The notes under the pieces: generated by a model
The model's database searches: none
Seen by the model: only the letters and a program-made list of their open reading frames with translations
Told to the model about the DNA's origin: nothing
Translations under genes and position numbers: made by a program
In this document: in pieces, positions 1 through 64,000 of the stretch
How the letters are laid out: each line of letters begins with the position of its first letter
How positions within the stretch are numbered: position 1 is the first letter of the stretch
From: Pseudomonas fluorescens Q2-87
Lineage (GTDB): Bacteria; Pseudomonadota; Gammaproteobacteria; Pseudomonadales; Pseudomonadaceae
NCBI RefSeq assembly: GCF_000281895.1
Contig: NZ_CM001558.1
Coordinates: forward strand, 5,832,556 to 5,896,555
Direction of reading: 5' to 3'
DNA: 64,000 nt

Positions 1-972
1 CAACTGGATCTTCCAGCCTTCGCCTTCACGAAAATCGATGCGCTGCACCTCGACATTGCTGGCGCCAATGACCTGCTCCGTGAGACGCACCAGCCGCGCA
101 ACTTGAGTGTCCCGAGGCGGCCCACCTCGGCTCTGCAAGGCCTGGAATTGTGCCGCCAGGTCGACGATCCGGCTTTGCCCGGGATACAGCGACCTGAATT
201 GCTGCTCCGCCTGGGCATACAGGCGCCGGGTTTCGCTCTCAAGGAACCGCACCCGGGCCTCATTGAAAGCCCAACTGAGCACCAGTGCTCCCAGCGCAGC
301 CACCGCCGCACCGCGCCAAGGCAGAGGCCGGCGACGCCGACGAAACTCACCCTGCAACAGATCGATGGAATGTCCACCGCTGCTCAGTAGCCAGTCATCG
401 ATGCCCTGGCAATCTCGTGTTTCATCCAGCCAATGCATGTCCTCGGGCAAGCCCGGCTTGAGCGCCGCCAAGGCTCGGGCGGACAACGACAGCCGCGCCG
501 ACAGCGCGCCGCCCAGCAACCAGCGACCGAACCAGCGCACGCCATACGCCTTGTCGTCAGGCAACAGATCGGCATCGACATGCACTGTACCCACATCGAT
601 TCCTTGCTCAGCGAGCAGGGCCAGCAACGCTTGGAATCGGGCTCGCTGGGTCACGATCAGCGGATAGCGCTGTTGACGATCCCGTGGGCCGACGCTGATG
701 TGCAGCGCCTCCAGGTTCTCACTCAGTTGCTCTTCGATGGCGAACGCAAGCGCCTGGGGTCGGGGATGGCGCCGTGAGGGCCACGGCTCGCTGCGCAACC
801 CGCTGCACATTTCCATCGGCAACAACACATCGACGACATGCCCATGCAGCTCGCGGGCCGCTTCGTGCAAGGGCATGCAACGCCGTTCGCCCGCTGGCGA
901 CCACACGCAGCAGGGCCAATTGGCGCAAGGCGCGCTCAAGCCGTCAGCGGTCAGGTAAAGCCAGGTTTTCAT
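1..972 (-). CDS. gspL: T2SS inner-membrane platform protein GspL (3' end cut by window edge)
   Basis: The frame is open from an ATG at 972 to the window edge, giving 324 codons without a stop, so the C-terminus is missing. The N-terminal ~225 residues are the cytoplasmic, actin-like part that in the GspL family binds the GspE ATPase. An arginine-rich stretch (about residues 228-238) is followed by one membrane segment (about 240-255, AAVAALGALVLSWAF). The start of the periplasmic ferredoxin-like part follows. The ATG overlaps the gspK stop by one base (TGATG), so translation is coupled. The N-terminus is cysteine-rich and diverges from textbook GspL, so the assignment rests on position after gspK, topology and length. 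GspM would be expected just beyond the left edge. Confidence 0.8.
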   Translation of the reverse strand, partial: MKTWLYLTADGLSAPCANWPCCVWSPAGERRCMPLHEAARELHGHVVDVLLPMEMCSGLRSEPWPSRRHPRPQALAFAIEEQLSENLEALHISVGPRDRQQRYPLIVTQRARFQALLALLAEQGIDVGTVHVDADLLPDDKAYGVRWFGRWLLGGALSARLSLSARALAALKPGLPEDMHWLDETRDCQGIDDWLLSSGGHSIDLLQGEFRRRRRPLPWRGAAVAALGALVLSWAFNEARVRFLESETRRLYAQAEQQFRSLYPGQSRIVDLAAQFQALQSRGGPPRDTQVARLVRLTEQVIGASNVEVQRIDFREGEGWKIQL

Positions 973-1817
973 CAAGGACGCTCGTTGGGGCTGATGGGCA
1001 GGAAACGACGCTGGAGCACCGTCCAGCGTCCGGTTAAGGGGTTACGCTCGATATCCGAGGCCAGGCGCAGGCGGCTGCCTGCGTGCGTCACGCTCACGGT
1101 GATGCGGAACCAGCGGCTGCTGACCCCCAGGCCATGGCTGCTGAGGCCCAATCCGGACAGCAACGGGTCGTTGGTAAAGGCCTGCACACTGGTGTAGGGC
1201 GCTTGCGCGCGTTGGCTGATCAACGCCTTGGCCGGCTCGGCCTCCATGCCGTCCAGGGTCATCAATAATCGCTGCGGTGCGGTATTGATGTTCAGTCGCG
1301 CCTCCTTGGGCAGCAGCACCACCCAGGGTTCCAGGCGGCGCAGCGTCTGGCCATCCATGTCTGGCAACAAACGCAATTGACTCAACTCCTTGACCGCCCC
1401 GACCTGAGGCAACACCAGCGGCGGTAGATCCAGCGAAGCGAGCAACCGCGTCCAACGGCCGAGGGTGACTGGGTCGATTTGGCCCCGGGCCAGTAACGCG
1501 TTGAGGTTCAAGCGCCCGGACAAATCCTCGATATCGATATGAAGCCTGGCGTCTTCCACTTCGAATACCGGCTCGAACCGAGCCCAATCCTGGCTCAGGT
1601 CCACGGGCCCGGACGGCGTAATCGCACTGCCTTCCAGCTTCGCCTGGGCCCAGGCTTCACCGGCCAACCCCAACTGCCGCAGTTGGACCTGTTGCAACTG
1701 CTGCGCGCTGCTTTTGAGCAACAGGCGATGACTGCGCAGCATGCCACCGACCAGCAGCAGCGCCAGGCTCAGCACCAGCAACACGCTGATCAGCGCCACG
1801 CCTCGTTGTCGATTCAT
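972..1817 (-). CDS. gspK: T2SS minor pseudopilin GspK
   Basis: This is a 281-residue minor pseudopilin, the large tip subunit of the type II secretion pseudopilus. It has a short basic leader (MNRQRG), then the cleavage site G|VALISVLLV and a hydrophobic helix. Position +5 of the mature protein is Ser instead of Glu, which is typical of GspK and sets it apart from GspG/H/I/J. The large alpha-helical insert of the family follows, including LNINTA near residue 175. In the family GspK forms a calcium-binding tip complex with GspI and GspJ. The start codon overlaps the gspJ stop (ATGA). Confidence 0.92.
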   Translation of the reverse strand: MNRQRGVALISVLLVLSLALLLVGGMLRSHRLLLKSSAQQLQQVQLRQLGLAGEAWAQAKLEGSAITPSGPVDLSQDWARFEPVFEVEDARLHIDIEDLSGRLNLNALLARGQIDPVTLGRWTRLLASLDLPPLVLPQVGAVKELSQLRLLPDMDGQTLRRLEPWVVLLPKEARLNINTAPQRLLMTLDGMEAEPAKALISQRAQAPYTSVQAFTNDPLLSGLGLSSHGLGVSSRWFRITVSVTHAGSRLRLASDIERNPLTGRWTVLQRRFLPISPNERP

Positions 1818-2347
1818 GGCAACGCCCCCGGCAACAGCAGCACGCGACGGACCTGTTCGAAACGCCCCGTCGACAGGATCAATTCCAGCGCCAACGGCGG
1901 TGTATCACGCACCGTGTCGCCGCGCCAACCCCGTTGCGGATCGAACACACGCCAATCGAGGCTGTGTACGCCTTCGAGCAGTTTTTGCCGCTGCTCGCGG
2001 GTCGTGCCTTCACCGACACTGTCGCGCCACAACGCGGCGCCCTCGAGTCGATAGTCCACCGTTTGTCGCTCACTGCGCGGCTGGTCCAGTGGGTTGCGCC
2101 AATGGCTGCGCTGCAGTTGCAGATGTCCCTGCGTGAGCACGACAGTACCGTCGACGGCCTGCCACACATCCCGTTCGATCACCGCCACGGCACGCTGCAA
2201 GGCCCGGATCTCGCGCTCATGTTGGCCAGCGCCCTGCTGGGCACGCACCGCGCCATCGAACAAACGCCAACCGGCCAGGCCGAGCAGGGCAAAAATGGCG
2301 ATGGCGATGACCAGTTCCAACAAGGTGAAGCCCGACTGTTTATTCAT
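1814..2347 (-). CDS. gspJ: T2SS minor pseudopilin GspJ
   Basis: A 177-residue prepilin-type protein. The leader MNKQSG precedes FTLLELVIAIAIFALLGLAG, with Glu at mature position 5 as needed for assembly and N-methylation by the prepilin peptidase. GspJ is one of the three tip pseudopilins (I-J-K). An upstream in-frame start at 2440 would add 31 arginine- and serine-rich residues lying over the end of gspI. I chose the ATG at 2347 because it leaves a normal six-residue leader. The gene overlaps gspK by four bases and gspI by eight. Confidence 0.92.
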   Translation of the reverse strand: MNKQSGFTLLELVIAIAIFALLGLAGWRLFDGAVRAQQGAGQHEREIRALQRAVAVIERDVWQAVDGTVVLTQGHLQLQRSHWRNPLDQPRSERQTVDYRLEGAALWRDSVGEGTTREQRQKLLEGVHSLDWRVFDPQRGWRGDTVRDTPPLALELILSTGRFEQVRRVLLLPGALP

Positions 2348-2726
2348 GGCGATTGCGGATCCACCCGGTGGTGCGGTGCACGACCATCGGGCTACCGGCG
2401 CGGCTGACCTGGATCTCGACCTGGAGCAGACGCGGGTCATTGGCTGGCGCGATTCGCTGTTGCAGGGTCCAGTCGCGACGATCCAGGTGTCGGTCCAGCA
2501 ACTGTTGCCCTGGCGACGTAGCGGCTTGCAGGCGCAGTTCGCTCAACTGGTTGTCCGCCAGCCAGGCGCCGAACAGGCGATCCTCGAGCCCGGCGCTTTG
2601 CTTGAGCACGAACTGGCTGGCCGAGAGCACAGCCGCCGCCACCGTGGCGAATATCGCCAGGGCAATCATGACCTCCAACAAAGTGAACCCCTGGCAACCG
2701 GCGGCCAGCCTGCGAGTATCACGCAT
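2340..2726 (-). CDS. gspI: T2SS minor pseudopilin GspI
   Basis: A 128-residue minor pseudopilin, which nucleates the pseudopilus tip in this family. From the ATG at 2726 the leader is MRDTRRLAAGCQG, then FTLLEVMIALAIFATVAAAV with Glu5. The GspI/PulI signature continues with a hydrophilic domain ending in GWIRNRHE. A longer reading from 2819 would add an arginine-rich extension lying inside gspH and is unlikely. The start overlaps the gspH stop by eight bases. Confidence 0.92.
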   Translation of the reverse strand: MRDTRRLAAGCQGFTLLEVMIALAIFATVAAAVLSASQFVLKQSAGLEDRLFGAWLADNQLSELRLQAATSPGQQLLDRHLDRRDWTLQQRIAPANDPRLLQVEIQVSRAGSPMVVHRTTGWIRNRHE

Positions 2727-3186
2727 CGATCGACGGCTCCGCCAAACCATCACTCGACACCTGCGCAACCGGCTGGCCGAAGGCTCGGATGAACAATCTG
2801 AACGGGCTGATCTCATCACTGCTGAGCATCAGCAATTGCGGCGGGCCCTGGGCATCATCGAGGGGCACGACGTGACCGTCCTGCTCCAGCCCAAGGGTCA
2901 GGTTTTCGGGCAACCGGTAAATCGCCGCCACGGCAGTCCAATCCCTGGCCTCGAATCGCATGGCCTGATAGCCGCCACGCTGTATCCGCAGCCCATATTC
3001 CTGCCCCTCCAGCACCGCTCGTTCGCGCAATTGCTGCACCGCACGGACGAAGTCCTCGGCTTGCTGACGGGACTCACGGGCCGGGCTCGGGCCGAGGGCG
3101 AGGCTGACCATGCTCGCCAATACGCCAATCAGAACGATGACGACCATCAGTTCCAGCAAGGTAAAGCCCCGACAACGACGGCCCAT
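2719..3186 (-). CDS. gspH: T2SS minor pseudopilin GspH
   Basis: A 155-residue prepilin-type protein with leader MGRRCRG and FTLLELMVVIVLIGVLASM, including Glu5. GspH links the pseudopilus shaft (GspG) to the I-J-K tip. I chose the ATG at 3186, two bases past the gspG stop. An in-frame start at 3201 would add five residues inside the end of gspG and cannot be excluded. The C-terminal domain is a short beta-rich fold (FRLFIRAFGQPVAQVSSDG). Confidence 0.9.
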   Translation of the reverse strand: MGRRCRGFTLLELMVVIVLIGVLASMVSLALGPSPARESRQQAEDFVRAVQQLRERAVLEGQEYGLRIQRGGYQAMRFEARDWTAVAAIYRLPENLTLGLEQDGHVVPLDDAQGPPQLLMLSSDEISPFRLFIRAFGQPVAQVSSDGLAEPSIDA

Positions 3187-3188
3187 CT

Positions 3189-3644
3189 TCACTCGGCCCA
3201 ATTGCCGATGTCGGCTGCCATTCCATCCCCACCCGGCAAGCCGTCGGCGCCCAGCGAGTACAGGTCATAGCTGCCATCGGCAGATTTGTGGCCAGGATTG
3301 AGATACTGGTAAGGCGTGCCCCAGGGGTCGATCGGCAGGCTTTTCAAATAGCCATGGGGGTTCCAGTTTCTTGCCGCGGGCGTGCCGGACGGGCGTTTGC
3401 TCAGCGCCTCCAGGCCTTGCTGGGTCGAGGGATATTGGAAATTGTCGAGGCGATACATTTCCAGCGCCGTGGCAATCGCCTGGATATCGGTCCGCGCCGC
3501 CGTGGCCTTGGCTTGGTCGGGCCGGCTCATGAACTGCGGCACGACAATGGCGCCCAGCACGCCGATGATGACCACCACCACCATGATTTCGATCAGGGTA
3601 AAGCCGCGTTGGCGACGTGCAGGTCGGTTGTTTTGAAGTTTCAT
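3189..3644 (-). CDS. gspG: T2SS major pseudopilin GspG
   Basis: A 151-residue major pseudopilin, the shaft subunit of the type II secretion pseudopilus. The leader MKLQNNRPARRQRG is followed by FTLIEIMVVVVIIGVLGAIV with Glu5. The conserved globular features are all visible: DIQAIATALEMYRLDN, YPSTQQGLEAL, WGTPYQYLNPG and the C-terminal calcium-site loop around DLYSLGADGLPGG. This family signature is very strong. It lies three bases after the gspF stop in the same operon. Confidence 0.97.
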   Translation of the reverse strand: MKLQNNRPARRQRGFTLIEIMVVVVIIGVLGAIVVPQFMSRPDQAKATAARTDIQAIATALEMYRLDNFQYPSTQQGLEALSKRPSGTPAARNWNPHGYLKSLPIDPWGTPYQYLNPGHKSADGSYDLYSLGADGLPGGDGMAADIGNWAE

Positions 3645-3647
3645 GGG

Positions 3648-4856
3648 TCAGTTCACCAATTGGTTGAGGCTCAAGATAGGCAGCAGGATGGCCATGACGA
3701 TCAGCAGCACCACGCCACCCATCAGGACCAACATGGCTGGTTCGAAAAGGCTCACCACCAGCGCAATGCGCGCCGCGAGGCTGGCCTCCTGTTGTTCGGC
3801 AGCCTTGGCCAACATGCGGTCGAGTTCGCCGGCCCGTTCGCCGCTGGCGATCATGTGCAGCATCAGCGGCGGGATATCGCCGCCCAGCTCCAGGCCACGG
3901 GTCAGGGTCCCGCCTTCACGGACCGAACGGGCGACGTCGGCCATGCGGGCGCGAATGGTCAGGTTGCCGATCACCTGCGCGGCGATGTGCAAGGCTTCCA
4001 CCAGCGGCACGGCGCTTTTGCTCAGGATCGCCAGAGTGCTGGCGAACCGGGCCGCTTCCATCGCCCGCAGTACGTCGCCCAACAAGGGCAGCCTGAGCAG
4101 CAGGCGATGCCAGCGCAGGCGCCACACCGTCTGGCGCAGGCTCCAGCGCCATAGCCCAATCAGCCCAGCCAGCGCCCCGAGCAACAACAGTCCATAGCGG
4201 CGCAGCCCATCGCTCACGGCGATCAATGCCTGGGTCAGCCAGGGCAAGGGCTGGCCGCTGTCGATGAAAATCTTCACCACATCCGGCACCACGTAACCCA
4301 GCAGGAACGCGACGATCGAGACGCAGGCCAGCATCAGGATCAGCGGATACACCAGGGCCAATTGGATGCGCTGGCGCGATGCCTGGCGTGCCTGGGTGTA
4401 GGTCGCCAGCTGTTCCAGCACCTGGCCCAAGTGTCCGGATTGTTCGCCCGCCGCAACCGTGGCGCAGAACAGCTCGGGGAACGCCTGGGGAAATGTCCTC
4501 AGTGCCGTCGCCAACGCATGGCCTTCCATCACACGGCTGCGCACCGCCGACAAGAGATGGGCAATACGACGTTTCTGGCTCTGCTGGGCCACGGCCCCAA
4601 GTGATTCTTCAAGGGGCAGGCCGGCCTGGATCAAGGTGGAAAGTTGCAACGTGAGCAACGCCAGGTCCGCCGCATTCAGGCGTCCTCCGGCATGACCGGC
4701 CCCCAAGGCCCGTTGTGGCCCGCCTTCGTGCAGTTCCCACGGCAGCAGGCCACGCTCGCGCAACAGTTGCCGGGCATGGCGAGGGCTGTCGGCGTCCAGC
4801 CGCCCCTTGCAGCGCCGGCCTTGGGCGTCTTCGGCCCGATAGTCGAAGGTCGGCAT
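3648..4856 (-). CDS. gspF: T2SS inner-membrane platform protein GspF
   Basis: A 402-residue polytopic inner-membrane protein, the core of the T2SS assembly platform that GspE is thought to drive. It starts MPTFDYRAEDAQG, the usual GspF opening. It has two repeated cytoplasmic T2SSF domains (about residues 60-185 and 265-390), the second with the SGERAGELDRML motif. Three membrane segments lie near 160-190, 215-240 and 365-395. The ATG at 4856 was chosen over an in-frame codon at 4898, which would add 14 residues inside gspE. It is four bases from the gspE stop. Confidence 0.95.
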   Translation of the reverse strand: MPTFDYRAEDAQGRRCKGRLDADSPRHARQLLRERGLLPWELHEGGPQRALGAGHAGGRLNAADLALLTLQLSTLIQAGLPLEESLGAVAQQSQKRRIAHLLSAVRSRVMEGHALATALRTFPQAFPELFCATVAAGEQSGHLGQVLEQLATYTQARQASRQRIQLALVYPLILMLACVSIVAFLLGYVVPDVVKIFIDSGQPLPWLTQALIAVSDGLRRYGLLLLGALAGLIGLWRWSLRQTVWRLRWHRLLLRLPLLGDVLRAMEAARFASTLAILSKSAVPLVEALHIAAQVIGNLTIRARMADVARSVREGGTLTRGLELGGDIPPLMLHMIASGERAGELDRMLAKAAEQQEASLAARIALVVSLFEPAMLVLMGGVVLLIVMAILLPILSLNQLVN

Positions 4857-4860
4857 GGCG

Positions 4861-6324
4861 CTAATCCTCCTGGGTGATGCGCAGCAGTTCATCGACACTG
4901 GTCAGGCCTTCCAGCACCCGTTGCCGTCCGTCCTGGAACAGGCTGCGGGAGCTCTTGCGCGCCTCAAGGGCCAGCGCCTGCTCAGTGGCGCCTTGATGGA
5001 TCAATTGCGACAGGGCAGCGCTCACAGTCACCAGCTCATAGATGCCAAAGCGTCCCCGATAACCTTTCTGGCATTGCTCGCAGCCCCGGGCCTTGAACAA
5101 CCGTGGCGCGGCATTGGTTTCAAGCCCCAGGCGCCGACACGTGGCGGCATCAGCCACATAGGGCGTCTTGCAAAACGGGCACAGGGTGCGCAGCAATCGC
5201 TGGGCGACGATGCCGGCCAGGGAAGACGCCAACAGATAGGCATCCACGCCCATGTCCACCAGCCGCGTCACCGCGCCAACAGCGGTGTTGGTGTGCAGGG
5301 TCGAGAGCACCAAGTGACCGGTCAGGGAAGCTTGGACGGCGATTTCGGCGGTCTCGCGGTCGCGTATTTCGCCGACCATCACCACGTCCGGGTCCTGGCG
5401 CAGAATTGCCCGCAGGCCACGGGCGAACGTCATGTCGACTTTGGGATTGACCGGCATCTGGCCGATGCCCGGCAGGTGATATTCGATCGGGTCCTCGACC
5501 GTGAGGATGTTGCGGGTCTGATCGTTGATGCTGCTCAGCGCCGCGTACAGGCTGGTGGTTTTTCCCGAGCCCGTGGGGCCGGTGACCAGCACGATGCCGT
5601 GGGGTTTGCCGAGCAACTGGCGCAGGCTCGCCAGGGTGTCGTCGGGCAGGCCCAGGCGCTGTAGATCGAGGCGACCGGCCTGCTTGTCGAGCAGGCGCAA
5701 CACCACGCGCTCGCCATGGGCCGAAGGCAGGGTGGAGACACGCACATCGACTTCATGGCCGGCCAACCGCAACGCCATTCGCCCGTCCTGGGGCACGCGT
5801 TTCTCGGCGATATCCAGGCGTGCCATGACCTTGATCCGCGACACCAACAGGTTCGCCAACTCCCGCCGAGGGCGGAGCATTTCCTGAAGCTGGCCGTCGA
5901 TGCGCATGCGCACCGAGAGGTATTGCTCGAACGTTTCCAGGTGCACGTCCGAAGCGTGTTCGCGCACCGCTTCGCTGAGCAGGGCATTGATCAGGCGGAT
6001 GATCGGCGCATCGCCCTGTTGTTCCAACAGGTCGGTTGTCTGCGGTATCTGGTCGGCCAGGCTGAGCAGGTCCAGTTCCTCGTCCAGGCCTTGGGCAACC
6101 TGCTCGGCGGCGCTCTGGCCCTGGCGGTAGACGCTGGCCAGGCGCGCGGCGAACTGCGCCGGCTCCAGGACCTGGATGGGCAAATCCCGACCACACAGGC
6201 GCGTGACTTCCGCGACGGCGCTCAAGGGCGTGTCGCGGCGCATGACCAGGCTCAAGGTTGGCCCCTGGCCTTCCAGCAACACCCCCTGGCGCCTGGCAAA
6301 ACCAAAGGGCAACGACTCACTCAC
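4861..6324 (-). CDS. gspE: T2SS traffic ATPase GspE
   Basis: A 487-residue secretion ATPase that acts in the cytoplasm at the GspL/GspF platform. It has an N-terminal N1E/N2E region to about 130 (ASDVHLE), Walker A GPTGSGKT at 249-256, an Asp box and Walker B DVVMVGEIRD at 313-322, and a His box with HLVLSTLHTN near 337-346. The tetracysteine zinc motif is complete: C382, C385, C415 and C418. All catalytic features are intact. Translation starts at GTG, and the start overlaps the gspD stop (GTGA). Confidence 0.97.
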   Translation of the reverse strand: MSESLPFGFARRQGVLLEGQGPTLSLVMRRDTPLSAVAEVTRLCGRDLPIQVLEPAQFAARLASVYRQGQSAAEQVAQGLDEELDLLSLADQIPQTTDLLEQQGDAPIIRLINALLSEAVREHASDVHLETFEQYLSVRMRIDGQLQEMLRPRRELANLLVSRIKVMARLDIAEKRVPQDGRMALRLAGHEVDVRVSTLPSAHGERVVLRLLDKQAGRLDLQRLGLPDDTLASLRQLLGKPHGIVLVTGPTGSGKTTSLYAALSSINDQTRNILTVEDPIEYHLPGIGQMPVNPKVDMTFARGLRAILRQDPDVVMVGEIRDRETAEIAVQASLTGHLVLSTLHTNTAVGAVTRLVDMGVDAYLLASSLAGIVAQRLLRTLCPFCKTPYVADAATCRRLGLETNAAPRLFKARGCEQCQKGYRGRFGIYELVTVSAALSQLIHQGATEQALALEARKSSRSLFQDGRQRVLEGLTSVDELLRITQED

Positions 6325-8234
6325 AAGTCACCCGAGTGCTGGGGACGCGAATCGGCCGCCGGGGTGGACGGCTCGAACAGCTGGCGGGCGTCCCGGGGCA
6401 GCAGCAGCGAATTGTTCTTGCGCGAGCCCGGCTTGCTCAATTCCCGCAGCGCGTCGTAGCGCTGCTGGCTCACTTCGGCCAGGTCCGCGTGGCTGCGCAC
6501 GATGGTCGGGCGCAGGAATACCATCAGGTTGCTTTTGGTCTGGGTGTCGCGGTTCCAGCGAAACAGCGCGCCCAGGTAAGGGATACTGCGCAGCAGCGGC
6601 ACACCGCTTTGCTGGGTTCGGACACTGTCGCGGATCAGGCCGCCGATCACGATGATCTCGCCATCGTCCGCCAGGATCGTGCTCTTCAAGGCGCGCTTGT
6701 TGGTGATCAAGTCCGAAGAGGCCACGCCGGAAACCGACGGCGCGATGTCCGAGACTTCCTGCTGGACTTCAAGACGCAAGGTGGAACCTTCGTTGATATA
6801 CGGCTTGACCTTGAGGCTGATGCCGACGTCCTTGCGCTCCACGGTGGTGAAGGGGTTGTCCGCACCATTGCCGCTGGTGGCGTAGGAGCCGGTCTTGAAC
6901 GGGACGTTCTGGCCGACGATGATTTCCGCTTCTTGGTTATCCAGGGTCAGCAAGCTGGGGGTCGACAACAGATTGCTGTGGGTATCGCTCGCCAGCGCCG
7001 TCACCAGCGCGCTGAAGCGGTCTGTGCCGAGCCGCAGCAGCGCGCCTTCCGTGGTTTTATCCAGTTCCTTGAGCCCGCCGATGATGGGGATGTCGGTTCC
7101 GGGGAAATTGACGAACCCGGTCGCGCTGCCGCTGTTGAGCCCCCACTGCACGCCCAGCGCCTCGGCGATATCACCGGAGACCTCGACGATTGCCGCATGG
7201 ATGAGCACCTGCGCCCGAGGCTGGTCCAGCTCACGGACGATGTTTTCGATGGTGCGGATCTGGGCCGGTTCGGCGATCAACACAAGGGCATTCTGGCTTT
7301 CGTCAGCCTTGATCATGAATGGGCTCGACGGATTCTTTTCCCGTTGGCCAGCCAGTGTCGGTGCGGTTTTTCTATCCTGTCCGATGGTTTCCAGCACCTC
7401 GGCCAATTGCTTGGCATCGCTGTGGCGCAGGCGAATGACCCGCGCGTTGTCCTGGGAGGCGACCGCCGGGACGTCCAAGGTCCGGGCGAGGTCGACCAGG
7501 CGCTGGCGCACCGCCGGGGCGCCGATGATCACCAGGCGGTTGCTGCGTACGTCGGCAATCACCAGGCCTGCGGTGTCGCCCTCGCGCTTGCCACCCGAGG
7601 CCTCCATGAGCGGTCCGATGTCCGCGGCCTGGGCGTGCTGCAAGCGCACCACCACATGGTTGCGGTTGCGGCCAGCGTCCAACTGCTGCACCACTGCGGC
7701 GATGCGCTGGACGTTGGCGGCCGTGTCGGTGACCACCAAGGCGTTGGACGAAACCGAGGGACCGACGTAGCCATTGGCCGATACCAACGGCCGCACCAGC
7801 CCGGCGATGTCGGCGGCAATGCTCGATTGCAGGTCGAGGACTCGGGTGACGAACTGCGACGGCGTGGCACTTTTGGCATCGTTACCGGCGCGCGTCTTGG
7901 CATCGCTGACGGGAGTGATCAGGATCCGCTCGCCTTCATCGATCACGGTGAAGTTGTGGGCATCGAGCACCGAGTAGAACAACCGGCGCACGCCCTCGCG
8001 ATCCAGTGCCTCGCGGGACATGACGGTAATGCGCCCTGACACCCGAGGATCGAGCACCACGGTCTTGCCCAGGATCGCCGAGAACTCCTCGACCACGTCG
8101 CGCAATTCCGCGTTGTTCATCGCCAGTTGCCATTGGGCTTGCTCAGCCCGCAGCGCACCCGGGAATATCAATGGACAAGCCACGGCAAGGCAGCACAGGA
8201 CACGCGATAAGCGGCCCCGGATAAAACTGTTCAT
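6321..8234 (-). CDS. gspD: T2SS outer-membrane secretin GspD
   Basis: A 637-residue secretin that forms the outer-membrane exit channel. A signal peptide (about residues 1-30, ending ALRAEQ) precedes the N0 domain (MNNAELRDVVEEFSAILGKT). The N1-N3 KH-like domains follow to about residue 330. The secretin domain has VPFKTGSY, the conserved VERKDVGISLKVKP, and VIGGLIRD before the C-terminal GALFRWN region. The length is typical. No obvious extra pilotin-binding S-domain is seen past NLMVFLRPTIV apart from about 60 polar residues. It overlaps gspC by four bases. Confidence 0.96.
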   Translation of the reverse strand: MNSFIRGRLSRVLCCLAVACPLIFPGALRAEQAQWQLAMNNAELRDVVEEFSAILGKTVVLDPRVSGRITVMSREALDREGVRRLFYSVLDAHNFTVIDEGERILITPVSDAKTRAGNDAKSATPSQFVTRVLDLQSSIAADIAGLVRPLVSANGYVGPSVSSNALVVTDTAANVQRIAAVVQQLDAGRNRNHVVVRLQHAQAADIGPLMEASGGKREGDTAGLVIADVRSNRLVIIGAPAVRQRLVDLARTLDVPAVASQDNARVIRLRHSDAKQLAEVLETIGQDRKTAPTLAGQREKNPSSPFMIKADESQNALVLIAEPAQIRTIENIVRELDQPRAQVLIHAAIVEVSGDIAEALGVQWGLNSGSATGFVNFPGTDIPIIGGLKELDKTTEGALLRLGTDRFSALVTALASDTHSNLLSTPSLLTLDNQEAEIIVGQNVPFKTGSYATSGNGADNPFTTVERKDVGISLKVKPYINEGSTLRLEVQQEVSDIAPSVSGVASSDLITNKRALKSTILADDGEIIVIGGLIRDSVRTQQSGVPLLRSIPYLGALFRWNRDTQTKSNLMVFLRPTIVRSHADLAEVSQQRYDALRELSKPGSRKNNSLLLPRDARQLFEPSTPAADSRPQHSGDL

Positions 8235-8770
8235 TTATTCGATCGCTCTGATTGCCCGGCCACCGGGCGTAGGTATTGCGGGGAAGCAAGCATTGCCGGG
8301 CGTCCCTCTTCGGTGCCCAAGCGGCGCAGCATGGCTTGGGCCTCTGGCTTCAAGGGCAAGCGCTCTTCGCGCCCGTTGCGCCACAACGTCACATGACTGG
8401 CCTCGACCCGCCGCAGCACGCTGCCACCGGGCAAACGTTCGCCTACCTGATACATGCGCGAGCCCGTGGCATCCGCCAGCAGCGCCCGCGACAAGCCTTC
8501 GCCGACGACAAAACTGGCCTGCAAGGTGATCGGCTCGGCGCTGGGCGCGCGGGCACTTTCAGGGACCAGACCGAGCACCGTCGCCACCGCTTGCACGTTC
8601 GGCAGCTCGCGAACCGCAACGGTCGGTGCGTCGGCAATCACCGGCATATCACGGGCCAATGCCTGGCGATATCGCCACTCCTGCTCGGCCAGGAATCCCC
8701 CATACAACAGCGGGGCGAGCACCAGTAGTGCCGTTGACAAACGGCTGCCGGCCTTGAAAGAACACTTCAC
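8231..8770 (-). CDS. gspC: T2SS GspC-like clamp protein, short form without PDZ domain
   Basis: A 179-residue bitopic inner-membrane protein. A single membrane segment (about residues 11-28) is followed by a proline-rich linker. A homology-region (HR) domain spans about 80-145, with SRALLADATG and MYQVGERLPGGSVLRRV, the form that docks on the GspD N0 domain. Canonical GspC proteins are about 270-300 residues with a C-terminal PDZ or coiled coil. Here the protein stops soon after the HR domain, so the substrate-selecting part is absent or reduced to about 35 residues. The start is GTG and overlaps the cytochrome b561 stop (GTGA). The position before gspD supports the GspC role. Confidence 0.82.
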   Translation of the reverse strand: MKCSFKAGSRLSTALLVLAPLLYGGFLAEQEWRYRQALARDMPVIADAPTVAVRELPNVQAVATVLGLVPESARAPSAEPITLQASFVVGEGLSRALLADATGSRMYQVGERLPGGSVLRRVEASHVTLWRNGREERLPLKPEAQAMLRRLGTEEGRPAMLASPQYLRPVAGQSERSNK

Positions 8771-9312
8771 TTTTGCGCTCGCCCGGTGGTCGCGCCCGCG
8801 GGCTTGGCGAAGGTCATTCGCCGCACCACCCTACGCCCGGAATACTCATGCCAGGCCACCGCGCAGAGGTGCAGCGCGACGAGTATCGACAGCACCACGC
8901 AAGACAGGACGTGGGCCGTGTTGGCCAATTCGATCAACGACGGGTCGCCGAGCGGCTGGGGTATTCGAACAAGGCCAAAAATACTGATGGGGCTTTTCAT
9001 CATCAGCACGCCGGTCACCAGCACGACGCCAATGGTCAGGTAGATCAGCGCGTGTACCGCCAAGGCCAGCCTTTGAACCGATGAAAGCACACTGACACAG
9101 GGTCTTGGAGCGCGGACAAACAGCCACGCTCGCCACGCAAACAACGGAATGAACAACGTTGTCAGCGACACATTCAGCGACCCGACCCAATGTTCGGTCG
9201 CAGCCGACACCGGCAGGTAAGCCACGTAAAAACCGGACACCAGCGCCCATAAAATAATGACGGCCGACAGCCAATGCAGCAGCACCCGTCGCCTGGAATA
9301 ATTGGAATGCAT
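8767..9312 (-). CDS. Cytochrome b561-family membrane protein
   Basis: A 181-residue four-helix membrane protein of the bacterial cytochrome b561 family, which binds two b hemes and shuttles electrons across or along the inner membrane. Heme-ligand candidates sit in the usual places: His in RVLLHWLSA (helix 1), in LAVHALIYL (mid-protein) and two in the last helix (TAHVLS, LVALHLCAVAWHEY). I chose the ATG at 9312 because AGGTGA lies eight bases before it; an in-frame GTG at 9324 has poorer spacing. Its stop overlaps the gspC start, so it is the first gene of the T2SS operon. It lies 66 bases after the LPMO gene, so a redox role with the LPMO is an attractive inference. Confidence 0.88.
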   Translation of the reverse strand: MHSNYSRRRVLLHWLSAVIILWALVSGFYVAYLPVSAATEHWVGSLNVSLTTLFIPLFAWRAWLFVRAPRPCVSVLSSVQRLALAVHALIYLTIGVVLVTGVLMMKSPISIFGLVRIPQPLGDPSLIELANTAHVLSCVVLSILVALHLCAVAWHEYSGRRVVRRMTFAKPAGATTGRAQK

Positions 9313-9329
9313 CAGCGCGCTCACCTAAA

Positions 9330-9363
9330 GGCTCCAGGCAACCCATGCGGACTGCCTGGAGCC
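9330..9363 (-). terminator. Hairpin between LPMO gene and cytochrome b561/T2SS operon
   Basis: A perfect 11-bp inverted repeat (GGCTCCAGGCA / TGCCTGGAGCC) with a 12-base loop lies just after the LPMO stop on the minus strand. It is followed only by TTTAGG. The weak U-tract suggests incomplete termination and possible readthrough into the cytochrome b561-gsp operon. Confidence 0.6.
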
Positions 9364-9377
9364 GTGCCTGTCAGGAC

Positions 9378-10844
9378 TTACAGCTTGTCCCAGGCGCTTT
9401 GCCAGGAGGCGCCGACACCTGGTTCAAAACCGTTCGACGTTGGGCTGTACTGCTTGCAATAGCCGGACGCGGGGAACGGCTTGCACTCGAAGACTTCGTC
9501 AGTCTTGGGTTGCAGCACTTTGGTACCGACGGTGTAGTCAGAGATGCCCTCAGGGAAAACGAAGTCGTACTCGATGCCTGCGCCCTCGCCGGTCAGGGTC
9601 ACCGACTGAGTGTCCTGGCGAGTGGTACGTCCGTCTTCAGTCGTTCCTACCAACGTCAGGGTGTGAGCGCCCGGGGCGCTGCGCACGTCCAGGTTCAGGC
9701 CTGTGCTGCCGTCATTCGCCGTCTGGCTCACGACACCCACCTGCTTGTTCTTCTCATCGAACAACGTGGCTTCGAGGTTCATCTTGCGGTTGGTCTGCGC
9801 CGTGAACGTCATGCTGACCCGACCTTTGTCGAGCACGTACTCTGGCTGCAGCGAGGAGATCTTCATGCTGGCGGCGGCGTCTTCACGCATGTCCAACTGC
9901 ACTTCATAGCGGGTCACGCCGCTTTCTTTCTGAGCGTACAGCTTGTTGGTGCCCTTGATCGGCGTGATATTGCCGTCGTCGTCACGGATACCGGCACGAA
10001 TCAGAGGATGGGCTTTGTTGATGGCGTCGGCCAGTTTGAACGACCAGTTTTCAGACTTGCCTTCTTCAGCGTTGTCGATGCTGATTTGCACGCTGTATTC
10101 GGTGTTCTCGCCAGAGGCGGAGAATGCCCGCGCCTTGACCTTGTCGCCCACCAGCAACTGGGTCGACGGAGCGATGCTGCCTACCGGCGACCAGCCACCC
10201 GGCAACGCGGCTTCAGCGAGGATGTTCACATCCGCAGGGTTATAAAATGCGGCGTCGGTGTCGCCAACGGTCCAGACCGCCAGGATGACGTGGTGGCCCG
10301 TCTTGCCGTCGGGAATCACGCAACTGTGCTTGGCACCACTTACTGGATTTTGATGACCGCCATCGATCGTACAGAACGGTGCGCTATCGAACGATGCACG
10401 CTTGAGCGGCACGTTCGGATTCCACCCGTCGCGGGTAATGAAATATTCGTGTTTGGTCGCCGGATGCGGGGCGATGTATCGCCATTGAAAGTCGATGTTG
10501 CGATCTCGGATATCGGTCAGTTGCCAGCGAGTTGCCGACTGCGCATCCAGGGCGGAAAACAACGAGTTACCGCCACTGGCGATTTTACCGTCGATTGGCC
10601 CTTGCAGCGGGGCGCCGCCTGCTCCATTCGGGAAGCCCTTGAACGTTTCTCCAGTGCTATGAGGCTCGTACTGCGCGCCACCACAATTCTTGTTTTCACC
10701 TTTCTGGCACAAAAATGCGCGCGAAGGCGGTACTTCAAGGTACCCGTGGGCGAACACGCCTTGCGACGTCAGCAGGGCCGACAACAAAACCAATGACGAT
10801 GCGCCCCCCGTTAAAACAGCACTCTTGTTGAAGTTGTTTTTCAT
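9378..10844 (-). CDS. gbpA: Secreted AA10 lytic polysaccharide monooxygenase, GbpA-type (chitin)
   Basis: A 488-residue secreted copper monooxygenase that cleaves crystalline chitin oxidatively and mediates adhesion in this family. The signal peptide is residues 1-32 (ending GVFA), so cleavage exposes His33 (HGYLEVPPSR), the obligatory N-terminal copper ligand. The second histidine-brace residue is His127 in IAPHPATKHEYF. The catalytic domain ends near 225 (AAFYNPADVNI). Two GbpA-type middle domains follow (about 235-330 and 335-420). A C-terminal CBM73/CBM5-like chitin-binding module has TVGTKVL, FECKPFP and FEPGVGASWQSAW. The full GbpA four-domain plan is present. It sits directly upstream of the T2SS operon, the expected export route. 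Confidence 0.95.
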   Translation of the reverse strand: MKNNFNKSAVLTGGASSLVLLSALLTSQGVFAHGYLEVPPSRAFLCQKGENKNCGGAQYEPHSTGETFKGFPNGAGGAPLQGPIDGKIASGGNSLFSALDAQSATRWQLTDIRDRNIDFQWRYIAPHPATKHEYFITRDGWNPNVPLKRASFDSAPFCTIDGGHQNPVSGAKHSCVIPDGKTGHHVILAVWTVGDTDAAFYNPADVNILAEAALPGGWSPVGSIAPSTQLLVGDKVKARAFSASGENTEYSVQISIDNAEEGKSENWSFKLADAINKAHPLIRAGIRDDDGNITPIKGTNKLYAQKESGVTRYEVQLDMREDAAASMKISSLQPEYVLDKGRVSMTFTAQTNRKMNLEATLFDEKNKQVGVVSQTANDGSTGLNLDVRSAPGAHTLTLVGTTEDGRTTRQDTQSVTLTGEGAGIEYDFVFPEGISDYTVGTKVLQPKTDEVFECKPFPASGYCKQYSPTSNGFEPGVGASWQSAWDKL

Positions 10845-11130
10845 ATAAGTTCCAGACTATTCATCGAGTTTGAACGACGTATTACCGTCAACTTGCGAGG
10901 GCGCACTGGACCGTTCAGCACCACACCTCACAAGCGCCGAACCTTATAGAAAGTCGAACTTTCTCTATGTAGGATAAATCTCTCAAACCAGAAGGAATGA
11001 TCTCTGAATCTATTTCTCTTACATAAAAAGAGAAACTTCTTATCAAGAGAAATATTTGTTAAACGCAACAAACAGCTACGCCCGATCAAATAGCGGACGG
11101 CGCTCATGTTGAATGGCTCGACGACAAGGC
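10845..11130. other. AT-rich gene-free region upstream of gbpA, with palindromes
   Basis: This stretch is markedly AT-richer than its surroundings and holds no convincing gene. It must contain the gbpA promoter (minus strand). Two palindromes stand out: AGAAAGT-CGA-ACTTTCT at 10948-10964 and TTTCTCTT-N7-AAGAGAAA at 11013-11035. Both are possible operator sites. A 75-codon minus-strand frame at 10928-11155 resembles nothing I recognise and runs into the hemE terminator. Confidence 0.5.
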
Positions 11131-11135
11131 AGGCA

Positions 11136-11171
11136 ATAAAAAGCCTGTCGGGCACTGGGCCGGACAGGCTG
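11136..11171 (-). terminator. Intrinsic terminator of hemE
   Basis: On the minus strand AGCCTGTCCGGC and its complement GCCCGACAGGCT form a strong stem followed by TTTTTATT. It lies about 17 bases after the hemE stop. Confidence 0.85.
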
Positions 11172-11187
11172 GGGCAATCAGGTTGAA

Positions 11188-12254
11188 TCAGACGTGGTAT
11201 TGCGCCGACAGCTCATGCACCGCCCGCAGGAAAGCACCGGCGTGTTCCGGGTCGACTTCCGGGGTGATGCCATGGCCGAGGTTGAACACATGGCCGCTGC
11301 CGCTGCCGTAGCTGGAGAGAATACGTCCGACTTCAGCCCGGATGGCGTCAGGCTTGGCGTACAACACAGTCGGATCCATGTTGCCCTGCAGGGCGACTTT
11401 ATGGCCGACCCGTTCGCGGGCATTGCCGATGTCGCAAGTCCAGTCCAGGCCCAGGGCATCGGCGCCAACGTCGGCGATGCTTTCCAGCCACAGCCCGCCG
11501 TTTTTGGTGAACAGGATCACTGGGACTTTGCGACCTTCGTGCTCGCGGATCAGGCCGCTGACGATCTTGCGCATGTAGGCCAGGGAAATTCCTGGTAAGC
11601 CGCCGCCGACAGGTTGCCGCCCCAGGTATCGAAGATCTGCACCGCCTGCGCACCAGCGAGGATCTGGCCGTTGAGGTAGGACGTGACCGACTGGGCCAGC
11701 TTGTCCAACAGCAGGTGCATCGCTTGCGGGTTGTCGTAGAGCATCGCCTTGGTCTTGCGGAAGTCCTTCGACGAGCCGCCTTCGACCATATAGGTGGCCA
11801 GGGTCCAGGGGCTGCCGGAAAAACCGATCAGCGGCACGCGGCCGTTGAGTTCGCGGCGAATGGTGCTGACCGCATCCATGACGTAGCCCAGGTCTTTTTG
11901 CGGATCAGGAATCGGCAGGGCTTCGATGTCAGCCAGGGTGCTGACGACTTTCTTGAAGCGCGGGCCTTCGCCGGTTTCGAAATACAGGCCTTGGCCCATG
12001 GCGTCGGGGATGGTGAGGATGTCGGAAAACAGGATCGCCGCGTCCAGCTGCGGATAACGATCCAGCGGCTGCATCGTGACTTCGCAGGCGAACTGCGGGT
12101 TCATGCACAGGCTCATGAAGTCGCCGGCCTTGGCGCGACTGGCGCGGTACTCCGGCAGGTAGCGACCGGCCTGGCGCATCATCCAAACAGGGGTGACGTC
12201 CACAGGTTGCTTGAGCAGGGCGCGAAGGAAACGGTCGTTCTTCAGGGCAGTCAT
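11188..12254 (-). pseudogene. hemE: Uroporphyrinogen decarboxylase gene hemE, interrupted by a one-base frameshift
   Basis: HemE converts uroporphyrinogen III to coproporphyrinogen III in heme synthesis. Residues 1 to about 223 read in one frame from the ATG at 12254 (N-terminal motif [12 protein letters not shown]; later [16 protein letters not shown] and [16 protein letters not shown]). The rest ([16 protein letters not shown] to HELSAQYHV) continues in another frame from 11574 to 11188. The break is near 11583-11592. The family reads EF-SLAYMRK there, but one base is missing in GAATTTCCCTGG, giving EFPWPT instead. With one added T the gene would be 355 codons, the usual length. Because the enzyme is essential, a sequencing or assembly error in a short homopolymer is the likeliest cause. 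Confidence 0.9.
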
Positions 12255-12301
12255 GTCGGCATCCGCAAAAAAAGTGCGGGCATTTTCTCAGAGCGCGACG
12301 C

Positions 12302-12330
12302 AAAAGGCACGGCAAGAGCCGTGCCTTTTA
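12302..12330 (-). terminator. Intrinsic terminator downstream of gltBD
   Basis: A perfect hairpin, AAAAGGCACGGC and GCCGTGCCTTTT with a four-base loop, lies between the gltD stop and the hemE start. On the minus strand the stem ends in TTTT. Confidence 0.7.
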
Positions 12331-12384
12331 TCTATCGGGGCAATTTGTCGCGGTGGTACGCAATATTCGCAACACAACAAAATA

Positions 12385-12476
12385 CCTGTGGGAGCGGGCT
12401 TGCTCGCGAAAGCGGTGTGTCAGACAACATAAATATTGACTGAAAATCCGTATTCGCGAGCAAGCCCGCTCCCACA
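12385..12476. repeat. REP pair (class A, inverted)
   Basis: Two facing copies of the GTGGGAGCGGGCTTGCTCGC element are separated by about 45 bases in the gltD-hemE gap. Confidence 0.9.
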
Positions 12477-12506
12477 CTTTTAGTGCATTTCAATCCAGGG
12501 ACGAAG

Positions 12507-13958
<1,452 letters not shown>

Positions 13959-16900
13959 TCACTGCGGGTTGGCACGAGTGCTGGAAAGCAACGACTTCAG
14001 GTTGGCAGCCTTGGGCTTGACCAGCCAGAAACGACGCAGGTAGTCATCGAGGTTTTCGGCGAGTTCACGACCCCACTCGCTGTCGGTTTCCGCGACGTAC
14101 TCGTTCAGCACGTTTTGCAGGTGGCTGCGATAGGCTTCCATCGCCTCGCCGCTGATCCGCTGGATTTCCACCAGTTCGTGGTTGACCCGGTCAACGAAGG
14201 TGTTGTCCTGGTCGAGCACGTAGGCAAAACCGCCGGTCATGCCAGAGCCGAAGTTGTAACCGGTCTTGCCCAGGACGCAGACGAAACCACCGGTCATGTA
14301 CTCGCAGCAGTGATCACCCGTGCCTTCCACCACCGTGTGGGCCCCGGAGTTACGCACGGCAAAACGCTCGCCTGCGGTGCCGGCGGCGAACAGCTTGCCG
14401 CCCGTGGCGCCGTAAAGGCAGGTGTTGCCGATGATGGCACTGTCCTGGGTCTTGTAGACGCTGCCCTTGGGCGGAACGATGACCAGCTTGCCGCCGGTCA
14501 TGCCCTTGCCCACGTAGTCGTTGGCATCGCCTTCCAGATACATGTTCAGGCCGCCAGCGTTCCAGACGCCGAAGCTCTGGCCTGCGGTGCCCTTGAACCG
14601 GAAGGTGACCGGCGCCTTGGCCATGCCCTGGTTGCCGTGCTTGCGGGCGATTTCGCCGGAGATCCGCGCGCCGATGGAACGATCGCAGTTGCAGATATCC
14701 AGGGCGAATTCGGCGCCGCTCAGGTCGTTGATCGCCGAAGCGGCCATGTCGACCATCTTCTCGGCCAACTCGCCCTTGTCAAATGGCGGGTTGCGGTCGA
14801 CCTGGCAGAACTGTGGCTTGTCCGCCGGGATCAGATCGCTGCCCAGCAACGGAGTCAGATCCAAGTGATGCTGCTTGGCGGTCTGGCCTTCGAGCACCTC
14901 CAGCAGATCGGTACGACCGATCAGCTCTTCGAGGGAGCGCACGCCCAGCTTCGCCAGCCATTCACGGGTCTCTTCGGCCACGTAGGTGAAGAAATTCACC
15001 ACCATGTCGACAGTACCGATGTAATGGTCCTTGCGCAGCTTGTCGTTCTGGGTGGCCACGCCGGTGGCGCAGTTGTTCAGGTGGCAGATGCGCAGGTATT
15101 TGCAGCCCAGGGCGATCATGGGTGCGGTGCCGAAGCCGAAACTCTCGGCGCCGAGAATGGCCGCCTTGATCACGTCCAGGCCGGTTTTCAGGCCGCCGTC
15201 GGTCTGCACCCGGACCTTGCCGCGCAAGTCGTTGCCGCGCAGCGTCTGGTGGGTTTCGGCCAGGCCGAGTTCCCACGGCGCGCCCGCGTATTTGATCGAG
15301 GTCAGCGGCGATGCACCGGTACCGCCGTCATAACCGGAGATGGTGATCAGGTCGGCATAGGCTTTCGCCACACCAGCAGCGATGGTACCCACGCCGGCTT
15401 CCGCCACCAGTTTCACCGAGACCAGCGCCTTCGGGTTGACCTGCTTGAGGTCGAAGATCAACTGCGACAAGTCTTCGATCGAGTAGATATCGTGGTGCGG
15501 CGGTGGCGAGATCAGGGTCACGCCCGGTACCGCATAGCGCAGCTTGGCAATCAGGCCGTTGACCTTGCCGCCAGGCAGTTGACCACCCTCACCCGGCTTG
15601 GCGCCTTGGGCAACCTTGATCTGCAGCACTTCAGCGTTGACCAGGTACTCCGGCGTCACACCGAAGCGGCCGGTGGCGACCTGCTTGATTTTCGAACTCT
15701 TGATGGTGCCGTAGCGCGCCGGGTCTTCGCCGCCTTCGCCGGAGTTGGAACGCGCACCGAGGCGGTTCATGGCTTCAGCCAGGGCTTCGTGGGCTTCGGG
15801 GGACAAGGCTCCCAAGGAAATACCGGCCGAATCGAAGCGCTTGAGCACCGATTCCAGCGGTTCCACTTCGTTGATATCCAGCGGCGTGTCGAGGGTCTTG
15901 ACCTTGAGCAGGTCACGGATCATCGACACCGGACGGTTATCCACCAGCGCGGTGTATTCCTTGAACTTGCTGTAGTCGCCCTGCTGCACGGCGGCTTGCA
16001 AGGTATTGACCACGTCCGGGTTGTAGGCGTGGTATTCGCCACCGTGGACGAACTTCAGCAGCCCACCCTGTTGGATCGGTTTGCGCGGGCTCCAGGCTTC
16101 GGCGGCCAGGGCTTTCTGTTCGGCTTCGATGTCAACGAAACGCGCACCCTTGATGCGGCTCGGCACGCCACGGAAGCTCAGCTCGCAGACTTCTTCGGAC
16201 AGGCCAATGGCCTCGAACAATTGCGCACCGCGGTACGAGGCAATGGTCGAGATGCCCATCTTCGACAGGATCTTGAGCAGGCCCTTGGTGATGCCCTTGC
16301 GGTAGTTCTTGAACACCTCATAGAGGTCGCCCAGCACTTCACCGGTGCGGATCAGGTCGCCCAGCACTTCGTAGGCCAGGAACGGATACACCGCCGAGGC
16401 ACCGAAACCGATCAGCACCGCAAAGTGATGCGGATCGCGGGCGGTGGCGGTCTCTACCAAAATGTTGGAGTCGCAGCGCAGGCCTTTTTCGGTCAGGCGA
16501 TGGTGCACCGCGCCGGTGGCCAGCGAAGCGTGGATCGGCAGCTTGCCCGGCGCGATGTGACGGTCGCTCAGCACGATCTGGGTACGACCCGCGCGAGCGG
16601 CCTCTTCAGCCTGATCGGCGATGTTGCGGATCGCCGCTTCCAGGCCGACGCTTTCGTCGTAGTTCAGGTCGATGACCTGGCGCGCGAAGCCCGGGCGGTC
16701 GAGGTTGGTCAACGAGCGCCACTTGGCGGGCGAGATGACCGGCGAGCTGAGGATTACCCGCGAGGCGTGCTCCGGCGACTCCTGGAAAATGTTGCGCTCG
16801 GCACCCAGGCAGATTTCCAGGGACATCACGATCGCTTCACGCAGCGGGTCGATCGGTGGGTTGGTCACCTGGGCGAACTGCTGGCGGAAATAATCGTACG

Positions 16901-18407
16901 GCGTGCGCACACGCTGGGATAGCACGGCCATCGGCGTGTCATCGCCCATGGAGCCGACCGCTTCGTAGCCCTGCTCGCCCAACGGACGCAGCACCTGATC
17001 ACGCTCTTCGAACGTCACCTGGTACATCTTCATGTACTGCTTGAGCTGGTCGACGTCGTAGAAAGCCGAGCCGTGGTCGTTGTCTTCCATGGTCGCCTGG
17101 ATGCGCAGGGCATTCTTGCGCAGCCATTGCTTGTACGGATGACGGGACTTGAGACGGTTGTCGATGGCGTCGGTGTCGAGGATCTGGCCGGTTTCGGTGT
17201 CCACGGCAAAGATCTGGCCCGGGCCTACGCGGCCCTTGGCGATGACGTCTTCAGGCTGGTAGTTCCAGACGCCGATTTCCGACGCCAGGGTGATGAAGCC
17301 ATTGGTGGTCGTGACCCAGCGCGCTGGACGCAGGCCGTTACGGTCCAGCAGGCACACGGCATAGCGACCGTCGGTCATGACGATACCGGCCGGGCCATCC
17401 CACGGTTCCATGTGCATGGAGTTGTATTCGTAGAAGGCCCGCAGGTCCGGGTCCATGGTCTCGACGTTCTGCCACGCCGGCGGTACCAGCATGCGCACGC
17501 CACGGAACAGGTCGATGCCGCCGGTCACCATCAGTTCGAGCATGTTGTCCATGCTCGAAGAGTCGGAACCCACGCGGTTGACCAGCGGGCCGAGGTCTTC
17601 GAGGTCCGGCATCAGGTCGTTGGCGAACTTGGTGCGACGAGCCACGGCCCAGTTGCGGTTGCCGGTGATGGTGTTGATCTCGCCGTTGTGGGCGAGGAAG
17701 CGGAATGGCTGGGCCAGCGGCCATTTCGGCAGGGTGTTGGTGGAGAAACGCTGGTGGAACACGCAGATCGCGGTTTTCAGGCGCTCGTCGCTCAGGTCTG
17801 GATAGAAGGCGGTGAGGTCCGCCGGCATCATCAGGCCTTTATAAATGATGGTCTTGTGGGAAAAGCTGCAGATGTAGTGATCGGTGTCGGCAGCGTTGGC
17901 CACCGACGAGCGACGACGGGAACTGAACAGCTTGATCGACATGTCCTGGTCGCTCAGGCCTTCGCCGGCGATGAACACCTGTTCGATCTGCGGCAGGCGC
18001 TCAAGCGCCAGGCGGCCGAGGACGCTGGTGTCGATCGGCACTTTGCGCCAGCCGACGAGTTGCAGGCCGGCAGCCAGGATCTCGCGGTTCATGTTTTCGC
18101 GAGCGGCCTGTGCCTTCACTGGGTCCTGGTTGAAGAACACCATGCCCACGGCGTACTGCTTGGGCAGGGTCACACCAAACGTTTCCTGGGCAACGGCACG
18201 CAGGAACTCGTCGGGTTTTTGAATCAGCAAGCCACAACCGTCACCGGTCTTGCCGTCGGCGTTGATCCCACCGCGGTGGGTCATGCAGGTCAAGGCCTCA
18301 ATGGCCGTTTGCAAAAGGGTATGGCTGGGCTCGCCCTGCATATGAGCTATCAGGCCGAAACCGCAGTTATCCTTGAATTCATCTGGTTGGTACAGACCTG
18401 CTTTCAT
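13959..18407 (-). CDS. gltB: Glutamate synthase large subunit GltB
   Basis: A 1482-residue large subunit of NADPH-dependent glutamate synthase, the GOGAT half of ammonium assimilation. A short propeptide precedes the catalytic N-terminal cysteine in [10 protein letters not shown] (about residue 15). The class II amidotransferase domain runs to about 400. The central and FMN-binding synthase domains follow, with [11 protein letters not shown], the ammonia-tunnel region and the Fe-S cysteines in [16 protein letters not shown]. The beta-helix GXGXG domain ([13 protein letters not shown]) ends the protein. The ATG at 18407 was chosen over a GTG at 18413 because GGTGAG sits nine bases before it. 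Confidence 0.97.
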
Positions 18408-18588
18408 AGACACTTTCTCACCAGGCTGCCTCTCATCGAGGCAAATTTCTTTTCAATTCAACCAGTTGCATACCGCGCCGAACGTACGCCAGCTTTGCGG
18501 GGGCAAAAGGGAGGTCATTGTACACACCGACACAGGGGCTCACAAATTTGACGACGAACTGTCGCAAATCCATGTCGCATTTGTGAAA

Positions 18589-18617
18589 GGTTTAAAGCTA
18601 TATGCTGTGCTAGTCAA
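18589..18617 (-). promoter_or_regulatory. Candidate sigma70 promoter of gltBD
   Basis: On the minus strand TTGACT (18617-18612) and TAAACC (18594-18589) are separated by 17 bases, about 180 bases before gltB. The -35 is good and the -10 is weak. Confidence 0.35.
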
Positions 18618-18730
18618 AACTTTTTTGGGTTCGACCGCTACGACTCAAACGCTACTGTGACGCAGACACCACAAGGCGCGCGGCCTGAAAGGTCGCTCGC
18701 CCTTGTGGAAATTTTGAGGTTGCCGGGAGA

Positions 18731-18751
18731 GGCGGCCTGGGTAAGGCCGCC
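18731..18751 (-). terminator. Candidate terminator hairpin after the damX-like gene
   Basis: A perfect GC-rich stem GGCGGCCT/AGGCCGCC with a five-base loop lies seven bases after the stop codon. No T-run follows, so termination efficiency is uncertain. Confidence 0.4.
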
Positions 18752-18757
18752 GAATCT

Positions 18758-20341
18758 TCAGCGAGTTGCTGCCAGTTCCTGTTGGACGCTGGCGACAGTG
18801 CGAGGCCAAGGTTTACCAGCCTGAACCTTCGCTGGCAAGGCCTTGATGGCGGAAACGGCTGCATCACGGTTGGCGAAGCTGCCGTAGGTGATGACATACA
18901 GCGGCTTGCCATTGAGCACTTTCTTGAAATAGCGGTACTCGCCGCCCTGTTCCTTGACGAAGTTTTGCGCCGTCGCTTCAGAGCTGGTGCCGAGGATCTG
19001 CACCACGTAGTTGCCTGGCGCCTGACCGGCGTACCAGTTGCCGCCAGCGGCCTTGGCCGGGGCAGCTGGCTTGGCCGCTGGCGCCGGTGCCGCCGGTTTG
19101 GCCGCAGGCGCCGGAACCGGTGCAGGCTTGGCGGTTGCCACTTGGGTAGGCGCCGGGGTCGGCTTGGCAGGCTGCGCCGGAGCGGGCGTCGGCGCTGGGC
19201 CGGCCGGCACGCCCACAGGCGGTGCCGTAGTGGTCACGGTTGGCGGGGTGTCGCTGCTGTCGTCAATTGGCGGGGCTGCGCCGTCGTCGCCTTCGGTGAT
19301 GCCGCCGGCAGCTTCGGCCAGGGGACCACGCATTACCGGCTGCGACTGGCCGACCAGCGGTAGCGGCATCGGCTGGGTGTTACCGGCAAATTCCACTGCC
19401 GGCGCCCCACCGTTGGGTTTCGGCGTGCCCTGGCCGAGGGGCAGTTGTGCCTGTTCGTTGGCTGGCGTACCCGTGGTTGGCGCCTTGTTGCGACCCGGCA
19501 TCAGCCAGGCGGCGGCGACCGCGACCACGACCACGGCGGAAATCGCCAATACGTGTTTCTTCGGCATATTGAACCCCATACTTGGACGCTTCACCGCAGA
19601 GCGGCTGGCAATCATGACTTCGATCAGAGCATCGCGGGCAACCTGGTTGATGTTCCCAGGCCAGCCGTCGGAGCTTTCGTGAATCTCAGAGATCTGATCG
19701 GCGGTGAAAAGTTCGATACCCCGGCCAGCACCTTCAAGACGCTGGGCAAGGTATTCGCGGGTCTCTTCCTCGGTGTAGGGCGCCAGCTCGATGACGTGGA
19801 AGCGCTCTTCTTCGAGGTTCAATTGATCCAGATCGGCGATCAACGACGACTCACCGAACAGGAACACATGCGGACGGCCTTCCGGCGCACCGGCCGCCAG
19901 GGCCAGCAGGGCTTCGAGGGCCGACTCGTCGAGTTGCTCGGCGTCGTCCACCAGCAGATAGACTTCCTGCCCGGTCAGCGCCAGTTGCACGATCTGGTCG
20001 ACAATCGCGCCGACCTCGGCTTGGCCGACATTCAGTGCCTGGGCCACCTGGCGCAACACTCCGACGGCATCGCCAGCACCGCGGGCAGACACCACCACGC
20101 TTTGCACTGACTGCTTGTTGGTGCTGGCCACCAGGGCCTGGCGCAGCAAGGTCTTGCCGCTGCCCTGGGGGCCGGTGACCACCAGGAGCAACTGGCTGTA
20201 GCGCGCCAGGTGATGCAACTGACCCAGCACCGGCTTGCGCTGGGCAGGGAAGAACTTGAAGCCCGGAACCCGAGGAGCGAAAGGGTCATGACTCAACTGA
20301 AAATGGCCGAGGAACGCCTCGTCGGCATGCAAACTAGTCAT
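18758..20341 (-). CDS. AAA ATPase-SPOR domain membrane protein (DamX-like)
   Basis: A 527-residue protein with three parts. The N-terminal ExeA/GspA-type AAA domain (about 1-260) opens with FLGHFQLSHDPFAPRVPGF, has Walker A GPQGSGKT near 58-65 and a Walker B-like VYLLVDDAEQLD. A membrane segment follows near 288-305 (VLAISAVVVVAVAAAWLM). A long proline/alanine-rich periplasmic linker leads to a C-terminal SPOR domain (about 440-520, YVVQILGTSSEATAQNFV) that binds denuded septal peptidoglycan. E. coli DamX has the membrane and SPOR parts and the same place after aroB but no ATPase module, so this is a fusion form. A role in cell division is inferred. It ends the pilMNOPQ-aroKB run. Confidence 0.85.
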   Translation of the reverse strand: MTSLHADEAFLGHFQLSHDPFAPRVPGFKFFPAQRKPVLGQLHHLARYSQLLLVVTGPQGSGKTLLRQALVASTNKQSVQSVVVSARGAGDAVGVLRQVAQALNVGQAEVGAIVDQIVQLALTGQEVYLLVDDAEQLDESALEALLALAAGAPEGRPHVFLFGESSLIADLDQLNLEEERFHVIELAPYTEEETREYLAQRLEGAGRGIELFTADQISEIHESSDGWPGNINQVARDALIEVMIASRSAVKRPSMGFNMPKKHVLAISAVVVVAVAAAWLMPGRNKAPTTGTPANEQAQLPLGQGTPKPNGGAPAVEFAGNTQPMPLPLVGQSQPVMRGPLAEAAGGITEGDDGAAPPIDDSSDTPPTVTTTAPPVGVPAGPAPTPAPAQPAKPTPAPTQVATAKPAPVPAPAAKPAAPAPAAKPAAPAKAAGGNWYAGQAPGNYVVQILGTSSEATAQNFVKEQGGEYRYFKKVLNGKPLYVITYGSFANRDAAVSAIKALPAKVQAGKPWPRTVASVQQELAATR

Positions 20342-20351
20342 CGGAATCTTA

Positions 20352-21452
20352 TTAACCTTTAAGCTGAGCCAGGGCGCGGTAGTCCGCTCCCAGCGTGGCC
20401 TGTAGAACCTCTTTCGGATAATCGTCGGTCACCACCGCTTCGCCCATGTGGCGCAGCAGCACCAGGCGCAGACGACCGTCGATCACTTTTTTGTCGATTG
20501 CCATGTGTTCAAGAAAATCCGCCTCGGTCATTTCCTCGGGCGGAACCACCGGCAGCCCGGCGCGTTGGAACAGGCGAATGCCGCGATCACGCTCCTGTTC
20601 GCTGATCCAGCCCAGGCGCGCGGACATTTCCAGGGCCATGACCGTACCGGCCGCAACCGCTTCACCATGCAGCCAGACACCATAGCCCATGTGGGTTTCG
20701 ATGGCATGGCCAAAGGTGTGGCCCAGGTTGAGCGTGGCGCGCACCCCCGACTCACGCTCATCGGCGCCGACCACGGCAGCCTTGGCGGCGCAAGAGCGCT
20801 GGATCGCATAGGTCAGGGCCACTTGCTCCAGCGCCCGCAGGCGGTCGACGTTCTCTTCCAGCCAACCCAGGAACGGCTCGTCGCAGATCAGCCCGTACTT
20901 GATGACTTCCGCGAGTCCCGCAGACAGCTCCCGCGCCGGCAAGGTATTGAGGGTGGCGGTATCGATCAGCACCACGTTGGGCTGATAGAAAGCGCCAACC
21001 ATGTTCTTGCCCAGCGGATGGTTGATGCCGGTCTTGCCGCCCACCGACGAATCGACCTGGGACAACAACGTAGTAGGGATCTGGATGAAATCGACGCCAC
21101 GCTGATAACAGGCGGCGGCAAAGCCGGCCATGTCGCCGATCACCCCGCCGCCCAGGGCGACCACCGTAGTCCGGCGGTCATGGCGTGCAGTCAGCAGGCC
21201 ATCGAAAATAAGTTGCAGGGTTTCCCAGTTCTTGAAGGCTTCGCCATCGGGCAACACCACGGAGATGACCGAGTAGGCCGACAGGCTGCGGGTCAGGCGT
21301 TCCAGATACAGAGGGGCGACGGTTTCGTTGGAGATGATCGCCACTTGCCGTCCGGCGATATGCGGCGCCAGCAGTTCGGGCTGGTCCAGCAAGCCTTCGC
21401 CAATGTGAATCGGGTAGCTACGCTCGCCCAGGTCGACCTTAAGTGTCTGCAT
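20352..21452 (-). CDS. aroB: 3-dehydroquinate synthase AroB
   Basis: A 366-residue enzyme that makes 3-dehydroquinate from DAHP in the shikimate pathway, using NAD and zinc. The NAD-binding DGEAFKNW and [13 protein letters not shown] are present, as are substrate and metal motifs [29 protein letters not shown] and the zinc histidines in [12 protein letters not shown] and [10 protein letters not shown]. The ATG at 21452 ([15 protein letters not shown]) is the family start; a longer frame from 21494 adds 14 unrelated residues. It follows aroK after 148 bases without obvious features. Confidence 0.97.
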
Positions 21453-21600
21453 GTGTCCCCACAGTGAAGATGGAATCAGGCGTCCTGCCTGCAATTAACG
21501 AAAGTCCACGGTGCTTGTTCTGACGCCAAGTGATAGCCAACCGCCACGCCCCAGGCGGACCAAAACGGGACGTCGAGGATAGCGCATTTCGCCAGGCGCA

Positions 21601-22119
21601 TTAACGGGGCGGCAGTAGTTGAAGGCGATCGAGAATATCCAGCACGACCATTCGCGGCGGCCGCTCGTCGGTTTCCACCACCAGGTCGGCAATTTCCCGA
21701 TACAGCGGATCGCGCAGTTCCAGCAGATCGCGCAGGGTCTTGGCCGGGTCGGCGGTGCGCAACAACGGCCGGTTGCGATCCCGCGCGGTGCGGCCAACCT
21801 GCTGCTCGACGGAGGCGTGCAAATAGACCACCCGACCGCCGGCGTGCAATGCCCGACGATTGGCTTCGCGCATGACCGCGCCGCCGCCGGTGGCCAGCAC
21901 CACGCCATCGAACGCGCACAGCTCGGCGATCATCGCCTGCTCACGGTCACGAAAGCCTGGCTCGCCTTCCTTGTCGAAAATCCATGGGATATTGGCGCCC
22001 GTGCGCAATTCAATTTCCTTGTCGGAATCTTTGAATGGCAGGCGCAGCTCTTTGGCCAGCAAACGGCCGATGGTGCTTTTTCCAGCGCCCATCGGCCCTA
22101 CAAGAATCAAATTTCGCAC
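21601..22119 (-). CDS. aroK: Shikimate kinase AroK
   Basis: A 172-residue nucleoside-kinase-fold enzyme that phosphorylates shikimate at the 3-OH. Walker A is GPMGAGKST (residues 8-16). The shikimate-binding DSDKEIE and the conserved ATGGGAVM follow, with the lid region RNRPLL near 118. Translation starts at GTG. It begins four bases after the pilQ stop, so aroK is cotranscribed with the pilus genes, the classic gammaproteobacterial pilQ-aroK-aroB arrangement. Confidence 0.96.
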
Positions 22120-22123
22120 AGAA

Positions 22124-24196
22124 TCAACGACTCACAGCAATCGCCTGGTTGTTCATGATACGCGGAGTGAGGAACACCAGCAGCTCGGATTTTTTCTCCG
22201 AAACCACATCACGCCGGAAAAGGCGGCCAAGATACGGCACATCGCCAAGAAATGGCACCTTATCTACAACCTTGCTCTGAGTATTTGAGAAAACCCCGCC
22301 AATCACAATGGTCTCGCCATCATTGACCAGCACCTTGGCGTTGACCTCGTTTTTCTTGATCGGCGGTACTTCCTGCACCTTGTTCAAGTAGTCCGGCTCA
22401 TCCTTGGTGACCTTGACCTCCATGATGATGCGGTTGTCCGGGGTGATTTGCGGGGTGACTTCCAGTGACAGCGAGGCCTCCTTGAACGACACCGACGTGG
22501 CACCGCTGGAGCTGGCTTCCTGGTAGGGAATCTCGGTGCCCTTGAGGATTTTCGCGGTCTCCTTGTCGGATGTCACCACTTTGGGCTGGGAGACGATTTC
22601 GCCGTTGCCGGTTTTCTCCATGGCCGTCAGCTCAAGGTCCAGCAAGACGTTGTCGGTAATGAAGGCGATGCCGATCCCCGAGGTGTTACCCGAGGCGCCC
22701 ATGTCGACGAACGGCTGGTTGGTACTGGTGCTGCCCGGCGTGCCAATGGTGGTGGAGCTGCCGTTGGTGACGCCGGAGGAATTCCAGTTGCCCTGGTTCT
22801 GTACCGAACCACCCCAGCGCACGCCCAGGCTTTTGTCGTAGTCGACGTTGGCCTCGACAATCCGCGCCTCGATCATCACCTGGCGCACCGGAATATCCAG
22901 CTGCGCCACGATCCGCCGCAGTTCGTCGAGTCGATCCTGGGTCTGGTAGGCAATGATGTTGTTGGTTCGCTCATCGACTGTGATCGTGCCGCGCTCATCG
23001 GCTTTCGCCTCGGCACTGGTCACCGACTGGAAGAGCTTGGCGATGTCCGCCGCTTTGGCATAGTTGACCTGCAACAACTCGCGCCGCAGCGGCGCCAGGT
23101 CGGCGATCTGTTTCTGGGACTCCAGCTCCTGGCGTTCACGCGCGGCAATTTCGTCGGCCGGAGCCACGAGCAGCACGTTGCCGACCTTGCGCTTGTCCAG
23201 CCCCTTGGTCTTGAGCACCAGGTCCAGCGCCTGGTCCCAGGGAACATTCTGCAACCGCAGGGTGATGCCGCCCTGCACCGTGTCGCTGGCCACCAGGTTC
23301 AGGTTGGTGAAGTCGGCGATCAGTTGCAGGACCGAACGCACTTCGATGTCTTGAAAGTTGAGCGAAAGCTTTTCACCACTGTAGGCGGCGCGATCGGTAT
23401 TGCGTTTTTGCAGGTCCTCGACCGTCATCGGACGAACGCTGACGGTGAGCTTGTTATCCGTCTGGTAGGTCGAGTAATCGAACGTGCCGCTGGGTTCGAT
23501 ACTGATGGTCGCCCGGTCGCTGCCGGCGCTGGCGTTGACGAACTGCACCGGGGTGGCGAAATCCTTGACGTCCAGGCGCACCCGCAGCGGCTCGGGCAAC
23601 TGCGTCCTGGCAAAACTGAGGATAATCTTGCCTTCGCGCTCCTGGATATCAGGCGCGATGGAGGGATCTGACAGATCGATCACCACGTTGCCTTCGCCCT
23701 GGGTCCCGCGCTGGAAATCCACCCCACGGATAGCCTTGCCCACCGGCGCGTTGCTTTTCACCGGCGCCGCGCTCGCAACCGCCGGACGAGGTGCCTGGGC
23801 GGCAGCCTTCGGTGCGGCGCCCTTGCCAACCACGACGAACAGGTTATTACCTTCGACTCGGGTGTTATACGGTGCCAATTGGGTCAGGCCAATAATCAGT
23901 CGGGTGCGGTCACCGGCCTCGACCACGGTGGCGCTGCGTGCGTTACCGCCGCCGAGATCATGACTCTTGCTGGCCAGTTGGCTGGTCACGCCCGGCAGGT
24001 CCAGCGCAATCCGGGCCGGCTGTTCGGTGGTGTAGCCCCGGGGCGTGGGCGGCGGGGCGTCGAAGGAGAGTTTCAACTCGACGCGGTCCCCCGGCAATGC
24101 CGCGACGTCCAGCGTCTTCAGACTGGCCGCATGAACCATCGGCGACACCAGCGCTATCCATAGCGAAATACCGAAGGCTGATATAAACCTGTTCAT
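22124..24196 (-). CDS. pilQ: Type IV pilus secretin PilQ
   Basis: A 690-residue outer-membrane secretin through which the type IV pilus passes. A signal peptide ends near residue 23 (MVHAAS). Two AMIN domains (about 25-125 and 150-250) bind peptidoglycan. An STN/N0 domain ([22 protein letters not shown]) and an N1 domain follow. The secretin domain has [39 protein letters not shown] and the C-terminal VIGGVFSN. A serine/threonine/glycine-rich loop near 490-520 is typical. The start overlaps the pilP stop. Confidence 0.96.
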
Positions 24197-24738
24197 TGTT
24201 GGGGTTCCACGATTGAGTGCTCTTTCAAGGGAATGGTTCGCGGTCGCTCCAGCCAGGCACCCTCGCCATCGGGAACGATTTCGATCACATCGACCTGGGT
24301 CGCGCCGATGGCGGTGATCCGCCCGTCGTTGCGCCCCAGATAGTCACCGACCTTGAGCCGATGCACCCCGCCCGCCCCCCGCAGGAGCGCGAAGGAACCG
24401 CTGGCGTTGGCGATCGTGCCGACCATTTCGAATTGTTCGATGTTGAAGCCTTCCAGGTACTGCTTGACTCGGTTGGGGTCGGGCCGGACGTTGCGCGAAC
24501 CCTTCTGCCGCTCGGCCTGGTCCACCCGAACCTGCCTGGAAAAGGGGCTGCGCAGGTTGGCGGCGCTGTAAGTGAAGGTTTCGTAGGGCCTGAAGGTCGG
24601 CGTTGGCTCGATCTTGCCCGGTGGGCGCAGGCGCACTTCGTTCATGTAGGCGTCCAGGTCGCTGAAACCGTTGTCGTCGTTACAGCCCGCCAGCGCGACC
24701 AGGCCTGCCAGCAGGCAAAAGCGGCAGACCGGCTTCAT
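24193..24738 (-). CDS. pilP: Type IV pilus lipoprotein PilP
   Basis: A 181-residue inner-membrane lipoprotein that joins PilN/PilO to the PilQ secretin. The lipobox LVALAGC puts the acylated cysteine at residue 19. The disordered proline-rich linker (RLRPPGKIEPTPTFRPYETF) and the C-terminal beta-sandwich (FEMVGTIANASGSFALLRG, HRLKVGDYLGRNDGRI) match the family. It overlaps pilO and pilQ by four bases each. Confidence 0.95.
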   Translation of the reverse strand: MKPVCRFCLLAGLVALAGCNDDNGFSDLDAYMNEVRLRPPGKIEPTPTFRPYETFTYSAANLRSPFSRQVRVDQAERQKGSRNVRPDPNRVKQYLEGFNIEQFEMVGTIANASGSFALLRGAGGVHRLKVGDYLGRNDGRITAIGATQVDVIEIVPDGEGAWLERPRTIPLKEHSIVEPQQ

Positions 24739-25358
24739 GGCTGCGCCTCCTGCTCGTTATAGCGGTAGGTCTTGGCCTGGATACTCATGCGAAGCTTCGT
24801 TCCTGCCTCGGGCTCCATCGGCGCGATCTCGAAATCGTGCAACGTGACGATCCGGGGCAGGCCGGCCACACCGCTGACGAACGTCGCCAGGTCGTGGTAG
24901 CCGCCGGTCACGGTGATCTGGATCGGTAGCTCGATGTAGAACGGTTGGGTGACCTCGGGCAGCAACTTGATTTCCTCGAACTCCAGGCCACTGCCCAGGC
25001 CGGTCCGGGTGATGTCTTCCAGCAGGCCCGGCACCTCGGTGTCGCTGGGCAACTGCCGCAGCAGCACACCGAAAGAGGTTTCCATCTGCTTCATCTGCTC
25101 GGTGTAGCGTTCGAGGTTGGCAGCCATGTGGGCCTTGCCTTCGAACTGCGCCTTGAGGGTGTTTTCCTCCTCCCGCACCTGCTGCAACCGATCTTGCAGG
25201 TCGCTCAAGGCAAAGTTATAGCCCAGCCCCAATACCAGGATCACCAGCAGGATGCCGGCCAGCCACTTGATGGGCGCCGGCCAGGAACCGATGTTGTTGG
25301 TGTCCAGGTCGCTGAGTTCGATCTTGCGCAGCGCGTCAAACCATTCCCCCGGCTTCAT
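24735..25358 (-). CDS. pilO: Type IV pilus alignment protein PilO
   Basis: A 207-residue bitopic inner-membrane protein that pairs with PilN. One membrane segment lies near residues 27-48 (PIKWLAGILLVILVLGLGYNF). A coiled coil (about 50-100) and a ferredoxin-like core with LEFEEIKLLPE and YIELPIQITVTGGYHDLATF follow. The ends overlap pilN and pilP by four bases. Confidence 0.95.
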   Translation of the reverse strand: MKPGEWFDALRKIELSDLDTNNIGSWPAPIKWLAGILLVILVLGLGYNFALSDLQDRLQQVREEENTLKAQFEGKAHMAANLERYTEQMKQMETSFGVLLRQLPSDTEVPGLLEDITRTGLGSGLEFEEIKLLPEVTQPFYIELPIQITVTGGYHDLATFVSGVAGLPRIVTLHDFEIAPMEPEAGTKLRMSIQAKTYRYNEQEAQP

Positions 25359-25920
25359 TGGGCGTCCTCCCCATCAGCCGGACGGGTCTGGCGAACCGTC
25401 AGTTGGAAAACGTTGGCCTGGTCGACCTGGCCGGCCGTGGTGGCCTTGACCTCCGTCAGGCTGGGGGCATCGAACAGGTCCGACGCATCCAGGTTACGCA
25501 TCAGGTCCGAGACGCGGTTGTTCGACTCCGCAGCGCCCTTGATTGAAAGCGTCCGGTCTTCCATCTTCACCTCAGTGAAATAGACACCGTCCGGCAAGGT
25601 CCTCGCCAACTGGTCGAAGATGCGCCCGCTGACCGGCCGGTTGCCCTGCAAGTCCTGGATTATCCGCATGCGCTCCAGCAGTTGCTGGCGACGGGCTTTC
25701 AGTTCGCTGATCTGCTTGATGCGCTCGTCCAGCACGGCGATCTGTTCCGAGAGATGAGTGTTGCGAGCCAGTTGATGGTCAATGGCGCTGTCGAGGTACT
25801 GGACGACGATCAGTGTCAGGCCCACCGCGCCGACCAATGCCCCCACCAACGCCAGCAGAAAACGCTTGCGGCGCTCTTCGCGAAGTTCTTCGCGCCACGG
25901 AAGCAGATTGATCCGCGCCA

Positions 25921-25921
<1 letters not shown>
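25355..25921 (-). CDS. pilN: Type IV pilus alignment protein PilN
   Basis: A 188-residue bitopic protein. The N-terminal MARINLLPWREELREERR is the cytoplasmic motif that in this family docks in a groove of PilM. A membrane segment (about 23-43), a coiled coil and a PilN ferredoxin-like domain follow. The ATG overlaps the pilM stop by one base (TGATG). Confidence 0.96.
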
Positions 25922-27012
<1,091 letters not shown>

Positions 27013-27074
27013 TTACGGACTCTCTAATATGCGTTGCGTTCCATCACCGCGGTCCGACAGACGTCCGGATGGCA

Positions 27075-27101
27075 TTCCTGACGAAAAAAAATGCTTATAA
27101 T
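27075..27101 (+). promoter_or_regulatory. Candidate sigma70 promoter of ponA
   Basis: A consensus -10 TATAAT occurs at 27096-27101. The -35 is poor (TTCCTG at 27075-27080, spacing 15), but an A-tract lies between them. Confidence 0.45.
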
Positions 27102-27190
27102 GCCCAGCGTTTTTTTCGCTTTGTTGCAAGCACGGGTCCTTCCCTGCACCTGGCGCCTTTTTTCATTCTTTGCCTGGATATCCAAAAGCC

Positions 27191-29638
27191 TTGATTCGTC
27201 TGCTGAAATTTTTCGGATGGTCCATCGTCGCCGTTTTCTGCGGACTGCTCTTGGGCCTGAGCGGTGCGTATCTTTACCTTAGTCCGGGATTGCCGTCCGT
27301 GGAGGCGCTGAGAAGCATTCAGTTGCAGATTCCCCTGCGGGTGTACAGCAGCGACAACAAGCTGATCGCCGAATTTGGCGAAATGCGCCGCACACCGATC
27401 CGTTTCGCCGACATTCCGCCCAATTTCATCAATGCGTTACTAAGTGCTGAAGACGACAATTTCGCCAATCACTATGGCGTCGATCCCGGCAGCCTGATGC
27501 GCGCCGCCAGCCAGCTGGTCAAGAGCGGACATATACAGTCCGGCGGCAGCACCATCACCATGCAGGTGGCCAAGAACTTCTTCCTGACCAGCGAGCGCAG
27601 CTTCTCGCGCAAGACCACCGAGATTTTGCTGGCCCTGCAAATCGAGCGGCAGCTGACCAAGGATGAAATCCTCGAGCTGTACGTGAACAAGATCTACCTG
27701 GGCAACCGCGCCTACGGCATCGAGGCAGCAGCGCAGGTGTATTACGGCAAGTCGATCCGCGACGTGAGCCTGGCGCAGATGGCGATGATCGCCGGCCTGC
27801 CCAAGGCGCCATCGCGCTTCAACCCGCTGGCCAACCCGGCGCGCAGCAAGGAGCGTCGCGACTGGATCCTGGGGCGCATGTACAAGCTCGGCAAGATCAG
27901 CGAGGCCGACTACACCGCCGCGATCAATGAACCGTTGAACGCCAGCTACCACGTGCCGACCCCGGAAGTGAACGCCCCGTACATCGCCGAAATGGCCCGT
28001 GCCGAAATGGTCGGGCGCTATGGCAGCGATGCCTACACCGAAGGCTTTCGCGTGACCACTACGGTGCCGAGCAACCTGCAGGAAATGGCCAACACCGCGC
28101 TGCACGAAGGCCTGATGACCTACGACCAGCGCCACGGTTACCGGGGCCCTGAATCGCGCCTTCCAGGCAAGACCAAGCAGGCCTGGGCCTTGGAACTGAC
28201 CAAGCAGCGCACCATCAGTAGCCTGGAGCCGGCGATCGTCACGTCGGTGGACAAGGATGGCCTCAAGGTTCTGACCCGCAACGGCGAACTGGAAGAACAC
28301 GTGGGCTGGGACACCATGAAATGGGCGCACCCGTTCCTCAATACCAACAGCATGGGGGCCGCGCCGCGCCAGCCATCGGACGTCGCCCAGGTTGGCGATC
28401 TGATCCGCGTGCAGCGCCAGGCGGACAACACCCTCAAGTTCAGCCAGATCCCGGCCGCCCAGGGCGCGCTGGTATCCCTCGATCCGCAGGACGGTGCCAT
28501 CCGTTCGCTGGTGGGCGGCTTCGCCTTCGAGCAGAGCAATTACAACCGGGCATTGCAGGCCAAGCGCCAGCCGGGGTCGAGCTTCAAGCCATTCGTCTAC
28601 AGCGCCGCCCTGGATAATGGCTACACCGCCGCCAGCCTGGTGAACGATGCGCCAATCGTCTTTGTCGACGAATACCTGGACAAGGTCTGGCGACCGAAGA
28701 ACGACACCAACACCTTCCTGGGCCCGATCCGCCTGCGCGAAGCGCTGTACAAGTCCCGCAACCTGGTGTCGATCCGCCTGCTGCAAGCCCTGGGCGTGGA
28801 TCGCACCATCGACTACATCAGCAAGTTCGGCTTCAACAAGCAGGATCTGCCGCGCAACCTGTCCCTGGCACTGGGTACCGCAACCCTGACGCCGATGGAA
28901 ATCGCCACGGGCTGGAGCACGTTCGCCAACGGTGGCTACAAGATCACCCCGTACATCATCGATAAGATCGAAAGTCGCAACGGCGATACGCTGTTCGTCG
29001 CCAACCCGCCACGCGTCCCCACTGGCGAGCAGGCCAGTGATGGCGTCGCCGCGCCGGCCACCCAGGCCTTTACGGTCAATGCGACACCGGGTGAAGCGAC
29101 GACGGCACCAGCGGTACCGCAAGCGCCGGCCATCGCCGAACGCATTGTCGATGGACGTACCACCTACATCCTCAACAGCATGCTGCAGGACGTGATCAAG
29201 CTCGGCACCGGCCGCCGCGCCCTGGCCTTGGGTCGAACCGACCTGGCGGGCAAGACCGGTACTACCAACGAATCCAAGGATGCCTGGTTCTCCGGCTACA
29301 ACGCCGATTACGTGACCACCGTCTGGACCGGTTTCGACCAGCCCGAAAGCCTCGGTCGTCGCGAATTCGGCGGCACCGTGGCGCTGCCGATCTGGATGAG
29401 CTACATGGGCGCGGCCCTAAAGGACAAACCGCCACACACCCAGCCGGAGCCGGAAGGCATCCTCAGCCTGCGTGTCGACCCGGTCAGCGGCCGCGCGGCC
29501 ACGCCCGGCACTCCGGGCGCGTACTTCGAACTGTTCAAGAGCGAAGACACCCCACCGTCCGTCAATGAACTGGGCAATGGCTCCGCACCGGGCAGCCCGC
29601 TGCCGGCAGACGAAGCGGCGCCGATCGATTTGTTCTAA
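27191..29638 (+). CDS. ponA: Penicillin-binding protein 1A (bifunctional peptidoglycan synthase)
   Basis: A class A penicillin-binding protein of about 815 residues that polymerises glycan strands and crosslinks peptides in the periplasm. A short basic N-terminus and one membrane anchor (about 7-30) precede the GT51 domain, with EDDNFANHYGVD and GGSTITMQVAKNFFL. An OB-like insert follows. The transpeptidase domain has SxxK in PGSSFKPFVYS, SRN in YKSRNLVS and KTGTT. No ATG suits the start. A TTG at 27191 (then IRLLKFFGW) fits the family N-terminus best; a TTG at 27170 would add seven residues. It diverges from pilM, as is usual. Confidence 0.93.
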   Translation: MIRLLKFFGWSIVAVFCGLLLGLSGAYLYLSPGLPSVEALRSIQLQIPLRVYSSDNKLIAEFGEMRRTPIRFADIPPNFINALLSAEDDNFANHYGVDPGSLMRAASQLVKSGHIQSGGSTITMQVAKNFFLTSERSFSRKTTEILLALQIERQLTKDEILELYVNKIYLGNRAYGIEAAAQVYYGKSIRDVSLAQMAMIAGLPKAPSRFNPLANPARSKERRDWILGRMYKLGKISEADYTAAINEPLNASYHVPTPEVNAPYIAEMARAEMVGRYGSDAYTEGFRVTTTVPSNLQEMANTALHEGLMTYDQRHGYRGPESRLPGKTKQAWALELTKQRTISSLEPAIVTSVDKDGLKVLTRNGELEEHVGWDTMKWAHPFLNTNSMGAAPRQPSDVAQVGDLIRVQRQADNTLKFSQIPAAQGALVSLDPQDGAIRSLVGGFAFEQSNYNRALQAKRQPGSSFKPFVYSAALDNGYTAASLVNDAPIVFVDEYLDKVWRPKNDTNTFLGPIRLREALYKSRNLVSIRLLQALGVDRTIDYISKFGFNKQDLPRNLSLALGTATLTPMEIATGWSTFANGGYKITPYIIDKIESRNGDTLFVANPPRVPTGEQASDGVAAPATQAFTVNATPGEATTAPAVPQAPAIAERIVDGRTTYILNSMLQDVIKLGTGRRALALGRTDLAGKTGTTNESKDAWFSGYNADYVTTVWTGFDQPESLGRREFGGTVALPIWMSYMGAALKDKPPHTQPEPEGILSLRVDPVSGRAATPGTPGAYFELFKSEDTPPSVNELGNGSAPGSPLPADEAAPIDLF

Positions 29639-29655
29639 AGAGCACGCACACCCAC

Positions 29656-29750
29656 CTGTGGCGAGGGAGCTTGCTCCCGCTCGGTTGCGCAGCGACCGCA
29701 AGTTTTTGGGGCCGCTTCGCAGCCCAGCGGGAGCAAGCTCCCTCGCCACA
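29656..29750. repeat. REP pair (class B, inverted)
   Basis: Facing copies of TGGCGAGGGAGCTTGCTCCC are separated by about 50 bases after ponA. The sequence differs from the class A REP but the architecture is the same. Confidence 0.9.
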
Positions 29751-29804
29751 AGTCATCTGGCTTCCCTGAAGGGCCATGCCGCCCCAGACAATCTTCGTAG
29801 ACAA

Positions 29805-29839
29805 TAAAAAACCCCGACTCACAAGAGCCGGGGTTTTTC
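29805..29839. terminator. Bidirectional terminator between ponA and maeB
   Basis: AAAAAACCCCGACTC and GAGCCGGGGTTTTT form a hairpin with A- and T-tracts on both sides, serving the two convergent genes. Confidence 0.85.
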
Positions 29840-29858
29840 GTTGAAGCGCTACAACAGC

Positions 29859-31127
29859 TTAGCCGTTGAACACGTCATCCACGCTCTTGAGCGGGTAGTT
29901 CTTCGGATACGGCAGGGTCGCCACGCCGGTCTCAATCGCGGCCTTGGCCACGGCGTCGGAGATCAGGGTGATCAGGCGGGCGTCCATAGGCTTCGGAATG
30001 ATGTACTCACGACCGAATTCCAACTTGATGCCGCCGTAGGCGTCGCACACTTCCTGAGGCACCGGCAGCTTGGCCAGTTCGCGCAGGGCGTTGGCGGCCG
30101 CGACTTTCATTTCTTCGTTGATGCGCTTGGCGCGAACGTCCAGGGCACCGCGGAAGATGAATGGGAAGCCCAGTACGTTGTTGACCTGGTTCGGGTAGTC
30201 CGAACGGCCGGTGGCCATGATCACGTCGTTGCGAGTGGCGTGGGCCAGCTCCGGGGAGATTTCCGGATCCGGGTTGGAGCAGGCGAACACGATCGGGTTC
30301 GGCGCCATGCGCAGCAGGTTTTCCGCGCTCAGCAGGTTCGGGCCCGACAGGCCGACGAAGACATCGGCACCGTCCAGCGCGTCCGCCAGGGAGCGCTTAT
30401 CGGTCGCGTGGGCAAACACGGCCTTGTACTGGTTCAGGTCGTCACGGCCGGAGTGAATCACACCGGTACGGTCAACCATGAAGATGTTTTCGATCTTGGC
30501 ACCCATGCTCACCAGCAACTTCATGCACGAGATGGCGGCAGCACCGGCACCCAGGCAGACGATCTTGGCTTCTGGCAGGGTCTTGCCGGCGATTTCCAGG
30601 GCGTTGATCATGCCGGCTGCGGTCACGATGGCGGTGCCGTGCTGGTCATCGTGGAACACCGGGATGTCGCACTGTTCGATCAGGGCGCGCTCGATCTCAA
30701 AGCACTCAGGCGCCTTGATGTCTTCCAGATTGATGCCGCCGAAAGTGATGGAGATACGCTTGACGGTATCGATGAAGGCTTGCGGGCTTTCGGAGTCGAC
30801 TTCGATGTCGAAGACGTCGATGCCGGCGAAGCGCTTGAACAGCACGCCTTTACCTTCCATGACCGGCTTGGAAGCCAGTGGGCCGAGGTTACCCAGGCCG
30901 AGAATCGCGGTGCCATCGGAAATGACTGCAACCAGGTTGCCCTTGCCGGTGTATTTGTAGGCCAGCTCAGGATCGCGTGCGATTTCGCGGACTGGTTCGG
31001 CTACGCCGGGGCTGTAGGCCAGCGACAGATCGCGGGCAGTAGCGGTGGCCTTGGTGAGCTCGACACTCAGCTTCCCCGGACGAGGGTGAGCGTGATATTC
31101 GAGAGCGGCAGTTTTCAGATCAGACAT
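29859..31127 (-). CDS. maeB: Malic enzyme MaeB (oxaloacetate-decarboxylating)
   Basis: A 422-residue malic enzyme that turns malate into pyruvate and CO2, feeding gluconeogenesis or NADPH supply. The family motifs SLAYSPGVAEPVREIA, GLGNLGPLASKPVMEGKGVLFK, DQHGTAIV and GAGAAAISC (nucleotide site) are all present. It is the short form, without the phosphotransacetylase-like C-terminal half of E. coli MaeB (about 759 residues). Cofactor preference for NADP is inferred from the family. The upstream 180 bases hold TGCATGCA near 31270, otherwise nothing clear. Confidence 0.93.
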   Translation of the reverse strand: MSDLKTAALEYHAHPRPGKLSVELTKATATARDLSLAYSPGVAEPVREIARDPELAYKYTGKGNLVAVISDGTAILGLGNLGPLASKPVMEGKGVLFKRFAGIDVFDIEVDSESPQAFIDTVKRISITFGGINLEDIKAPECFEIERALIEQCDIPVFHDDQHGTAIVTAAGMINALEIAGKTLPEAKIVCLGAGAAAISCMKLLVSMGAKIENIFMVDRTGVIHSGRDDLNQYKAVFAHATDKRSLADALDGADVFVGLSGPNLLSAENLLRMAPNPIVFACSNPDPEISPELAHATRNDVIMATGRSDYPNQVNNVLGFPFIFRGALDVRAKRINEEMKVAAANALRELAKLPVPQEVCDAYGGIKLEFGREYIIPKPMDARLITLISDAVAKAAIETGVATLPYPKNYPLKSVDDVFNG

Positions 31128-31307
31128 GTGGGCATTCCGCTTTTACTGTGTTGGACAGACGGACCGCCGAGGATACGCGCCTCGCAAAGTCCCTACAAGA
31201 CTGACCAGTCACCGCTGTCAAGCGCCCTGCCCTACGACTTTGGACCAAGGGCCGCGAAACACAAGGGCTGCATGCATACAATCCAAACAAAAAATGTCTA
31301 CAATTTT

Positions 31308-32123
31308 TTATTCCTGCGCCAGACCCAACATGGTCGGGTCGGTCAACGGCAAGAGCCAGCGCGCCTGTCCTTGCTTGAGTCCGTCACGCCGCGAACGATC
31401 GATGACCCAGCCACGCGCCTCAATCCGCTTGCCCTTTAGCCCTTCAAGCGATGCCCTGTCAAAGCGACCCACCAGACCAGGGGCAATACGCAATACAACC
31501 GAATCCTGCAATTGGAGCCAAACGCCGCCGCGATTACGCCTGATTTCGCTCACCCGACCACTGAGCACGGCGAAGCCCGGCGCGTTGATTTGCCCTGCCT
31601 TGCGCACAGGCGAGCGCTTCCACAACCCCAGGCCCGCATCACGCGCCTGACGTTCGGCGGCGCGCTGGCAGGCCACCAAATCGACATTTGGCGCCACAGC
31701 CACATGAAAACCCAGGCCCTCGGCGAGCAATTGCGCTTCGACATTTTTACCGTCGGCGCCATAGACATGGGCCAGCGTGCGGCCGTAGCGATCCTTGCCT
31801 TCCTTGCCCACCAGCAAACCCACGCGCCCAGCACTGCCGGCGATCAGCGCTTCAAGGCGCCGGCGAGCCGCAACCGCGAAAGGTTCGTCGGAGCGCCCTT
31901 GTCGGCCCAGCTCGGGGCTGTTGAGGCCAATCATGCGCACGCTGCGGCCATCGGCCAGGCGCAGGGTATCGCCATCCACCACGCGCCTGACCGTCACCTG
32001 GGAAAGGTTCGCCGGCGCGGGACAAAAGGCCTGGGCTCCCGTGAGCCAAATCGCGGACACAAAAAAGGCGCCCGCAAGGGACGCCTTCTTTATCAGTCTG
32101 GAGCCGTCGAGACGAGCATCCAA
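31308..32123 (-). CDS. Thermonuclease-family (SNase-like) secreted protein
   Basis: A 271-residue protein with an N-terminal signal or anchor sequence (about 10-33, ASLAGAFFVSAIWLTGAQA). The staphylococcal-nuclease OB-fold runs about 40-165 with VVDGDTLRL, MIGLNSPELGRQG and KDRYGRTLAHVY, which keep the usual Asp, Arg and Glu positions. A second, OB-like C-terminal domain (about 180-260, GRVSEIRRNRGGVWLQL) follows. The start is TTG with GAGG nine bases before it; no ATG is available. It lies 11 bases after rpmE, so the two are probably cotranscribed. Export and nuclease activity are inferred. Confidence 0.85.
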   Translation of the reverse strand: MDARLDGSRLIKKASLAGAFFVSAIWLTGAQAFCPAPANLSQVTVRRVVDGDTLRLADGRSVRMIGLNSPELGRQGRSDEPFAVAARRRLEALIAGSAGRVGLLVGKEGKDRYGRTLAHVYGADGKNVEAQLLAEGLGFHVAVAPNVDLVACQRAAERQARDAGLGLWKRSPVRKAGQINAPGFAVLSGRVSEIRRNRGGVWLQLQDSVVLRIAPGLVGRFDRASLEGLKGKRIEARGWVIDRSRRDGLKQGQARWLLPLTDPTMLGLAQE

Positions 32124-32134
32124 AATGATTAGCC

Positions 32135-32359
32135 TCAGGCTTTTGGAGTAACTTTGCCGAAAGCACCGAAACGATCGGCGAACTTCTGAACGCGGCCGCC
32201 GGTATCCAGAGTCTTTTGCTTACCGGTGTAGAACGGGTGGCATTCGTTGCAAACGTCGATCGCCAGGGCTTTGCCGTAGGTCGAACGCGTTTCGAACTTG
32301 TTGCCGCAGCTGCAAGTCACGGCAATTACTGGGTAGTCCGGATGGATATCGGTTTTCAT
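32135..32359 (-). CDS. rpmE: 50S ribosomal protein L31
   Basis: A 74-residue ribosomal protein of the large subunit. [19 protein letters not shown] and [12 protein letters not shown] show the zinc-binding (C+) form, with Cys16, Cys18, Cys37 and Cys40. The protein ends [10 protein letters not shown]. Zinc-free paralogues usually respond to Zur; no such paralogue is in this window. Confidence 0.97.
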
Positions 32360-32512
32360 GCTGTTTTCCTCAGGCTAGCGTGCCGCCACCCAACACTATT
32401 GTTGAATACCGCACGTAATTAGGCCGCGGATTCTACCAGACATCGTCATTCGCGCAAGCTGTCGCTTATACCAACCGTCTGCTAGGCTCGCGCCCTCAAG
32501 CACCCGTCCTGC

Positions 32513-32600
32513 GTGGGAGCGGGCTTGCTCGCGAAGGCGGTCGGTCAGTTTGGGCTGATTGTGACTGTGCCGCCGTCTTCGCGAGCAAGCCCGCTCCCAC
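32513..32600. repeat. REP pair (class A, inverted)
   Basis: Facing copies of GTGGGAGCGGGCTTGCTCGC lie in the divergent rpmE-priA gap (32360-32648), which otherwise shows no gene. Confidence 0.9.
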
Positions 32601-32648
32601 GAGAATCGTGCCCAGCCTTAGAACGTGTCTGTTACCGAGATTCCCCGC

Positions 32649-34868
32649 GTGCCCAACGCCATCCTGCGCCTCGCCCTGCCATCGCCCCTGCGCCGCCTGT
32701 TCGACTACCGCGCCCCGGCCGGGATCCTGCGCGCCCAGTTGCAGCCAGGCATGCGCCTGCGGGTGCCATTTGGCCGGCGGGAGATGATCGGGATCCTGGT
32801 GGAAGTCACCGACCACAGCGAGGTGCCGGCCGACAAGCTCAAGCCGGCCCTGGCCCTGCTCGATGCCACGCCGCCGCTGCCGGCGTCGCTGTTCAAGCTC
32901 TGCCTGTGGACCTCCCAGTATTATCAGCACAGCCTCGGCGACACCTTGAGCTGGGCGCTGCCGGTGCTGCTGCGCCAGGGCGAACCGGCCGAGGCGCGCC
33001 AGGAGCGATTCTGGTCCGTGACCCCCGGGGCTTCGCTGGACGATCCGCGCATCGCCCGCGCTCCACGCCAGCGCGAAGCCCTGGCGACCCTGGCGCAGCA
33101 TCCCCACGGCGTTGCCCATCAACTGCTGAGCAAGCTGATGCTGAGCAAGGACAGCCTCGATCTCCTGCTGGCCAAGGAGCTGGTTCAGGTGGAGGTCCGC
33201 CGGCATGCCCCAGGCATTCGCCATGAACATTGGCTGGCCCAGCCGGAACTGCCACTCAATGCTGAACAGCGGGCCGCTTGCGAAGCCATTCGTGCCGGTT
33301 TCGACAGCTATCATGCGTTCCTGCTGGCGGGCGTCACCGGCAGCGGCAAGACCGAAGTTTATCTGCAACTCATCCGCCAGACCCTGGAAGCCGGCAAGCA
33401 GGCCCTGGTGCTGATTCCGGAAATCAACCTGGGCCCACAAACCCTGGCGCGCTTCGAACAGCGCTTCAACGCCCGGATTGCCCTGGTGCACTCGGCGGTC
33501 AACGACCGCGAACGCCTGGAAGCCTGGCTTGCCGCCCGGGACGGCGAGGCTGATATCATCATTGGCACTCGCTCGGCCCTGTTCACGCCGATGAAGAACC
33601 CCGGCCTGATCATCATCGACGAAGAACACGACGGTTCCTATAAACAGCAGGAAGGCCTGCGCTACCACGCCCGCGACCTGGCGCTGGTGCGCGCTCGCCA
33701 GGAAAACATCCCGATCGTGCTCGGCTCGGCCACGCCGTCCCTGGAAAGCCTGCACAACGCCTACACCGGGCGCTACGGCTTGCTGCGCCTGAACGAGCGG
33801 GCCGGCGGCGCCAAGCAGCCGCGGTTCCTGCGCCTGGATGTGAAAAGCCGCCCGCTGGACAGCGGTATTTCCGGGCCGATGCAGCAAGCCATCGGCCAGA
33901 CCCTGGCGGCCGGCCAGCAGGTCCTGGTGTTTCTCAATCGCCGAGGCTTCGCCCCGACCCTGCTGTGTCACGACTGCGGTTGGATGTCCGGCTGCGAGCG
34001 CTGCGACGCACGGATGACCGTGCACCAACGCCACGGCGAGCTGCGCTGCCACCATTGCGGCCACGCCGAACGGGTACCGAGGCATTGCCCGCAGTGCGGC
34101 AAAGTGGACTTGCGCCCGGTCGGTGCCGGTACTGAACGCGCCGAAGAGCGGCTGGGCATCCTGTTCCCGGATTACCCGGTGCTGCGGGTGGATCGCGACA
34201 GCACCTCGCGCAAGGACGCGATGAACCAGCTGTTCGCGACGATCCAGAAGGGCCAGCCGTGCATCCTTGTAGGCACGCAAATGCTCGCCAAGGGCCATCA
34301 CTTTCCCCGGGTCACGCTGGTGTCGATCCTGGATGCCGACGGCGGGCTGTTTTCCGGCGATTTCCGCGCCAGCGAGCGCATGGCGCAGTTGATCGTCCAG
34401 GTCGCGGGCCGCGCCGGACGGGCCGAGGAGCCGGGCAAGGTGATCATCCAGACACACCTGGCCGACCATCCGCTGCTGATACAGCTGACCGAGCAAGGCT
34501 ACTTCGCGTTTGCCGAACAGGCCTTGAGCGAGCGCCGCAGCGCCGGCCTGCCGCCGTTTGCCCACCTGGCATTGTTGCGCGCCGAAGCCCATAAACCCGG
34601 CCAGGCCGAGAGCTTCCTCGACGAAGCCTGCAGCGAGGCGGAGCGCTTGCTGGCCGAGCAGCACCTCACCGGCATCGAACTGCTCGGCCCGGTGCCCGCA
34701 CCAATGGAGCGGCGGGCCGGGCGTTACCGGGCGCAGCTTCTATTGCAGGCCAATGCCCGAGCGCCGTTGCATCGGCTGTTGAGTGCCTGGCTGCTGGTGC
34801 TGGAACAGATGCCCAGCGGGCGCGCAGTGCGCTGGTCGCTGGATGTGGATCCGGTGGATTTGTATTGA
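32649..34868 (+). CDS. priA: Primosomal replication restart helicase PriA
   Basis: A 739-residue superfamily 2 helicase that reloads the replisome at stalled forks. The N-terminal 3'-OH-binding domain (about 1-105) is followed by Walker A GVTGSGKTEVY near 224, the DEEH box in IIIDEEHDGSYKQQ, and helicase motifs. Eight zinc-binding cysteines fall in CHDCGWMSGCERC, CHHCG and CPQCG. The C-terminus has VAGRAGRAEEPG. I chose the GTG at 32649 (PNAILRLALPSPLRRLFDY), which matches the family N-terminus; an in-frame GTG at 32625 would add eight residues. Confidence 0.94.
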   Translation: MPNAILRLALPSPLRRLFDYRAPAGILRAQLQPGMRLRVPFGRREMIGILVEVTDHSEVPADKLKPALALLDATPPLPASLFKLCLWTSQYYQHSLGDTLSWALPVLLRQGEPAEARQERFWSVTPGASLDDPRIARAPRQREALATLAQHPHGVAHQLLSKLMLSKDSLDLLLAKELVQVEVRRHAPGIRHEHWLAQPELPLNAEQRAACEAIRAGFDSYHAFLLAGVTGSGKTEVYLQLIRQTLEAGKQALVLIPEINLGPQTLARFEQRFNARIALVHSAVNDRERLEAWLAARDGEADIIIGTRSALFTPMKNPGLIIIDEEHDGSYKQQEGLRYHARDLALVRARQENIPIVLGSATPSLESLHNAYTGRYGLLRLNERAGGAKQPRFLRLDVKSRPLDSGISGPMQQAIGQTLAAGQQVLVFLNRRGFAPTLLCHDCGWMSGCERCDARMTVHQRHGELRCHHCGHAERVPRHCPQCGKVDLRPVGAGTERAEERLGILFPDYPVLRVDRDSTSRKDAMNQLFATIQKGQPCILVGTQMLAKGHHFPRVTLVSILDADGGLFSGDFRASERMAQLIVQVAGRAGRAEEPGKVIIQTHLADHPLLIQLTEQGYFAFAEQALSERRSAGLPPFAHLALLRAEAHKPGQAESFLDEACSEAERLLAEQHLTGIELLGPVPAPMERRAGRYRAQLLLQANARAPLHRLLSAWLLVLEQMPSGRAVRWSLDVDPVDLY

Positions 34869-34903
34869 TTTGGCGCTGCTCATATAGCCGCTACCGATAC
34901 CCT

Positions 34904-34994
34904 TGTGGGAGCGGGCTTGCCCGCGAATGCGATGGAACCATCAATACGTGTGTCGACTGACACGCCGCTTTCGCGAGCAAGCCCGCCCCCACAG
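34904..34994. repeat. REP pair (class A, inverted)
   Basis: Two facing class A elements, the second slightly degenerate (CCCGCCCCCACA), lie between priA and argS. Confidence 0.88.
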
Positions 34995-35133
34995 GGAATT
35001 GAAAAGCATTCTGCAACATTAAGACTCCAACCGACCCGCTACAGTTGGCAAGCTCGTCTGGGCCACGGATAATGCCCAGTTTTTCCACCAGCGCATCGAA
35101 GCGCCGCCGCGCCTGCGGTTGAAAGAGATGACC

Positions 35134-36870
35134 ATGAAAGACACCATTCGCCAGCTCATCCAGCAAGCCATCGCCCAACTCGTCACCGAAGGTGTGCTGC
35201 CAGAAGGCCTGTCGCCGGCGATTCAGGTCGAAAACACCCGCGACAAGACCCACGGCGACTTCGCCAGCAACATCGCGATGATGCTCGCCAAACCGGCCGG
35301 CATGAAACCGCGGGACCTGGCGGAAAAAATCATCGCCGCCCTGCCCGCCGACGAAAACGTCAGCAAGGCTGACATTGCCGGCCCTGGTTTCATCAACTTC
35401 TTCCAGAACACCCAGGCCCTGGCCTCGCGCCTGGACGCAGCCCTGGCCGATGAACGCATCGGCGTGCGCAAGGCCGGTCCGTTACAACGCACCGTGGTCG
35501 ACCTTTCGGCGCCCAACCTCGCCAAGGAAATGCACGTCGGCCATTTGCGCTCGACCATCATTGGCGACGGCGTGGCCCGGGTACTCGAGTTTCTCGGCGA
35601 CACCGTAATCCGCCAGAACCACGTCGGCGACTGGGGCACCCAGTTCGGCATGCTGATGGCCTATCTGCAGGAAAACCCGATCACCAGCGACGAGCTGTCG
35701 GACCTGGAGAACTTCTACCGCGCCGCCAAGCAGCGCTTCGATGAGTCGCCCGAGTTCGCCGACCGCGCCCGTGGCCTGGTGGTCAAGCTGCAGGCCGGCG
35801 ATGCCGAGTGCCTGGCGTTGTGGACCAAATTCAAGGACATCTCCCTGTCCCATTGCCAGAAAATCTATGAACTGCTGAACGTCAAGCTGACCATGGCTGA
35901 CGTGATGGGTGAGAGCGCCTACAACGATGACTTGGTCAACGTGGTCAACGACCTCAAGGCCAAGGGCATGCTGGTGGAGAGCAACGGCGCCCAGTGCGTG
36001 TTCCTCGATCAGTTCAAGACCGCCGATGGCGAGCCGCTGCCAGTGATCATCGTCAAGGCCGACGGCGGCTACCTCTACGCCACCACCGACCTGGCGGCCG
36101 TGCGCTACCGCAACGGCGTGCTCAAGGCCGATCGAGTGCTGTATTTCGTCGACCAGCGTCAGGCCCTGCATTTCCAGCAAGTGTTCGAAGTGGCGCGCCT
36201 GGCCGGTTTCGTGACCCATCCGATGGAGATGGAGCACATGGGCTTCGGCACCATGAACGGCGCCGACGGCCGCCCGTTCAAGACCCGCGACGGCGGCACG
36301 GTGAAGCTGATCGACCTGCTGACCGAAGCCCAGGACCGCGCCTATACCCTGGTCAAGGGCAAGAACCCGGACCTGGCCGAAGACGAATTGCGCAAGATCG
36401 CCAAGGTGGTGGGCATCGACGCGGTGAAATACGCCGACCTGTCCAAGCACCGCACCAGCGACTACAGCTTCAACTTCGACCTGATGCTCAATTTCGAAGG
36501 CAACACCGCGCCGTACCTGCTGTACGCCTACACCCGCGTAGCCGGGGTGTTCCGCAAGCTCGGCAAGCGCTTCGACGAAGTGGACGGCCAGATCGTGCTT
36601 GAGGCGGCCCACGAGCAGGAGCTGGCGGCGAAACTGGCGCAGTTTGGCGAAGTGCTGAACAACGTCGCCGACAAAGGCACCCCGCACACCTTGTGCGCTT
36701 ACCTGTACGATGTCGCCGGCCTGTTCTCCAGCTTCTATGAGAACTGCCCGATCCTCAGCGCCGATACCCCAGCGCAAATACAGAGCCGCCTGCGCCTCGC
36801 CGCGCTGACCGGGCGTACGCTCAAGCAAGGCCTGGAATTGCTGGGCCTGGAAACCCTGGAGCGCATGTAA
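35134..36870 (+). CDS. argS: Arginyl-tRNA synthetase ArgS
   Basis: A 578-residue class I aminoacyl-tRNA synthetase. An N-terminal Add-1 domain (about 1-90) is followed by the HIGH-type signature [17 protein letters not shown]. The catalytic fold includes [13 protein letters not shown]. The C-terminal DALR anticodon-binding domain has [19 protein letters not shown]. The start is the ATG at 35134 with AAAGAGA upstream; an in-frame TTG at 35119 is unlikely. The next gene begins one base after the stop. Confidence 0.97.
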
Positions 36871-36871
36871 G

Positions 36872-37567
36872 TTGGCCGCCAAGAAAAAACCTGCACCCAA
36901 ACGCGGCGCCAGTCGTTACCAGGCCCCGGCCAAGAAGCCGATTCCGGGCTGGTTGTGGATGGCCATCGGCCTGACCGTCGGCGCATTCATTGTGTTCCTG
37001 ATGAAGCTCGACCCGGGCCAGGGCGATGACGTCAAGCGTGTCCGGCAAGAGCAACAGAAAGCCACGCGCATCGCCGAGGCGAACAAGACTCCGCCGAGCC
37101 CGACGCAACCGGTGAAGCCGAAGTACGACTTCTATACCTTGCTGCCGGAATCGGAAGTCATCGTGCCACCCGATGCGGTGCCGGAAAAAACCCTGCCGAC
37201 CCCGCAAGTGCCCACCACGCCGGTGACGCCAGCCGAAGCGGCAAAAATCGACACCGCCCGCGCCCAGGCGGCGCTGGCCGGCATCACGCCGCCACCGGCT
37301 CCGCCAGTTCAGAAAGCCGCGCCGGTGACCAAGTTCTTCTTGCAGGCCGGCTCGTTCCGCAAGGAAGCTGATGCCGACAAGGTCCGGGCGCAGATCATTC
37401 TGCTGGGCCAGTCGGTGTCGGTGGAGTCAGGGACCGTGAAGGACGAAACCTGGTATCGGGTATTGGTGGGGCCGTTCAGTAACCGCGAGGAGCTGACCAA
37501 GGCCCAGAAACAACTGGCCGGCAGCGGCTTCAGCAACCTGTTGTTACAACAACGCCAGAGCCGCTGA
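36872..37567 (+). CDS. SPOR domain protein, FtsN-like
   Basis: A 231-residue bitopic protein. A lysine-rich cytoplasmic start (AAKKKPAPKRGASRYQAPAK) precedes one membrane segment (about 26-43, WLWMAIGLTVGAFIVFLM). A proline-rich periplasmic linker follows. A C-terminal SPOR domain (about 150-225, FFLQAGSFRKEADADKVRAQ and YRVLVGPFSNREELTKAQ) binds septal peptidoglycan. The topology matches FtsN, a late division protein, though the short activation motif could not be identified. The start codon is TTG, one base after the argS stop, so expression is probably coupled and modest. Confidence 0.88.
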   Translation: MAAKKKPAPKRGASRYQAPAKKPIPGWLWMAIGLTVGAFIVFLMKLDPGQGDDVKRVRQEQQKATRIAEANKTPPSPTQPVKPKYDFYTLLPESEVIVPPDAVPEKTLPTPQVPTTPVTPAEAAKIDTARAQAALAGITPPPAPPVQKAAPVTKFFLQAGSFRKEADADKVRAQIILLGQSVSVESGTVKDETWYRVLVGPFSNREELTKAQKQLAGSGFSNLLLQQRQSR

Positions 37568-37600
37568 TTTCGCCAAGGACACCTGTGGCTGTGGGCTTTT

Positions 37601-37692
37601 GTGGCGAGGGAGCTTGCTCCCGCTGGGCTGCGCAGCAGCCCCAAAAGCTTGGGACCGCTACGCGCTCCAGCGGGAGCAAGCTCCCTCGCCAC
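37601..37692. repeat. REP pair (class B, inverted)
   Basis: Facing GTGGCGAGGGAGCTTGCTCC elements with a 50-base centre lie between the SPOR gene and the hslV promoter. Confidence 0.9.
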
Positions 37693-37762
37693 AGTGAATG
37701 CCTTTGCCACAAACTTGATCGACAACCCCGGGGCACCACTCGTCCCCTCTCCCACCCGGCAG

Positions 37763-37789
37763 TTGAAAAACCCCACGCCACCCCCATAT
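37763..37789 (+). promoter_or_regulatory. Sigma32 heat-shock promoter of hslVU
   Basis: TTGAAA at 37763-37768 and CCCCATAT at 37782-37789 are separated by 13 bases. Both match the heat-shock consensus (CTTGAAA, CCCCATNT) almost perfectly, 46 bases before the hslV start. Confidence 0.85.
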
Positions 37790-37834
37790 GAGTTCCATCC
37801 GGGCATTTTCGCCCCGCTGCGTGGAGACTCTCCC

Positions 37835-38365
37835 TTGACCACCATCGTTTCAGTCCGCCGTCATGGCAAAGTCGTCATGGGCGGCGACGGCCAGGTTTCA
37901 CTGGGCAACACCGTGATGAAAGGCAACGCGAAAAAAGTCCGTCGCCTGTACCACGGCCAGGTCATCGCCGGTTTCGCCGGGGCCACTGCCGACGCCTTCA
38001 CCCTGTTCGAGCGTTTCGAAGGCCAGCTGGAAAAACACCAGGGTCACTTGGTCCGCGCCGCCGTTGAGCTGGCCAAGGAATGGCGCACCGATCGTTCATT
38101 GAGCCGCCTCGAAGCCATGCTCGCGGTCGCCAACAAGGACGCCTCCCTGATCATCACTGGCAACGGTGATGTCGTCGAGCCAGAAGACGGCCTGATCGCC
38201 ATGGGTTCCGGCGGTGCCTACGCCCAGGCTGCGGCCAGCGCCCTGTTGAAAAAGACTGACCTGTCGGCCCGCGAAATCGTCGAGACAGCCTTGGGCATTG
38301 CCGGCGACATCTGCGTCTTCACCAACCACACCCAGACCATTGAGGAGCAGGATCTCGCGGAGTAA
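37835..38365 (+). CDS. hslV: ATP-dependent protease peptidase subunit HslV (ClpQ)
   Basis: A 176-residue threonine protease that forms a double hexamer capped by HslU. After removal of the initiator, Thr1 ([18 protein letters not shown]) is the nucleophile. [16 protein letters not shown] and [14 protein letters not shown] are family signatures. The start is TTG at 37835 with GGAG nine bases before it. Longer upstream readings run through the REP pair and are not real. It is transcribed from the heat-shock promoter and is followed by hslU after 50 bases. Confidence 0.96.
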
Positions 38366-38415
38366 GCCGGCCACCTGCGCCACGGCTCATTCCCGCTCGA
38401 GAACCGCCAATTATT

Positions 38416-39753
38416 ATGTCCATGACTCCCCGCGAAATCGTCCACGAACTCAACCGTCATATCATCGGCCAGGACGATGCCAAGCGCGCCGTCGCCATTG
38501 CCCTGCGTAATCGCTGGCGCCGGATGCAGCTGCCTGAAGAGCTGCGCGTCGAAGTGACGCCCAAGAACATCCTGATGATCGGCCCGACCGGTGTCGGTAA
38601 AACCGAGATCGCCCGTCGCCTGGCCAAGCTCGCCAATGCGCCGTTCATCAAGGTCGAAGCCACCAAGTTCACCGAAGTTGGCTACGTCGGTCGCGACGTC
38701 GAGTCGATCATTCGTGACTTGGCCGATGCCGCCATCAAACTGCTGCGCGAGCAGGAAATCACCAAAGTCCGTCATCGTGCAGAAGACGCCGCCGAGGAAC
38801 GCATCCTCGACGCCCTGCTGCCGCCGGCGCGCATGGGCTTCAACGCCGACGCCGCCGCGACGCAGGATTCCAACACTCGCCAGCTGTTCCGCAAGCGCCT
38901 GCGTGAAGGTCAGCTGGACGACAAGGAAATCGAGATCGAAGTGACCGAGATGGCCGGCGTCGACATTTCCGCGCCGCCGGGCATGGAGGAGATGACCAAT
39001 CAGTTGCAGAGCCTGTTCGCCAACATGGGCAAGGGCAAGAAAAAAAGCCGCAAGCTCAAGGTCAAGGAAGCGCTGAAACTGGTGCGCGATGAAGAAGCCA
39101 GCCGCCTGGTCAACGAAGAAGAATTGAAGGCCAAGGCCCTGGAAGCGGTCGAGCAGCATGGCATCGTGTTCATCGATGAAATCGACAAGGTCGCCAAGCG
39201 CGGCAATGTCGGCGGCGCCGACGTGTCCCGCGAAGGCGTGCAACGCGACCTGCTGCCGCTGATCGAAGGCTGCACGGTCAACACCAAGCTGGGCATGGTC
39301 AAGACCGACCATATCCTGTTCATCGCCTCCGGCGCGTTCCACCTGAGCAAGCCAAGCGACCTGGTGCCGGAACTGCAAGGCCGCCTGCCGATCCGTGTCG
39401 AGCTCAAGGCCCTGACGCCGGAAGACTTCGAACGCATCCTGAGCGAACCCCATGCGTCGCTGACCGAACAGTACTGCGCACTGCTCAAGACCGAAGGCCT
39501 GAACATCGAGTTCACGCCAGAAGGCATCAAGCGCGTGGCGCAGATTGCCTGGCAGGTCAACGAGAAGACCGAAAACATCGGTGCCCGTCGTCTGCACACG
39601 CTGCTCGAACGCCTGCTTGAGGAAGTGTCGTTCAGCGCCGGCGACCTGGCCAGCGCCCACGACGAAGCGCCGATCCGCATCGACGCCGAGTACGTCAACA
39701 GCCACCTGGGTGAGTTGGCGCAGAACGAGGACCTGTCGCGCTATATCCTGTAA
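38416..39753 (+). CDS. hslU: HslU (ClpY) unfoldase ATPase
   Basis: A 445-residue AAA+ ATPase that unfolds substrates for HslV. It opens [21 protein letters not shown]. Walker A GPTGVGKT spans 56-63, the GYVG pore loop follows near 90, and the I-domain lies about 110-230. Walker B is IVFIDEIDK. The C-terminal tail LSRYIL is the docking peptide that inserts into HslV. All motifs are complete. Confidence 0.97.
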
Positions 39754-39779
39754 CCCAGCATTACAGGCGAACGCGGACC

Positions 39780-39868
39780 TGTGGGAGCGGGCTTGCTCGC
39801 GAATGCGATGTATCAGTCAATATTGCAGTGACTGACACGCCGCATTCGCGAGCAAGCCCGCTCCCACA
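39780..39868. repeat. REP pair (class A, inverted)
   Basis: Two facing TGTGGGAGCGGGCTTGCTCG elements about 40 bases apart follow hslU. Confidence 0.9.
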
Positions 39869-39922
39869 TCTGTCGGTGTCGTTTAATAGATCAAGGCTCC
39901 CTTCATATACGGATCCAAAGCC

Positions 39923-40300
39923 ATGACCAAACTCCCCACCGCCATCAACCTGCACAAAGCCTCCAAGACCCTGACGCTCAAATACGCGCCAGACGAGGAG
40001 TACCACCTGCCCGCCGAATTCCTGCGGGTGCATTCGCCTTCCGCCGAAGTCCAGGGTCACGGCAAGCCCATCCTTCAATATGGCAAGCTCAACGTCGGCC
40101 TGAGCAAGGTTGAACCCGCCGGCCAGTACGCACTGAAATTGACCTTCGACGACGGTCATGACAGCGGACTGTTCACTTGGGATTACCTCTATCAATTGGC
40201 CGTGCGCCAGCAAGACCTGTGGAACGATTATCTCGCCGAACTCAAGGCCGCCGGAAAAACCCGCGACCCGGACCAGTCCGTCGTCAAACTGATGCTCTAA
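39923..40300 (+). CDS. DUF971 / GBBH-like N-terminal domain protein
   Basis: A 125-residue protein consisting only of the DUF971 domain, the fold found at the N-terminus of gamma-butyrobetaine hydroxylase. Conserved parts are LTLKYAPDEEYHLPAEFLRVHSP and GQYALKLTFDDGHDSGLFTWDYL. The domain can bind metal in other proteins, but its role as a stand-alone protein is not established. It sits between hslVU and the PHA cluster, as I recall it does in other pseudomonads, with no evident functional link. Confidence 0.85.
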   Translation: MTKLPTAINLHKASKTLTLKYAPDEEYHLPAEFLRVHSPSAEVQGHGKPILQYGKLNVGLSKVEPAGQYALKLTFDDGHDSGLFTWDYLYQLAVRQQDLWNDYLAELKAAGKTRDPDQSVVKLML

Positions 40301-40417
40301 CTCAAGGGCTGGCGCTTTAGGGCGAATTTTCTAGACTCATCTGCTTGAATGCCCGCGCAGCAACGTCAATGACTGGCCTGCTTGCGAAATAAATCAAACT
40401 CGGGTAACCAATGGAGC

Positions 40418-40433
40418 TGGCAAGGTCCCTGCA
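40418..40433 (+). promoter_or_regulatory. Candidate sigma54 (-24/-12) promoter of phaC1
   Basis: TGGCAAGGTCCCTGCA matches TGGCA-N-N5-[CT]TGCA, with GG and GC exactly ten bases apart. It lies about 144 bases before the phaC1 start. A sigma54-type promoter has been proposed for phaC1 of P. aeruginosa. Confidence 0.6.
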
Positions 40434-40576
40434 AAGGAACCGGCGAGTTCTGGCACACGTTTCCTCATTGGCCCTCGATGCGGAATTAATGGTCACCCGA
40501 GCAGCGTATCCGGTATTGGCTGTGGGCTTTACGGCACGGTCCGGGTACTCGTCTGAAGGACAATGGAGCGTCGTAG

Positions 40577-42256
40577 ATGAGCAACAAGAACAACGATGAC
40601 CTGAAGTACCAGGCCTCGGAAAACACCTTGGGGTTGAATCCTGTCGTCGGCTTGCGCAGGAAAGACCTGCTGGCTTCAGCCCGTATGGTGCTGACCCAGG
40701 CCATCAAGCAACCGCTGCACAGCGTCAAGCACGTCACCCATTTCGGCATCGAACTCAAGAACGTGCTGTTTGGCAGATCCGAGCTGCAACCGGCCAGCGA
40801 TGACCGCCGCTTCGCCGACCCGGCGTGGAGCCAGAACCCACTCTACAAGCGCTACCTGCAAACCTACCTGGCGTGGCGCAAGGAGCTGCATGCCTGGATC
40901 GATGACAGCAGCCTTTCGCCCCAGGACATCAGCCGCGGGCACTTCGTGATCAACCTGATGACCGAAGCCATGGCCCCGACGAACTCGGCGGCCAACCCGG
41001 CAGCGGTCAAGCGCTTCTTCGAAACCGGCGGCAAAAGCCTACTGGACGGCCTGTCTCACTTGGCCAAGGACCTGGTGCACAACGGCGGGATGCCGAGCCA
41101 GGTCAACATGGGCGCATTCGAAGTCGGCAAGAGCCTGGGCGTGACCGAAGGCGCCGTGGTGTTTCGCAACGATGTGCTGGAGCTGATCCAGTATCGGCCC
41201 ATCACCGAACAGGTCCACGAGCGGCCGTTGCTGGTGGTGCCGCCACAGATCAACAAGTTCTACGTGTTCGACCTGAGCCCCGACAAGAGCCTGGCGCGCT
41301 TCTGCCTGCGCAGCAACGTGCAGACGTTCATCGTCAGTTGGCGCAACCCCACCAAGGAACAGCGCGAATGGGGCCTGTCGACCTACATCGAGGCGCTCAA
41401 GGAAGCGGTGGACGTGGTCACCGCCATCACGGGCAGCAAGGACGTGAACATGCTCGGCGCCTGCTCGGGTGGCATCACCTGCACTGCGCTGCTGGGCCAC
41501 TACGCCGCCCTCGGCGAAAAAAAGGTCAATGCCCTGACCTTGCTGGTGAGCGTACTCGATACCACCTTGGATACCGACGTGGCGCTGTTCGTCGATGAGC
41601 AGACCCTGGAAGCGGCCAAGCGCCATTCCTACCAGGCCGGCGTGCTCGAAGGCCGGGACATGGCCAAGGTCTTCGCCTGGATGCGCCCCAACGACCTGAT
41701 CTGGAACTACTGGGTCAATAATTACCTGCTGGGTAACGAGCCGCCGGTGTTCGACATCCTGTTCTGGAACAACGACACCACAAGGCTGCCGGCGGCGTTC
41801 CACGGCGACCTCATCGAAATGTTCAAGAACAACCCATTGATCCGGCCCAATGCACTGGAAGTGTGCGGCACGCCGATCGACCTCAAGCAGGTCACCGCCG
41901 ATATCTTTTCCCTGGCCGGTACCAACGACCACATCACTCCATGGAAGTCCTGCTACAAGTCGGCGCAGCTGTTCGGCGGAAAAGTGGAGTTCGTGCTGTC
42001 GAGCAGCGGTCACATCCAGAGCATCCTCAACCCGCCGGGCAACCCCAAGTCACGCTATATGACCAGCGATGACATGCCGGCCAAGGCCGAGGACTGGCAG
42101 GAAAACTCCACCAAGCACACCGATTCATGGTGGCTGCACTGGCAGGCCTGGCAAGCCGAGCGCTCGGGCAAACTCAAGAAAGCCCCTACGGTATTGGGCA
42201 ACAAGGCGTATCCGGCGGGTGAAGCGGCGCCGGGCACTTATGTGCATGAGCGGTAA
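40577..42256 (+). CDS. phaC1: Class II poly(3-hydroxyalkanoate) synthase PhaC1
   Basis: A 559-residue polymerase that joins medium-chain 3-hydroxyacyl-CoA units into PHA at the granule surface. The lipase-like box GACSGG holds the nucleophile Cys296. The conserved N-terminal region includes RRFADPAWSQNPLYKRYLQTYL, with PPQINKFYVFDLSPDKS further on. The catalytic Asp and His lie in GTNDHITPW and SSGHIQSILNPPGN. It is the first gene of phaC1-Z-C2-D. The 275 bases before it hold the -24/-12 site and no other gene. Confidence 0.97.
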   Translation: MSNKNNDDLKYQASENTLGLNPVVGLRRKDLLASARMVLTQAIKQPLHSVKHVTHFGIELKNVLFGRSELQPASDDRRFADPAWSQNPLYKRYLQTYLAWRKELHAWIDDSSLSPQDISRGHFVINLMTEAMAPTNSAANPAAVKRFFETGGKSLLDGLSHLAKDLVHNGGMPSQVNMGAFEVGKSLGVTEGAVVFRNDVLELIQYRPITEQVHERPLLVVPPQINKFYVFDLSPDKSLARFCLRSNVQTFIVSWRNPTKEQREWGLSTYIEALKEAVDVVTAITGSKDVNMLGACSGGITCTALLGHYAALGEKKVNALTLLVSVLDTTLDTDVALFVDEQTLEAAKRHSYQAGVLEGRDMAKVFAWMRPNDLIWNYWVNNYLLGNEPPVFDILFWNNDTTRLPAAFHGDLIEMFKNNPLIRPNALEVCGTPIDLKQVTADIFSLAGTNDHITPWKSCYKSAQLFGGKVEFVLSSSGHIQSILNPPGNPKSRYMTSDDMPAKAEDWQENSTKHTDSWWLHWQAWQAERSGKLKKAPTVLGNKAYPAGEAAPGTYVHER

Positions 42257-42275
42257 CGGATGCAACTCGTCTGCT

Positions 42276-42434
42276 GCGGGGATGGGCTTGCTCACGAATA
42301 CATCCCGCCAGCCGACATTTATTTTTGAATGCAAGGCCGTCTTCGCGAGCAAGCCCGCTCCCACATTGGTTTTGCTGCGAACATGTGTTTGGAGTTCGCA
42401 ACCGATCAAGTGTGGGAGCGGGCTTGCTCGCGAA
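42276..42434. repeat. REP cluster (class A, three elements)
   Basis: One degenerate element (42276-42298), one inverted element ending at 42365 and one direct element (42411-42434) fill the phaC1-phaZ gap. Confidence 0.85.
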
Positions 42435-42494
42435 GGTCGCGACTCGGTCCGACAGACCGAACACACCCGAGACATGACCCACAGGGCTTGAAGC

Positions 42495-43352
42495 ATGCCG
42501 CAACCGTACATTTTTCGTACCGTCGATCTGGATGGCCAGACCTTGCGCACCGCGGTACGTCCCGGCAAGCCTCACTTGACGCCCCTGCTGATTTTCAACG
42601 GCATCGGCGCCAACCTGGAACTGGTCTTCCCGTTCATCCAGGCGCTGGATCCGGACCTGGAAGTCATCGCCTTCGATGTGCCCGGTGTCGGCGGTTCATC
42701 GACGCCCAACCGGCCGTATCGTTTTCCCGGCCTGGCGAAACTCACCGCGCGGATGCTCGATTACCTCGACTACGGGCAGGTCAATGTCATCGGCGTGTCC
42801 TGGGGCGGCGCGCTGGCCCAGCAGTTCGCCTACGACTATCCGGAGCGCTGCAAGAAGCTGGTGCTGGCCGCCACTGCCGCCGGCGCGGTGATGGTGCCGG
42901 GCAAGCCGAAAGTGTTGTGGATGATGGCCAGCCCCCGGCGCTACGTCCAGCCGTCCCACGTGATGCGCATCGCCCCGCTGATCTATGGCGGCTCGTTCCG
43001 TCGCGATCCAAGCCTGGCGGCCAGCCATGCGGCCAAGGTTCGTTCGGCGGGCAAGCTCGGTTACTACTGGCAGTTGTTCGCCGGCCTGGGCTGGACCAGC
43101 ATCCATTGGCTGCACAAGATCCACCAGCCGACCCTGGTGCTGGCTGGCGACGACGACCCGCTGATCCCGCTGATCAACATGCGCATGCTGGCCTGGCGCA
43201 TCCCCAATGCCCAACTGCACATCATCGATGACGGCCATTTGTTCCTGATCACTCGGGCCGAGGCCGTGGCACCGATCATCATGAAATTCCTCGAGGAAGA
43301 ACGTCAGCGCGCCGTGATGCACCCGCATCCTTCGCCGCTGGGTGGCGGCTGA
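42495..43352 (+). CDS. phaZ: Intracellular PHA depolymerase PhaZ
   Basis: A 285-residue alpha/beta hydrolase that releases 3-hydroxy acids from stored PHA. The nucleophile Ser102 is in the box VSWGG. The catalytic Asp is in LAGDDDPLIP and the His in DDGHLF. FNGIGANLELVFPF near residue 34 is the oxyanion region. The placement between two synthases is the standard Pseudomonas arrangement and supports intracellular mobilisation of the polymer. Confidence 0.96.
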   Translation: MPQPYIFRTVDLDGQTLRTAVRPGKPHLTPLLIFNGIGANLELVFPFIQALDPDLEVIAFDVPGVGGSSTPNRPYRFPGLAKLTARMLDYLDYGQVNVIGVSWGGALAQQFAYDYPERCKKLVLAATAAGAVMVPGKPKVLWMMASPRRYVQPSHVMRIAPLIYGGSFRRDPSLAASHAAKVRSAGKLGYYWQLFAGLGWTSIHWLHKIHQPTLVLAGDDDPLIPLINMRMLAWRIPNAQLHIIDDGHLFLITRAEAVAPIIMKFLEEERQRAVMHPHPSPLGGG

Positions 43353-43464
43353 CACCGCCCGTTAGCGCCTGGCAGGACGCCGGATCGCGCAGCGACCCGA
43401 AACAGCGACTATGTTGTCTGGTTCGGTGTGTTTGTTTTTAGCCTGATGACGAAGGAGTTGACTC

Positions 43465-45147
43465 ATGCGCGACAAACCGGCGAAGGGTTCCATTTCCGCC
43501 CCTGCCAGCTTCATCAATGTCCAGAGTGCGGTTACCGGCCTGCGTGGGAGAGACTTGCTGTCGACGCTGCACAGTGTGGTCGCACAGGGTTTGCGCAACC
43601 CGGTGCACAGTGCCCGGCACGCGTTGAAGCTGGGCGGACAGCTGGGCCGGGTGCTGCTGGGCGAAACCCTGCACCCCACCAACCCCAACGACCAGCGATT
43701 CGCCGATCCCACCTGGCAGCTCAACCCGTTCTACCGGCGCAGCCTGCAAGCGTACCTGAGCTGGCAGAAGCAGGTCAGGAGCTGGATCGACGAAAGCACC
43801 CTGAGCGAGGACGATCGAGCCCGCGCCCACTTCGTCTTCGCCCTGCTCAACGATGCCGTATCGCCCTCCAATACCTTGCTCAACCCGCTGGCCGTCAAGG
43901 AGCTGTTCAACTCCGGCGGCACCAGCCTGATTCGCGGCATCAGCCACCTGGTAGATGACCTGCTGCACAACGATGGACTGCCGCGGCAGATCACCCCCCA
44001 CGCTTTTGAAGTCGGCAAGACCCTGGCGACCACACCTGGTGCCGTGGTGTTTCGCAACGAATTGCTCGAGCTGATCCAATACCGGCCCATGAGCGAAAAG
44101 CAGTACGCCAAGCCACTGCTGATCGTGCCGCCGCAGATCAACAAGTTCTATATCTTCGACCTGAGCCCCTCCAACAGCTTCGTCCAGTACGCCCTGAAAA
44201 ACGGCCTGCAGGTTTTCATCATCAGCTGGCGCAACCCTGACGTACGCCACCGTGAATGGGGCTTGTCCAGCTACGTCGAGGCCACGGAAGAAGCCATGAA
44301 CGTCTGCCGGGCGATCACCGGCGCCCGGGAAGTCAACCTGATGGGCGCTTGTGCCGGCGGCATGACCATCGCCGCCCTGCAAGGCCATCTTCAAGCCAAG
44401 CGCCAGTTGCGCCGGGTCGCCAGCGCCACCTACCTGGTGAGCCTGCTGGACTGCCAGATCGACAGCCCGGCGACGCTGTTCATCGACGAACAGACCCTGG
44501 AAGCGGCCAAGCGCCGCTCCTATCAAAAAGGGGTCCTCGATGGTCGCGACATGGCTCGGGTATTCGCCTGGATGCGCCCCAACGATCTGATCTGGACTTA
44601 CTTCATCAACAACTACCTGCTGGGCAAGGAGCCGCCGGCCTTCGACATCCTTTACTGGAACAACGACTGCACCCGGCTTCCAGCCGCCTATCACGGCGAC
44701 CTGCTGGACTTCTTCAAGCACAACCCGCTGACCCATCCTGGCGGCCTGGAAGTGTGCGGCACGCCAATCGACCTGCAGAAAGTGACCGTGGACAGCTTCA
44801 GCGTGGGCGGCATCAATGACCACATCACGCCGTGGGACGCGGTGTATCGCTCGACCCTGCTGCTGGGCGGCGAAAAACGCTTCGTGCTGTCCAACAGCGG
44901 TCATGTGCAGAGCATCCTCAACCCGCCGGGCAACCCCAAGGCCAACTTCATCGAAAGCCCCAAGCTAAGCAGCGACCCGCGCGCCTGGTACTACGACGCC
45001 AAGCACACCGAGGGCAGTTGGTGGACCCAATGGCTGGAGTGGATCCAGGCACGCTCTGGCGCCCAGCACGAAACGCTGATGACCCTGGGCAATGCGAATT
45101 ACCCGCCCCTGGAAGCCGCTCCCGGAACCTATGTTCGCGTGCGCTGA
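43465..45147 (+). CDS. phaC2: Class II poly(3-hydroxyalkanoate) synthase PhaC2
   Basis: A 560-residue paralogue of PhaC1 with the same length and motifs. The nucleophile is Cys296 in GACAGG. The catalytic Asp is in GGINDHITPW and the His in SNSGHVQSILNPPGN. The central block PPQINKFYIFDLSPSNSF is nearly identical in both enzymes, whereas the N-termini diverge (INVQSAVTGLRGRDLL). Substrate preference may differ, but nothing in the sequence shows how. Confidence 0.97.
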   Translation: MRDKPAKGSISAPASFINVQSAVTGLRGRDLLSTLHSVVAQGLRNPVHSARHALKLGGQLGRVLLGETLHPTNPNDQRFADPTWQLNPFYRRSLQAYLSWQKQVRSWIDESTLSEDDRARAHFVFALLNDAVSPSNTLLNPLAVKELFNSGGTSLIRGISHLVDDLLHNDGLPRQITPHAFEVGKTLATTPGAVVFRNELLELIQYRPMSEKQYAKPLLIVPPQINKFYIFDLSPSNSFVQYALKNGLQVFIISWRNPDVRHREWGLSSYVEATEEAMNVCRAITGAREVNLMGACAGGMTIAALQGHLQAKRQLRRVASATYLVSLLDCQIDSPATLFIDEQTLEAAKRRSYQKGVLDGRDMARVFAWMRPNDLIWTYFINNYLLGKEPPAFDILYWNNDCTRLPAAYHGDLLDFFKHNPLTHPGGLEVCGTPIDLQKVTVDSFSVGGINDHITPWDAVYRSTLLLGGEKRFVLSNSGHVQSILNPPGNPKANFIESPKLSSDPRAWYYDAKHTEGSWWTQWLEWIQARSGAQHETLMTLGNANYPPLEAAPGTYVRVR

Positions 45148-45207
45148 ACACCTCATTCCACGGTCAGGCTGTTGGCCGTGGCACGACTCGATCATTAAGA
45201 AGACCGG

Positions 45208-45828
45208 ATGAAAACCCGCGACCGCATCCTTGTATGTGCCCTGCAGTTGTTCAATGAAAAGGGCGAACCGAACGTTTCCACCCTGGAAGTTGCCAATGAA
45301 ATGGGGATCAGCCCTGGCAACCTCTATTACCACTTTCACGGCAAGGAGCCGCTGGTCCTCGGCCTGTTCGAGCGTTTCCAGGCCGAACTGGCACCGCTGC
45401 TGGACCCTCCCGCAAACGTGCAGTTGGCGCCGGAAGACTACTGGCTGTTCCTGCACCTGATCGTCGAACGCCTGGCCCAATACCGGTTCCTGTTCCAGGA
45501 CCTGTCGAACCTGGCCGGGCGCCTGCCGAAGCTGGCCAAGGGCATCCGCCAATTGCTCAATGCCCTGAAACGAACCCTCGCTTCACTGCTGGCGCAGCTC
45601 AAGGCCCAGGGCATGCTGGTCAGCGACACCCAGGCGCTGGGGCAGTTGGTGGAGCAGATCACCCTGACGTTGCTGTTCTCGCTGGACTATCAACGGATCC
45701 TCGGTCGCGAAGGCGAGGTTCGGCTGGTGGTCTATCAGGTCATGATGCTGGTGGCCCCGCATTTGCCGCCCGCGACCAAGGTGGCGACCGAGCAGTTGGC
45801 GTTGCGGTATCTGGAAGAACACGAATAA
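45208..45828 (+). CDS. phaD: TetR-family regulator PhaD
   Basis: A 206-residue TetR-type protein. The N-terminal helix-turn-helix is RILVCALQLFNEKGEPNVSTLEVANEMGISPGNLYYHFHGKEPLV read in parts: the recognition helix is GNLYYHF near 38-44. The C-terminal ligand-binding part (about 60-200) belongs to a TetR C-terminal family of its own. PhaD of P. putida activates phaC1 and phaI in response to an acyl-CoA intermediate; that role is inferred here from position and similarity. It is convergent with phaF. Confidence 0.93.
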   Translation: MKTRDRILVCALQLFNEKGEPNVSTLEVANEMGISPGNLYYHFHGKEPLVLGLFERFQAELAPLLDPPANVQLAPEDYWLFLHLIVERLAQYRFLFQDLSNLAGRLPKLAKGIRQLLNALKRTLASLLAQLKAQGMLVSDTQALGQLVEQITLTLLFSLDYQRILGREGEVRLVVYQVMMLVAPHLPPATKVATEQLALRYLEEHE

Positions 45829-45833
45829 CGACC

Positions 45834-45923
45834 TGTGGGAGCGGGCTTGCTCGCGAATGCGGTGGGTCAGTCAATATCACTATTGAATGACCCACCGCAT
45901 TCGCGAGCAAGCCCGCTCCCACA
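45834..45923. repeat. REP pair (class A, inverted)
   Basis: Facing TGTGGGAGCGGGCTTGCTCG elements lie between phaD and the phaD/phaF terminator. Confidence 0.9.
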
Positions 45924-45955
45924 TGGATATGTGACGCCTTGAGATATCCCTCAAA

Positions 45956-45990
45956 CAAAAACGCCTGACCTTCACAGGCCGGGCGTTTTT
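45956..45990. terminator. Bidirectional terminator between phaD and phaF
   Basis: AAAAACGCC...GGCGTTTTT forms a hairpin with A- and T-tracts, 15 bases from the phaF stop. Confidence 0.85.
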
Positions 45991-46005
45991 GCGTGTCCTG
46001 CTGTA

Positions 46006-46911
46006 TCAGGACTGGGTGCTTGGCGTCGATGGAGCCGGCGCGATAGTCGGGGTGGCCACTGGGGTCGGAGCCGAGGCGGAGTTCGCTGTGCTCGTCGGAG
46101 TAGCCGGTTTGGCGGCCGCGGTCGGCGCCTTGGGGGCGGCAGTTTTCGGTGCGGCCGCTTTTTTCACGGCAGGCTTTTTCGCTGCGGCGGGTTTGGCCGC
46201 TGCCTTTGCCGCAGGTTTGGCGGCGGGCTTAGCGGCGGGTTTAGCAGCCGGTTTGGCCGCTGCGGTTTTAGCAGCGGGTTTGGCGGCAGGCTTGGCTGCT
46301 GCTTTGACCGCTGGCTTGGCCGCTACCGGTTTGGCTGCTGCCTTGGCTGCAGGCTTGGCCGCTGCGGTTTTAGCCGCTGGCTTGGCCGCCGCTTTTGCCG
46401 CGGGCTTGGCGACGGTTTTTGCCGCAGCCTTGACCAATGGCTTGGCCGCCTTGGTGGCCGGTTTAGCCGCTGCAGTCTTGCTGGCCACCGGTGCGACTTT
46501 CGCCCCGGTAAGCTTTTCGATTTGCTTGGTCAGGGTATCGACCTTGCTGTGCAGCGCCTTCACTTCGTTACGGCTCGGCACGCCCAGGCGAGAGATCGCA
46601 CTGTTCAGGCGCTTGTCGAAAGCCCCTTCCAGTTCACTCCACTTGACCAATGCCTGATCCTTCACACCGCCGATTCGCGACTTGGCGGACTCGGCAGAGC
46701 CCTTGGCGGCATCGACTTGTTTGCCAACTGCTGTCTTGGTGAGTTTTTCGGCTTTTTCGCCGTCCTTTACCAGGGACTCGAAGAGCTTGTTGCCGTCAGT
46801 GTCGATCTTCGAGTACACGCCTAAACCGGCAAGCCAGATTTTGCGGGAATATTTTTCAATCTTCCCGGCCCACGAGCTGCCTTCTTTTTCGGTGATTTTT
46901 TTACCAGCCAT
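46006..46911 (-). CDS. phaF: PHA granule phasin and nucleoid-binding protein PhaF
   Basis: A 301-residue protein with two halves. The N-terminal phasin (about 1-140, KIEKYSRKIWLAGLGVYSK) coats PHA granules and ends in a short leucine-zipper-like segment (VKALHSKVDTLTKQIEKL). The C-terminal half is a histone H1-like tail of AAKPA/AKTAA repeats that binds DNA and helps share granules between daughter cells in P. putida. The ATG at 46911 was chosen; a start at 46941 would add ten residues. It lies 10 bases after phaI, with which it forms one transcript. Confidence 0.95.
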   Translation of the reverse strand: MAGKKITEKEGSSWAGKIEKYSRKIWLAGLGVYSKIDTDGNKLFESLVKDGEKAEKLTKTAVGKQVDAAKGSAESAKSRIGGVKDQALVKWSELEGAFDKRLNSAISRLGVPSRNEVKALHSKVDTLTKQIEKLTGAKVAPVASKTAAAKPATKAAKPLVKAAAKTVAKPAAKAAAKPAAKTAAAKPAAKAAAKPVAAKPAVKAAAKPAAKPAAKTAAAKPAAKPAAKPAAKPAAKAAAKPAAAKKPAVKKAAAPKTAAPKAPTAAAKPATPTSTANSASAPTPVATPTIAPAPSTPSTQS

Positions 46912-46921
46912 CCCGTTCTCC

Positions 46922-47344
46922 TTAATGTTTACGCGCGACACGTTCGAGCAATGCTGTCAGCTCATCGAGCTTAGCAGAGAGTGTCTCAACGTCATGTTTA
47001 GACGGAATGCCGATACGATTCAAGGCACTTGCAACACGGGCATCAAATACTTTCTCGACCTTATCGAGTTGTACTTCAACCCGAGCCTTGAAAGTACTGA
47101 CATCGGTCTTGGCTTCAATCAATTCGCTGTTGGCCGCTTCAAGTTTTCCGGCAATCTTCTTTTTACCTTTGGTTTCAACAACTTCGCCGGCTTTTACCAA
47201 CTCCTGGAAATACCCGCTGCCTTCCTGGCCGACCTTGGTGTAGGCGCCCAGGCCAGCCAGCCAGATCTTGCGCGCGTACGTTTTCACGTCGCCCAGCGTG
47301 GAAGATTCAACGTCGGTTTTTTTCTTCAGAATAACTTTGGCCAT
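46922..47344 (-). CDS. phaI: PHA granule phasin PhaI
   Basis: A 140-residue phasin similar to the N-terminal half of PhaF (DVKTYARKIWLAGLGAYTKVG), without the DNA-binding tail. It coats granules and controls their size and number. The predicted coiled coil spans about 60-110. The C-terminus has the same short heptad stretch as PhaF (VETLSAKLDELTALLERV). The ATG at 47344 matches the family; longer readings are not supported. Confidence 0.95.
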   Translation of the reverse strand: MAKVILKKKTDVESSTLGDVKTYARKIWLAGLGAYTKVGQEGSGYFQELVKAGEVVETKGKKKIAGKLEAANSELIEAKTDVSTFKARVEVQLDKVEKVFDARVASALNRIGIPSKHDVETLSAKLDELTALLERVARKH

Positions 47345-47413
47345 GGTGCACCTCACTGGAAGACAGGTTTGAGGAACTGCCCGCACATGGACGGGCTCAG
47401 GCACAAAGTAGTG

Positions 47414-47441
47414 ACAATAATTAGAAAGGGCACCCTAACAA
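47414..47441 (-). promoter_or_regulatory. Candidate promoter of phaIF
   Basis: TTGTTA (47441-47436) and TATTGT (47419-47414) are separated by 16 bases on the minus strand, about 70 bases before phaI. The match is moderate. A PhaD site is expected here but was not recognised. Confidence 0.35.
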
Positions 47442-47472
47442 CTGATACACATCCTGAGGGTGACAGACTTCA

Positions 47473-47562
47473 TGTGGGAGCGGGCTTGCTCGCGAATGCG
47501 GTGGACCACTCACTATTGATGTCGACGGATCCACCGCTTTCGCGAGCAAGCTCGCTCCCACA
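47473..47562. repeat. REP pair (class A, inverted)
   Basis: Facing class A elements lie upstream of the phaI promoter; the second is slightly changed (CAAGCTCGCTCCCACA). Confidence 0.88.
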
Positions 47563-47610
47563 GAGGTTGGTGGTGAACTTTAATTCTGCATTCGCCGCCC
47601 TTCCGATAAA

Positions 47611-47886
47611 TCAGGCCAACGCTTTATCCAGCGCCTTCTCGATTTCCGCCTTGATCGTGCCGCTCATGGCTGACATCAACAGGCCCAGTTCCACATCGAC
47701 GCGGATCGAGTCTTCGCCCACGTGCACTTCGCCCTTGACCCCGGAACGCTTGAGTTTCAAGGTGTCGCCCGCCCACTGCGGCTCCAGGCCATAGCTGTCG
47801 GACAGCTTCTGTGCCAGCTTGTCGGCTTTCTCTCGTGCCACTTCCTTGCCCAGGCCATGGGCACGTTCAACCGTTATACGGGCCAT
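47611..47886 (-). CDS. Polyhydroxyalkanoic acid system family protein
   Basis: A 91-residue protein of the small PHA_gran_rgn family found near PHA clusters. It reads MARITVERAHGLGKEVAREK at the N-terminus, then a beta-rich part (LKLKRSGVKGEVHVGEDSIRVDVELG) and a helical C-terminus. The name comes from genomic association; biochemical function is not known to me. It is transcribed with the same polarity as phaIF but separated from them by a REP pair, and it diverges from ubiE. Confidence 0.85.
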   Translation of the reverse strand: MARITVERAHGLGKEVAREKADKLAQKLSDSYGLEPQWAGDTLKLKRSGVKGEVHVGEDSIRVDVELGLLMSAMSGTIKAEIEKALDKALA

Positions 47887-48041
47887 CGGGTGACTCCTGT
47901 TTGATCGGGACTTGCCGGTACGTTTCGGACACTGGCTGCGTCAAAACGTCCCGGCGGTAGCCCATCTTACCTTCAGCCTTGCCAAGACAAAGCCCTCTAC
48001 CGGGATTAGAATGTCCCGCATTCTTTTTTGGTGACCGCGAT

Positions 48042-48812
48042 ATGACTGATCAGCGCAAAGGCAGCGATGCCGAACCCACCACTCACTTCGGCTTCAAGAA
48101 CGTGCCGGAAAGCCAGAAGGCGGAAAAAGTCGCTGAGGTTTTCCACTCGGTAGCCGCCAAGTATGACCTGATGAACGACCTGCTCTCCGGTGGCATGCAC
48201 CGCCTGTGGAAGCGTTTCGCGATCGAACTGTCAGGCGTGCGCAGCGGCAATCGCGTACTGGACATCGCTGGCGGCACGGGCGACTTGACCAAGAAGTTCT
48301 CCCACATCGTCGGGCCGACCGGCCAGGTGGTGCTCGCCGATATCAACGAATCCATGCTCAAGGTCGGTCGCGATCGCCTGCTGGATCTCGGTGTGGCCGG
48401 CAACGTCGAGTTCGTCCAGGCCGACGCTGAAAAACTGCCGTTCCCCGATAACCACTTCGACTGCGTGACCATCGCCTTCGGCCTGCGCAACGTCACCCAC
48501 AAGGAAGACGCCCTGCGCTCGATGCTGCGGGTGCTCAAGCCCGGTGGCCGCCTGCTGGTGCTGGAGTTCTCCAAGCCGACCAACGCGCTGATGTCCAAGG
48601 CCTACGACGCCTACTCGTTCGCCTTCATGCCGCTGATGGGCAAGCTGATCACCAACGACTCGGAAAGCTATCGCTACCTGGCCGAATCGATCCGCATGCA
48701 CCCGAACCAGGAGACGCTGAAGTCGATGATGGTCGACGCCGGTTTCGACCGGGTGACCTACCACAACATGACCGCAGGCATCGTCGCCCTGCACCGCGGC
48801 ATCAAGCCCTGA
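48042..48812 (+). CDS. ubiE: Ubiquinone/menaquinone C-methyltransferase UbiE
   Basis: A 256-residue SAM-dependent methyltransferase that adds the C-methyl group in ubiquinone synthesis. SAM motif I is [12 protein letters not shown] near 72-83. The family signatures [18 protein letters not shown] and [19 protein letters not shown] are present, and the C-terminus ends [15 protein letters not shown]. The ATG at 48042 was chosen; an earlier in-frame start at 47979 lies in the divergent promoter region. The stop overlaps the ubiJ start (TGATG). Confidence 0.97.
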
Positions 48813-49429
48813 TGCTGCTCACCGGCCTGCTCGCCAGCGTGGAACTCGGTATCAACCGCGTGCTGCGCCTGGACGGCACGGCGCTCCCGCGCCTGGCGCA
48901 CTTGAGCGGCAAGGTGATCGCCGTCGATTGTCGCAGCCCGGCGTTGCGTCTGTTCATCCTGCCCAGCGACGAAGGCCTGATGCTCGCCGCGCACTGGGAG
49001 GCCGATGCGGACTGCACCCTGCGCGCCCCGGCGTCGAGCCTGCTGAACCTGGCCCTGAACAAGGACAAGACCGCGGTGCTGCACAGCCCCGAGGTGGCGC
49101 TGGACGGCGACAGCGGCGTGCTGCTGGAACTGGCAGCCATTCTCCAGGACCTGGAGCTGGACTGGGAATATGAAGTGTCGCGCTGGCTCGGTCCGGTGGC
49201 CACCCAGTTGCTCAGCGGCCACCTGCGCAGCCGCACCCGCTGGTACCGCCAAGGGTTCGCCAGCCTGGGACAGAATCTGAGTGAATACCTGGCCGAAGAA
49301 TCGCGTACTCTCGTAGGCCAACGCGAAGCCGAAGCCCGCTTCAATGAACTGGACCAGATCAAACTCGACCTGGAACGTCTCGAGGCGCGTTTCGAGCGCC
49401 TTTCCCGATCCCTTGAAACCAAGCGATAA
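48812..49429 (+). CDS. ubiJ: Ubiquinone biosynthesis accessory factor UbiJ
   Basis: A 205-residue protein with an N-terminal SCP2 lipid-binding domain (about 10-110, LSGKVIAVDCRSPALRLFILP) and a C-terminal coiled coil (about 165-203, LDQIKLDLERLEARFERL). UbiJ with UbiK supports the late steps of ubiquinone synthesis by holding the hydrophobic intermediates. The ubiE-ubiJ-ubiB order is conserved in gammaproteobacteria. Confidence 0.93.
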   Translation: MLLTGLLASVELGINRVLRLDGTALPRLAHLSGKVIAVDCRSPALRLFILPSDEGLMLAAHWEADADCTLRAPASSLLNLALNKDKTAVLHSPEVALDGDSGVLLELAAILQDLELDWEYEVSRWLGPVATQLLSGHLRSRTRWYRQGFASLGQNLSEYLAEESRTLVGQREAEARFNELDQIKLDLERLEARFERLSRSLETKR

Positions 49430-49432
49430 CGC

Positions 49433-51037
49433 ATGAAGCTGCTTGCCGTCCGCCGTTTGTTGCGCATCCAGCGCGTCGTGATCCGTTACCGCCTCGATGA
49501 CTTGCTGTTCGCCCTGCCTTTGCCCTGGTTTCTGCTGGCACTGCGCTTCGTATTGCCGTGGCGCTGGTTTCCCCGCCGCACGCTGGACCTGAGTCGCGGC
49601 GCGCGCCTGCGTCTGGCCTTGCAGGACCTGGGCCCCATTTTCATCAAGTTCGGGCAGATCCTCTCGACCCGTCGCGACCTGCTGCCCGAAGACATCGCCG
49701 ATGAATTGATGCTGCTCCAGGACCGCGTGCCGCCCTTCGACTCCAAGCTGTCCGTGGCGTTGATCGAAGCGCAACTGGGCAAGAAAATCAGCGAAGTCTT
49801 CAGCCGTTTCGATGTCGAGCCGCTGGCTTCGGCCTCCGTGGCCCAGGTTCACGCCGCGCAACTGAAAAGCGGCGAAGAAGTGGTGGTCAAGGTCATCCGC
49901 CCGGGCCTCAAGCCGATCATTGCCCAGGACCTCGCCTGGCTGTTCATCCTCGCCCGCGCAGCCGAGCGATTGTCCGCCGATGCACGCCTTCTGCACCCGG
50001 TGGATGTGGTCCAGGACTACGAAAAAACCATCTACGACGAGCTCGATCTGCTGCGCGAGGCCGCCAACGCCAGCCAGTTGCGCCGCAACTTCGAAGGCTC
50101 GCCGCTGCTCTATGTGCCGCAAGTCTATTGGGACTGGTGCCGCCCGAAAGTGCTGGTGATGGAGCGCATCTACGGCATCCAGGTCACCGACCTGGCGACC
50201 CTGGCCGACCAGCGCACCGACATGAAAATGCTCGCCGAGCGCGGTGTGGAGATCTTCTTCACCCAGGTATTCCGCGACAGTTTCTTCCATGCCGACATGC
50301 ACCCGGGCAACATTTTCGTCAGCACCGTGCAGCCGTGGAGCCCGCAGTACATCGCCATCGACTGCGGCATCGTCGGCAGCCTGACCCCGGAGGACCAGGA
50401 TTACCTGGCCCGCAACCTGTTCGCCTTTTTCAAGCGCGACTACCGTCGTGTGGCACAGCTGCACATCGATTCGGGCTGGGTACCGGCAGAGACCAAGCTC
50501 AACGAATTCGAAGCGGCGATCCGTACTGTGTGCGAACCGATCTTCGAAAAACCGTTAAAGGATATTTCCTTCGGTCAGGTGCTGATGCGCCTGTTCCAGA
50601 CCGCCCGGCGCTTCAACATGGAAGTCCAGCCGCAATTGGTGCTGTTGCAGAAAACCCTGTTGAATATCGAAGGCCTGGGTCGCCAGCTATACCCGGACCT
50701 GGACCTGTGGAACACCGCGCAGCCCTTCCTCGAACGCTGGATGCGCGAACGCGTCAGCCCACGCACCTTGCTAGGCAATGTGCAGAGCCAGTTCGAGCAG
50801 ATTCCGCACCTGGCCAACATGACCCGCGACCTGCTCGAACGCATGTCCCAGCCCCACGCCCACGACCCGGCACCGCCCTGGCATCGACGCAAGGATGATT
50901 GGATCCTGCGCCTGCTTGGCGCGGCTCACCTGGGCGGCGGCGCGGTGTTGGCGACTGGCGGGCCGTTGAGCCAATTGGGCCACTGGCCGGCCGGTGTCAT
51001 GATTGTGGTGGGTTTGTATCTGGTCGTTCGCCGATAG
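49433..51037 (+). CDS. ubiB: Ubiquinone biosynthesis kinase-like protein UbiB
   Basis: A 534-residue ADCK/ABC1-family atypical kinase with ATPase activity, needed for ubiquinone synthesis. The KxGQ motif is in [16 protein letters not shown]. The alanine-rich loop is [12 protein letters not shown], the invariant Lys is in VVVKVIRPG, and the catalytic [10 protein letters not shown] and DCGIVG follow. Two membrane helices lie at the C-terminus (about 495-532). The length is typical. It starts four bases after ubiJ. Confidence 0.96.
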
Positions 51038-51047
51038 CACGAATCAG

Positions 51048-51154
51048 TTGCAAGCGATAAGCTGCAAGCCGCAAGTTCATGGGTTGAACCTACCAACGCA
51101 GCACGACACAGAATTGTTTTTACTTGCAGCTTGAAGCTTAAAGCTTGCCGCTGC
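51048..51154. repeat. Second palindromic repeat family (AAGCTGCAAGC type)
   Basis: An imperfect inverted repeat has arms GCAAGCGATAAGCTGCAAGC (near 51049) and CTTGCAGCTTGAAGCTTAAA (near 51124), with a ~40-base centre. It differs from both REP classes and lies between ubiB and hisI. Confidence 0.7.
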
Positions 51155-51168
51155 CGTCAGGACTCAAG

Positions 51169-51567
51169 ATGAAAAACTGGCAGGACGAGATCAAATGGGA
51201 CGCTGACGGCCTGGTGCCGGCCATCGCCCAGGATCACAAGACCGGGCGCGTATTGATGATGGCCTGGATGAACCGCGAAGCGCTGGCCCTGACCGCCGCC
51301 GAGAACCGCGCCATCTATTGGTCACGTTCCCGTGGCAAGCTATGGCGCAAAGGTGAAGAGTCCGGGCATGTGCAGCATCTGCATGAGATGCGCCTGGATT
51401 GCGACGGCGACGTCATCATCCTGATGGTCGAACAAGTCGGTGAGATTGCTTGCCACACGGGCCGTCAAAGCTGCTTCTATCGCGTCTTCGAAAACGGTGA
51501 CTGGAAAACCGTCGACCCGGTGCTCAAGGACCCGCACGCCATTTATTCAGGACATTCCCATGAGTGA
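51169..51567 (+). CDS. hisI: Phosphoribosyl-AMP cyclohydrolase HisI
   Basis: A 132-residue zinc enzyme of histidine synthesis that opens the adenine ring of phosphoribosyl-AMP. Conserved parts are [30 protein letters not shown] and the metal-binding [14 protein letters not shown] with [11 protein letters not shown]. It is the stand-alone form; the partner activity is on the next gene, which overlaps by eight bases. The ATG at 51169 follows the repeat. Confidence 0.96.
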
Positions 51568-51892
51568 CACCCTGACCCGCCTGGCCCAGGTGCTGGAAGA
51601 GCGCAAGGGCGCCGCCGCCGACAGCTCCTATGTCGCCAGCCTGTACCACAAGGGTTTGAACAAGATTCTGGAAAAAGTCGGCGAAGAGTCCGTCGAGACC
51701 ATCATCGCCGCCAAGGACGCCGCCATCAGCGGCGATTGCAGCGACGTGATCTACGAGACCGCCGACCTGTGGTTCCACAGCCTGGTCATGCTCGCCCAAC
51801 TGGGGCAGCATCCGCAGGCCGTACTGGATGAACTGGACCGTCGTTTCGGTCTGTCCGGGCATGTCGAGAAAGCCTCACGCCCGTCCGCCTGA
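51560..51892 (+). CDS. hisE: Phosphoribosyl-ATP pyrophosphatase HisE
   Basis: A 110-residue MazG-fold enzyme that hydrolyses phosphoribosyl-ATP to phosphoribosyl-AMP, the step before HisI. Signatures are [21 protein letters not shown] and the acidic metal site [12 protein letters not shown]. The ATG at 51560 lies inside the hisI end, so translation is coupled. Longer frames upstream overlap hisI and are not real. Confidence 0.96.
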
Positions 51893-51916
51893 TCAACTTT
51901 TGAGAGGAATAGCCCC

Positions 51917-52204
51917 ATGGGTATTTTTGACTGGAAACACTGGATCGTCATCCTGGTAGTCGTGGTCCTGGTGTTCGGCACCAAGAAACTGAAAAACCTC
52001 GGCACCGATGTCGGCGAGTCGATCAAGGGCTTTCGCAAGGCTATGAACGATGATGAAAAACCGGCCGACCCGGCGACAACCCAGGCTCAGCCCGTACAAC
52101 CGGCCCAACCGGTACACCCACAGGCCACCCAGCCGGTGAACGCGCCGAACACCATCGACGTGCAGGCCCAGAAAGTCGAAGAGCCAATCCGCAAAGACTC
52201 GTGA
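51917..52204 (+). CDS. tatA: Twin-arginine translocase subunit TatA
   Basis: A 95-residue pore-forming subunit of the Tat export system for folded proteins. One membrane helix (about 6-22, [17 protein letters not shown]) is followed by an amphipathic helix ([21 protein letters not shown]). The rest is a disordered glutamine- and proline-rich tail. It lies 24 bases after hisE and 10 before tatB. Confidence 0.96.
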
Positions 52205-52214
52205 GCACTGACTA

Positions 52215-52637
52215 ATGTTTGGGATCAGCTTCACTGAACTGCTGCTCGTCGGCCTCGTCGCCCTGCTGGTATTGGGCCCCGAACGGCTGCCGGGTGCTGC
52301 GCGCACCGCAGGTCTCTGGATCGGGCGGCTGAAGCGCAGCTTCAATGCGATCAAACAGGAAGTTGAACGTGAAATCGGTGCCGACGACATCCGTCGGCAA
52401 CTGCATAACGAACACATCCTCTCCCTGGAGCAGGAAGCCCGGAAGATATTAAACCCGACCCAGCAGGAACCGACGCCAGTCGCGCCTGCAGTCGAGCCGA
52501 CGATCGCGCCGCAAGCGCCAGTGGCCGAGCCGGCACCGGGGCTTGCAACCGAGCCCGTCAAAGCGGTGGACCCAGCCTCCACGGTGACGACGCCTGCCGC
52601 TCCCAACGACCCTACATTGCCGCCGCGAGCCCCATGA
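52215..52637 (+). CDS. tatB: Twin-arginine translocase subunit TatB
   Basis: A 140-residue subunit that recognises Tat substrates with TatC. The N-terminal [20 protein letters not shown] helix contains the conserved Glu8. The LGPERLP hinge and a charged amphipathic helix (to about 75) follow. The proline- and alanine-rich tail is variable. It overlaps tatC by four bases. Confidence 0.96.
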
Positions 52638-53428
52638 GCGATATTCCGGAACACGACCAGCCCATGCCGCTGGTATCGCACCTCACCGAGTTGCGCACCC
52701 GCCTGCTGCGTTGCGTCGCGGCGGTCTTCATCATTTTCGCCGGGCTGTTCTCGTTCACCCAGCAGATCTATACCTTCGTCTCCACACCGCTGCGCCAGTA
52801 CCTGCCGGCGGGTGCGACGATGATTGCCACCGACGTCTCCTCGCCGTTCCTGACGCCGTTGAAGCTGACGATGATGGTCTCGCTGTTCCTGGCGATCCCG
52901 GTGATCCTGCACCAGATCTGGGGCTTCATCGCACCGGGCCTGTACAAGCATGAAAAACGTGTCGCCGTGCCGCTGCTGATCTCCAGCATCCTGCTGTTCT
53001 ATACCGGCATGGCCTTCGCCTATTTCTTCGTGTTCCCGCTGATCTTCAAGTTCTTCGCCGCAGCCACGCCGGCGGGCGTGGAAATGATGACCGACATCAC
53101 CAGTTACCTGGACTTCGTCATGACGCTGTTCTTCGCCTTCGGCGTGGCGTTCGAGATTCCCGTGGCCGTGGTGCTGCTGGTGTGGATCGGCGTGGTCGAC
53201 GTCAAGTACCTGAAGAAGATCCGCCCCTACGTGATCATCGGTTGCTTCGTGGTCGGCATGATCCTGACCCCCCCGGATATCTTCTCCCAGACCCTGCTGG
53301 CCGTGCCGATGTGGCTGCTGTTCGAGATCGGCATCCTGTTCGGTGCCCTGGTGCGCAAGCGCAGTGAAGAACCGGATGAGCAGTCCGCCGACGATCACAA
53401 CGACCAGCCGCCAGCGACCCAAGCGTGA
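52634..53428 (+). CDS. tatC: Twin-arginine translocase subunit TatC
   Basis: A 264-residue six-helix membrane protein that binds the twin-arginine signal peptide. It opens with the conserved [33 protein letters not shown] and the end motif [19 protein letters not shown] are typical. The charged C-terminal tail is longer than in E. coli. It overlaps the rsmE start. Confidence 0.97.
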
Positions 53429-54132
53429 ACCTGCTGCTGCTCGAAGAGGCCGATTTCATCGGCCCGGACCGAGTCGTATTGAGCGATCGCCGGCTGACCC
53501 ACATGCAGGACGTCCACCGCAGCGCCGTCGGCGACAGCCTGCGGGTCGGGCGTATTGGCGGCTTGATGGGCACCGCCCAGGTGCTGCGCCTGGAAGCCCG
53601 CGAGGCCGAGCTGCAGGTGAGCCTCGACCAACCGCCACCGGCCAAGCTGCCATTGACGCTGGTATTGGCCCTGCCACGCCCGAAAATGCTCCGTCGAGTG
53701 TTCCAGACCATCGCCACCATGGGCGTGCCGCGCGTCGTGCTGGTCAACAGCTATCGCGTGGAAAAGAGCTTTTGGCAGACGCCATTCCTGGAGCCCGAGG
53801 CGATTCGTGAACAGTTGATCTTGGGCCTGGAGCAAGCCCGGGACAGCGTGCTGCCGGAAATCATCATAGAAAAACGCTTCAAGCCCTTCGTCGAGGACCG
53901 CCTGCCGGCCCTGGCAGAGGGCACCCTGGGGCTGGTCGGCCATCCTGGCAACTATCCGCCCTGCCCTCGCGCACAGACGGAGCCGGTTACCTTGGCCATC
54001 GGCCCGGAAGGCGGCTGGATTCCCTACGAGATCGACCTGCTGGCAAAGGCCGGCCTGCAACCGGTGCAGCTTGGCGAACGCATCCTGCGGGTCGAGACTG
54101 CGGTCACCGCGTTGCTCGCCCGCCTGTTCTGA
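53425..54132 (+). CDS. rsmE: 16S rRNA m3U1498 methyltransferase RsmE
   Basis: A 235-residue SPOUT-class methyltransferase with an N-terminal PUA-like domain (about 1-70) and a trefoil-knot SAM site: [17 protein letters not shown] and [19 protein letters not shown]. The start is GTG, overlapping the tatC stop (GTGA). It closes the tat transcript. Confidence 0.94.
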
Positions 54133-54238
54133 TTTCACTGGCTTATCAGCTTATTCCAAGCTGGCTCCCTCCGGTTTTTCCCTTTGGGCCTATAGTGCTT
54201 ATACAAAAAGCAGTTTCGCCCTTCGAGGGAGTACCAGC

Positions 54239-56143
54239 ATGTCCCGATGGCTAGGTAACGTAGGCGTCAATCGTAAACTCGGCTTCGGCTTCGGTCTTGT
54301 ACTGGTCTTGACCTTGATGATCGCCTTCACCGGATGGATCGGCCTGGGCAAAGTGACTGCACGCGGTGATACGCTGGGGCTCATCGCCAGCCTGAACGAT
54401 TTGACCAAGGACCTGCGCTCCGCGCGCATGGACTACTACGCGACCCGTGGTGAAAAGGGCCCCGGGGAAATCAACGATCTGCTCGGCAAATTGGAGCCCG
54501 GGCTCCAGGCCGCCCGTCAATCGATCGAACAGCCAGCCGATGTGGCGATCGTCGACAAGCAATTGGCTGCGGTCGCTGATTACAAAATGGCCTTCGCCGC
54601 ATTGACCCGCGCCATGGCCACTCGTGAAGACGCACGCGGCAAACTGGGCGCCAGCGCCGACAACGCCGTGACCCGCGTCGCCAACGTTGAAAACGCCACG
54701 CGGCAAAGCGACAACCTGGCTCAATTCGACAGCGTGGTCAGCTTGAGCAAGGCGATTCAGCAAGCCCGCTATCAGGTTCGAGGCTACACCTACAGCGTCC
54801 AAGCCGATGCCGAGCAACCGGCCTTGGATGCCATCGACAATGCCTTGAAAACCCTCGGCAGCCTGCCGGCCCAACTGCCCGGTGAACACGCCGCCAACCT
54901 GCAACAGGCCAGCGAATCGTTCAAAAGCTATCGTGCCGCGGTCAGCCAATTCCAAGACGCCCAGACCGCCAGCGCGGCCGCCATCCAGCGCATGTCCGAT
55001 TTGGGGGTTGTGCTACGTGGCGCCAGCCGGGATCTCACCCTGTCCCAGACGGCCGTGCGTGACCATGACGCCGCCGAGGCCGAGATCATCCTGGTCTCGG
55101 CCGCCACGCTGGCGTTTCTGTTAGGCGTGATTGCCGCCCTGGCGATTACCCGGCAGATCGTCGGGCCGCTGGAGCAGACCCTCAAGGTCGCCGAACGCGT
55201 GGCGGCGGGCGACCTGACCCACAACCTCAGCTCCGAGCGCCGCGACGAACTGGGCCAACTGCAACGTGCCATGCAGGGCATGACCGTGGGGCTGCGGCAA
55301 TTGATCAGCGGCATCAGCGACGGCGTCACGCAAATCGCCAGCGCGGCCGAACAACTCTCATCCGTCACCGAACAGACAAGCGCCGGGGTGAACAGCCAGA
55401 AAGTGGAAACCGACCAGGTCGCCACGGCCATGCATGAGATGACCGCCACGGTGCAGGAAGTGGCGCGCAATGCCGAGCAAGCGAGCGAAGCCACTACCGC
55501 CGCGGACCAACAGGCGCGCGAGGGCGAAAAGGTGGTCGGCGAAGCCATCGCCCAGATCGAGCGCCTCTCCAACGCGGTGGGCGATTCCACCGAAGCCATG
55601 GGCCACCTCAAGCGCGAAAGCGACAAGATCGGCAGCGTGCTGGACGTGATCAAGTCCGTCGCCCAGCAGACCAACCTGCTGGCCCTCAACGCCGCCATCG
55701 AGGCAGCCCGGGCCGGCGAAGCCGGGCGTGGGTTTGCGGTGGTGGCCGACGAAGTCCGCAGCCTGGCCCAGCGCACCCAGAAGTCCACCGAAGAAATCGA
55801 GCAACTGGTCCTAAGCTTGCAGACCGGTACCGAACAGGTCGCGACCAGCCTGGACAACAGCCGCAACCTGACCGACAGCAGCGTAGAGCTGACCCGCCGC
55901 GCCGGTGGCTCGTTGGGAAACATCACCCGCACCGTCTCGGCCATCCAGTCGATGAACCAACAGATCGCCGCCGCGGCCGAGCAGCAGAGCGCCGTGGCCG
56001 AAGAGATCAACCGCAGCGTCGTGAACGTGCGCGATGTGTCGGAACAAACCGCCGCCTCCAGCGAAGAAACCGCCGCCTCCAGTGCTGAACTGGCGCGTTT
56101 GGGGGCGCATTTGCAGACGCTGGTGGGTCGCTTCAGGGTCTAG
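54239..56143 (+). CDS. Methyl-accepting chemotaxis protein with HBM-type sensor domain (1 of 3)
   Basis: A 634-residue chemoreceptor. TM1 (about 14-34) precedes a ~245-residue all-helical periplasmic domain of the HBM (helical bimodular) type, and TM2 lies near 283-305. A HAMP domain follows ([20 protein letters not shown]), then the signalling domain with its tip region [20 protein letters not shown]. No C-terminal CheR-binding pentapeptide is present (it ends GRFRV). By position after rsmE it corresponds to P. aeruginosa PA5072 (McpK, reported to sense 2-oxoglutarate), so an organic-acid ligand is likely but unproven. Longer upstream frames run over rsmE and are rejected. Confidence 0.9.
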
Positions 56144-56167
56144 AGACCCGTAGAGCAAGTCAATCCC

Positions 56168-56212
56168 CGTGGCGAGGGGAGCTTGCTCCCGCTTGGGCGC
56201 GCAGCGGCCACC
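56168..56212 (+). repeat. Single degenerate class B REP
   Basis: CCGTGGCGAGGGGAGCTTGC with a partial second arm. It lacks the usual inverted partner and lies in the 211-base gap between the first and second chemoreceptor genes. Confidence 0.65.
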
Positions 56213-56287
56213 CGTCGCGCCGGATTGCAACCCATTCGCAGCCACGCAATAACAGGCTCGCCATGGAAGTCTTGCCGACCAACGTCC

Positions 56288-56314
56288 TACAGATCACAGC
56301 CAAATGGTCGATAC
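56288..56314 (+). promoter_or_regulatory. Candidate sigma28 (FliA) promoter of the second chemoreceptor
   Basis: TACA at 56288-56291, 15 bases, then GTCGATAC at 56307-56314; the consensus is TAAA-N15-GCCGATAA. It ends 40 bases before the start codon. Confidence 0.4.
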
Positions 56315-56354
56315 GTTTTCTACAAAACCTATAAAAAGGCTCGAGGGACATATC

Positions 56355-58268
56355 ATGTTCAGTTGGCTGACCGAAAAGCTGGGAAACGTAAGCGTCAATC
56401 GCAAACTGGGCTTTGGTTTTGGCCTCGTCTTGCTCCTCACCCTCCTGAGCACCTTCGCCGGCTGGAACAGCCTGAGCAGCGTGATCAGCCGCGCCGACAA
56501 ACAGGCTTCCATCGCCAGTCTCAATGAGTTGGCCAAGGACCTGCGAGTCGCCAGTCTCGACTATGAAATGCGGCGCGGCGAACAAGGGCCGACAGCCGTC
56601 AACGAGTTCATGGGCAAGCTTCAGGAGAGCATCCAAGCTGCCCTCAAACGGTTTGTGCGTCCGGCGGATCAGGAGTTGCTCAATCAGCAACTGGCTAACC
56701 TCGATGAATACAAACGCGCCTTTACCGACCTGACACAAGCGACGCAGAACCGCGAATCGGCCCGATCCAAGCTTGGCGCCAACGCCGACAACGCCGTCGC
56801 CAAAGTGACAGGCGTCGAAAATGCCTTGCGACAAGGCGACAGCGTCCCGCAATTCGACAGCGTGGTCGAGCTGAGCAAATTGCTCCAGCAAGCGCGCTAC
56901 CAAGTTCGTGGCTACACCTATAGCGGCAAGGCCGATGCCGAGCAGCCAGCGCTGGATGCCATCGATAATGTCTTGAAAAACCTCGAAAGCCTGCCGGGCA
57001 AGCTCCCGGAACACACTTCCAACCTGCAACAAGCCACCGAATCGATGAAGGCTTATCGCGCGGCCGTCAGTCAGTTCCGCGAGTCGCAGGTTGCCAGCAC
57101 CTCAGCCCTCAAGAAAATGCTCGATCAGGATGCCCGCCTCAATGAGCTGAACAGTAATTTGACTGCCTCACAGATTGAGAAACGCAACGAGGAGACGGAT
57201 CAAGCGAAACAAACACTGATCGTCGTCACCGTCCTGGCGCTGGCGTTTGGCCTGATGGCCGCATGGATTATTACCCGGCAGATCGTTGTTCCCCTGCAAC
57301 AGACCCTGGTTGCCGTCGAACGTGTCGCCTCCGGGGACCTGAGCCACAACCTGGTGGTCACCCGTCGTGACGAAATGGGCCAATTGCAAGGCAGCCTGCA
57401 GCGAATGGTGATCAGCCTGCGGCAACTGATCGGAGGTATCAGCGACGGCGTCACGCAAATCGCCAGCGCCGCCGAACAGCTTTCGACCGTCACCGAGCAG
57501 ACCAGTGCCGGGGTCAACAGCCAGAAAGTGGAGACCGACCAGGTTGCCACGGCCATGCACGAAATGACCGCCACGGTGCAGGAAGTGGCGCGTAACGCCG
57601 AGGAAGCCTCCGAAGCCGCCGTCGCGGCGGACCAGCAGGCGCGTGAAGGCGAAAAAGTAGTCGGCGAAGCCATCGTCCAGATCGAGCGCCTGTCCAAGGA
57701 AGTGGGCAATTCCACCGAAGCCATGGGCCATCTCAAACGCGAGAGCGACAAGATTGGTAGCGTGCTGGACGTGATCAAGTCCGTCGCCCAGCAAACCAAC
57801 CTGCTGGCCCTCAACGCCGCCATCGAAGCGGCCCGGGCCGGTGAGGCCGGGCGTGGTTTCGCGGTGGTGGCCGACGAAGTTCGCAGCCTGGCCCAGCGTA
57901 CCCAGAAGTCCACCGAAGAGATCGAGGAGCTGATCCTCGGCCTGCAATCGGGCACCGAACAGGTGGCGACCACCCTGGACAACAGCCGCAACCTGACCGA
58001 CAGCAGCGTCGAACTGACCCGCCGCGCCGGCGGCTCGCTGGAAAATATCACCCGTACCGTCTCGGCGATCCAGGCGATGAACCAACAGATCGCCGCCGCC
58101 GCCGAGCAGCAGAGTGCCGTGGCCGAAGAGATCAACCGCAGCGTGGTAAACGTGCGCGATGTGTCCGAACAGACTGCCGCCTCCAGTGAGGAAACGGCTG
58201 CGTCCAGTGCTGAACTGGCGCGACTGGGGGTGCATTTGCAAACGCTGGTAGGACGCTTCAAGGTCTAA
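56355..58268 (+). CDS. Methyl-accepting chemotaxis protein with HBM-type sensor domain (2 of 3)
   Basis: A 637-residue paralogue of its neighbours. It starts [23 protein letters not shown]1 is near 20-40, the helical sensor domain about 45-285, TM2 about 290-312, then HAMP and a signalling domain almost identical to the other two ([20 protein letters not shown]). The sensor half has diverged much more: [16 protein letters not shown] replaces [16 protein letters not shown], and [15 protein letters not shown] before TM2 differs from both others. A different ligand is therefore plausible. Confidence 0.9.
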
Positions 58269-58318
58269 CTTTAAAAACACGCATACTTGGCCCAACGGTG
58301 CATCTGACGCCTATTTCC

Positions 58319-58345
58319 TTTAGATCCGTACCAACCGGCCGATAT
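58319..58345 (+). promoter_or_regulatory. Candidate sigma28 (FliA) promoter of the third chemoreceptor
   Basis: GCCGATAT at 58338-58345 matches GCCGATAA at 7 of 8 positions. The -35 (TTTA at 58319-58322) is poor. It ends 40 bases before the start codon. Confidence 0.45.
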
Positions 58346-58385
58346 AACTCCCAGCATATAAATTCAACGCTGCAGGAGTAACGGT

Positions 58386-60290
58386 ATGTTCCGATGGCTG
58401 GGTAACGTTGGCGTCAACCGCAAACTAGGTTTCGGCTTCGGCCTGGTGCTCTTCCTGACCGTGATGATCGCCTTCACCGGTTGGAGCGGCTTGGGTAACG
58501 TGATCAGCCGTGGCGACAAGCTGGGCTTCATTGCCAGCCTGAACGATTTGAGCAAGGACCTGCTCCAGGCTAGCGACGACTACAACACCACCCGTGGTGA
58601 AAAAGGACCGCAACAGGTCAATGACCTGTTGGGCAAGCTCGACGCCGGGCTGAAGACCGCTCGCCAGTTGATCGAACAACCGGCCGATGTGGCCCTGATC
58701 GACCAGGAACTGGCCGCAGTCGCTGAATACAAGAGCGCTTTCGCCATGATGGCCCAGGCCACCGTCAACCGCGAAGATGCCCGCAGCAAACTCGGCGCCA
58801 GCGCCGACAACGCCGTGGCCCGCGTTGGCGATGTGGAACAGGCACTGCTGCAAGCCGGCGATATCACGCTGTTCAATAGCGTAGTGACCCTGAGCAAGGC
58901 TGTTCAGCAGGCGCGTTATCAGGTCCGCGGCTACACCTACAGCGGTAAGAGCGAAGCGCAGCAACCAGCGATCGTGGCCATCGACACGGTCCTCAAGCTG
59001 CTCGCACGCCTACCGGACCAATTGCCCGAGGAGCATGCCGCCAACCTGCAACAGGCTAGCGACTCGTTTAATCTCTATCGCGCGGCGGTCGCCCAGTTCC
59101 GTGACTCGCAGATCGAGAATGGCGCCGCACTCCAACGCATGACCGAGCAAGGCCAGGTGCTGATTGACGCCAGCCAGAAGCTGACTGTGTCGCAGACGGC
59201 TGTGCGTGATCATGATGCTACCCAGGCCAAGACTGTCTTGATCACAGCCGCCGCGCTGGCCCTGTTGTTCGGCGTCATCGCGGCCCTGCTCATCACCGGA
59301 CAGATCGTCGGCCCGCTCGGCGAGACCTTGAAGGTGGCTGAACGCGTAGCCGCAGGCGACCTGACCCACAACCTCACCTCCGACCGCCGCGACGAGCTTG
59401 GCCAGCTACAACGCGCCATGCAGAGCATGACCGTGGGTCTGCGGCAATTGATCGGCGGCATCAGCGAAGGCGTCACGCAAATCGCCAGCGCGGCCGAACA
59501 ACTCTCCGCCGTTACCGAACAGACCAGCGCCGGGGTCAACAGCCAGAAGGTGGAAACCGACCAAGTCGCCACCGCCATGCACGAGATGACCGCCACGGTG
59601 CAAGAAGTGGCGCGCAATGCCGAGGAGGCTTCCGAAGCGGCCGTCGCGGCAGACCAGCAGGCCCGCGAAGGCGAAAAAGTGGTCGGCGAAGCCATTGCCC
59701 AAATCGAACGCCTGGCCCTCGAAGTGGGTAATTCCACCGCAGCAATGGGCGACCTGAAGCGCGAAAGCGACAAGATCGGCAGCGTGCTGGACGTGATCAA
59801 GTCCGTGGCCCAGCAAACCAACCTGCTGGCCCTCAACGCCGCCATCGAAGCAGCCCGGGCCGGTGAAGCCGGGCGAGGTTTCGCGGTAGTGGCCGACGAG
59901 GTCCGGAGCCTGGCCCAACGCACCCAGAAGTCCACCGAAGAAATCGAAGAACTGATTGTCGGCCTGCAGTCGGGCACTGAGCAGGTCGCGGCCATCATGG
60001 ATAACAGCCGTAGCCTGACTGACAACAGTGTCGAACTGACCCGTCGGGCGGGTGGTTCACTGGAAAACATCACCCGCACGGTCTCGGCCATTCAGTCGAT
60101 GAACCAACAGATCGCCGCGGCGGCCGAGCAGCAGAGTTCGGTGGCTGAGGAGATCAATCGTAGTGTGCTGAATGTGCGTGATGTGTCGGAGCAGACGGCG
60201 TCGTCCAGCGAGGAAACGGCCGCTTCGAGTGCTGAGCTGGCGCGGTTGGGGGGGCATTTGCAGGCGTTGGTGGGGCGGTTTCGGGTTTGA
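58386..60290 (+). CDS. Methyl-accepting chemotaxis protein with HBM-type sensor domain (3 of 3)
   Basis: A 634-residue chemoreceptor that resembles the first one most closely ([40 protein letters not shown]). The order is TM1, helical HBM domain, TM2 near 283-305, HAMP ([19 protein letters not shown]) and a full signalling domain. It ends GRFRV without a CheR pentapeptide. The gene lies 117 bases after the second receptor with its own FliA-like site. The 3' part of the gene is strikingly similar in DNA to the others. Confidence 0.9.
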
Positions 60291-60310
60291 TGCCTGAGGG
60301 GGCGGCTCAC

Positions 60311-60347
60311 ACCGTGGCGAGGGAGCTTGCTCCCGCTGGGTGACGCA
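60311..60347 (+). repeat. Single class B REP
   Basis: CCGTGGCGAGGGAGCTTGCT followed by CCCGCTGGGTGACGCAG; no inverted partner nearby. Confidence 0.7.
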
Positions 60348-60366
60348 GTCGCCCTTTTGGTATTGT

Positions 60367-60668
60367 GTGTATATCCGTTTCTGCGGTGACGGCGAACTTG
60401 GTTTCGCCCTTACGGCGACTCACTTTCGAAAAGCGCGAAAGTAAGCAAAGCGCTTCTGCCCCACCACTCGGTGCCTCGCCTAGGCTCGGCATGCCCTCAC
60501 TCCGGCATTGCTCCGTGGGCCCGCCGCGAAGGGCCATCCATGGCCCAGCGCGGCTAACCCGGCATCCATGCCGGGATGCCCACTGCGCAATGCCTGCGTT
60601 CGGCCTGCGTGGTTAATGGGGCGCCCGAGATCAACATCCACCACGAGGCGGCCTTAGAGCCGACCTGG
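60367..60668 (+). repeat. Interspersed ~300-bp repeat, left copy (plus orientation)
   Basis: From GTGTATATCC to GCCGACCTGG. The reverse complement of 61010-61314 matches it along nearly the whole length, with exact blocks such as CTCACTCCGGCATTGCTCCG. It contains an inner palindrome, CCCGGCATCCATGCCGGG, and a frame (60365-60616) that I treat as non-coding. It resembles the abundant intergenic repeats of fluorescent pseudomonads. Confidence 0.85.
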
Positions 60669-60693
60669 TTCTTGATGGGGACCGCATTCCTCC

Positions 60694-60985
60694 TGTGGGA
60701 GCGGGCTTGCTCGCGAAGAGGCCGGCACATCCAGCATCTTCATCGGCTATGACAACCGCCATCGCAAGCGAGCTTGCTCCCACATTCAACCTCCAGGGAA
60801 AACAAAATTCATGTCCAACACAGCCCCCCTGTGGGAGCGAGCTTGCTCGCGATGAGGCCGGCAGCCCAACATCTATGTGACTGAACCACCGCCTTCGCGA
60901 GCAAGCCCGCTCCCACAGTTGGATCGGGGTACACCCGCAAGAGACAGGCCGGCTACTGGCGCCTTCGCGGGCAAGCCCGCTCCAC
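60694..60985. repeat. REP cluster (class A): two pairs plus a single
   Basis: Pairs at about 60694-60784 and 60830-60917 and a single inverted element at about 60962-60985 (CGCGGGCAAGCCCGCTCCAC). They fill the space between the two ~300-bp inverted repeats. Confidence 0.85.
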
Positions 60986-61009
60986 AGGAGAAACACAGTC
61001 CCACCCAAA

Positions 61010-61314
61010 CCAGGTCGGCTACTAGGCCGCCTCGCGGCGGACGTTGATCTCGGCGCCCCGTTAACCACGCTGGCCGAACGCAGGCATTGTGGAGTGGGCA
61101 TCCCGGCATGGATGCCGGGATAGCCGCGCTGGGCCATGGATGGCCCTTCGCGGCGGGCCCACGGAGCAATGCCGGAGTGAGGGCACACCGAGCCTAGGCG
61201 AGGTGCCGAGTGGTGGGGCATATAGCGTTTTGCTTACTTTTGCGCTTCTCAAAAGTGAGCCGCTGTAAGAGCGGAACCGTAAGCAGCCGTTACCTAAATA
61301 ACGGATATACATAC
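61010..61314 (-). repeat. Interspersed ~300-bp repeat, right copy (minus orientation)
   Basis: Inverted partner of 60367-60668, with the same ends (CCAGGTCGGC and GGATATACATAC). Differences are scattered substitutions and short indels, mostly in the outer ~90 bases. A minus frame (61061-61333) is the counterpart of the one in the left copy and is not considered a gene. Confidence 0.85.
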
Positions 61315-61398
61315 AAAAATACCTGAGCCCCACAATCCGTCATCCCAAGGCTACGGAGCCTTGCGCCATTGCCTACAACTACGCCAGAATCCGCCGGC

Positions 61399-61427
61399 TT
61401 GTGCGCCTTGGCCCCGGGTTCTAATGT
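61399..61427 (+). promoter_or_regulatory. Weak candidate promoter of the DUF6124 leader
   Basis: TTGTGC and TAATGT with 17 bases between them. A start about seven bases later, near 61434, would fall exactly at the first stem of the leader. Confidence 0.25.
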
Positions 61428-61433
61428 TTGCCG

Positions 61434-61629
61434 GTCGCTGTCAGTTCAGCGATCGGGTTTAGCAGCTCGGCACAATATCAAGGCACGCAGGTCCGCTTTA
61501 TGGCGGCTGTGCGTGGGGCACTTCGGTGCGCCGGGTTCCTTGATTCCTGGTCTGCTAACCCGCGTACTGCCGTCACCCTTTCGTTTAGCAGCGATGTCTG
61601 GCGGCTCCATCAATCAAGGAGCGTCAACC
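61434..61629 (+). promoter_or_regulatory. Structured, probably bistable 5' leader of the DUF6124 gene
   Basis: Nested stems are visible. Hairpin GGTCGCTG/CAGCGATC is at 61433-61454. Stem CGGGTTTAGCAG/CTGCTAACCCG (61454-61465 with 61552-61562, one bulge) encloses stem ATCAAGG/CCTTGAT (61477-61483 with 61538-61544). Inside lie arm CACGCAG-CCGC/GCGG-CTG-CGTG (61484-61515) and a TTCG-capped hairpin (61516-61531). Four of these strands recur downstream in the same order: CAGCGAT (61589), TTTAGCAG (61584), GGCGGCT (61600) and ATCAAGG (61613), the last overlapping the ribosome site AAGGAG at 61616-61621. CTGCTAA and CCTTGAT can therefore pair either upstream or with the ribosome-site region. Confidence 0.7.
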
Positions 61630-61971
61630 ATGCCCAAAGTCACACCCAACCCACCAGAACCCGAAACCGACCCCAAGAAACTCCAGGAAGCCACCGACCG
61701 CGCGCTCGATTTCTACCTCAAACCCAAACAGCCCCAATCCGAGAACGAACAGCCGCAGGGGCCGCTCTTTACCGTCGTGAACGGCATCGACACCGAAAGC
61801 CTCCTAGCCAACCTCAGCGAAACCCTGGCCTCAGCCGATGCCATGGTCAGCGACCTGGCATTCGACCTGGAAGGCTCACGACGCCATGTAGCCCTTGGCA
61901 TCCAGCAACTGATCGAGCTAAGCGGCTTGCTGGCGAACCGGGTGCTGGATAACGTCAACACACCAGCCTGA
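61630..61971 (+). CDS. Small DUF6124-type protein
   Basis: A 113-residue protein with no signal peptide or membrane segment. The N-terminus is proline-rich (MPKVTPNPPEPETDPKKLQE), followed by ATDRALDFYL. The conserved-looking C-terminal part (about 60-110) is helical: LLANLSETLASADAMVSDLA and RHVALGIQQLIELSGLLAN. Proteins of this type are common and often multicopy in Pseudomonas; their function is not known to me. The ATG at 61630 has AAGGAG eight bases upstream. A longer frame from 61369 runs through the structured leader and is rejected. Confidence 0.85.
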   Translation: MPKVTPNPPEPETDPKKLQEATDRALDFYLKPKQPQSENEQPQGPLFTVVNGIDTESLLANLSETLASADAMVSDLAFDLEGSRRHVALGIQQLIELSGLLANRVLDNVNTPA

Positions 61972-61984
61972 CCGCACCACACAA

Positions 61985-62079
61985 TGTGGCGAGGGAGCTT
62001 GCTCCCGCTCGGCCGCGCAGCGGACGCCAAAAAGCGAGGGCGGCTGCGCCCCCCAGCGGGAGCAAGCTCCCTCGCCACA
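61985..62079. repeat. REP pair (class B, inverted)
   Basis: Facing TGTGGCGAGGGAGCTTGCTC elements with a ~50-base centre, just after the DUF6124 gene. Confidence 0.9.
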
Positions 62080-62104
62080 GGTCGTGTTCACAACAGCGCC
62101 CAAC

Positions 62105-62140
62105 AAAAAGCCCCGCTTCCTTTCAGAAGCGGGGCTTTTT
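62105..62140. terminator. Bidirectional terminator between the DUF6124 gene and opgH
   Basis: AAAAAGCCCCGCTTC and GAAGCGGGGCTTTTT form a perfect 15-bp hairpin with A/T-tracts on both sides. Confidence 0.9.
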
Positions 62141-62145
62141 GTGCA

Positions 62146-64000
62146 TCAGGCCAGTTGAGGCTGTACGCCCACGGGCTGAAGCGGTAGCAATGGCGCGTGA
62201 GGGTCAGCCTTTACCGACTCACGCCACGCCGCCAGCCACTCCGGATGTGCCTCGGCCCAGACCTGCTCATGCAGGCGGGACAGGGCCACCGGATCGCTCA
62301 GCAGCGCCAGGCGCTCGGCATTGTTGAGACCGGCAGGGCCAGCCTTCAAGGCGTGACGAACACGTTCGACCCGCAGCCATTCAATCGGCTCGGCCTTGCC
62401 GTGACGCGAAGTGGCCAATGCGTATGCCAAGGCGTTCTGTTGTGGATCGACCACCGCCCGGATGAAGCCGTCATTCAGCGCGTGCCAACGGTTTTCATGG
62501 GTGTACTGGTCCGTCGACAACAATTCCTGTGGCGGTGCGTATTCCTCGGGAATCAGGAACAGGCTTTCATCACGGGACTTCAAGCCCAGGCCAACGCGGC
62601 TGGAGATGACCGACACCGGGATCGACAGTATCAGCGACCCGACGATCGGCACCAGCCACCACAGGAAGCTGGGGTTCAGCCAGATCACCAGCAAGGCCCA
62701 GAAGAAGCCCAGCAGGGTTTGCGGACCGTGGCGCTTGGCCGCTTCGCTCCATGGTGTGGAATCGTCATCGCGTTTCGGCGAGTTCCAGGTCGCGGCCCAG
62801 CCCAGGAACGCGGCGAGCACGAAACGGGTGTGGAAGATCATCCGCACCGGCGCCAGCAACATGGAGAACAACATCTCCAGCAGCATCGACAGCGTCACCT
62901 TGAACTTGCCGCCAAACTCCTTCGCACCCTTGGCCCAGATCAGCACGATGCTCAACAGCTTGGGCAGGAACAGCAGGACAATGGTGGTCGAGAACAGGGC
63001 GATGGCCTTGTCCGGATGCCATTGCGGCCACAACGGATAAAGCTGGCGCGGTTCAAGGAAGTACTGCGGCTCCATCAGCGTATTCACCGCCAGCAGCGCG
63101 GTGGACAGCACCAGGAAGAAGAACCACAACGGTGCCGACAGATAAGACATCACGCCCGTCAGGAACACTGCACGGTGCACCGGGTGCATGCCCTTGACCA
63201 GGAACAGGCGGAAGTTCATCAGGTTACCGTGGCACCAGCGACGGTCACGTTTGAGTTCGTCCAGCAGGTTTGGCGGCAGTTCTTCGTAGCTGCCCGGCAG
63301 GTCGTAGGCAATCCAGACGCCCCAGCCAGCCCGACGCATCAACGCCGCCTCGACGAAGTCGTGGGACAGGATTGCCCCGGAGAACGCTCCTTTACCCGGC
63401 AACGGCGCCAAGGCGCAGTGGTCGATGAACGGCTTCATGCGAATGATTGCGTTGTGGCCCCAGTAGTGGGATTCGCCCAACTGCCAGAAGTGCAGGCCCG
63501 CAGTAAACAGCGGACCGTATACCCGTGTGGCGAACTGCTGCATGCGTGCATACAGCGTGTCCATGCCCGAGGCACGTGGCGCGGTCTGGATGATGCCGGC
63601 GTCCGGCGTGGCTTCCATCAGGCGCACCAGGCTGGTCAGGCATGTACCGCTCATGACGCTGTCGGCGTCGAGCACGACCATGTACTTGTAGTCGCTGCCC
63701 CAGCGACGGCAGAAGTCGTCGAGGTTACCGCTCTTGCGTTTCACACGGCGGCGACGGCGGCGATAGAAGATCTTGCCGAAGCCCCCGGTTTCCCGGCAGA
63801 CATCCAGCCAGGCCTGCTGTTCGGCGACGCAGATATCGGTTTCGTTACTGTCGCTGAGGACAAAGAAGTCGAAGCGATCCAGGTCGCCAGTGGCGGCCAC
63901 CGACTCGAAGGTCGCGCGCAGGCCGGCGAAAACCCGCGGCACGTCTTCGTTGCAGATCGGCATCACCAACGCGGTGCGGGCCTCTTTGGGAATCGGCTCG
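62146..64000 (-). CDS. opgH: Osmoregulated periplasmic glucan glucosyltransferase OpgH (5' end cut by window edge)
   Basis: An inner-membrane family 2 glycosyltransferase that polymerises the beta-1,2-glucan backbone of osmoregulated periplasmic glucans. The frame is open to the right edge (about 617 residues seen), so the N-terminus and first membrane helices lie outside. Visible are [16 protein letters not shown], the DxD site [24 protein letters not shown], the acceptor region [15 protein letters not shown] and the [10 protein letters not shown] motif. About six membrane segments follow (roughly 270-480 of the visible part) before a cytoplasmic C-terminus. OpgG would be expected upstream beyond the window. 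Confidence 0.96.

Follow-up and report, generated by a model that had tools for sequence, protein, structure and literature searches.

The leader of a DUF6124 gene in the 64,000-nucleotide stretch of Pseudomonas fluorescens Q2-87 DNA analysed here (the window) most probably forms a C4 antisense RNA module that silences this gene, with an upstream a1-b1 segment as decoy, a reading to which we assign a probability of roughly 85%. C4 is a gene-silencing antisense RNA that was first found in phage P1. By sequence comparison, the family membership of the leader, the order of its elements, the complementarity of its loops to flanking targets and the co-variation of loops with targets are established, and the RNA itself belongs to the known, curated C4 family.

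Results

Architecture of the leader

The leader passes the gathering thresholds of both C4 (RF01695) and c4-a1b1 (RF03163) in Rfam (Table 1), a comparison that the original prediction had recommended. Apart from these families, only a sub-threshold match of IsrK (RF01394) to the 5′ part of the leader appeared at E values up to 1 (28.6 bits, gathering 50); Rfam searches at gathering and at E up to 1 returned no described riboswitch or thermometer family in the leader. In the 28 copies over cut-off from this genome, the consensus three-stem C4 fold paired 97.0% of cells, with two-sided changes in 17 of 26 pairs. None of 500 shuffles equalled these values, and slid registers paired 30-41%; the test favours the fold, since the alignment tested had also supplied the structure. 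The GG at 61502 occupies the position homologous to that of RNase P processing, by which C4 is cut to about 77 nt. The target here is DUF6124, not the phage antirepressor operon as in P1 (the operon is not part of the Rfam definition); a2 is complementary to C4 over 7 nt and b2, which lies at the ribosome site, over 9 nt.

Table 1. Elements of the DUF6124 leader in window coordinates; loop names follow the order of the P1 annotation (a before b in the mRNA).
Feature	Position	Strand	Details
Putative sigma-70-type promoter	61399..61427	+	-35 TTGTGC 61399-61404, 17 nt, -10 TAATGT 61422-61427; by homology with P1
c4-a1b1 element (RF03163)	61421..61473	+	51.0 bits, gathering 46.7; first hairpin and a1 hairpin
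First hairpin GTCGCTG/CAGCGAT, within c4-a1b1	61434-61453	+	
a1 hairpin CGGG-TTTAGCAG-CTCG	61454..61469	+	8-nt loop 61458-61465 = a1; from sequence and the RF03163 structure line
b1 ATCAAGG	61477..61483	+	complementary to b′
C4 antisense RNA (RF01695)	61496..61580	+	74.8 bits, E 9.1e-13, gathering 45
Predicted mature C4 RNA	about 61502-61577	+	ends modelled on the P1 annotation
b′ loop CCTTGAT of C4	61538..61544	+	complement of b1 and b2
a′ loop CTGCTAA of C4	61552..61558	+	complement of a1 and a2
GCCGTCA, portion of C4 3′ arm	61569..61575	+	able to pair with either the 5′ arm of C4 or element c
a2 hairpin TCG-TTTAGCAG-CGA	61581..61594	+	a2 loop 61584-61591
Element c TGGCGGC, copy of C4 5′ arm	61599..61605	+	between a2 and b2
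b2 AATCAAGGA	61612..61620	+	9-nt complement to the b′ loop; overlaps the Shine-Dalgarno sequence
Shine-Dalgarno AAGGAG	61616-61621	+	from sequence
DUF6124 gene, 113 aa (PF19619)	61630..61971	+	start codon 61630; open reading frame and profile match

The original prediction had described four ordered duplicated segments (CAGCGAT at 61447 and 61589, TTTAGCAG at 61458 and 61584, GGCGGCT at 61502 and 61600, and ATCAAGG at 61477 and 61613), and all of them, as well as the complements CTGCTAA (61552) and CCTTGAT (61538) and the AAGGAG motif (61616), are found where it placed them. The duplications are thus real, but the GGCGGCT at 61502 belongs to the stem of C4, as its 5′ arm, and not to the upstream target, so that the four do not make up one simple ordered set. 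Two 7-mers occur twice and enclose their own reverse complement; when the region 61421-61650 was shuffled 5000 times with dinucleotides preserved, this number was matched in 4 shuffles (mean 0.009), and the count of eight for 7-mers that are simply duplicated was matched in 34. The triple arrangement of copy, complement and copy is beyond chance. Because both complements are part of C4, an RNA already known, an antisense RNA with an upstream decoy or competitor is the best supported reading of this arrangement, in preference to a riboswitch or thermometer.

In P1, at the annotated promoter P1c4, as in the window, the RF03163 match begins 1 nt before the -10 box, and cTAt..T is conserved in 23 copies from this genome aligned on the start of the c4-a1b1 match. 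A consensus promoter scan of the leader returned nothing at 61399-61427. A transcription start downstream of 61570, which would be at odds with the leader as first described, is not what homology with P1 points to, since the putative promoter lies upstream of the element. Just 5′ of this promoter (about 61360-61410), a conserved stretch of about 45 bases, TTGCGCC..TT.CCTACAACTACGCCAGAATCCGCCGG, is shared by many copies in this genome, and other copies carry a different sequence there; the stretch is possibly an operator for some regulator.

The protein encoded downstream had been assigned to DUF6124, and its match to the family profile (107.5 bits, cut-off 27) confirms this. Similar leaders had also been suggested for DUF6124 genes of other pseudomonads, and at 74 of 78 DUF6124 loci the end of C4 is indeed separated from the match to the gene by 44-56 nt.

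C4 loops and their targets change together

The pairings were compared across a set of leaders from this and other genomes. Altogether 162 leaders were collected, 28 from this genome and the rest with a model built from those copies; one (L138) was dropped as too short, and the remainder was reduced by shared 8-mers to 94 non-redundant leaders, comprising 28 from this genome, 65 from other Pseudomonas (35 + 30) and one from phage P1. Within this set, mean duplex energies for own versus foreign partners were -14.86 versus -8.90 kcal/mol for b′-b2, -13.49 versus -9.64 for b′-b1, -9.29 versus -5.93 for a′-a2 and -8.90 versus -6.14 for a′-a1, differences that in each case were reached in 0 of 5000 permutations. 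Controls against the gene body were flat for b′ (4185/5000 permutations) and for the 3′ arm (1155/5000), and not fully flat for a′ (93/5000, z -2.2). In each of the four pairings the leader's own partner is a better fit than a foreign one, so that the addresses are mostly private.

The a′ loop pairs with a2 at 7 of 7 positions in 86 of the 94 leaders, against a mean of 18.5 and a maximum of 28 with foreign a′ in 50 permutations; the corresponding count for a1 is at least 79 of 94, the a1 of the window, which has a shorter spacer, being left out. The three bases on each side of the a2 loop pair with each other in 0.908 of cells, compared with 0.766 when flanks are swapped, which places a2 in a hairpin loop. 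With 84 distinct b′ loops and 22 distinct a′ loops among the 94 leaders, b′ is the more private of the two, and little specificity can come from a′ by itself. The leader's own target ranked first among all targets for b′-b2 in 31 of 94 leaders, for b′-b1 in 14, for a′-a2 in 28 and for a′-a1 in 11. A test for perfect one-to-one orthogonality did not find it: when the comparison within this genome was made by summed a2 and b2 energies, the own target came first in 23 of 28 rows and in 21 of 28 columns, the exceptions being L002, L012, L015, L022 and L025.

The variety of loops also bears on the original suggestion of a translational riboswitch, RNA thermometer or sRNA-responsive leader. The idea of a leader that blocks the ribosome site is upheld, but a ligand riboswitch or thermometer is very improbable: alternating pairings over the Shine-Dalgarno sequence are what either would display, yet the Rfam matches are confined to those listed above, and the complementary loops differ from leader to leader, unlike a conserved aptamer.

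Units beside the same neighbours

In the window, the unit is flanked by a chemoreceptor gene (58386-60290) and a glycosyltransferase gene (62146-63969), both assigned by Pfam. Among the 78 DUF6124 loci, the glycosyltransferase recurs at 7 and the chemoreceptor at 6, for 9 loci in total. In L102, L103 and L105, which come from records of P. brassicacearum and P. kilonensis, the b copies are as in the window, save for one base in b2 of L103. In L115, L121, L123 and L106, b′ is TTCTAGGG, and both target copies are altered to match; in L127, a1, a′ and a2 are altered together (TTTCGCAG/CTGCGAA). L104 has a wholly different unit. Between species, the a and b copies would thus appear to change together with their complements in the way that selected pairing does, although replacement of the whole unit by a paralogue could mimic this. 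Conservation of one pairing only, or second copies free to drift, would have spoken against the leader as first described; both copies are conserved and change with the complement.

Copy number and distribution

C4 has 29 matches in this genome (28 over cut-off), c4-a1b1 has 25 (12 over cut-off), and DUF6124 has 28, representing about 25 complete genes. A DUF6124 match lies 176-210 nt downstream at 20 C4 copies. The other nine consist of one weak copy, one before a 52-aa frame with DUF3077 further on, and seven before small frames that mostly belong to no Pfam family (the frame at L010 is short, and that at L014 lay outside the Pfam scan). Conversely, eight DUF6124 matches, namely five complete genes and three fragments, are without C4, and the five complete genes count against the C4-module reading. 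The first hairpin is kept at three of these five. Duplexes of the C4-less genes with C4 RNAs encoded elsewhere reached -19.7 to -24.5 kcal/mol at best, not discernibly above the non-cognate background. At L094 (G000:C1:5027400-5028500), one of the five, the DUF6124 leader resembles a fusion between a1 and a2 that has lost C4 and would represent a natural deletion of it, and at L095 (G000:C1:3888600-3889800), a C4-less DUF6124 gene adjoins a PrrF sRNA match.

The module might be suspected of being a decayed prophage remnant that is now functionless, as C4 is a phage family, C4 has been lost at some DUF6124 genes and one such gene is split into two pieces (6143672-6143859). This is improbable in view of the compensatory changes in the stem and the targets, the open reading frame of the gene, and the chemoreceptor and glycosyltransferase neighbours, which are the same in other species.

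Across the genus, 138 of 149 Pseudomonas genomes carry C4, 137 of them over cut-off; the median is 13 copies, and 34 genomes have at least 27. DUF6124 is present in 118 of the 149, with a median of 5 and at least 38 in 7 genomes. The two counts correlate (Spearman 0.87; 0.83 in the 115 genomes with full counts), and none of the 118 genomes with DUF6124 was without C4. In the order sample, C4 occurs in 20 of 145 genomes, this one included, the others carrying 1-6 copies. In the phylum sample, 42 of 299 genomes have it, 40 of them over cut-off, and the largest numbers are 13 copies in a genome from the same family and 10 in another. DUF6124 is over cut-off in 4 of 299, all Pseudomonas, with one further weak match below. 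In the sample searched, DUF6124 is nearly confined to Pseudomonas.

The vicinity of the units is also populated by matches to the Rfam family TwoAYGGAY, a dispersed, repeat-like element that occurs in the window at 60517-60581 (-) and 61096-61160 (+). In this genome it has 29 matches, 28 over cut-off, often as (-)/(+) pairs some 300-650 bases apart. Sixteen of the 29 matches lie within 1.5 kb of a C4/DUF6124 unit, against 0.51 expected by rotation (16 was reached in 5 of 20000), as do 9 of 17 TwoAYGGAY clusters. One possibility is that this repeat builds up next to C4/DUF6124 units or is disseminated together with them. Elsewhere in the window, at 27169-27463 (-), lies a match to asponA (anti ponA RNA) of 122.7 bits.

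Genes downstream of C4

The genes that follow C4 were surveyed in other genomes of the genus, for the 29 C4 loci with the highest scores, a set that is biased for this reason. Judged by reading, the first frame encodes a small basic protein of 52-58 aa at 13 of these loci, a protein of one 175-aa type at 7 (cut short at one), DUF6124 at 3, DUF3077 at 1 and a member of a further small family at 2, with 3 uncertain. Pfam assigned two 175-aa frames to Bro-N, three frames to DUF6124 and one to DUF3077, and gave no family for three, among nine frames searched. Bro-N is a phage antirepressor-type domain, and its presence after C4 is likely a trace of P1-like origin. DUF6124 itself gave no match to PHROGs at E up to 0.1, nothing below E 0.58 among solved structures and only noise (E 0.09) in NCBIfam. 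A phage origin of DUF6124 was rejected on the PHROGs result together with a match in one phage record of 50,697 and none in 72,556 plasmids. In the phage DVM-2008 record EU982300 (L090), which is a Pseudomonas prophage record, a unit of C4 and DUF6124 is adjacent to genes for PrtR and holin.

A possible alternative fold in cis

A competing explanation is that C4 is never released and the leader acts in cis as a two-state switch, in which either C4 folds alone, or the ribosome site is closed by two pairings, that of the C4 3′ arm with element c and that of b′ with b2. The balance would be tipped by a1-b1, acting either within the transcript or as a separate short RNA. Element c (GGTGGCGGCTC-like) pairs with the 3′ arm at -12.5 kcal/mol in the window leader, and the mean for this pairing in the genome is -15.2 kcal/mol, compared with -5 to -9 for other downstream stretches. 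The predicted minimum free energy fold of 61421-61640 (-85.3 kcal/mol) contains both b′-b2 in cis and the arm-c pairing, enclosing a2. Across the 94 leaders, the arm-c duplex energy has a z of -5.7 (0/5000 permutations), and in register 0.741 of cells are paired versus 0.719 for non-cognate combinations (sd 0.0038, maximum of 2000 permutations 0.732). In the IsrK leader, moreover, inactive and active structures were demonstrated by mutation and native gels, according to the accessible text of that report (PMC4825925).

Arm-c co-variation is significant but small. It is weak by other measures: the own c was best in 0 of 94 leaders, 125 of 20000 permutations reached the value in this genome, and a +3 slide still pairs 0.610. 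Element c is possibly conserved merely as a copy of the 5′ arm. An automatic search for c misplaced it in P1, and, read by eye, the downstream CCTGCCACC and GGTAGCAGG of P1 would form a similar arm-c pairing. The C4 RNAs of P1 and Acinetobacter are, in the available text, reported as processed RNAs (PMC5320573), which argues against a C4 that stays in the transcript. Purely cis-acting control is therefore the less probable explanation, though one to be taken seriously. As for the two-state leader originally proposed, its mutually exclusive pairings, one of them over the ribosome site, are present, but the two states are here a product of fold prediction, and such a switch is possible.

Discussion

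Our analysis favours the C4 antisense module with an a1-b1 decoy, for which promoter use, RNase P cleavage, repression and decoy action can be inferred here. A single promoter would yield a transcript carrying a1-b1, C4, a2-b2 and DUF6124, from which C4 would be freed, probably by RNase P. The a′ loop of C4 would then pair with a2, which is displayed in a small hairpin loop, and b′ would pair with b2 across the Shine-Dalgarno sequence, leaving DUF6124 untranslated. In P1, according to the part of a review available, C4 blocks ribosome entry at b2, and by analogy DUF6124 would be blocked at b2 here. The upstream a1-b1 segment would offer C4 an identical bait and compete for it and, if released as a short RNA, could turn the gene on in the manner of IsrK.

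The P1 system (RF01695, c4-icd-ant) has the same order of promoter, a1, b1, C4, a2, b2 and start codon, matches both RF01695 and RF03163 as the window does, and likewise places b2 at the ribosome site. Unlike that of P1, the unit described here is chromosomal, has DUF6124 in place of icd-ant, exists in many copies per genome and has other a2 and b′ sequences. The C4 family was listed for Proteobacteria and phages in the portion of Weinberg 2010 available. In Acinetobacter baumannii, the accessible text of a 2016 report describes 21 Group 1 C4-like sRNAs in one genome, 15 of them full-length, with variable loops (PMC5320573). This set resembles the present one in its multiple copies and loop variability; it differs in that the same text assigns no cognate downstream targets (PMC5320573), whereas here most copies are followed in cis by an a2-b2 and a gene of their own.

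An activating role of a1-b1 would have its best precedent in the IsrK-orf45 leader of Salmonella Gifsy-1, for which inactive and active structures are described, the short IsrK RNA acting in trans to open the ribosome site of orf45 (PMC4825925). That leader combines alternative structures over a ribosome site with a short 5′ RNA that acts on it in trans (PMC4825925), as is proposed for the leader studied here. IsrK ends at its own terminator according to that text (PMC4825925), whereas a terminator scan found none in the window leader, and the term C4 antisense does not occur in its main text (PMC4825925). The same source names the P4 CI RNA with its SeqA-SeqC immunity system, in which a leader antisense RNA acts on flanking copies, as a structural homologue of IsrK (PMC4825925); the likeness to our leader is one of description, and the P4 CI RNA acts via transcription termination, whereas b2 covers the Shine-Dalgarno sequence here. 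A search of titles and the beginnings of abstracts in open-licence PubMed Central found no report on Pseudomonas C4-DUF6124 units or on DUF6124, which does not imply absence in print. The C4 family and the multi-copy Acinetobacter set are known.

More broadly, we consider it an even bet that a phage immunity switch has given rise to genus-wide, self-addressed silencers, in which dozens of C4 modules per genome, with mostly private b′ loops that change together with b1 and b2, control DUF6124 and other small or antirepressor-like proteins, and in which the decoy and element c provide an additional on/off layer. The C4 module accounts for a leader that had resembled an unknown riboswitch, and it gives a handle on DUF6124, a family found almost only in Pseudomonas among the genomes sampled. 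A natural set of paralogous antisense switches within one cell also makes directly testable how many RNA regulators are kept separate from one another.
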